Source: a virus | DNA length: 26,264 nt | Virus record (IMG/VR): IMGVR_UViG_3300009103_000137 | Coordinates: 1-26,264 of that record | Strand: one strand, 5' to 3' | Part shown: positions 1 through 26,264 of the stretch, piece by piece | Numbering within the stretch: the stretch's first letter is position 1 | Layout: the number at the start of each line of letters is the position of its first letter | Made by a program: the position numbers and the translations under genes | Notes under the pieces: model-generated | What the model was told of the DNA's origin: nothing | Databases searched by the model: none | Seen by the model: only the letters and a program-made list of their open reading frames with translations

Positions 1-244
1 TATCTACAGTATGCTCGCCTGGATATAATAAAATTGTAGTTTTACCAAATCTATCGTTATCTAATCCTTGCTGATATGAAAATCTTGAAGATTCAATTAA
101 TGCACGTTGAATCGTCTTAAATGGACGAGTAAGTGAATTACCCTGATTTTCTATACTATCGGTTGCATCCAAATCATTTGGATTTACATAGAGGATATTA
201 CCTCTAGTCGATTTCAGAAAATTATCTAATCTGGAGAGACCCAT
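1..244 (-). CDS. Tail structural protein with beta-helix-type N-terminus (partial, runs off the left edge)
   Basis: Only the first 81 codons are inside the window; the gene continues past base 1. Translating the minus strand from the ATG at 244-242 gives an open frame beginning MGLSRLDNFLKSTRGNILYV, with N-P-F/R-P-F-K-T-I-Q-R-A-type text further on (RPFKTIQRALIE). That pattern is typical of the first turns of right-handed beta-helix proteins, and very similar N-termini are common in structural proteins of marine T4-like phages. It follows the 60-residue gene and a CTAAATA late motif at 276-282, as expected for a virion gene. A tail fibre or tail-associated adhesin is the best guess; the exact role cannot be told from the N-terminus. 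Confidence 0.75.
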   Translation of the reverse strand, partial: MGLSRLDNFLKSTRGNILYVNPNDLDATDSIENQGNSLTRPFKTIQRALIESSRFSYQQGLDNDRFGKTTILLYPGEHTVD

Positions 245-275
245 CTTACACGCACTTATAGTCCTTGTTATGGAT

Positions 276-282
276 TATTTAG
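276..282 (-). promoter_or_regulatory. Late promoter motif CTAAATA
   Basis: On the minus strand the bases read GCTAAATAATCC, 32 bases upstream of the ATG of the partial beta-helix gene. The motif overlaps the TAA stop codon (279-281) of the upstream 60-residue gene. TATAAATA/CTAAATA elements are the known late-promoter core of T4-like phages, read by gp55 with gp33. Assignment rests on motif and position only. Confidence 0.55.
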
Positions 283-461
283 CTTTCGTCTTCTCCCCCA
301 TATTCATGTCTTTCCACCATATACTCGATAGTATTAGCAATATCATTCATTGCATCCCGAATATGGAATTGTTGACCAGATTCTTGTTTACGGCTGACGG
401 GATCGATCATGCTCCAACGCCACTGCCTCATATCTTTTGAATACCAGATCTTTACATCCAT
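279..461 (-). CDS. Small conserved hypothetical protein, 60 residues
   Basis: The product is short, soluble and acidic at its end (GGEDES), with a Trp-rich start (KIWYSKDMRQWRWSMID). I do not recognise a named family; proteins of this size and style are common among tail genes of marine myoviruses. There is no signal peptide or membrane segment. It starts at ATG 461-459. A TATAAATA late motif ends only four bases upstream of this ATG, so a late transcript would be almost leaderless, or translation may start at Met11. Its stop codon lies inside the late motif of the next gene. Confidence 0.6.
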   Translation of the reverse strand: MDVKIWYSKDMRQWRWSMIDPVSRKQESGQQFHIRDAMNDIANTIEYMVERHEYGGEDES

Positions 462-465
462 AGTT

Positions 466-473
466 TATTTATA
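466..473 (-). promoter_or_regulatory. Late promoter motif TATAAATA
   Basis: The minus strand reads TTTATAAATAAACTATGG, an exact match to the T4 late core TATAAATA. It lies in the 21-base gap between the 89-residue and 60-residue genes. If it works at the usual -10 position, the start of transcription falls at or within a base or two of the ATG of the 60-residue gene. Confidence 0.7.
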
Positions 474-482
474 AATTAGATG

Positions 483-752
483 TCAATCTACCGGCATTAA
501 CTCCGGATTCTCCAATTCTAACTCATAATTCAATGGATGGCACTCTTCAGTCATCAAATACTGATATGCCTTATAAAGATCTTCCTGCTCCCATCTTTTC
601 TCACTATTTGCCATTTCTAATATTTCCGGATCATCCTTAGCAATAGAAGGAAGTTCATCAAAAGTAAAAGGCATGTTTTGTATGAAATACATTAAGACAA
701 GTTTATCTCCCTTGTCATACCAACAGTACTTTGTGTGTATGAGGTATTTCAT
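483..752 (-). CDS. Conserved hypothetical protein, 89 residues
   Basis: A soluble protein with no membrane segment, rich in Tyr near its N-terminus and strongly acidic near its C-terminus (LELENPELMPVD). No family is recognised. The start at ATG 752-750 is preceded by GGGAGG, but the ideal spacing from that ribosome site points to a different, out-of-frame ATG at 759-757, which opens a 14-codon frame. A CTAAATA late motif lies about 24 bases upstream of the gene. It sits among small genes at the distal end of the tail cluster, so a late, perhaps virion-associated or accessory role is inferred. Confidence 0.6.
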   Translation of the reverse strand: MKYLIHTKYCWYDKGDKLVLMYFIQNMPFTFDELPSIAKDDPEILEMANSEKRWEQEDLYKAYQYLMTEECHPLNYELELENPELMPVD

Positions 753-775
753 TTTTCATGCTTTTCCTCCCAATT

Positions 776-782
776 TATTTAG
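776..782 (-). promoter_or_regulatory. Late promoter motif CTAAATA
   Basis: The minus strand reads CACTAAATAAATTGGGAGG: a CTAAATA core followed directly by a strong ribosome-binding site for the 89-residue gene. The TAA in the motif is also the stop codon (779-781) of the 28-residue membrane peptide. Confidence 0.6.
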
Positions 783-865
783 TGAGGATTATACCAATTC
801 ATCAAAAGAACAGTAGCAAAAATTCCGATAACAACACCAAGACCAAGCCAAGAAAGTACTGCCAT
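779..865 (-). CDS. 28-residue single-pass membrane peptide
   Basis: The gene runs from ATG 865-863 to TAA 781-779. The product is 28 residues, almost wholly one hydrophobic helix (about residues 2-23, LSWLGLGVVIGIFATVLLM), ending in NWYNPH. It fills the gap between the 61-residue and 89-residue genes exactly, and its stop codon doubles as part of a late-promoter motif, which argues that it is a real gene and not chance. No clear ribosome site precedes it (TTAATTAATC then ATG). The size recalls small photosystem or cytochrome b6f subunits, but I cannot match it to any of them. A small membrane-active phage protein is equally possible. Confidence 0.55.
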   Translation of the reverse strand: MAVLSWLGLGVVIGIFATVLLMNWYNPH

Positions 866-871
866 GATTAA

Positions 872-1057
872 TTAAGGAGTGGAATAGGATAATCTTTCTT
901 CGGGACAAGTCTCCCGAACAAAATTTAAAACATTCATGAACTCTTCTACTGTATCACACTCCACAGTTTTTGTATCTCCATCACTAGAATAAAGATAAAC
1001 TGTACGCTTAGTGGTGTCTACCACACACTTGGTGAGATACTCGTCAGGATTTTTCAT
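872..1057 (-). CDS. Small hypothetical protein, 61 residues
   Basis: A soluble protein with a beta-strand-like segment (CVVDTTKRTVYLYSSDGD) followed by a short helix-like stretch (VEEFMNVLNFVRET). No family is recognised. It starts at ATG 1057-1055, with AGG four bases before it as a weak ribosome site. Unlike its neighbours it is preceded by a sigma70-like promoter and not a late motif, so it may be expressed early. Its stop lies six bases before the 28-residue membrane peptide, which it could be co-expressed with. Confidence 0.55.
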   Translation of the reverse strand: MKNPDEYLTKCVVDTTKRTVYLYSSDGDTKTVECDTVEEFMNVLNFVRETCPEERLSYSTP

Positions 1058-1063
1058 TTACCT

Positions 1064-1092
1064 ATACTATCAATAAAAAGATCATATGTCAA
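1064..1092 (-). promoter_or_regulatory. Sigma70-type early promoter (TTGACA, 17-base spacer, TAGTAT)
   Basis: The minus strand has TTGACA at 1092-1087 and TAGTAT at 1069-1064, separated by exactly 17 bases. The -35 is a perfect consensus match and the -10 matches TATAAT at four of six positions. The -35 box contains the TGA stop of the upstream gene. The start site would fall close to the ATG of the 61-residue gene at 1057. Confidence 0.55.
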
Positions 1093-1364
1093 GCAGCTTG
1101 TGCCACTTCCGCAACCTGAGCAGTAATCTGATAATAGCAATGAATATTTGATGCGTTACAAGATTTGATCACTATTTTCCTACCCCACTCAATCTTATCC
1201 ACTACTAGATCTTGAACATATCCAATAGGAGTAAGCATAACATGAATACTATCAGGATCAATTACTCCAACCCAATCATCAGGTAATAAAATTGAATTCA
1301 CCAAATGCCTAGGGTTATTTGCATCCCCATCAACATTTAATACTCCTTTCAATACTTTTTCCAT
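1089..1364 (-). CDS. Small protein with the C-terminal domain found in cyanophage tail proteins, 91 residues
   Basis: The open frame extends upstream to 1448, but the ATG at 1364-1362 is preferred because a CTAAATA late motif lies 21 bases upstream of it and the longer form overlaps the oxygenase gene. Most of the protein aligns by eye with residues about 175-245 of the 284-residue tail protein at 1986-2840: LLPDDWVGVIDPDSIHVMLT matches LPKVWKGLVHTNSISVQLQ, then P-I-G, Q-D and a V-V or V-I before K in both, and I-H/D-C-Y/F-Y near the end. It therefore looks like a free-standing copy of a tail-fibre terminal domain. It may be a cap, chaperone or exchangeable tip; this is inference. Confidence 0.6.
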   Translation of the reverse strand: MEKVLKGVLNVDGDANNPRHLVNSILLPDDWVGVIDPDSIHVMLTPIGYVQDLVVDKIEWGRKIVIKSCNASNIHCYYQITAQVAEVAQAA

Positions 1365-1383
1365 TTTTATAAAATCAATGTGT

Positions 1384-1989
1384 TTATTTAGCATTATTAT
1401 ACCAGAAGGAAAGGACAAATCTCTCTGCATCCTCCACTTTAGTAACATAATGCTTATATTGTGAATTAGAAAAAATACATAACTGACCTATTTTAGGTTC
1501 TACTTTAAAATTCTCAAATCCAGTATGACCTCCATTAAAATCATCATTCAAATATAACATTGCTGCAAAAATATCATAGATGTCATTCTTTTTAGAATTA
1601 TCATAATGAGGATTCATAAATGTTCCTATTGGCCACCTCACCACTCCAACATAATCTAAATTAGCACGATCATCAAAAGATTTACATATAGCAGTAACTT
1701 TATCAACTACATTCATAAAAAAATCTGCCTTTTCCTCCTTCATGTTTATGAAATCTGCATCTCCACCTTGATATGCAGCATGACCATCATCTTGAGGAGA
1801 AGCAACAGGACCTGTAACATCATGAACAACCTGATGTCCTTCGGTTGTTATCGTACTCAGAAAAGTATCTCCACCCCTCTTTTCACTACCATAAGGCATC
1901 TCTTTATTATTTGCATTAGCATAATCTATAAATGTCTTACATTCATCAGGAGTTATAAAATTCTCCTCAACATAAAGAAGTTTTCTCAT
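1384..1989 (-). CDS. 2OG-Fe(II) oxygenase, prolyl-4-hydroxylase type
   Basis: 201 residues. The iron and 2-oxoglutarate residues expected of the P4H-like superfamily are visible: His128 and Asp130 in NPHYDNSKK, the strand AAMLYLNDDFNGGHTGF, distal His180 in QYKHYV and Arg190 in ERFVLSFW. These enzymes couple oxidation of 2-oxoglutarate to hydroxylation of a substrate, often a protein side chain. The start ATG overlaps the TGA of the tail gene upstream (ATGA), so the two are translationally coupled. That context suggests a tail or host-surface substrate, but none can be named. Its TAA stop lies within the CTAAATAAAC late motif of the next gene. Unlike the three oxygenases at 23311-25020 it has the canonical H-x-D motif. 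Confidence 0.85.
   Translation of the reverse strand: MRKLLYVEENFITPDECKTFIDYANANNKEMPYGSEKRGGDTFLSTITTEGHQVVHDVTGPVASPQDDGHAAYQGGDADFINMKEEKADFFMNVVDKVTAICKSFDDRANLDYVGVVRWPIGTFMNPHYDNSKKNDIYDIFAAMLYLNDDFNGGHTGFENFKVEPKIGQLCIFSNSQYKHYVTKVEDAERFVLSFWYNNAK
1385..1391 (-). promoter_or_regulatory. Late promoter motif CTAAATA
   Basis: The minus strand reads GCTAAATAAACAC, 21 bases upstream of the ATG at 1364 of the 91-residue gene. The motif overlaps the last codons and the TAA stop of the oxygenase gene. Its position decides the choice of the shorter start for the downstream gene. Confidence 0.6.
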
Positions 1990-2840
1990 CCAGTAATAGT
2001 ATTTCTATCCCCTCTATATCTTTCATCATTAAAATTTGGATTTTTCTCAGCAGGTTGATAATTAGGATCAGGATAATCTTTCCAACTACTCCCTTCATAC
2101 TCAGTTATAAGAGGATTAATATCCTTCCTCTCTGCATATACATGATAGAAACAATCAATAGGCATTCCACCATTAGATTGAAGATAAATTTTCTCATCAT
2201 CCCATCTCTTCACAATCACATCTTGATGGGCTCCAATGGGTTGAAGTTGAACCGATATACTATTTGTATGAACCAAACCTTTCCACACTTTAGGTAAAAT
2301 AATTACTTTTTCCCTCTTCACCCTTCCTCTACAATATACCCCAACTTCTGGTCCCTCAATACAAGCATATCTCAATCTCCACCCTTCACCTTTAGTTGGG
2401 TGTTGAATATCAAAAGGTTTTGGTCTATCATCTGCCTGACCAAATCTAGCAGACAATGTTTCACCACTTGTTCCCTTTTCAAAATATGCTTCACCCTCCT
2501 CATCTATCCAAACCTTTCCACCATTAATATTACATATCCTCCCCGTACCAACCACATCAAGGGGACCACCCCAATGGTTTTTATCACCTTCAATTCTTAC
2601 ATTACCCCTAACATATAATGATCTCTTTGCAGGAGTACAATCCTTATCATTATTCTTAGTCTCACCAACCATTACAGTTGCTACATTCTCACTAAATTCA
2701 GTAGGACCACCAAAGACTGCTGGACCTTCACAAAGCATTGATCCATTTATCTTTTCATCACCCTCCCCAATTGGCGGACAAATACCCGTACCAACCTTAA
2801 GTTGACCCCCAACATTTTCATCATCCACACACCAGCTCAT
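1986..2840 (-). CDS. Tail fibre-like structural protein, 284 residues
   Basis: The N-terminal half is Gly-rich beta text with repeated short strands (LYVRGNVRIEGD, GGKVWIDEEGEAYFEKG), as in tail-fibre shafts. From about residue 137 comes a domain seen often in marine phage structural proteins: KPFDIQHP, then WRLRYACIEGPEVGVYCRG, LPKVWKGLVHTNSISVQLQP and a C-terminal YHVYAERK. In fibres this region usually forms the distal end. The last 40 residues are acidic and Pro/Asn-rich. The start is well supported by AGGAGGA at 2854-2848, eight bases before the ATG and overlapping the TAG stop of the EF-hand gene. The 91-residue protein at 1089-1364 repeats its terminal domain. Role in the virion is inferred from domain and neighbours. 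Confidence 0.75.
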   Translation of the reverse strand: MSWCVDDENVGGQLKVGTGICPPIGEGDEKINGSMLCEGPAVFGGPTEFSENVATVMVGETKNNDKDCTPAKRSLYVRGNVRIEGDKNHWGGPLDVVGTGRICNINGGKVWIDEEGEAYFEKGTSGETLSARFGQADDRPKPFDIQHPTKGEGWRLRYACIEGPEVGVYCRGRVKREKVIILPKVWKGLVHTNSISVQLQPIGAHQDVIVKRWDDEKIYLQSNGGMPIDCFYHVYAERKDINPLITEYEGSSWKDYPDPNYQPAEKNPNFNDERYRGDRNTITG

Positions 2841-2852
2841 TAAACTATCCTC

Positions 2853-3554
2853 CTATACTCGATTGTTTTCTTTTTGTAGTCTTTGTCCACCTACTTTAGA
2901 ATCTTTCTTAGAACAGGCATCCGTAACACCTCTAATTATAGATCCATAAAGTTTTAAACAGGTATTGCCAGCAACATTAACAGTACCAGTGCTAGTAATA
3001 TTAGTTCTTGTTTTAGAATCTAAAATTATTTTTTTAGTTTCATAAACACTAAAAGTTTCAGTAGCAGTACATTTAATATGCCCTTTAGAACCTCCTTCAC
3101 CAACAGCAACTAATTCAATATCAGTTCCCTGCAATCTAATCTTACCATTAGTAGCAGTGATACAAATATTACCATTAACTGCATTTAAAATCAAGGTATC
3201 TTGTGCTTCTTCATTATCACTACCAGCTTCAACTTGGAAATTCCCAGGACTAGTAGAACATGTCCATCCCTTCCTCTGACCATCAATATCTAATGAAAAC
3301 TGATGCCTACCATCAGGAACACGAATCATGGCTCCTGCTGTTACATCTCCTCTCTTATGAATTTCACCAAAACTAAGTGATCCCTTATCATTTCCATATC
3401 TTACAGCAGTATAATTCTGCTTTGCAGTACCTGTAGGAGTCTGACGATTACCAAAAGATTGTAACTCTTCTGTAGTAATTACTCCATCACCATCCGCATC
3501 TACTCTTTTATTTGAGGGAAGTCTATCTAATTGTTGATTACTAGCGGTTGCCAT
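2853..3554 (-). CDS. Tail structural protein with an EF-hand calcium loop
   Basis: 233 residues. Residues 19-30 (DADGDGVITTEE) match the canonical 12-residue EF-hand loop: Asp at 1, 3 and 5, Gly at 6, Ile at 8 and Glu at 12. The rest is short beta strands (about residues 60-215) with patterns such as DTLILNAVNGNICITATNGKIRLQGTDIE split over several turns, resembling the beta-prism or needle domains that follow the OB domain in contractile-tail spikes. It directly follows the 1893-residue structural gene (gap two bases), so it is probably a tail or baseplate component stabilised by a metal ion. A loop-only dockerin-like motif is also possible, since only one loop is present. Confidence 0.75.
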   Translation of the reverse strand: MATASNQQLDRLPSNKRVDADGDGVITTEELQSFGNRQTPTGTAKQNYTAVRYGNDKGSLSFGEIHKRGDVTAGAMIRVPDGRHQFSLDIDGQRKGWTCSTSPGNFQVEAGSDNEEAQDTLILNAVNGNICITATNGKIRLQGTDIELVAVGEGGSKGHIKCTATETFSVYETKKIILDSKTRTNITSTGTVNVAGNTCLKLYGSIIRGVTDACSKKDSKVGGQRLQKENNRV

Positions 3555-3556
3555 AT

Positions 3557-6500
3557 CTATGTAAGATTGTCAGGAGTATTGGGAAGATTTAAACGAGGAT
3601 CATTACTATTAATATCAGTACCAGCCCTCTGAATTGCAGATGGAGGTGTAGTGACCATAGCATCAATACTTTCTTGCATTGTATCATATATCTGTACTAA
3701 TTCACCAGCTGTCTCAAAGAAACCAGCATATTTAATACCATCTTTATAAAATACAGCACCATAGTATGGTTTACCATCATAGTATCCAGTCTGTTTCAAT
3801 CCAACCAAATCAGTTACCTGAATTAAAGTATTAGGATCTGCTAAAGGTGGAGTACGACGAGGAGCCAATTTTGCTATAAAATCCGCACCTATACCAGTAG
3901 GTACTTTAGGTTCTTGAGTTTTTACTCTTATATTTGGGTAACTAGTATAACCACTAGGTCTAGCTGGTTCTCCAACAGCAGGTCCTGGTACTGAAACCTT
4001 TGTTATTTGTCCAAAATTACCAAACTCTGGTTCATAACAAATCTCTCCACCACCAGGAGTTTCAATACATACTAAATCTCCTGGACCATAATTTATCCCC
4101 TCATCTGTAGGAATAATTTCATCCAACTCTAACTGAACAGGGTATGAAGGTGGTCCAGCAGGAGGAGGTTGAGGAGGTGGTGCAGTGTAACCATTACCAG
4201 GATCAATTACTGTTACATCAGTAACAATACCAACTCCATCTATTAACTTAGGACAAGGTGGAGGAATAAGAATCGCAGAAACACCAACCGGATTCACTGT
4301 CCATGGTTTACTAAAAGCTTTTCCTGTCTTTGGATCTGTTTCCCTTATATTAACTTTTTTAGTAATCTTAGCATTAACATATGTTGGATTATTCCAAAAA
4401 GTAGCATCTGGCAGTCCTGTACCATTATAAAGAACTATTTGCAGAGTTCTTTTTCCTTTAACAATACGAGGTGAACCATAAACTACATCAGGATGAGGTG
4501 GTAAATTAGATCCAATCTCCCATGTTAAAGGAACCTGAGCTTTTAATACTTCAACACCATCAACTTTAATAGTTGCTATATTATCTGCCGCAGCCCTTAT
4601 ATCATAATTTCCAGTCTCCGGAAAATCAACATTATTCCATGTTAATGTCCAAGTTTTATCTTGATAATTCTCACGATAATCTTCAACCGTTGTAAACGAA
4701 GGGGTAAGATATGGACCCAATTCCCCCGATCTATAAGTTGCTATATCAGGACCTTCATAAGTGACTCCATTCTTTTGAGATCCACTGGTCATTCCTCTAC
4801 CATATTTTATTACTGTCTTATTAGTAGGAGGAACTTTAAATTTACACTTATTTCCTGCAAAATCATAAAATTCTCCTTGAGTTGCAGAACATACAATATC
4901 TTGCCAATCATTATCAGTCCACTCTTCCATCTCTACTATATTTTTTCCTCTATTCCTTAATCTAATATTAGAATCTAAATTACCACCAGCAGTTATATAA
5001 TTATCATCAGATAAAGTTACAGTATGAGTCTCACTACCAAATTCTTGATATTCCTGAGTCCATGTTGTATTCCCAATTTTAATAGAATCTACTGCTTTAC
5101 CATCATTCCAAGGTTTATCATCATAACTGTAAGTTAAAGTAATCTTTACATCCTTTCCTTTAACATTGATAGATTTACCATCAGAAGAAAATGATGCGGT
5201 TCCCCCAACAACATTATCAATAGTAAAAGCACCATTGGTATCACCCCTATGACCATCTTTTAATTCAACTCTTGTATTATTTTGCCTAACTCTAATAGTC
5301 TTATTTGCTGGATTCAATCCTATATACTGAATTCCAATTCCAGTAGCAACTTTTCTCTTATTGCTACTGGTAAATGTAACATTATAAATCTTTCCTGTCT
5401 CAACACTTTTAGTTACTGTACTGTTTATTTGAGGTCCTTTATATGTTTTAGATTCAGATAAAATTTCATCAATTGTAATTCCATTAGCAAAATCTGCCTC
5501 TGAAGTAGTCTTAAATGTAACATCTACATTCTTTGGTCCATCAACAATCTCTGATGTTTGAGATTGTGATGATGCCCAATTAGCAGTATGAAAAATTGTC
5601 TTGTCTATAGTTGTCCAAACAAATGTTTCTTCATTTTTTAATTCAATAACTAGCTCATGCTTTCCTTTCTCCAACATTACCATTATCTTCTCTGGACCTT
5701 CATTTTTAAAATGATCAAACTGTTTAATAATCTCTCTTCCATCAATAATAAATTTACCAAAATTATCTACAGTTCCTTGTATACCATAAAATCCCCTATA
5801 AGGAAGATCAATAGTCCATTTGTTACGCCATACAATACCAGATCCATCGGTTCCTTTTAAGTTTAAAGGGGGTATAGGTGATATAGAATACTTATTCATA
5901 AACTTACCCCAAGCCCCATGTTTTACAGGCCACCATTTCTTTTCAGAAGGAAAGGTGGGTGGCATTCTAGTAGTCCAAATAGGATTATTAGGACATCTTC
6001 CCTCTTGTTCAGGTGCCGGTTGAACAGGTCTTGGTGGCATAGGAGCATCAATAACTAATGCAATACCCATTGGATTTTCATTCCAAGAGAGAGCAGAAAC
6101 AACTTCTTCCTCTACTTGAATGGATTGAACTTGAATATCTACAGCCAAAGCCATAGGATTACCAGCTGCCAATGCTCTACCAGGAATTTGCTCTAATACT
6201 GCTTTTAATGTATAAGAACCAGCTTTAAAAAATTTTATATCAACAGATTTTCCAGTTGAAGTAGTTCCATCACCTCTCCTAAAGAATCCCTCCTTTGTTA
6301 CCACAATATCAGGACTACCTGTGCGGCTAAAAGTAAGAACTACATTATCATCCACCATTGTTGAAATAGCATAATTGCCATCTTTCGGAAACTTAATATT
6401 ATTCCAAACAATTTCATGGAATCCTGCATACTCACTAGTAGATGCATTAGGACCTGGAGGATAAGCAGATTCTGTAGTAGTAATTGTCCTCTTTTCTTCT

Positions 6501-9238
6501 AATACATTTACACCAGTAATCTTAAGAGTAGCATTGGTATCAAATCCACCAATCACATCATCATCCATTGCCAGTGTTGTAGAATCAACTGTCTTATACC
6601 CAGAACCCTTAGTACCACCTAAAACTTTTATAGGATACTGCTCACCTGAAGTAAAAATCCCAGATCCTCTCTTCAGATCTTTCCTCGCTCCCTCTCTTCT
6701 TTTAAGATGAACTTCACCATCATCAGATTTTATCCTCACCTCCCTTAAGGCTATTCCTTTATAATTCCAAATATCATTTACATTTAATTCAAAATTAACC
6801 TTTACCCTTCCATCACCAATTACTTTAAGATAAGTTATCTCTCCTTCCTTTACCATCTTTACAATGGGTTTTTTAGGTTTAAAAAGAACCTCTTTCTCTA
6901 CTTTTCTCTGTATCTTTGCAACAGGAGTAGGATCAAAAGGTAATACCCCGTATCTATTGATAAAATTACCATCATTCCTACCAGGAGCAGAATTAATCTT
7001 CCACAATTGCCTATTAGCTTTATTAATCCAATCAACTGTATTAAAAATAGTTCCTATTTTTTCCAATTGATTTAATTCTGATACTGAAATCACTGATTCT
7101 TCTGGAGGATCAATGGTGATCACATGGCTTTCATTTCCACTTCTACCTTCCTGTGTCCAAGTAGTTTTACCAATCTTAATAGATTCTACAGCAACTCCAG
7201 CTCTTGAAGGTTTATCATTCCAATCTAATACAATAGTAGCTTTTCCTAATCCTTCAATCTTTCTACCATTTGAAGAAAACTTCAATTCTCCAGATGTAAT
7301 ATTAAAAGAACAATTAGTGTCATTTCCATGACTATCCTTTAATTCAATTCTTTTTCCCCCATCAACCACTCTAATTGGTTTATTTGCAGCATTTAATCCA
7401 ACATATACTATATCAATTCCATCTTCCCCGGAAGAAGAATCTCCCGTATCCCCTATCATTTTCTTTACCTTCTTCATTACAGGAACATTAAGTAAATCCA
7501 CTGTAATCTTATGAACCCCTGGACTCATATGTTGTTTAATAGATTTTGGTCCACTATTCCAATGATCTAAATCAGAAATAAACTTCTGATCAATATACAA
7601 TTTTGCTAGATTATCTCTTTGTCCTTTAAAAATATAATCCCCTTCCCAAGGAAAATTCTCTTCCCATTCAAAAGTATAAGTTTTTCCTGCATTATCAGAT
7701 CCCTTTACATTTGAAGGAGGAACCGGTGAAATTGCAAACCGATTCATAAAACTATCATTAATTGTATATTTTGTTATGGGTTTAGTTTTATCTGTCCTTG
7801 GAACAGGGGGAGCTTTATAAGCCGAAGAATCTTCCAATCTATACGTTAACTCAAAAGTATCACGCTTTTGATGAAGTGTTCTAGATTTCTTTCCTGCTTT
7901 AAAAATTCCTAAAGAAGCCTGTATTTGCAAATCATCGTCATCATCTCTAGATCCAACCACATCAGTAAAAATAGCAGAACTAGTTCCTCCTTCAGACTGC
8001 ACTAATCCTCTATTACCAAAAGTAGATGGCTTCAATAGCCCTTGCTCTACTAGTCCTTCTCCTGCATCTCTTACAGATGTTACATTATAAGTAATATTTC
8101 TTTGTACTTTAATTTTTATTTTATGTAGTTTATGCTCTTTATCTCCCTTATAATCATCAGCAACTATAGAAAAACGATGAGTTCCATTTTCTGATATAAA
8201 ATTAAATTTAAGACCATAATTATCTCCACCTGACATACGAATAGTAAAAGGAACCTCCATAAAATTCTCTGCCATTGGAGGTGGAGGTGCTCCAGCCGCA
8301 CTCGCATACCCTGTAATTTCAGCACTACCACCCCAAGCATGATGCTGAACATCATGCTTTTCTCTAGAAGTTTTATCAGGAGATGTGATCTTTAATGGTG
8401 GAGTATGTCTAGTTGTCCACCACTCCAAAATTCTTCCACTTTTTATATCAACTTTAGTTCCAGGTTTTAAAGATGTAAGTTGTTTTTGATATCGATCTAT
8501 TTCTAAAGCAATAGGATCCGATGCCTTTCCAATATAAGATGATGGATCCCAAGGTCCTAAATCCTGTCCGTCCGGACCATATCTCTGCCCATACCCAACT
8601 TCTATAGGGGCACATGTTACAGTATCATATTCTTCAAAATCTTCTAAATCATCATACTCTTCCAGAATCGAAGTGCCTCCACCAACATAAGCACGAATAA
8701 CTGCACCCGATCCCACACCTTTATCATCTTCCACATTTACAATTGGAGGATATTGATATCCAAATCCACCATGAACTAAATCAATAGCTAGTAAAGATCC
8801 ATCATTTCCAATAATAGGATTTGCTTGAACCCCTACTCCACCACCTCCATAAAAATGAACTCTAGTTGAATCTAAATCTAATTGTTCTGATGTTAACAAT
8901 TGAGTACTTCCACCTTGAGCATTAGCTTCTAAGGCTCCAACAGTCTCGTCAGTACTTTGTCTTGTATTTCCCTCAAGATTTAATCCTACAACTCCACCAC
9001 ATCCATCAGCCGCATTATTTGAAGGAAGCATATCCTCCGGCTTTAACTTATTAACCTCATTAATGTTTAAGTATAATATTTTTTCTCTATTTCTAAAAAT
9101 AAATTGAGCACCAGGATTTAATTTGGCATGCTTATTAGCCTCATGAATACTAACTCCATCCACCAAGCCCCTATCAGTCGAAATATAACCGACACGAATA
9201 TCACATTTAGTTGCTGGTCCGAAGAGATTAAATGCCAT
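3557..9238 (-). CDS. Giant modular tail/baseplate structural protein, 1893 residues
   Basis: The largest gene in the window. The N-terminal 75 residues are a compact domain, followed near residues 130-190 and 1660-1780 by Gly/Pro-rich repeats of the GFGYQYPP and GNGYTAPP type seen in marine phage tail proteins. In between are at least four PA14-like beta units whose signature is F-P-x2-G-x-Y-x-I followed by D-N and I-D-G (near residues 540, 945, 1150 and 1540). Two of these units, near 498-700 and 1113-1397, belong to a duplicated larger module ending in SIKIG(K/N)TTWTQE. PA14 domains often bind sugars, so receptor or surface polysaccharide binding is plausible. It follows gp5 (late motif at 9244-9251) and precedes the EF-hand protein; a side or central fibre of the baseplate is inferred. 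Confidence 0.8.
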   Translation of the reverse strand: MAFNLFGPATKCDIRVGYISTDRGLVDGVSIHEANKHAKLNPGAQFIFRNREKILYLNINEVNKLKPEDMLPSNNAADGCGGVVGLNLEGNTRQSTDETVGALEANAQGGSTQLLTSEQLDLDSTRVHFYGGGGVGVQANPIIGNDGSLLAIDLVHGGFGYQYPPIVNVEDDKGVGSGAVIRAYVGGGTSILEEYDDLEDFEEYDTVTCAPIEVGYGQRYGPDGQDLGPWDPSSYIGKASDPIALEIDRYQKQLTSLKPGTKVDIKSGRILEWWTTRHTPPLKITSPDKTSREKHDVQHHAWGGSAEITGYASAAGAPPPPMAENFMEVPFTIRMSGGDNYGLKFNFISENGTHRFSIVADDYKGDKEHKLHKIKIKVQRNITYNVTSVRDAGEGLVEQGLLKPSTFGNRGLVQSEGGTSSAIFTDVVGSRDDDDDLQIQASLGIFKAGKKSRTLHQKRDTFELTYRLEDSSAYKAPPVPRTDKTKPITKYTINDSFMNRFAISPVPPSNVKGSDNAGKTYTFEWEENFPWEGDYIFKGQRDNLAKLYIDQKFISDLDHWNSGPKSIKQHMSPGVHKITVDLLNVPVMKKVKKMIGDTGDSSSGEDGIDIVYVGLNAANKPIRVVDGGKRIELKDSHGNDTNCSFNITSGELKFSSNGRKIEGLGKATIVLDWNDKPSRAGVAVESIKIGKTTWTQEGRSGNESHVITIDPPEESVISVSELNQLEKIGTIFNTVDWINKANRQLWKINSAPGRNDGNFINRYGVLPFDPTPVAKIQRKVEKEVLFKPKKPIVKMVKEGEITYLKVIGDGRVKVNFELNVNDIWNYKGIALREVRIKSDDGEVHLKRREGARKDLKRGSGIFTSGEQYPIKVLGGTKGSGYKTVDSTTLAMDDDVIGGFDTNATLKITGVNVLEEKRTITTTESAYPPGPNASTSEYAGFHEIVWNNIKFPKDGNYAISTMVDDNVVLTFSRTGSPDIVVTKEGFFRRGDGTTSTGKSVDIKFFKAGSYTLKAVLEQIPGRALAAGNPMALAVDIQVQSIQVEEEVVSALSWNENPMGIALVIDAPMPPRPVQPAPEQEGRCPNNPIWTTRMPPTFPSEKKWWPVKHGAWGKFMNKYSISPIPPLNLKGTDGSGIVWRNKWTIDLPYRGFYGIQGTVDNFGKFIIDGREIIKQFDHFKNEGPEKIMVMLEKGKHELVIELKNEETFVWTTIDKTIFHTANWASSQSQTSEIVDGPKNVDVTFKTTSEADFANGITIDEILSESKTYKGPQINSTVTKSVETGKIYNVTFTSSNKRKVATGIGIQYIGLNPANKTIRVRQNNTRVELKDGHRGDTNGAFTIDNVVGGTASFSSDGKSINVKGKDVKITLTYSYDDKPWNDGKAVDSIKIGNTTWTQEYQEFGSETHTVTLSDDNYITAGGNLDSNIRLRNRGKNIVEMEEWTDNDWQDIVCSATQGEFYDFAGNKCKFKVPPTNKTVIKYGRGMTSGSQKNGVTYEGPDIATYRSGELGPYLTPSFTTVEDYRENYQDKTWTLTWNNVDFPETGNYDIRAAADNIATIKVDGVEVLKAQVPLTWEIGSNLPPHPDVVYGSPRIVKGKRTLQIVLYNGTGLPDATFWNNPTYVNAKITKKVNIRETDPKTGKAFSKPWTVNPVGVSAILIPPPCPKLIDGVGIVTDVTVIDPGNGYTAPPPQPPPAGPPSYPVQLELDEIIPTDEGINYGPGDLVCIETPGGGEICYEPEFGNFGQITKVSVPGPAVGEPARPSGYTSYPNIRVKTQEPKVPTGIGADFIAKLAPRRTPPLADPNTLIQVTDLVGLKQTGYYDGKPYYGAVFYKDGIKYAGFFETAGELVQIYDTMQESIDAMVTTPPSAIQRAGTDINSNDPRLNLPNTPDNLT
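5050..5905 (-). repeat. Internal protein module copy 2 of the giant tail protein
   Basis: Encodes about residues 1112-1397: KFMNKYSISPIPPLNLKG, a PA14-like unit with DNFGKFIIDG, then IQYIGLNPANKTIRV, RVELKDGHRGDTN and SIKIGNTTWTQE. It matches copy 1 at about 7150-7750 in the same order, with roughly 85 extra residues inserted between the PA14-like and Ig-like halves. Boundaries are approximate. Confidence 0.65.
7150..7750 (-). repeat. Internal protein module copy 1 of the giant tail protein
   Basis: Encodes about residues 497-697: SFMNRFAISPVPPSNVKG, a PA14-like unit with DNLAKLYIDQ, then IVYVGLNAANKPIRV, RIELKDSHGNDTN and SIKIGKTTWTQE. The order of motifs is the same as in copy 2 at about 5050-5905. 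The similarity is clear at protein level, so this is an old duplication. Boundaries are approximate. Confidence 0.65.
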
Positions 9239-9243
9239 AGGTA

Positions 9244-9251
9244 TATTTATT
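9244..9251 (-). promoter_or_regulatory. Late promoter motif AATAAATA
   Basis: The minus strand reads TTTTAATAAATATACCTATGG. The AATAAATA core ends five bases before the ATG of the giant tail gene, and the TAA stop of gp5 (9252-9250) overlaps it. One mismatch to TATAAATA; as at 466-473 the predicted transcript would be nearly leaderless. Confidence 0.45.
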
Positions 9252-11175
9252 AAAACATATCAAACTCAAAATCATCCATTACCTTACTTCCATCCTCCTT
9301 CAACTTAGTAAACTGTTCAGTTTGCTCTGATGTTAAAACATTGGCAGTTACATTTTTCAAATCAACATCAAGCGTTCCTTTAGGAATTGTAGCAAATGGA
9401 ATCTTAGGTATAGGATTAGGAATCTTGCCCTCAACAAGATTACCAAGTTGTTTAGTTACAGCTGCTTCAACTGCTTTAGGACTAGGTAATTGAGTTTGTG
9501 ATTGACCTGCTCCCCCACTAGCAAAAGTATAAAAATCAGAAACAGCCGGATTAGGTGGAAGTTCAAATGGAAATATATTTGATGTTATATTCTCAAAATT
9601 CAGTGCTTGAGTAATGCTTCCATTAATATTTCCCAACTTAGAAAGCATACCACCTAATGCACCACTCACACCTGCCATTTCTTTCATAGTATCTCCTATA
9701 AAACCATCTATACCCCCAATTATATCATTATTAGTTTTATCAATTTGGTCTCTACTTGCTGCCATAACAGAAGCTATAACATCTTCTGAAGTACATATAG
9801 GAACTCTAGGAAGACCCTTGGGAGGTTGAGGATTATTAGGATCTACAGGATCAGGATTAAGAGCCATATCCATTGCCTGTTCTATCAATCCAGGAGTACC
9901 TGTTTCAGGATCTCCATCCAAATTTAATATTTTACTTATTACACCCTCCAATAATCCTCCCATTCCACCAGTAATTCCATTAAAACTAGATAATATTTCT
10001 TGTTCCATAGTTTCTTTCAAATCAAGAAACTTATATCTCTCTGCAGATGGTAAAGCAGAAACTGCTGCAGTCATTTCTTTATTCAAAGCTTTTTGATTAA
10101 ATTCCATGACTTTATCCATCACAACCTTCATATACTTGGATTGTTGCTTAGAGGAATCACTAATTAATTTTTTTAAATTTTTAACTCCTTCAGTCATAGA
10201 TACTGCATCAGTATAACTTGCCAATGCATTCATATGTTTATCAATAGCCTGTACCATATTATCCATGTCAGTCTGCATTGCTTTATTAGCAGATTCAACA
10301 AGATTATCAGGTTTCATTAAAACCCTTTTAAAATGATAAACCGCATCCTGCTTTATATTAGCTGCAGTTTGAAGATGCATAGCTTCACCTTCAACAGTAG
10401 CTCCAGGTTTAACTGGAGATCGTGGAGAATTTGCTTCTTGTGTTTTATTAGCAGTATATGTAGAAACTCTATTCTTTATTAAATTTGTTGCCGCACTAAT
10501 ATCTAATCCCCTCTTCTCTGCTTCATTTTTTGCACTCTGAATAGCAGCTAATTGTCCCTCTGTAGGATTCCGATCACTAGGTAATCCAAACATATTTAAG
10601 GCAACCCCTAGAGGTGCTGTAGCTGTCTCTAATGCATCTTCCTTACTCCTAGGTTTCTCAGTTCCTTTATCATGGTCTGGTGGTCTAGAAGTTGCTTCTT
10701 TAGAAGGTTCTCCTCCTTTTTGTTTAGCATATCCACTAGTTCCTAGTGTTCCATCTTTCTCTTTCGTAACTCTACTATCACCAATAGTAGTTGCTAATGG
10801 AGTTTGGGTATTATTTCCCAAAATACCCATAATAACAGGTTGCTGTTGCTGTGGACCATCTAAAAAGAATCCAAAAACAATATTACCCTGCCTAACCATT
10901 GGGGTTTGTCCAGAAGCTTGAAGATAAGCTCCTGCGGTAACAGGATACATGATATTTGCCCAAGGTAAATTCTTAGATGCAATTGCTTCTTCACCTAAAT
11001 CATGAAGACCAAAAATTCTTACCTTATATCTGTATCCCCATCCAGGAATACTTTCTTTACTCCTAAACTTTCCAGGGTTAATATTATCACGCCAAGTGGA
11101 ATCATCAGCGATCTGACCAATCCACCAATTAAATCCCTGCCCTACAAAACCCTGATCGAATAATCCTACGTCCAT
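9250..11175 (-). CDS. 5: Baseplate hub protein gp5-like, OB-fold domain without visible lysozyme
   Basis: 641 residues. The N-terminal 130 residues match the gp5 OB-fold domain of T4-like phages: WWIGQIADDSTW, YRYKVRIFGLHDLGEE, NLPWANIMYPVTAGAY and a GNIVFGFFLDGP...PVIMGILG stretch. In T4, gp5 forms the hub and spike with gp27 and carries a lysozyme domain. Here the remaining 500 residues are helical, Gln/Lys/Met-rich text, with no segment I can match to T4 lysozyme, followed by a Pro-rich C-terminus. Loss of the lysozyme domain appears common in marine T4-like phages. It lies just after the CP12-like gene and close to the gp27-like gene, as expected for a hub partner. Confidence 0.85.
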   Translation of the reverse strand: MDVGLFDQGFVGQGFNWWIGQIADDSTWRDNINPGKFRSKESIPGWGYRYKVRIFGLHDLGEEAIASKNLPWANIMYPVTAGAYLQASGQTPMVRQGNIVFGFFLDGPQQQQPVIMGILGNNTQTPLATTIGDSRVTKEKDGTLGTSGYAKQKGGEPSKEATSRPPDHDKGTEKPRSKEDALETATAPLGVALNMFGLPSDRNPTEGQLAAIQSAKNEAEKRGLDISAATNLIKNRVSTYTANKTQEANSPRSPVKPGATVEGEAMHLQTAANIKQDAVYHFKRVLMKPDNLVESANKAMQTDMDNMVQAIDKHMNALASYTDAVSMTEGVKNLKKLISDSSKQQSKYMKVVMDKVMEFNQKALNKEMTAAVSALPSAERYKFLDLKETMEQEILSSFNGITGGMGGLLEGVISKILNLDGDPETGTPGLIEQAMDMALNPDPVDPNNPQPPKGLPRVPICTSEDVIASVMAASRDQIDKTNNDIIGGIDGFIGDTMKEMAGVSGALGGMLSKLGNINGSITQALNFENITSNIFPFELPPNPAVSDFYTFASGGAGQSQTQLPSPKAVEAAVTKQLGNLVEGKIPNPIPKIPFATIPKGTLDVDLKNVTANVLTSEQTEQFTKLKEDGSKVMDDFEFDMF

Positions 11176-11178
11176 AAA

Positions 11179-11460
11179 TTATTCGTCGTATACTCTACAC
11201 TCAAAAGCATCTGGATGATCGTCACAATAGACTTCAAGATGTTGATCCTGATGTCTTGTATGGTAATCATTAATCTTTGCATCACTAGGATCTATCTCTT
11301 CACCCTTATGATACTCATCATAATATGCATGAGCAGATTCTAAATCTTCCTTCGAATATTCTAACATACCATGATTGATATGTTCTTTATTATCTTTTGG
11401 ATCGATATAGACTTCATGATCTAAATCGTGCTTAATGTCTGACATAATTTTTTTTAGCAT
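11179..11460 (-). CDS. CP12-like protein (Calvin-cycle regulator), 93 residues
   Basis: The last 20 residues, ending VYCDDHPDAFECRVYDE, match the C-terminal end of CP12: two cysteines eight residues apart followed by R-V-Y-D-E. In plants and cyanobacteria this redox-switched loop inserts into GAPDH, and CP12 then recruits phosphoribulokinase, shutting down the Calvin cycle. Cyanophage CP12 proteins are thought to redirect host carbon to the pentose phosphate pathway for nucleotide synthesis. The N-terminal cysteine pair and the central AWD-VEEL-type motif of plant CP12 are absent; the rest is acidic, His-rich and probably disordered. The start overlaps the end of the gp27-like gene by seven bases; Met6 (11445) is an alternative start, after a run of eight A. 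It is odd to find it between hub genes gp27 and gp5. Confidence 0.75.
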   Translation of the reverse strand: MLKKIMSDIKHDLDHEVYIDPKDNKEHINHGMLEYSKEDLESAHAYYDEYHKGEEIDPSDAKINDYHTRHQDQHLEVYCDDHPDAFECRVYDE

Positions 11461-12878
11461 AAAGGTGTTTTATCTTTGGTAGGACTTCCGTCTCTTCCAA
11501 AGGAGTCTCTAATCAAATTCAGTTTAGTATATGTTTCTTTAGAAGTAATAAAGTGACATAAATCTGATATAATATATAGACCCCCATCCTCCTTATTTAC
11601 CTTGTCATTCTTGGTATCAGATTCTAATTTGGGGATGTCAACAAAAACAGTGTCCCCAGCATGTAAAGAAAAATCTCCAGGCAAAGTAATAATTATTTCG
11701 GAAGCATATAATTGATTATACCTCATAAGAGACTGATTGAAAATCTTAGCATAATCAAAATTTAATTTCTTTGATTTTCCTAACTGAGTCTTAGGATCAC
11801 CCCAATTCAATTGACCTGTGGTAGTAAAATTAAAAGTAGTCCTAGAGAATTTAGCATTAGTTCCTTCCTTACCTTCATTAAATTCTTTATTAAAAGCAGG
11901 GAAACTTTTTCCCGCAAGTTTTAAATACTCATTATCAACCTTTTCCTTACCCTCATCACCCAAAATATCTATTGTAGAGGTTGTCCATGTAGTATCAAAA
12001 GGATTAAATAACTCACTTTTTGTAGAATATGCACCTAATTGCAATTTCTTTTGAACATTAATTCTATTGTCTGTTGATAATGAAAGAGCCTTTACATCAT
12101 ATCCTTTTGGAATTCCCTTAGAAGTTGTATCTGGAGTTTCATTATAAATGATTGCTTTTCTCTGCTTTTGACTCAATAAAGTATCAATTGATTTAAAATT
12201 AAATCCTTTGGATGTTTCCCATAAAAAATATCCAGCACTAGATCCTTCTTTTTGATTTTTTGCCGAAACAGCTTTCTTCGACAACTCATTCATAACATAA
12301 AATGGTTTTTTATTATTACCAATATGAGTAAATTCCCCTCCAGGTTGTTTTGTATCTTCAATATTTGCTTCTTCATATTTTTCTGATTTAAGAAAATCTT
12401 TTAAAATTGACTTAACAGATTCTGAAATTTCTCCAGCTAAACAAACATTAACCCTTACTTCCTCATTATCAATAAATTCTCTGGATACTAAATCCAATTC
12501 ATATGTTCTACTTGTAGATTCATCATTTGCAGACAAAGCAGTAATTTTGTTTATATACAAACTATTTTTTTTCTGCTCACTAAATTCTAAAGTATTGCAA
12601 TTATTATCAGAAAATTTTAAATTAACCTTTTCTTCACCAGTAATAGGTAATCCTTCAACTGCACTTACTCTTTTATTACCTTCTGGTAAAGTATTACCTG
12701 CATCAGTAAAAATTACTGATGCCCTTACTGTATCTTGTAATATACTCTCCCAATATTGTAATCTAACTGTTCCACCTAATACACTTACGCTTTTAGAACG
12801 ATCTTTATTAGACTTAATATCTACTCGTTTAACCTCTGCAGGAGTAGAACTTCTTGAAGTAACTGATTGAACTGGCAT
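11454..12878 (-). CDS. Baseplate hub protein, gp27-like
   Basis: 474 residues. Domain style and order fit the gp27/gpD hub family: an early strand-rich part (VSVLGGTVRLQYWESILQDT, RASVIFTDAG), a helical middle (SVKSILKDFLKSEKY, FYVMNELSKKAV, GYFLWETSKGFNFKSIDTLL) and a C-terminal beta domain with LHAGDTVFVDIP and GGLYIISDLCHFI. In T4 gp27 trimers form a torus joining the spike (gp5) to the tail tube. It is preceded by a GTAAATA late motif and a clear ribosome site (AGAGGATATAACT then ATG). The similarity is by pattern, not by long identical stretches, so the gene number is left out. Confidence 0.75.
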   Translation of the reverse strand: MPVQSVTSRSSTPAEVKRVDIKSNKDRSKSVSVLGGTVRLQYWESILQDTVRASVIFTDAGNTLPEGNKRVSAVEGLPITGEEKVNLKFSDNNCNTLEFSEQKKNSLYINKITALSANDESTSRTYELDLVSREFIDNEEVRVNVCLAGEISESVKSILKDFLKSEKYEEANIEDTKQPGGEFTHIGNNKKPFYVMNELSKKAVSAKNQKEGSSAGYFLWETSKGFNFKSIDTLLSQKQRKAIIYNETPDTTSKGIPKGYDVKALSLSTDNRINVQKKLQLGAYSTKSELFNPFDTTWTTSTIDILGDEGKEKVDNEYLKLAGKSFPAFNKEFNEGKEGTNAKFSRTTFNFTTTGQLNWGDPKTQLGKSKKLNFDYAKIFNQSLMRYNQLYASEIIITLPGDFSLHAGDTVFVDIPKLESDTKNDKVNKEDGGLYIISDLCHFITSKETYTKLNLIRDSFGRDGSPTKDKTPLC

Positions 12879-12897
12879 AGTTATATCCTCTTACTTA

Positions 12898-12904
12898 TAT
12901 TTAC
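12898..12904 (-). promoter_or_regulatory. Late promoter motif GTAAATA
   Basis: The minus strand reads TGAGTAAATATAAGTAAGAGG. The TAAATA core starts directly after the TGA stop (12907-12905) of the tape-measure-like gene and is followed by AGAGGAT, the ribosome site of the gp27-like gene. Confidence 0.5.
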
Positions 12905-15052
12905 TCAAGATCCAGCATATAATTTTTTATGAGGATCTTCACCACCACCCGATGGTAGAAGAACCAATCCTCCTTTCCCTGAGGAATCAATACTTCCCGA
13001 ATCATTTTCATCAGGAACTAGAACAACTGCCACAGCTTGATCAGTCTCTTCATAAGATGCTTTTTCTGAAATACTATCTACTTTCTTAGAAACACCATTC
13101 ACATCTAAAGGTAATATAGTAGCCTGTGAAGATTTCCTTTCTACAACAATAGTTCCTGTGCCTCTGGAATGTCCAGTAGAATCCCTAGCTGCTTCTAACT
13201 CATCTGCAGTCATCGGTTTACCATCAGGACCAATCGTTGTAAGAGAACCTGTCTTATAGGAAGGTCCTACTATTCTACGTTTAAGTTTTTTATCACTCTT
13301 TTCTCCACCTTTTCCAGCTTTTCCACTATCTACTCTAGCAATTGCTGCTTTCTCTTCATCGGATAATCCTTTCATAATCTTCTCAGGATCAACCTTTGGA
13401 AGAGAACCCCCTAGAAAATTAGTACTAAATCTATCTTTCTTTTCTCCACCTCCAAAAGAATCTCCTGCTTTCTTAGGTAATCCAAGTGCATTAGAAAGCA
13501 TATCACCCAAAACTTGCCCTATTCCATCACCTGCATGATAATCTGTCTTATCACCTTTCATTTTACCAATAGCAAAACCACCTGCCATATCAGCACCCAT
13601 ATATGCTGCTGTTAATGCTGCAGTAAGAGCTAAACTAGCACCACCAGTAAAAGGAGAAGCAAGAACTGTTGCACCAATTAAAGCACCAAATCCATAATCA
13701 ATAGCAAATGCAGTTGAAGTTCTCATTAAAGCACGAGTCCAATGAACCCCACGCAAAAGATCAGAAACGAAAATTATAGCATCACCAAGTAAGGGAGCTT
13801 TACCAAGCCATCTCTTCAAAGTAGGACTCTTAATCAAAGCAAGTAATCTTTGTGCTCCCCTTGAACCAATTACATCATCACCAGCCTCAGCTAATTTCTG
13901 TAGCCATTTACTTGGATTAACATTTTCTAATAAATTACCAATAGGTTGAGATATCCTTTTATTAAACAAATCTCCACCAGCTTCAAGAGCACCAGTTACA
14001 CCTCTTTGAATACCTTTTCCCTTATCTGTTAAAAATTCACCTACTTGTCCAGTCCTTTTACCCCAATCAACTCCTAAGAAATTACGTCTTTTTGGTGTAG
14101 ATGGTGGAACCTCAACTTTAGGTTTATCAAGACCAATCCTTTTTCTCAAATTATTAATTCTTTGTTGGCGTCTAAAGCTTCGTCTTTGCTCTAATCTTTG
14201 ATTTCTTCGCTTCTTCCACTCAGGATCTTGCTCCTTTATTTTTCTCCTTTTATTTTTTATCTCTTGTTGTTCTTGCTGCTTTTGTGTCTTTCTTAAACGA
14301 TCTTCACGATTCCATTCATTACTTAAAGCAATAATCCCCAATCCAATAGTAAAGATATGATTCATAACTGTATTCAAAATACCAGCTATCTTATCAAACT
14401 TTTTAGCTCCTTCCTCACCAAATACATCTTCTATCTTCCCCCTAGTCCAATCATATGCTTTATATCCAGCATCAACAACCGTAACTAAAACATTTAAAAA
14501 TTTTCCACCCCACTCTAAAATAAAATCAGCTGCTTTCATAAGCAATGGAACTATTTTCGCCAATAATGGAAGAAACTTTAAAACTTGAGTAAGAAGAAGA
14601 CCCATCAACAAAGACTTAAAGAAAGTCTGGATATGATCCCACATACTCCGGACTTGCTTTGGTACAGGCAGAGCTAATTTATCTTTAGGTTTCTTACCTT
14701 CTATTTCTTCTTCTGCTTTTTTTCTTGCCTCTTTTTCATCTTCTTGTTTCTTAATAGCTACTGCTACCTTATCTAAAATCAGATTATCTTTTAAAATCTG
14801 ATCAACTGTTATTAACTTAGTACGAATCGTATAAAAATTGGCAGGCCCTCCTGTTTCCAAAGAATCGATAGCACTACCTTTAGGTATAAGAGGTGTTGAT
14901 GGAGTTACAGTATCAAAACTAATGTCAGGATTCTGACTTTTGTCAGGTTGATCCGTTCTTGCCATCAATTTTGTAGTATTTACCGGCTTCTTTTTTCTTG
15001 ATCCTAATGCTTTAAGACCTTTACCAGCTATCCCTAATAATCCTAATGCCAT
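12905..15052 (-). CDS. Tape-measure-like tail protein 2, 715 residues
   Basis: A long protein with a low-complexity N-terminus, a charged helix (about residues 92-125, KKQEDEKEARKKAEEEIEGK), hydrophobic segments near 145-200 (FFKSLLMGLLLTQVLKFLPL, LLMKAADFILEWGGKFLNV), an unusual Arg/Lys/Gln-rich basic stretch at about 245-310, and a further hydrophobic part near 440-500. This mix is typical of tail-length rulers and their partners. The segment IQTFFKSLLMGLLLTQVLKF aligns with IKNFIATLILGNVITRLVKW in the neighbouring gene, so the two are probably paralogues. In T4, gp29 is the tape measure and lies in the same cluster as 26, 51, 27 and 28. Which of the two genes sets tail length cannot be decided here. 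Confidence 0.65.
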   Translation of the reverse strand: MALGLLGIAGKGLKALGSRKKKPVNTTKLMARTDQPDKSQNPDISFDTVTPSTPLIPKGSAIDSLETGGPANFYTIRTKLITVDQILKDNLILDKVAVAIKKQEDEKEARKKAEEEIEGKKPKDKLALPVPKQVRSMWDHIQTFFKSLLMGLLLTQVLKFLPLLAKIVPLLMKAADFILEWGGKFLNVLVTVVDAGYKAYDWTRGKIEDVFGEEGAKKFDKIAGILNTVMNHIFTIGLGIIALSNEWNREDRLRKTQKQQEQQEIKNKRRKIKEQDPEWKKRRNQRLEQRRSFRRQQRINNLRKRIGLDKPKVEVPPSTPKRRNFLGVDWGKRTGQVGEFLTDKGKGIQRGVTGALEAGGDLFNKRISQPIGNLLENVNPSKWLQKLAEAGDDVIGSRGAQRLLALIKSPTLKRWLGKAPLLGDAIIFVSDLLRGVHWTRALMRTSTAFAIDYGFGALIGATVLASPFTGGASLALTAALTAAYMGADMAGGFAIGKMKGDKTDYHAGDGIGQVLGDMLSNALGLPKKAGDSFGGGEKKDRFSTNFLGGSLPKVDPEKIMKGLSDEEKAAIARVDSGKAGKGGEKSDKKLKRRIVGPSYKTGSLTTIGPDGKPMTADELEAARDSTGHSRGTGTIVVERKSSQATILPLDVNGVSKKVDSISEKASYEETDQAVAVVLVPDENDSGSIDSSGKGGLVLLPSGGGEDPHKKLYAGS

Positions 15053-15055
15053 ATC

Positions 15056-16828
15056 TTACACCGTTATCCCCAACACTTCCATTTTAGCCGCAGATCTCTT
15101 AGCAGAAGCACTAAAAGGTGGAATGTCTGCACCTTGAGTCAATTTCTTGCGAGATGATTGTTGTGCTGCTTTTTGTCTTCTCATATCAGCAACAACTGTA
15201 GAAGGATCCTTACGTGGAGAAGGAGTTATATTAGATTCCTTTTTATTATTAGAAAATGCCTCCTTTTTAGTAAATTCTCTACCACCCTGCCCAGCAATAC
15301 CAGCAGCACCAACAATATTCTTCGGATCAAATCCTAATTTTTTGGCAAAGGACTGAGGGAAAGAGTTTATAGCAGCCCAATCCACATTACTATCAACAAA
15401 CTCTGCAGTTGACATGGCCATTGTCTCAGCAGCTCCCCCACCTACCTGAGAGACCGTTCTTGAATATTTCCCCACTTTCTTCCACCTTTCTTTCCCATCT
15501 TCCGTTTTAGGCATTCTTATAGTAAAACCAGGCATAGTATAATGTCGCAGATCACCATAATGTTTATCAACTATAACAATACCCGCATCTACTGCATCCT
15601 TATATGAATTAATACTCCCTGGTTTTACTATAGGAGTTTTTAAGCTTCCCCTTTCTATCCTTTTTTGCTCCTCTGCAGTTGGTGTCAGAACCACACCCCC
15701 ACCTTCATACCTATTTCCAACTGAAATATTTGTTCCACCACCAGCAGCATTCATTCCGGCAAGTGTATCAACACCCCACTTATTCACTGCACCCTTACTC
15801 ATTACAAACTCTCCTGCTGTTAACTTAGCAGGAACCCTATCTCTTCCTTCAGGACCTGATACAAACCCACCTTGGGCTTTCTTTTGAACTTTAGGTGTTT
15901 CTTCTCTTCTGCCAAAGAATCTACCAAAGAATCCACCTCTTTGATCCTCTGATGGTGTTTCTTCACTTCCACCTTTCCGATCATCTAATCCCAGAAATTC
16001 GGATTCAGAATCACCAATCTCTTCACCCGATCCCATTACACCTTCCACCATCATGGGCAATCCCAAGCTCATAAGTGGCATTGCGGCTTTACTAATCAAT
16101 CCACTCCTACCACCAGGAATCATCTTTAATATCTTTCCTATCTTCAACTTAGCAATGGCTGCTACTAATTTAGGAATCAATTTTAAAAAACTTAGTGTAA
16201 ATTTTCCTATATTAGCTACCAATTTGATAGCCATTTTCACAAAAGAATTTCCAAATAAAAGATAAGCAGCTAACATTGTTGGCCACCAATCTTTCAAAAA
16301 TCTAACTATATTTTTAATTTTATCCTGATTTTGTGGATTAGTAAACCATTTTACAAGTCTTGTAATTACATTACCTAAAATAAGGGTTGCTATAAAATTT
16401 TTAATAGTCTCCCAATATTTTGCAAAAGGTGAAAGTATTTTTGCTCCTATCTCTTTAGCTCCTTCCCATATATTCCCAGCCCCTTCTAAAAGACGTTCCT
16501 TTAAACTTCTTTTCTTATCTTCTGCCTCCTTTTTAGCATCCTCAGCTATATCTTCCTTTAACTTATGATCTTCTTTTAATGTTTCAATTATAGAATCAAG
16601 AGACGCAGATATCCCTTCTATTGGTCCTTCAGACGAAGATTTAAGATTTTCTGATATATCACTTTTTCTAATCTTTAAAATATTTTTTAATACTGTAATC
16701 TTCCTCTCATTATTACCAACCCTCTCCTCTAAAGCACTCCCAGCTGCAAAAGATGAACCCATAAATTTGGATGTATTGACCCTTGGTCTAATAGTTCTAG
16801 ATGCTGGTGGTAGTAGTGCTTCAGCCAT
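15056..16828 (-). CDS. Tape-measure-like tail protein 1, 590 residues
   Basis: Charged coiled-coil-like N-terminal region (about residues 35-115), hydrophobic segments near 145-230 and 240-265, then a Gly-rich region. Residues about 315-350 contain GGFVSGPEGRDRVPAKLTAG followed by EFVMSKGAVNKWG, a motif typical of the C-terminal part of phage tape-measure proteins. The start overlaps the gp51-like gene by eight bases, and gp51 in T4 is a chaperone for hub/tape-measure assembly, which fits. The length is the same as I recall for T4 gp29 (590), but sequence identity to gp29 is not evident. Late expression is likely through the promoter upstream of gp26. Confidence 0.7.
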   Translation of the reverse strand: MAEALLPPASRTIRPRVNTSKFMGSSFAAGSALEERVGNNERKITVLKNILKIRKSDISENLKSSSEGPIEGISASLDSIIETLKEDHKLKEDIAEDAKKEAEDKKRSLKERLLEGAGNIWEGAKEIGAKILSPFAKYWETIKNFIATLILGNVITRLVKWFTNPQNQDKIKNIVRFLKDWWPTMLAAYLLFGNSFVKMAIKLVANIGKFTLSFLKLIPKLVAAIAKLKIGKILKMIPGGRSGLISKAAMPLMSLGLPMMVEGVMGSGEEIGDSESEFLGLDDRKGGSEETPSEDQRGGFFGRFFGRREETPKVQKKAQGGFVSGPEGRDRVPAKLTAGEFVMSKGAVNKWGVDTLAGMNAAGGGTNISVGNRYEGGGVVLTPTAEEQKRIERGSLKTPIVKPGSINSYKDAVDAGIVIVDKHYGDLRHYTMPGFTIRMPKTEDGKERWKKVGKYSRTVSQVGGGAAETMAMSTAEFVDSNVDWAAINSFPQSFAKKLGFDPKNIVGAAGIAGQGGREFTKKEAFSNNKKESNITPSPRKDPSTVVADMRRQKAAQQSSRKKLTQGADIPPFSASAKRSAAKMEVLGITV

Positions 16829-17003
16829 TACCTGATTGTTGTTGTTGCTTTAATCTTTCTTCTTCTAGATGTTGTTGAAGAAGTCCCACATACACATCTC
16901 GTTCCCAAGGCATCATATTTTCAATCTCTGTTAAGCTATATTTATGGTACTGCATCAAAGCAAAATTAAGCTTAAAGTAATTAGCCAGATCCATATGGAT
17001 CAT
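16821..17003 (-). CDS. 51: gp51-like baseplate hub assembly chaperone, 60 residues
   Basis: A short helical protein with NYFKLNFALMQYHKYSLTEI followed by ENMMPWERDVYVGLLQQHLE, and a Gln-rich tail. This PWERD-Y text is the usual signature of the short gp51 proteins of marine T4-like phages and of small chaperones encoded just before tape-measure genes in other phages. The gene lies between gp26 and the tape-measure-like genes, which matches the T4 order. Two in-frame ATGs (17003 and 16994) lie at a 14-base perfect palindrome, GATCCATATGGATC, so the exact start is uncertain. Confidence 0.75.
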   Translation of the reverse strand: MIHMDLANYFKLNFALMQYHKYSLTEIENMMPWERDVYVGLLQQHLEEERLKQQQQSGNG

Positions 17004-17005
17004 GG

Positions 17006-17725
17006 CTACGCGAAAAAAGATGCAAGTCCCTCCAATACTACATCACTTTCAACTTTTGTCTTAGGATTAGTTACTTTAATAGTATGAGATAACTTAGGCA
17101 TAGTATTAAAAAATTCCTCAATAGATTTAAATTGATTAGAATTCATAGATTCCATAAATTCCTTTACTTCTTTCTTACTACAATCAGCCGTTGCCCACAC
17201 CTCATCCTCAGTATAAACCTTATCAATACACGTTGCGATCAAATCAAATGATTGATCCATTGCATTCTTTTCGTCAAAATCAAAATTATTTTTAATAAAC
17301 TGTTCCAAAGAAGGATATTTCAATTCCATCATAATAGAATCATCTAATTTAATTTTATTAGTATGATCTTCATCCTTATGAACTTCAATATCATCCAAAT
17401 TAATTGTTAGTGCAACCTGAGTTTCTCCATCATCAGGACAAGTAACATTAACTTCAATATCCTCTCCTACAGATTTTCCTCTGATATTAAGGAACAAATA
17501 TTCAATATCAAAAGTAGGAAGAGTCTCTACTTTAATTCCTTTTGTAAGAATACAACTTTTTAATACTGCTTTAATAGCATTTGTTATTTGCTTCGTATCT
17601 TCACTCTCTAGTGCAATAACCAATAACTTCTCTTCTTTAACTAAAAAAGGTCTGTATTTAATTGTTTCACCAGTCGAAGGTAGTTCCAACTCATAAGTCG
17701 GAGTGGCAATTTTTGGTAAAGGCAT
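17006..17725 (-). CDS. 26: Baseplate hub subunit gp26
   Basis: 239 residues, matching the T4 baseplate hub gp26 family (T4_baseplate): MPLPKIATPTYELELPSTGE, then KYRPFLVKEEKLLVIALESE, a helical IKAVLKSC segment, FDIEYLFLNIRGKSVGE, and a C-terminal EEFFNTMPKLSHTIKVTNP. The protein contributes to the hub of the baseplate. The gene is preceded by a CTAAATAAAC late motif 28 bases upstream and followed at two bases by gp51. No good ribosome site is visible before the ATG (TATAGGTTATT). The similarity is clear enough for a firm call. Confidence 0.9.
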   Translation of the reverse strand: MPLPKIATPTYELELPSTGETIKYRPFLVKEEKLLVIALESEDTKQITNAIKAVLKSCILTKGIKVETLPTFDIEYLFLNIRGKSVGEDIEVNVTCPDDGETQVALTINLDDIEVHKDEDHTNKIKLDDSIMMELKYPSLEQFIKNNFDFDEKNAMDQSFDLIATCIDKVYTEDEVWATADCSKKEVKEFMESMNSNQFKSIEEFFNTMPKLSHTIKVTNPKTKVESDVVLEGLASFFA

Positions 17726-17752
17726 AATAACCTATAGAAATTTCAGTATGTT

Positions 17753-17759
17753 TATTTAG
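17753..17759 (-). promoter_or_regulatory. Late promoter motif CTAAATA
   Basis: The minus strand reads CACTAAATAAACATACTG in the 39-base gap between the gp54-like gene and gp26, 28 bases before the gp26 ATG. The same CACTAAATAAA text recurs at 776-782, which supports a real element. Confidence 0.65.
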
Positions 17760-17764
17760 TGAGG

Positions 17765-18532
17765 TTATCGTATGGATTTATAAACTTGTTGACCAACAAA
17801 TCCACCAGCAATATCTCCCAAAAGATCACTCCCAGTAACTTTATCAACAACAGAATCAACCAATTGACCCGCAATATTACTAAAGAACCCTGCCATATTA
17901 TATTGAGATTGTCCAATTATGGATTGAGCCCCCGATGAAGCAGGAATACTCTTCACAATATATCTAATATAACTCATTTGAACACTACATTTCAATAAAT
18001 TAGATCCATCATAAGAAACTGGCATTGAATTTATGGCTCGGGGGAAAGCCCTCACAAATGTATATTCTACCCCAGAAGTCCCTTCTCGTCCATGCCAGTG
18101 ATCTTTTTCAAATTTAATTACCTTTAACCCTTCTTGCATATAATCATCTGGATAACCTATTCTATAAAAATAATTAGGATTAAGAGCTTCAGTACTATCT
18201 TGACCGGCAGCTAAATCCATCCAAGCTTCAAAAAATTTAATCGGAGTATAAAATCCAGCATCCACATAAAAACTCAAATCAATTGTTTCATCATAAATTC
18301 TGCGATGAACATGCCTCTCAGTAACCCCAGTATAATCATTCTGAACATCTAACGTTGCTAAACTAGATCCAGGAAGAGATGCTTCTGAACATAACAAATT
18401 CAACCTAGGTTGATCAATAGTCATCTTTCTCCTAAGTTCCTGAGGAATAGGAATTTGCACCTCAAAATGAGAAGTAGTAGCAGGTCTTAATAAACTAGAT
18501 TTAATATCAGATACTGTTTTGTAGTCAGGCAT
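17765..18532 (-). CDS. Tail-tube-fold baseplate protein, gp54/gp19 family
   Basis: 255 residues with the features of the gp19 tail-tube superfamily: an N-terminal SSLLRPATTSHFEVQIPIP, RLNLLCSEASLPGSSLATL, the strand pair HVHRRIYDETIDLSFYVDAG, a helix FFEAWMDLAAG, and later RAFPRAINSMPVSYDGSNLL. T4 has two members, the tube protein gp19 and the tube initiator gp54. Its place next to gp26, gp48 and gp53, and the C-terminal extension (FFSNIAGQLVDSVVDKVTGS), favour the initiator gp54, but I cannot exclude a gp19 copy. It is divergent from gp4 with a 31-base gap. Confidence 0.7.
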   Translation of the reverse strand: MPDYKTVSDIKSSLLRPATTSHFEVQIPIPQELRRKMTIDQPRLNLLCSEASLPGSSLATLDVQNDYTGVTERHVHRRIYDETIDLSFYVDAGFYTPIKFFEAWMDLAAGQDSTEALNPNYFYRIGYPDDYMQEGLKVIKFEKDHWHGREGTSGVEYTFVRAFPRAINSMPVSYDGSNLLKCSVQMSYIRYIVKSIPASSGAQSIIGQSQYNMAGFFSNIAGQLVDSVVDKVTGSDLLGDIAGGFVGQQVYKSIR

Positions 18533-18533
18533 T

Positions 18534-18541
18534 TATAAATA
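18534..18541 (+). promoter_or_regulatory. Late promoter motif TATAAATA for gp4 operon
   Basis: Exact TATAAATA on the plus strand, 22 bases before the gp4 ATG at 18564, inside a 31-base divergent gap. On the minus strand TATATAAG at 18557-18550 is a possible weaker core for the gp54-like gene, leaving both divergent promoters within about 25 bases. Confidence 0.65.
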
Positions 18542-18563
18542 ATTTTTACCTTATATATTATGT

Positions 18564-19004
18564 ATGGCCGAAAGTATAAAGAGTTTATTTAAACCCACTA
18601 AACCTAAGAAATATAAAGGTGATGCAAGAAATATTATCTGTCGTAGCAGTTGGGAAAGAAAATTCTGTAATTGGTGTGATTTAAATGAAAGTATTATAGA
18701 GTGGGGAAGTGAAGAATTTTGGATCCCCTATCGTGCTCCTGATGGTAAAGTTCGTCGATACTTTCCGGACTTTATTATCAAAGTAAAAGAAAATACAGGT
18801 AAAGTGAAGACCTATGTAATTGAAGTTAAACCAGCAAAACAAACCAAACCCCCCAAAAAGAAAACAAAAGTGACAAAATCATATCTCTATGAATGCACAA
18901 CATATGCTGTTAATCAAGCAAAATGGAAAGCAGCCCGAGAATGGTGTGCTGATAGAAAGGTTGAATTTAAAATCGTTACCGAAAAAGAATTAGGGATTAG
19001 ATAA
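18564..19004 (+). CDS. 4: Head completion protein gp4, PD-(D/E)XK nuclease fold
   Basis: 146 residues, close to the T4 gp4 length. Recognisable parts are KKYKGDARNIICRSSWERKF, NESIIEWGSEEFWIPY, the nuclease core PDFIIKVK with Asp69, and IEVKP with Glu87 and Lys89; Glu31 in RSSWE is the usual fourth residue. In T4, gp4 completes the head so that the tail can join, and mutants make tail-less defective particles. This is the first gene of the plus-strand group, behind a TATAAATA motif, and its stop overlaps the next start by one base (TAATG). Confidence 0.9.
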   Translation: MAESIKSLFKPTKPKKYKGDARNIICRSSWERKFCNWCDLNESIIEWGSEEFWIPYRAPDGKVRRYFPDFIIKVKENTGKVKTYVIEVKPAKQTKPPKKKTKVTKSYLYECTTYAVNQAKWKAAREWCADRKVEFKIVTEKELGIR

Positions 19005-19441
19005 TGGGAAGAAAAACTCTCCAACAAAGAAGAGAAAGAGATGCTGCCAGAGAAGCAAGTGAAAATTTTGGGTTTAGTGGAACAGAAGATAACCGTGTGC
19101 GTCAATATCTAAGTGACCTCAATAATAGAACTAATGATCCTGAAGAGATGATGTTAGAAATAATGGAAGCTCTTAATGATACAGTCACCCCTATACCAGA
19201 TCCAGGAAACTTCTATACTTTTGTCTATAATGCAAAAACTCCAGGTGAAACTTATGATCAACACCCATTGATTGCTTGTATGGAACTATTCCCATGGGGA
19301 TTTAGAGGACTTAACTTTCACTGGAGAAAATATCGTAACTATACATGGGAAGAACTAGCAGGACAGCTCTATATTGTTCAACGAAATGAACTTGATGACT
19401 TACTTGCTATACCTTATGCAAAATTCATCCTAAATAATTAA
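19004..19441 (+). CDS. Conserved phage protein of unknown role, 145 residues
   Basis: The N-terminus is a highly charged helix (GRKTLQQRRERDAAREASEN). The C-terminal two thirds are conserved-looking and aromatic: PIPDPGNFYTFVYNAKTPGE, YDQHPLIACMELFPWGFRG, LNFHWRKYRNYTWEELAGQL and a final AIPYAKFILNN. I have an impression of similar text in other marine T4-like phages near gp4 and gp48, but no function is known to me. Its tight coupling to gp4 (one-base overlap) and its place before gp48 suggest a virion assembly role. It does not look like the T4 DNA end protector gp2, which is much longer. Confidence 0.7.
   Translation: MGRKTLQQRRERDAAREASENFGFSGTEDNRVRQYLSDLNNRTNDPEEMMLEIMEALNDTVTPIPDPGNFYTFVYNAKTPGETYDQHPLIACMELFPWGFRGLNFHWRKYRNYTWEELAGQLYIVQRNELDDLLAIPYAKFILNN
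19430..19436 (+). promoter_or_regulatory. Late promoter motif CTAAATA
   Basis: Plus strand CCTAAATAATTAAAAAATATACC, read as CTAAATA lying in the last codons of the preceding gene, 18 bases before the gp48 ATG at 19455. Same arrangement (motif inside the end of the upstream gene) as several minus-strand late motifs in this window. Confidence 0.5.
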
Positions 19442-19454
19442 AAAATATACCTAA

Positions 19455-20768
19455 ATGTCGGTAATAACCAGTAAAATTAGTCAAATACCTCTTGGTTCTG
19501 GAAGAAACAAAGAAACCATCTTTACTGCAACGCGGACCACTAAGTTAGGTGACGGAACATTTCATGTCGATATTCTTCAATATAATGATGCATTAGGAGC
19601 TGGTGGAAGAGTTATTGGAGTAAGAGACCCTGGAAATCCTAATAAAGTAAATTGGAATGATAACGCAACTGGAAAAATAAAACTAAATCAAGGAAAAATA
19701 AAAGAGGCATCAAAAGGACAGATGCAGTCCATGAGAAAGGACTTTGTAACTAATGCACAAGAAGCAGAAAGATACAATGCATCCCAAGGAAATAGAAATA
19801 CTGCAATAAGTGAAGGAGAAGATCAAACTGGAGATCTAGAAAATCCAAAAATAACATCACAAGAAGGTGCAAGAAGATTAAATTCAGAAATAGGAGCAAG
19901 TGATCAAAATACCAGAAATAGTTTTGGTCATTATGTATTTCCCGAAAACATAAGACAAGGTGGGGGAAAAGGACAAGATTTCATCAAATTTGATATGATG
20001 AAATATACTCCCAGACAGTTTGCTAAAAAACAAAATACTCTTGAAGAAAGAGAACGTTTAGGAGAAGGTAATAGAAAATCAATAGGATCGGTTATCCTTC
20101 CTATACCTGCAGGAATTGGTGATCAACAAAACGTAGGTTGGCAACAAGATGAGATGGATCCTCTCCAAATAGCAGCAGCCGAAACTCTATTAGCAAGCAT
20201 GGATAATCTACCGGAAGGTGGAAAGACAGCTGTGCAAAAGGTAGAAGCAGCCTTTAAAGATATGGGAGAAATAAGTACAGCACTGAAAACAATACTAGCA
20301 GGAGGTGCTGTATCAGCAGGAAATCTATTAACAAGAACCACAGGTGCTATTGTCAACCCTAACATGGAATTATTATTCCAAAATCCAACATTAAGATCAT
20401 TCTCATTTAGCTTTTTATTATCACCTAGAAATGAGAAAGAAGCAAAAGAAGTAGTTAGAATTATTCGATTCTTTAAACAAGGAATGGCACCAATACGATC
20501 TCAATCAAGATTATTCTTAAAATCTCCACACACATTCCAATTAAGATACAGAAACTCAAATGGAACCCAACATGATTACTTAAATAACTTCAAAGAATGT
20601 GCACTGGAGTCTTTTACTACTCAATATACACCTCATGGACAATATGCAACATTTAAGGATGGTGTAATGACTTCTTATCAAATCCAACTGGGATTGAGAG
20701 AACTCACTCCAGTCTACAATGATGATTATGGTAACAGTGGCAATCTCCCAGCACAAATAGGATTCTAA
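19455..20768 (+). CDS. 48: Baseplate tail-tube cap gp48
   Basis: 437 residues. The C-terminal third is the diagnostic part: NPNMELLFQNPTLRSFSFSF, LLSPRNEKEAKEVVRIIRFF, KQGMAPIRSQSRLFLKSPHT and the final GVMTSYQIQLGLRELTPVY. This domain is shared by gp48-type tube proteins at the top of the baseplate, on which tail-tube polymerisation starts. The N-terminal half is polar and Gly/Gln-rich. It is followed at one base by gp53. T4 gp48 is shorter, so this protein carries an extended N-terminal or middle region. Confidence 0.85.
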   Translation: MSVITSKISQIPLGSGRNKETIFTATRTTKLGDGTFHVDILQYNDALGAGGRVIGVRDPGNPNKVNWNDNATGKIKLNQGKIKEASKGQMQSMRKDFVTNAQEAERYNASQGNRNTAISEGEDQTGDLENPKITSQEGARRLNSEIGASDQNTRNSFGHYVFPENIRQGGGKGQDFIKFDMMKYTPRQFAKKQNTLEERERLGEGNRKSIGSVILPIPAGIGDQQNVGWQQDEMDPLQIAAAETLLASMDNLPEGGKTAVQKVEAAFKDMGEISTALKTILAGGAVSAGNLLTRTTGAIVNPNMELLFQNPTLRSFSFSFLLSPRNEKEAKEVVRIIRFFKQGMAPIRSQSRLFLKSPHTFQLRYRNSNGTQHDYLNNFKECALESFTTQYTPHGQYATFKDGVMTSYQIQLGLRELTPVYNDDYGNSGNLPAQIGF

Positions 20769-20769
20769 A

Positions 20770-21441
20770 ATGGCCGGATATTTCGATCTAGTTCCTAATT
20801 TTGATTACGTTAGCAGACTCCCGAATGCTAAAATATCAGAATATATTAAAGTAAAAAATCTTTTTAAAAAAGCCAATCTCAGAGAAGATATCTATCAAGA
20901 TCTGACTTACTTTACCAAATACCAAATTCAAGGAGATGATAGGCCAGATAATGTTGCATTTGAAATGTATGAAGATTCTACTCTTGATTGGGTAATCCTT
21001 CTAGCAAATAATATTATTAATATCCAATCTGAATGGCCTATGCCACAACAGGCTTTTGATAGGTATCTTTTAGACAAATATGATGACAATTATAATACAC
21101 TCCATAACGGAATTCATCACTACGAAACAGTTGAAGTAAAAGATAGTAATGATATTATCATTGTACGTAAAGGTCTAGAAGTTAGTAAAGATTTCAATAT
21201 AACCTATTATGACTGGTTCCTAGGTGGTTTAACTACAGCCAATAATATTGTTAAACCTGTGACTAATTATGAATATGAAGAGAAAAAAGAAAATGAAAAA
21301 AGAAATATATTTGTTCTTAGAAGAGAATATATGGGTGTTATTCTAGATGATATAGAAGATTTAATGCCATATAAAAAAGGGTCCACTGAATATGTCAATG
21401 AACACCTTAAAAAAGCAGAAAATATTAGACTTTATCAGTAA
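20770..21441 (+). CDS. 53: Baseplate wedge subunit gp53
   Basis: 223 residues, matching the gp53 family: MAGYFDLVPNFDYVSRL, IKVKNLFKKANLREDIYQDL, DRPDNVAFEMYEDSTLDWVI and LLANNIINIQSEWPMPQ near the N-terminus, and KRNIFVLRREYMGVILDDIE near the C-terminus. The Y-x3-G/D-D-R-P-D-x-V-A and L-D-W-V-I/L-L-x-N-N-I text is characteristic. In T4 gp53 is the last wedge protein and is needed for wedges to close around the hub. Its TAA stop (21439-21441) touches the stop of the convergent gp32 with no base in between. Confidence 0.9.
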   Translation: MAGYFDLVPNFDYVSRLPNAKISEYIKVKNLFKKANLREDIYQDLTYFTKYQIQGDDRPDNVAFEMYEDSTLDWVILLANNIINIQSEWPMPQQAFDRYLLDKYDDNYNTLHNGIHHYETVEVKDSNDIIIVRKGLEVSKDFNITYYDWFLGGLTTANNIVKPVTNYEYEEKKENEKRNIFVLRREYMGVILDDIEDLMPYKKGSTEYVNEHLKKAENIRLYQ

Positions 21442-22344
21442 TTAAGTCTCAGCAAGTTTCTGGAAATAACTTAAAGCATCATCACCATCATCTCCACTAG
21501 CAGATGCTACAGGAGCAGGTGCTTTAGATTTAAAGTCGGGTGTAAATGTACCACGACCATCACTCTCATCCTCTAACTCTTCATCAAATACACGACGAGT
21601 AGAAGGTTTTGCACCTAGAACATAATCAAGACGCTTCTTCAAGTCATCATAAGACTTGAACTGATCAGAAGCAATAACAGCAGCAAGAGAATACTGCTTT
21701 TTCCAGACTGCTTCTAATGCATCATCATCATCCAAAAGTGGTGAGACAGCCTCAAATTCTGATTTGTCATAATTCCAAAAACCATCCTTCTTAACAATCT
21801 TCAACTTAAAGTTGGCACCTTGCCAAAAGTCGAAAGGATTGATTGGAGTCTCATCCTCAAACTCTGGTTGCATAGATTCTTGAATCTTATCAAAAATCTT
21901 CTTACCAAACTTATAAAGAAATACTCCACCCTCATTTTGAGGATTAGTAGGATCTTTTACGACATAGATGTTTGCATAATAGGAAAGCTTGCGCTTCTGT
22001 CTGCGAACAACATCCTTATCGGATTCATTACCACTGTTCCAGAGTTCACGATTGTGCTCTGATACAGGATCCTTACCACCAGTTGTGGTTAAGGAATTTT
22101 CAATGTACCAACCACCAGGTCCTTGAAATGCATGTGAATACATTTTTGCCCAGGGAATATCTTCCCCTTCTGGTGCTGGTAAAAAACGAATAACAGCATA
22201 ACCGTTACCTGTTTTATCCACTTCAGGTTTCCAGAGACGCTCATCAGCACCCCCACCTGTTGTGTTCATCTTCTCTACTTCTTTGACTAACTTCTGGGTC
22301 AGTGAACCAAGAGAAGACTGTTTCTTTAAGTCTTTAAAAGACAT
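21442..22344 (-). CDS. 32: Single-stranded DNA-binding protein gp32, lacking the zinc cysteines
   Basis: 300 residues, matching gp32: an N-terminal helical oligomerisation part with KKQSSLGSLTQKL, then GNGYAVIRFLPAPEGEDIPW, GWYIENSLTTTGG, KLSYYANIYVVKDPTNPQNE, FLYKFGKKIFDKI and an acidic C-terminal tail (DGDDALSYFQKLAET) of the kind that contacts replication partners. T4 gp32 binds zinc through three cysteines and a histidine; this protein has no cysteine at all, and the position of the T4 C-P-V-C text reads D-P-V-S. The OB fold must be stabilised otherwise. It lies downstream of a perfect sigma70 promoter at 22390-22418 and a CGAGGTAAT ribosome site. Confidence 0.92.
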   Translation of the reverse strand: MSFKDLKKQSSLGSLTQKLVKEVEKMNTTGGGADERLWKPEVDKTGNGYAVIRFLPAPEGEDIPWAKMYSHAFQGPGGWYIENSLTTTGGKDPVSEHNRELWNSGNESDKDVVRRQKRKLSYYANIYVVKDPTNPQNEGGVFLYKFGKKIFDKIQESMQPEFEDETPINPFDFWQGANFKLKIVKKDGFWNYDKSEFEAVSPLLDDDDALEAVWKKQYSLAAVIASDQFKSYDDLKKRLDYVLGAKPSTRRVFDEELEDESDGRGTFTPDFKSKAPAPVASASGDDGDDALSYFQKLAET

Positions 22345-22389
22345 TAGATTACCTCGGATTAATTAGATTTGGCTTGTGTGTACCTTGTT

Positions 22390-22418
22390 ATTATAAAAGA
22401 TTTAAACAGCTCTGTCAA
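22390..22418 (-). promoter_or_regulatory. Perfect sigma70-type promoter for gp32 (TTGACA, 17-base spacer, TATAAT)
   Basis: On the minus strand TTGACA (22418-22413) and TATAAT (22395-22390) are both exact consensus matches, separated by exactly 17 bases. The -35 overlaps the end of the upstream DUF1825-type gene. The predicted start near 22383 leaves a leader of about 38 bases before the gp32 ATG, carrying the ribosome site CGAGGTAAT. This would give strong host-RNA-polymerase expression early in infection. Confidence 0.8.
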
Positions 22419-22740
22419 TCTGATTTCTCATAACTTCAACCATTTTATTCATATTATTAAAAAGAAGATTCATATCTACATTAGAAGGAAGACCCATCAT
22501 AGACGCAGACTCAATAATTTCTTCTTTCATTCTCCGTGCAGCAGGATCATCAGATAAACTCAAACGAGTATAAAGAACTTTTTGCTTCTCCAAAAGTCTT
22601 TCCAAAATTTCAATATGATATAACTGATCATCCTTACACATAGTAGGAAATTTAAAGACATTAGTATAAACTTCTTCTTGAAGTTCACTAATTTCCGCCA
22701 TTTCTGCACGGACAACCTCAGATTGAAAAAATTCACTCAT
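22402..22740 (-). CDS. DUF1825-type protein, 112 residues
   Basis: An all-helical, acidic protein beginning MSEFFQSEVVRAEMAEISEL and continuing with HIEILERLLEKQKVLYTRLS, LSDDPAARRMKEEIIESA and DVNMNLLFNNM-like text at the end (NVDMNLLFNNMNKMVEVM). The F-F-x-S-x-V-V start, E-x-L-L-E-K-Q-K-x-L-Y-x-R-L-x-L-S-D-D middle and final helix match my recollection of DUF1825 proteins, a family otherwise known from cyanobacteria. Function unknown. It overlaps gp59 by four bases (ATGA) and precedes gp32, so a link to replication or to early takeover of the host is inferred. T4 has gene 33 near 59 and 32, but a better gp33 candidate lies at 25299. Confidence 0.7.
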   Translation of the reverse strand: MSEFFQSEVVRAEMAEISELQEEVYTNVFKFPTMCKDDQLYHIEILERLLEKQKVLYTRLSLSDDPAARRMKEEIIESASMMGLPSNVDMNLLFNNMNKMVEVMRNQIDRAV

Positions 22741-23324
22741 AGTACGATTTTTTGGAGAATCTTTTTATAACGTGGTACATCTATATTTAGGAAAGGACTG
22801 TACTTTTTAATTTTTCGACTGACGGTTTCCCATACAGGATCATTTAATTTTTTGTCCCAATCTTTCCTATACTCAAATATTCTATCACATATTACTAGAG
22901 TTTCAAGTGATATTGTCCCACCAAGATAATTCTTCAAAATTAGTGGATGTCCCTCAGAACAATCAAATACCTCATTTACCTTATTTTGCCCAAAAAGGGA
23001 ATTTGCCTCTTCTTTGAAAATATACGAAAGTGACTGAATTTTCTTTTTCCAATCAACATATCGTCCTTCACCTTCTTTGATCATTTCACCAATCCACATA
23101 GTTCCTGGATCTGTCGTATATACGAAATTAGAGACAAAAAACTCTTCTACCTCTTTATCGTTTTTTTGCCGTGCAAACTTTTCAAACCAAAATCGGTCCT
23201 TCCTCTTATAAAAGGCTTTTTGGGTTGCTCTGGTTTTACCACGATACTTGATATAATCATAATGATCCTTAGTAAAGTGATTCTTCAGAGAGAGATAACA
23301 ACGGTAGGCATCAAAAGGCATCAT
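22737..23324 (-). CDS. 59: Helicase loader gp59
   Basis: 195 residues, matching gp59: MMPFDAYRCYLSLKNHFTKD with HYDYIKYRGKTRATQKAFYK, RKDRFWFEKFARQ, EEFFVSNFVYTTDPGTMWIG, and the C-terminal GHPLILKNYLGGTISLETLV with DDPVW-like text (NDPVWETVSRKIKKYSPFLN). In T4, gp59 binds fork DNA and gp32 and loads the gp41 helicase. It overlaps the preceding oxygenase gene by 14 bases and the DUF1825-type gene by four, so the group is translated as one operon ending in gp32. The start could be Met1 or Met2. Confidence 0.9.
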   Translation of the reverse strand: MMPFDAYRCYLSLKNHFTKDHYDYIKYRGKTRATQKAFYKRKDRFWFEKFARQKNDKEVEEFFVSNFVYTTDPGTMWIGEMIKEGEGRYVDWKKKIQSLSYIFKEEANSLFGQNKVNEVFDCSEGHPLILKNYLGGTISLETLVICDRIFEYRKDWDKKLNDPVWETVSRKIKKYSPFLNIDVPRYKKILQKIVL

Positions 23325-23838
23325 TTATTTTATAGTAAATATTTCCAGCAATTACAGATCTTCCCTTACATCTATTTTCTGGTACATGATGAAATAAATT
23401 TGCCGGAAAAATCACCATATTACCAGCCTCTGCCTTTACCCTTTTACCACTACTAGTAAAAACCAAAGGTGAGGATCCTTTAGGAGTATTTACAAAATAA
23501 ACAAACGCAAAAGAAGAAGGAACATGATGATGAGATGTCTGCTGATGACCTTCATTATACACCTGACCCCATATTTGTTGCAAGGTAAGAGTATAATCAG
23601 CTAATATGGCAGGAACAGCATTAACGGGAGAATGTTTAAAAGAAAGAATAATATTACACGCATAATCACCAATTAATTTAAACTCCTTTATACCCATACA
23701 ATGCCATTCTGTCATTAATGCACCCATATCAGGCTGCACTGCTTTCTCTAGAATAATCTCATGTAATTTAGGATTTAACTTCTCTGCATATGGATACTTA
23801 ATAATATGAACTTCTTTCTTATCTGATATTATCATCAT
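23311..23838 (-). CDS. 2OG-Fe(II) oxygenase of the H-x-H type, tandem copy A
   Basis: 175 residues. The core resembles the 2OG-FeII_Oxy_5 (TIGR02466-like) family: His103 and His105 in TSHHHVPSSFAFVYFV, a strand with PKGSSPLVF, EAGNMVIFPANLFHHVPEN with the distal His at about 150-151, and Arg160 in KGRSVIAGNIYY. The aspartate or glutamate of the usual H-x-D/E triad is a histidine here and in both neighbours. Substrate unknown. It overlaps copy B by four bases (ATGA) and gp59 by 14. It shares a 25-base identical DNA stretch with copy B, so the two arose by duplication. Confidence 0.8.
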   Translation of the reverse strand: MMIISDKKEVHIIKYPYAEKLNPKLHEIILEKAVQPDMGALMTEWHCMGIKEFKLIGDYACNIILSFKHSPVNAVPAILADYTLTLQQIWGQVYNEGHQQTSHHHVPSSFAFVYFVNTPKGSSPLVFTSSGKRVKAEAGNMVIFPANLFHHVPENRCKGRSVIAGNIYYKINDAF

Positions 23839-24380
23839 TCAACATAAAGATTACCAGCTAAAACTATTCTACCATCACATTTGTTTTTTGGCACATGATG
23901 ACAATTATTTCCATGAAAAAGAACCAACTTCCCCTCATTTGGAGTAACCCTTTTACCACTTGTAGAAAATACTAAAGGAGAAGATCCTTTTGGAGATTTT
24001 ACAAAATAAACAAACGCAAAAGCAGCAGGAAAATGTGCATGGGATACAGTATAATCTCCTTTATTATACAATGCGGCCCAACACTCTGTTAGTTTATAAT
24101 TATATCCTGCAAAACCCCTAACCAAACCAATAATCCATTGTTTAATTAAATTAAGACTAGGAGTCTCAATTCTATTACCAGACTGCAGGGCCTTTACATT
24201 AGTATTACTCCCATCTAAATTAGTACATTTTTCTGGGTCTAAAAACTTAATTCCCAAATCTGCCATCTCATTGACTAACTTTTCATTTAAAGATTCAAAA
24301 TATGGATGATTATACACAAATACACCCAATTTTTCATTACATATAAAAGTATCATTATAAGATCCTATCCAAACTGACAT
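23835..24380 (-). CDS. 2OG-Fe(II) oxygenase of the H-x-H type, tandem copy B
   Basis: 181 residues. Parallel to copy A: His114 and His116 in TVSHAHFPAAFAFVYFV, PKGSSPLVFSTSGKRV, EGKLVLFHGNNCHHVPKN with the distal His at about 161-162, and Arg171 in DGRIVLAGNLYVE. The N-terminal 100 residues differ much more from copy A than the core does, including an acidic, Asn-rich stretch near residues 47-70, so substrate specificity may differ. The start lies one base after the stop of the third oxygenase upstream. Function is inferred only at the level of an iron-dependent oxygenase. Confidence 0.8.
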   Translation of the reverse strand: MSVWIGSYNDTFICNEKLGVFVYNHPYFESLNEKLVNEMADLGIKFLDPEKCTNLDGSNTNVKALQSGNRIETPSLNLIKQWIIGLVRGFAGYNYKLTECWAALYNKGDYTVSHAHFPAAFAFVYFVKSPKGSSPLVFSTSGKRVTPNEGKLVLFHGNNCHHVPKNKCDGRIVLAGNLYVE

Positions 24381-24381
24381 C

Positions 24382-25020
24382 TTATGCTTTGGTATTCCCG
24401 TCTACCGAAACTAGATGTTGCTCTATAAGAGATACTTGCCCTCTTATTATATTAAAAGCAAGAGTAATTCTTTCTTTATTAATAGTCTGAGGTTCTACAT
24501 GATGGAAAGTGGATGCAGGAAACATAACCATTGTTCCATCCTTACCATCATAACCAATATCATAATCATCAAATACAGTAGGGTGTCCATGATTCTTATA
24601 ATAAATCACACCTGATAGTAATCCAGCATGATTATGTGTTGGATTATCATCTCCTTTATATGCAAAGTTAGTCCAAATATCATAAGAATCAAAATGTCCA
24701 TGCCATTTCCTTAGGGAATAATCACGATGAGAACCTCCCATTCCCCAATACTTTGCAGTCAACCTCAAAACCCATGCCAACCAAAAAGATTGCTCAATTA
24801 AATGAGGAGAAATAGAACACTGATATGAATTATGTTTCTTCCCATCCACAGAAAGATACCCTACATTCTCATGGGCTTTCAATGCTGCTAATGGATGATT
24901 CTTAAACCTCCTACTCTCCTTTACCCAACCATCAATCTCTTTCCGAATCTGTGAAGGAATCTTTGCTACCATTACAGGACATCCCTGCTTTAACTTTTCC
25001 ATAACCAAAGGGTCATTCAT
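24382..25020 (-). CDS. 2OG-Fe(II) oxygenase of the H-x-H type, more distant third copy
   Basis: 212 residues. Same core pattern: His129 and His131 in NPTHNHAGLLSGVIYYKNHG, HPTVFDDYDIGYDGKDGTMV, MFPASTFHHVEPQ with the distal His at about 173-174, and Arg184 in KERITLAFNIIRG. The SGVIYY text is closer to typical family members than copies A and B. An N-terminal helical part (residues 5-50) and a WHGHFDSYDIW segment precede the core. The ATG directly follows the TAG of the 56-residue gene; GAGAGGG about seven bases upstream could serve as ribosome site. The substrate is unknown. Confidence 0.8.
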   Translation of the reverse strand: MNDPLVMEKLKQGCPVMVAKIPSQIRKEIDGWVKESRRFKNHPLAALKAHENVGYLSVDGKKHNSYQCSISPHLIEQSFWLAWVLRLTAKYWGMGGSHRDYSLRKWHGHFDSYDIWTNFAYKGDDNPTHNHAGLLSGVIYYKNHGHPTVFDDYDIGYDGKDGTMVMFPASTFHHVEPQTINKERITLAFNIIRGQVSLIEQHLVSVDGNTKA

Positions 25021-25191
25021 CTATCTACCCTCTCTCGATTTATTCCTAATAGTAATATGATTACCTTCTATAGCAAACTCTAACTTATCTCTATGATCCC
25101 ATAGAAGTTCTTCATAAAGAGAATCAAGTTTATTCATATCATCCCAAAGATCTGTGGGTGTAGGCTCACCCCAAAACGGATTCTCTTCCAT
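25021..25191 (-). CDS. Small acidic protein, 56 residues
   Basis: Translation from ATG 25191-25189 gives MEENPFWGEPTPTDLWDDMN, continuing KLDSLYEELLWDHRDKLEFA and IEGNHITIRNKSREGR, then TAG at 25021-25023. A good ribosome site (AGAGGAAATCC then ATG) and a TATAAT box precede it, and the stop abuts the next ATG. It is rich in Trp, Asp and Glu, with no membrane segment. I have an impression of similar small proteins near gp33 in cyanophages, but no role is known to me. It is the first gene of the transcription unit that leads through the three oxygenases to gp59. Confidence 0.7.
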   Translation of the reverse strand: MEENPFWGEPTPTDLWDDMNKLDSLYEELLWDHRDKLEFAIEGNHITIRNKSREGR

Positions 25192-25204
25192 GGATTTCCT
25201 CTTT

Positions 25205-25210
25205 ATTATA
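25205..25210 (-). promoter_or_regulatory. Putative early promoter -10 box TATAAT
   Basis: The minus strand reads ACTATAATAAAGAGGAAATCC, with an exact TATAAT box 14 bases before the ATG of the 56-residue gene, in the only intergenic gap over 100 bases in the window. No good -35 box is seen 16-18 bases upstream (the bases there are CTTTTT), so an activator or upstream A/T tract may help. It would start the transcript for the oxygenase-gp59 group. Confidence 0.45.
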
Positions 25211-25242
25211 GTTAGGATAGTTTTTAAAAAAAGTAATAGAGC

Positions 25243-25290
25243 AAAAAAATTCCGGAGTTTTTTTCCCGACTTTTTTGGAATAAAAAGTCG
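25243..25290 (-). terminator. Two adjacent hairpins, possible terminator after gp33
   Basis: Just downstream of gp33 on the minus strand, CGACTTTTT (25290-25282) can pair with AAAAAGTCG (25275-25267) around a six-base loop, a nine-base-pair stem. Next comes AAAAAAACTCCGGAATTTTTTT (25264-25243 region), where seven A pair with seven T around a TCCGGA core, so the T run serves as stem and tail. The second element is symmetric and could stop transcription in both directions. The first lacks a T run on either strand, so the call is tentative. Confidence 0.4.
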
Positions 25291-25298
25291 AATTTCCC

Positions 25299-25559
25299 TC
25301 AGAGAGGCAACTTAGCACGGGAAGTCTTCTTCATAAAGTTTAACTCTTGGGCATCGCATTTAATTTTTTCTTTCAACGGTTTTGATATAAGTTTAGGTAC
25401 AGATTCAACATCTATATTATTTTGATCACAGAAATGAACAATAGCATCAATATAATTCATGTCTTTATTCTCTAGAACTAGTGATTCAATCGACTCTGCA
25501 AATTTAGCAGGACAAAAGAACTTGCTTGCTAATACTTTTTCTAATTCATCCTTTGGCAT
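25299..25559 (-). CDS. 33: Late-transcription coactivator gp33-like
   Basis: The ATG at 25559-25557 gives 86 residues (MPKDELEKVLASKFFCPAKF at the start); a longer form from a TTG at 25586 is possible but less likely. The C-terminal half, with MNYIDAIVHFCDQNNIDVES, VPKLISKPLKEKIKCDAQEL and NFMKKTSRAKLPL, matches the gp33 proteins of marine T4-like phages (late-transcription coactivator family) as I know them. In T4, gp33 bridges RNA polymerase and the sliding clamp and, with gp55, drives TATAAATA promoters; nine such motifs lie in this window. The start overlaps the end of the exonuclease gene by 14 bases. Confidence 0.75.
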   Translation of the reverse strand: MPKDELEKVLASKFFCPAKFAESIESLVLENKDMNYIDAIVHFCDQNNIDVESVPKLISKPLKEKIKCDAQELNFMKKTSRAKLPL

Positions 25560-26232
25560 TCTCTGTCCCAGTATTGTTAGATACAAATTCTTTTATATAC
25601 TTCACTAATAATTTAATATAATCCCCTTTGTTTCTTTTGTCAAATACTTTTACCTCTCCACCTGGTGTTACCATGATGGTGATTAATTTCTTAACAGGGA
25701 TCTCAGTTAATTCATAATATGCAGCAGCATAAAACATCTCCTGAACAAAATAATTTTCCAACCATTTCTCTGGTTTGATCTTCTCAGACGTTTTAAAGTC
25801 TATTACTGCCAGTTCACCTTCATACTCCGCAATACAATCAACTCTTCCAGCAAGACCTAGGTACTCGGAGTAAAGGGTTCTTTCTATAGCGTGTATGTTA
25901 TTTATCTTATCCAGATATGGAGTAGCATGATGGAACATAAACTTAGTAGCAGGAAGGTAATCCTCCCACACCAAATCTCTATTTTCCAAATATGCCTGAG
26001 CAGCTTCATGAAAATCTGTGCCACGGGCAGTTGCCTTCTTTGTAATACGGTTTGCTTCTTCTATACCAACTCGCTTACGCCAATCAATAAAGATCTGTCG
26101 GTTATAAAAGGAAGTTACTGATGTGATAGAGGGAACCCACTGACCATCAGGGAGTTCGTATAATCTACACCCAGGTGTTTCTTTCTTTTTTAATTCAAGT
26201 TCACCTAAGTGATTACAATGCTCAAACTTCAT
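25546..26232 (-). CDS. PD-(D/E)XK exonuclease
   Basis: 228 residues with the RecB/MGME1-like exonuclease core: FHEAAQAYLENRD with His75, AIERTLYSEYLGLAGRVDCI with Glu117 and Asp132, and LAVIDFKTSEKIKPEKW with Asp145 and Lys147, then a helix with YFVQEMFYAAAYYELT that carries the conserved Gln and Tyr of this group. Similar exonucleases are frequent in T4-like cyanophages next to replication genes and may degrade host DNA or process phage DNA ends. The ATG at 26232-26230 is 32 bases from the window edge; AAGAGTGG upstream is a weak ribosome site. No promoter can be judged from so short an upstream part. Confidence 0.85.
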   Translation of the reverse strand: MKFEHCNHLGELELKKKETPGCRLYELPDGQWVPSITSVTSFYNRQIFIDWRKRVGIEEANRITKKATARGTDFHEAAQAYLENRDLVWEDYLPATKFMFHHATPYLDKINNIHAIERTLYSEYLGLAGRVDCIAEYEGELAVIDFKTSEKIKPEKWLENYFVQEMFYAAAYYELTEIPVKKLITIMVTPGGEVKVFDKRNKGDYIKLLVKYIKEFVSNNTGTENAKG

Positions 26233-26264
26233 AGTTGAAATTAACTACCACTCTTCTTTTTTCA

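Follow-up and report, generated by a model that had tools for sequence, protein, structure and literature searches.

The minus-strand gene at positions 11179–11445 of the window, i.e., the 26,264 nucleotides of the viral record IMGVR_UViG_3300009103_000137, is very probably a mobile, phage-borne auxiliary metabolic gene of the CP12 type, in a long, His-rich form whose oxidised tail would dock on the GAPDH of the host and inhibit the Calvin cycle. The CP12 tail is the means by which plants and cyanobacteria switch off a carbon-fixing enzyme, and phage CP12 has been proposed to be among the main levers for the redirection of ocean carbon fixation by cyanophages. The assignment is carried by the homology of the tail, the strict conservation of its motif, the position and mobility of the gene, and its absence from the hub of other phages. 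Both the kind of gene and its genomic site were already known; the long form with a conserved His-rich N-terminal half is new here.

The surrounding gene set identifies the window as T4-like cyanomyovirus DNA. Upstream of the CP12 gene lies a gene for a gp27-like tail protein (11454–12878, minus strand; phrog_350, ‘tail protein’ in PHROGs, 1.4e-80) and downstream the gene for the gp5-like baseplate hub and tail lysozyme (9250–11175, minus strand; phrog_33098, 6.4e-172), so the hub neighbours named in the preliminary description are correct. Further genes encode a baseplate hub protein, tail tube, gp4-like head closure protein, DNA end protector, baseplate tail tube cap, baseplate wedge, ssDNA-binding protein and helicase loader. 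Three other features of the window can be mentioned. Downstream of gp5, a virion structural protein of 1893 amino acids (3557–9238) contains three PA14-domain stretches and is possibly a glycan-binding fibre or baseplate protein. At 23311–25020, three tandem ORFs of 175, 181 and 212 amino acids, each matching the 2OG-Fe(II) oxygenase family phrog_81, form an apparent tandem expansion. Lastly, the ORFs at 1089–1448 and 1986–2840 share the families phrog_17490 and phrog_28536 and have an oxygenase/endonuclease-like ORF between them, which looks like a duplication with insertion.

The ORF originally described (11179–11460, minus strand) is present and encodes 93 amino acids from the ATG at 11460. 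Alignment of starts indicates that nearly all relatives use the equivalent of the ATG at 11445 (MSDIKHDL...). This is probably the true start, giving a coding sequence of 88 amino acids (11179–11445 including the stop codon), in agreement with the Pfam CP12 match and with the match to phrog_2603, a PHROGs family of unknown function, which spans residues 6–93 of the 93-residue ORF. The optional upstream start (11446–11460, minus strand) is unconserved in the relatives and is the source of the reported overlap with the gp27-like gene, which is probably an annotation artefact, as the start at 11445 leaves an 8-nt gap to the stop codon of that gene (11454–11456). The reported spacing to gp5 does hold, with three bases between the CP12 stop codon and the gp5 start at 11175.

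The likeness to CP12 resides in approximately the last 25 amino acids (11182–11259, minus strand), which contain C74-DDHPDAFE-C83-RVYDE. The Pfam CP12 profile (PF02672) matches with 33.6 bits (E 7e-8), above its curated cut-off of 22.7 bits, by aligning residues 68–92 in 93-residue numbering with profile positions 46–70 of 70; homology is limited to these positions and does not cover the whole domain. With phmmer, the tail matches the CP12 chains of GAPDH complexes in PDB entries 3zdf and 6gfo and, more weakly, 5nmu and 3qv1, 12 of 19 residues being identical to the 3zdf peptide. All 88 long-form sequences on which the motif and His counts rest have CxxxPxxxxC with the ending [RK]VY[DE], and all have exactly two cysteines, both in the tail. 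The C-terminal motif noted earlier (Cys, eight residues, C-R-V-Y-D-E) is thus correct and above chance, and the profile search bears out the reading of a CP12-like protein with a GAPDH-binding tail. As the match covers only about 25 of the 88 residues, it might be thought that an unrelated acidic phage protein has acquired its tail by convergence. This is extremely improbable, given the score above the curated cut-off, the motif kept strictly in 88/88 sequences, the genomic slot shared with bona fide phage CP12 and the fact that every identified match is in cyanophages.

On its sequence, the protein is classed as a CP12-tailed variant and not as a canonical CP12. The N-terminal Cys pair of canonical CP12 is absent from all 88 long forms, and the AWD_VEE core motif is found in none of them, as expected from the preliminary description, in which the PRK-binding motif was said to be missing. 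However, cyanophage CP12s have been noted to depart from the canonical features (PMC3906501), so the absence of AWD_VEE excludes a canonical CP12, not a phage CP12. The N-terminal Cys pair is missing from some genuine CP12s as well (PMC9406205).

The remainder of the protein is a His-rich N-terminal region (11260–11445, minus strand), in which no homology to any CP12 is detectable. Its description as acidic and His-rich agrees with the composition (26 D/E against 8 K/R, and 10 His). Seven of the 10 His residues are invariant among the 88 long-form sequences, being conserved as strongly as the tail. Comparison of this region with the N-terminus of canonical phage CP12 by hhalign gave an E-value of 0.018, while shuffled controls reached values down to 0.014. 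Whole-length homology to short phage CP12 was therefore rejected, the likeness seen by eye ([ST]xE[ED]L...Y...H) not rising above shuffled columns. The unusual N-terminus claimed earlier is hence supported and is the most interesting part of the protein. The structure model has low confidence throughout (pLDDT 55), with a possible hairpin at residues 10–25 and a helix at 32–45, and a PDB fold search with this model gave no match; such a model is as expected for a conditionally disordered protein. No description of the His-rich half was found in the literature searched, and the long form may have been described before. Extreme conservation of this extra half, against 20–30% identity in the adjoining hub genes, points to a specific and testable function.

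The low-confidence model and the N-terminal half, which CP12 biology does not account for, count against a plain CP12 explanation. One tentative idea, which is compatible with that explanation and adds a second function to it, is a protein of two modules: the tail would anchor to GAPDH, while the His-rich half would have a separate task, such as binding to a further host protein or to a metal (Cu, Zn, Fe), and might help to oxidise the protein's own tail in the light. The invariant His residues and the lack of homology to CP12 N-termini fit this idea, as does the observation that algal CP12 binds Cu2+, which catalyses CP12 oxidation (PMC9406205). However, there is no match to a metal-site family, the fold has low confidence, the His residues are scattered and not arranged in a known motif, and their conservation could reflect a protein partner instead.

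At the gp27|gp5 junction, where the gene was described as ‘wedged’, CP12 is not out of place. In DSL-LC03 and S-PRM1, the gp27-like gene and gp5 directly flank a short CP12 (phrog_627), and in Syn9 and S-CREM1 it occupies this junction together with cpeT or lipoprotein A and a tRNA. Proximity to tRNAs has been reported for cp12 and talC; a scan of 42 loci showed none within 4 kb of the gene, and the window has none either. Both hub neighbours are adjacent in 61 of 80 IMG/VR loci of the short form, a sample chosen by similarity to a small alignment and not a census, and in 31 of 86 loci of the long form, neither hub gene being seen in about half of the latter. The junction is the commonest phage cp12 site in these loci, and talC and cp12 have been located ‘near gp5’ or near psbA (Sullivan et al., 2010; PMC3037559). 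The window gene thus occupies a site at which T4-like cyanophages are known to carry cp12. In two relatives (L006 and L064, at about 8000–8530), CP12 is found approximately 3 kb beyond the hub and is followed, after 5 nt, by a homolog of the window ORF at 483–752, a further site of the same cassette.

The history of the gene is uncoupled from that of its neighbours. For those pairs among 31 hub loci whose gp27 is divergent, the median identity is 77% for CP12, compared to 27% for gp27 and 21% for gp5. In 26 non-redundant loci, distances of gp27 and gp5 agree (Mantel rho 0.84), whereas those of CP12 do not correlate significantly with either gp27 or gp5 (rho 0.07 and -0.01), a lack of correlation that is partly noise because CP12 is short. 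The window itself provides an example that is not noise: its hub genes are closest to those of L011 (59 and 62% identity), while its CP12 shares 93% identity with the CP12 of L013, although the gp27 of L013 is only 41% identical. The gene thus seems to be exchanged between backbones at one constant site, at which short and long forms alternate, and the gp27|gp5 junction can be regarded as an exchange site for CP12 alleles. Recent transfer as the sole cause of the high CP12 identity was rejected, as the fraction of identical codons at shared residues is 67% compared to 57% expected at saturation. With codons only slightly unsaturated, constraint and exchange both contribute.

These data also bear on the suggestion that the protein has a role in the virion, either as a small component of the baseplate hub or as a passenger delivered with the DNA, its CP12 tail being reused for docking in the particle or for immediate action on entry. 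The close spacing to a hub gene on either side (8 and 3 nt) and the late-type promoter box preceding gp27 are in line with such a role. Nevertheless, it is very unlikely, as gp27 abuts gp5 without any insert in P-HM2 and P-SSM2, where cp12 is found elsewhere, far away, so the gene is not a conserved part of the hub of related phages. Moreover, hub genes are missing from the vicinity in about half of the long-form loci, CP12 identity does not follow that of gp27 or gp5, and short and long forms swap at the junction.

NTAAATA boxes, a late-type promoter motif, can serve to map the probable transcription units of the phage. In the window they occur at 282, 782, 12904 and 17759 on the minus strand and at 18535 and 19430 on the plus strand, and boxes lie 25–38 nt upstream of gp26, gp27, gp4, gp48 and others. 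Of the minus-strand boxes, 7/17 are within 60 nt upstream of a start, compared to 4.2% of positions (p 3e-6). A GTAAATA late-type box (12898–12904, minus strand) 26 nt upstream of the gp27-like start is, as a consensus match only, the candidate promoter for gp27, CP12 and gp5, and no late-type box lies directly upstream of CP12 in the window. From this arrangement, CP12 probably shares a transcript with gp27 and gp5. Among 26 distinct long-form hub loci, 11 do have a box for CP12 itself (background 0.6%), and a box is also found upstream of cp12 in Syn9, S-CREM1, S-PRM1 and P-HM2. In P-HM2, expression of cp12 coincides with that of the middle genes (PMC5082946), so the presence of the box cannot separate middle from late expression, and late timing based on the box alone was rejected. 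Of the late co-transcription proposed earlier, the joint transcript is hence plausible, but the box does not settle the timing; the supposed tension between late hub genes and an early-acting metabolic inhibitor is likewise not established.

By analogy with known CP12 biology (PMC9406205, PMC9623430, PMC3906501), the preferred explanation of a CP12-type metabolic gene would work as follows. A long-form cp12, placed at gp27|gp5, the cassette site that is usual in cyanomyoviruses, would be expressed in the infected cyanobacterium, after which a disulfide would form between the two C-terminal cysteines. The closed loop would dock on the photosynthetic GAPDH of the host and inhibit it, slowing the Calvin cycle, sparing ATP and NADPH and pushing carbon through the pentose phosphate pathway toward phage nucleotide synthesis. 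As the protein lacks the features that recruit PRK, GAPDH is probably its only target. Such a GAPDH-only form would be workable, as CP12 without the N-terminal Cys pair still works in Synechocystis, where GAPDH inhibition outweighs PRK binding (PMC9623430). GAPDH binding, redox control and the metabolic effect are thus expected properties of the phage protein.

In the light, thioredoxin should reduce the disulfide of the tail, which is at odds with phage CP12 acting in the light. It is conceivable, though unlikely, that the His-rich half, by binding a redox-active metal, re-oxidises the tail, which would let the phage protein go on inhibiting GAPDH in the light, under conditions where host CP12 is reduced and lets go of the enzyme. 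If true, this would account for the working of a dark-acting inhibitor in an infection that depends on light.

Relatives of the long form were found in 83 phage records, including PSSM2_066 of P-SSM2, and in IMG/VR, where 80 of 139 stretches were kept. A genome-contig scan yielded only three contigs with the long form, binned in Actinomycetota, Flavobacteriales and Gammaproteobacteria MAGs, which are probably misbinned cyanophage contigs. In that scan cyanobacterial genomes matched the tail only, and a host origin of the long form was rejected. Since phrog_2603 is labelled ‘unknown function’ or ‘hypothetical’, counts of CP12 in phages of this group come out too low. P-SSM2 is named as a CP12 carrier in a paper that also states ‘transaldolase and CP12 = T4-GCs 63, 337’ (PMC3037559). 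PSSM2_066 is T4-GC 63, P-HM2 CP12 is 337 and P-HM2 talC is 239, which suggests that the P-SSM2 long form was probably already recognised as CP12 by Sullivan et al. (2010). Besides this form, phrog_2603 contains a third CP12-tailed type of 65–76 amino acids, with tails like C-DDHPGSPM-C-KVFDE that score just under the Pfam cut-off; it occurs in S-CAM1, ACG-2014f and Sf phages and is annotated as hypothetical.

Among known systems, PSSM2_066 (phrog_2603), the sole CP12 match in P-SSM2, has 70% identity to the window protein over the whole length, although that gene lies among hypothetical genes at 53.6 kb and not at the hub. With the short cyanophage CP12 (phrog_627; Syn9 gp17, S-CREM1 ORF50, P-HM2_227), the long form shares a phage-borne gene, the CxxxPxxxxC tail, the absence of the N-terminal Cys pair, the gp27|gp5 junction in many genomes and an NTAAATA box that is often upstream. 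The short form differs in its length of 70–75 amino acids, in an N-terminal half that fits Pfam CP12 (profile positions 3–70 or 9–70) and in lacking both the His-rich N-terminus and the IND[YW]HxRH insert. Cyanobacterial and plant CP12 (PF02672) have the C-terminal GAPDH-binding tail in common with the long form, which lacks their AWD_VEE core and N-terminal Cys pair and has an unrelated N-terminal half. Lastly, GapB and adenylate kinase 3 (ADK3) also carry a CP12 tail on otherwise unrelated sequence, and their CP12-like tails dock on GAPDH (PMC9406205). These proteins are enzymes, whereas the remainder of the long form is a His-rich, probably disordered segment of 65 residues.

What the first reader, a model, noticed from the sequence alone, without database searches (positions are those of the whole stretch)
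23311..25020. Three consecutive H-x-H-type 2OG-Fe(II) oxygenases between gp33 and gp59
Three genes in one operon all keep H-x-H, a distal His and an Arg, with stop/start overlaps or contacts, feeding into gp59 and gp32. Single 2OG oxygenases are frequent in cyanophages, but a triple set in the replication/late-transcription block suggests a dedicated modification step, for example of DNA bases, replication proteins or RNA polymerase. The poorly conserved N-termini could give three substrates.
Basis: partly seen in the sequence, partly recalled or inferred. Interest (0 to 1): 0.7.

Follow-up and report, generated by a model that had tools for sequence, protein, structure and literature searches.

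The report
Stacked cyanophage oxygenase genes at gp33–gp59
A marine T4-like phage carries three neighbouring genes for iron-dependent oxygenase enzymes of a kind that is common and poorly understood in such phages; relatives show that one is a long-term resident and the other two were picked up separately at a spot where oxygenase genes come and go, so it is probably not a dedicated three-part machine.

Summary
Three adjacent minus-strand genes (A 24382-25020, B 23835-24380, C 23311-23838) all pass the Pfam cut-off for PF13759 (2OG-FeII_Oxy_5). The H-x-H, distal His and Arg are invariant in 33 A-type and 13 B/C-type relatives. Confident AlphaFold models of A and C match 2rg4/3bvc (uncharacterised H-x-H PF13759-type proteins) and prolyl/lysyl hydroxylases.

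The interpretation as one dedicated triple set is not supported. In 95 distinct gp33-gp59 sites, 44 have no such oxygenase, 41 one, 9 two; only this window has three. A follows phage relatedness. B/C-type genes need ten changes for ten carriers on the gp59 tree, the maximum scatter. B and C are not sisters (AU p=0.0001). Sister phages ~98% identical downstream carry a B/C-type gene, a JmjC gene, or nothing in that slot. Other relatives lie beside gp43, gp55/gp47, tail fibres and phoH.

Published S-SCSM1 has 24 oxygenases, four consecutive and overlapping. So this is an accessory slot holding catalytically competent, probably independent hydroxylases with unknown substrates: a new example of a known kind. 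The mildly interesting part is rapid oxygenase swapping at the gp59 start codon.

The parts
24382..25020 (-). Gene A: 212-aa PF13759 oxygenase; catalytic quartet H129 (24634-24636), H131 (24628-24630), H173 (24502-24504), R184 (24469-24471)
   Evidence: syntenic between gp33 and gp59 in dozens of marine viral contigs
23835..24380 (-). Gene B: 181-aa PF13759 oxygenase; H114 (24039-24041), H116 (24033-24035), H161 (23898-23900), R171 (23868-23870)
   Evidence: nearest relative L045/L185 (about 63%) directly after A
23311..23838 (-). Gene C: 175-aa PF13759 oxygenase; H103 (23530-23532), H105 (23524-23526), H150 (23389-23391), R160 (23359-23361); 4-nt overlap with B, 14-nt overlap with gp59
   Evidence: nearest relatives L147, L034, L073 (about 54%) directly after A
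25021..25191 (-). DUF7191 small gene (phrog_728) between gp33 and A; its stop abuts A here and abuts gp59 in empty-site relatives
25299..25586 (-). gp33-like late-transcription coactivator (PF16805)
22737..23324 (-). gp59 helicase loader (PF08993/PF08994); its ATG is the fixed downstream edge of the slot
22402..22740 (-). DUF1825 gene between gp59 and gp32
21442..22344 (-). gp32 single-strand DNA binding protein
23325..25020 (-). Variable accessory slot (A, B and most of C), exactly absent in AG-345-E15 (L001), where DUF7191 abuts gp59

Best explanation
The locus is an accessory-gene slot between DUF7191/gp33 and the start codon of gp59 in T4-like marine phages, probably cyanophages. It holds three PF13759 oxygenases. 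A is a clade-stable resident. B and C come from two different branches of a second PF13759 group and joined it separately. Each protein is predicted to form a prolyl-4-hydroxylase-like double-stranded beta-helix with a three-histidine Fe(II) site (H-x-H...H) and an Arg for 2-oxoglutarate. The most likely work of each is an independent hydroxylation of its own target, more likely a protein side chain of prolyl/lysyl hydroxylase type or a small host metabolite than a DNA base. Shown here: genes, fold (A and C), conserved quartet, purifying selection, turnover of the slot, separate ancestry of B and C. Inferred: Fe(II)/2OG dependence, hydroxylation, independence of the three, target class.
For: Family membership. 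Quartet invariance. AlphaFold pLDDT 88.0 and 89.9; best matches 3bvc, 2rg4, then P4H, PHD2, lysyl hydroxylases. dN/dS about 0.12-0.25 in A pairs and 0.09-0.49 in B/C pairs. Site survey of 95 distinct loci: 44 none, 37 A, 7 A-BC, 2 BC-A, 2 BC, 2 other, 1 A-BC-BC; in the gp59-fetched subset of 68: 41 none, none with three. A needs 8 changes on the gp59 tree against a shuffled mean of 30; B/C-type 10 changes for 10 carriers. B+C as a clade rejected, p-AU 0.000136. L049, L050, L086 and L091 are about 98% identical from gp59 onward but differ in the slot. Tandem triples in other phages L070, L180, L216.
Against: No activity, expression or substrate data. B was not modelled on its own. gp59-tree support is weak at many forks. 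Three overlapping genes in one order could still be co-selected. The oxygenase content of the slot is high, which leaves room for a shared theme.
Confidence: 0.72

Rival explanations
1. Dedicated three-enzyme modification step for DNA bases, replication proteins or RNA polymerase.
For: Three catalytically intact genes overlap in one row beside gp33, gp59 and gp32.
Against: Only 1 of 95 sites has three; close relatives with the same replication genes have none; B and C are unrelated acquisitions; kin of B and C sit elsewhere.
Confidence: 0.06
2. The oxygenases mainly drain or sense 2-oxoglutarate and so alter host nitrogen signalling through NtcA/PII, as proposed for cyanophage 2OG oxygenases in general by Sullivan et al. 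2010.
For: Published hypothesis (PMC3037559); many divergent oxygenases per phage would be compatible with a dose effect.
Against: Would not require so many divergent families with conserved family-specific N-terminal halves; uncoupled 2OG turnover is usually slow (established knowledge).
Confidence: 0.1
3. The H-x-H proteins are three-His Fe dioxygenases or cupin-like proteins that do not use 2OG.
For: H-x-H instead of canonical H-x-D in all family members; a weak Cupin_2 hit in C; the PDB relatives 2rg4 and 3bvc are uncharacterised.
Against: The C-terminal Arg of the 2OG site is invariant in all members and the best characterised fold neighbours are 2OG enzymes.
Confidence: 0.1
4. B and C arose in place by a recent tandem duplication.
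For: They are neighbours with similar catalytic halves (41% identity).
Against: C lies in a 31-member clade with 100/100 support without B; B pairs with L045/L185; a B+C clade is rejected.
Confidence: 0.02

Closest known systems
2OG-Fe(II) oxygenase repertoire of cyanophage S-SCSM1 (24 genes; ORF240-243 consecutive)
   Same: Several PF13759/PF13640 oxygenases in consecutive overlapping genes in a T4-like cyanophage
   Different: Array lies between a helicase and tail-fibre genes, not at gp33-gp59; four genes, not three
PDB 2rg4 and 3bvc, uncharacterised PF13759-type proteins of marine Roseobacter relatives
   Same: Best fold matches; H-x-H, distal His and Arg align
   Different: Cellular proteins, 11-18% identical; function unknown
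Prolyl-4-hydroxylase / PHD family (PHD2, vCPH of PBCV-1, Pseudomonas P4H acting on EF-Tu)
   Same: Same double-stranded beta-helix fold, Z about 14-17
   Different: Canonical H-x-D...H triad; substrate loops not comparable from the models
PHROG 81 2OG-Fe(II) oxygenases, single genes of P-SSM2, S-SM2, S-SSM7, Bellamy, P-HM1, P-RSM6
   Same: Homologues of A, B or C
   Different: Single genes at many different genome positions

Membership tests
PF13759 2OG-FeII_Oxy_5 | Profile score above the curated cut-off (27 bits) | tested here: met
   44.6, 31.8 and 37.8 bits
PF13759 2OG-FeII_Oxy_5 | H-x-H...H metal ligands and C-terminal Arg | tested here: met
   Invariant in alignments A1 and A2 and aligned with 2rg4/3bvc
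NCBIfam TIGR02466 | Score above curated cut-off (62.5 bits) | tested here: not met
   19.0, 23.5 and 36.2 bits: related, not members
2OG-Fe(II) oxygenase superfamily | Double-stranded beta-helix fold | tested here: met
   Models of A and C match 2OG enzymes at Z about 14-18; B by homology to C only
2OG-Fe(II) oxygenase superfamily | Canonical H-x-D/E...H triad | tested here: not met
   Third ligand is His in all three and in all relatives aligned; this is usual for PF13759
2OG-Fe(II) oxygenase superfamily | Fe(II)- and 2OG-dependent activity | not testable with these tools
   needs enzyme assay
Protein prolyl/lysyl hydroxylase | Hydroxylates Pro or Lys in a protein | not testable with these tools
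   fold similarity only
Nucleobase dioxygenases (TET/JBP, AlkB) | Closest fold or sequence match to that group | tested here: inconclusive
   AlkB appears for A at Z 13.5 below P4H-type entries; TET/JBP not listed; no Pfam hit to these families
Dedicated three-gene system | The three genes inherited together in related phages | tested here: not met
   1 of 95 sites; scattered B/C

The most novel reading that the evidence does not exclude
The gp33-gp59 slot is under selection for oxygenases in particular. Products made together with the replication genes modify host or phage proteins, and the type present is changed quickly, as in counter-defence or host-target tracking: near-identical phages carry a PF13759 gene, a JmjC gene or nothing at the same point.
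Probability: 0.13. Interest if true: 0.6.

Novelty: new member of a known kind. Interest (0 to 1): 0.3.

Why it matters
2OG oxygenases are among the most numerous and least understood accessory genes of marine phages. This locus gives a clean comparison, sister phages about 98% identical downstream that differ by one oxygenase at one point, which could be used to test what one such gene does. It also shows that nearness to replication genes says little about the substrate.

Tried and rejected
Tandem duplication of B and C: rejected by tree and AU test. Cellular source of A: a scan of bacterial and archaeal genomes with the A alignment found no relative, so A seems phage-specific within the reach of that scan. 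T4-type late promoter (ATAAATA) near the genes: none in the block, and fewer in the window than chance. Sigma-70-like sites: no more than shuffles. Sequence search of solved structures with single proteins: nothing significant; profiles reached 2rg4/3bvc. Literature on PF13759 function: four papers hold the family names, the three read only annotate it. Close-relative scan for C alone: no hit, solved by a profile scan. TET/JBP folds were not listed by the structure search, which does not exclude them. Coordinates of the models were not available to me, so metal-site geometry was not measured. In the table the rows for L001 and L002 were read on the wrong strand and were ignored; their layout comes.

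Full report
Observation. The three ORFs are real and lie as described on the minus strand: A 24382-25020 (212 aa), B 23835-24380 (181 aa), C 23311-23838 (175 aa). The order is exonuclease, gp33, DUF7191, A, B, C, gp59, DUF1825, gp32. A and B are 1 nt apart, B and C share an ATGA overlap, and C overlaps gp59 by 14 nt.

Family and catalytic site. All three exceed the PF13759 cut-off and match phrog_81; TIGR02466 is not reached. In 33 A-type sequences H129, H131, H173 and R184 are invariant; in 13 B/C-type sequences the matching four are invariant even though identity to C falls to about 35%. Pairwise dN/dS is 0.12-0.25 for A and 0.09-0.49 for B/C types (a simple Nei-Gojobori count). These genes are maintained as enzymes and are not decaying.

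Structure. AlphaFold models of A (pLDDT 88.0) and C (89.9) are confident. Both are closest to 3bvc and 2rg4, uncharacterised PF13759-type proteins, then to prolyl and lysyl hydroxylases. Profiles of both families align their H-x-H, distal His and Arg with 2rg4 and 3bvc. The third ligand is His, not Asp, which is normal for this family. B was not modelled separately; it is 41% identical to C.

Site survey. I collected gp33-gp59 intervals from viral contigs fetched by A, by gp59 and by the B/C profile. Of 95 distinct sites 44 hold no PF13759-type gene, 37 A alone, 9 A with one B/C-type gene (7 after A, 2 before), 2 a B/C-type gene alone, 2 another PF13759 type, and only this window three (first pass). 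In the 68 sites fetched through gp59, a less biased sample, 41 are empty and none has three. The nearest named records, AG-345-E15 and AG-345-O18, have no oxygenase there; in AG-345-E15 DUF7191 abuts gp59 and the window's A-B-C block is exactly the missing piece.

Turnover. On a gp59 tree, presence of A needs 8 changes (shuffled mean 30), so A mostly follows phage descent; B/C-type genes need 10 changes for 10 carriers, so they come and go independently (many forks weakly supported). L050, L049, L086 and L091 are about 98% identical from gp59 onward and 85-93% before it, yet after A they have a B/C-type gene (L050), a JmjC_2 gene (L049) or nothing (L086, L091). The gene in front of gp59, whether oxygenase or unrelated, usually ends by a 4- or 14-nt overlap with the gp59 start, so cassettes are joined right at that start codon.

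Ancestry of B and C. C falls in a 31-member clade (100/100) that excludes B; B pairs with L045/L185 (100/82); holding B and C together is rejected (p-AU 0.000136). Kin of C sit upstream of tail-fibre-like genes and directly before DNA polymerase gp43 (these two neighbours named from sequence by eye, not by a family search); more distant PF13759 kin in isolates sit between gp55 and gp47 (S-SM2), near gp43 (S-SSM7), and beside sugar genes (P-SSM2). Place in the genome therefore does not tell the substrate.

Known precedents. Cyanophages commonly have 1-5 such genes (PMC3037559); S-CREM1 has ten, including PF13759 and TIGR02466 types (PMC9964418); S-SCSM1 has 24 (PMC9602691), and its record shows four consecutive overlapping oxygenases, ORF240-243. 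My own loci include other tandem triples (L070/L071, L180, L215-L217). None of the papers I read assigns a tested function.

Mechanism. Most likely each enzyme hydroxylates its own target by Fe(II)/2OG chemistry. The fold neighbours favour protein side chains or small metabolites over DNA bases, but a shared fold does not show function. The idea of draining 2OG to affect NtcA remains possible.

Verdict. Real genes, ordinary kind, with a useful local feature: an accessory slot at the gp59 start codon where oxygenases of several families are swapped between near-identical phages.

Noticed in passing
window 1384-1989 (-): A fourth oxygenase, PF13640 type with canonical H-x-D, so four 2OG-type oxygenases in 26 kb.
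   Followed up: partly
L049 1772-2401: JmjC_2-type gene in the slot after A where the sister phage L050 has a B/C-type oxygenase.
   Followed up: partly
L070 4382-10092 and L071: Phages with about seven oxygenase genes within 6 kb, including three overlapping in a row.
   Followed up: partly
L041 450-1463; L050 570-1055; L032 3102-3659: Oxygenase genes also inserted between phoH and exoA; L050 has one that sisters L049 and L091 lack.
   Followed up: partly
window 23311-23324 and relatives: Unrelated genes in front of gp59 share the tail NDAF/NDAL/DDAL because their stop codon lies inside the gp59 start region.
   Followed up: yes
L048 189-1244: A 351-aa ORF of unknown function, not checked against any family library, between gp33 and A.
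   Followed up: no
window 23835-25020 and 1384-1989, hits to phrog_274 and phrog_2297: PHROG families named DNA endonuclease V / DNA endonuclease match 2OG oxygenases, so those names may be partly wrong.
   Followed up: no
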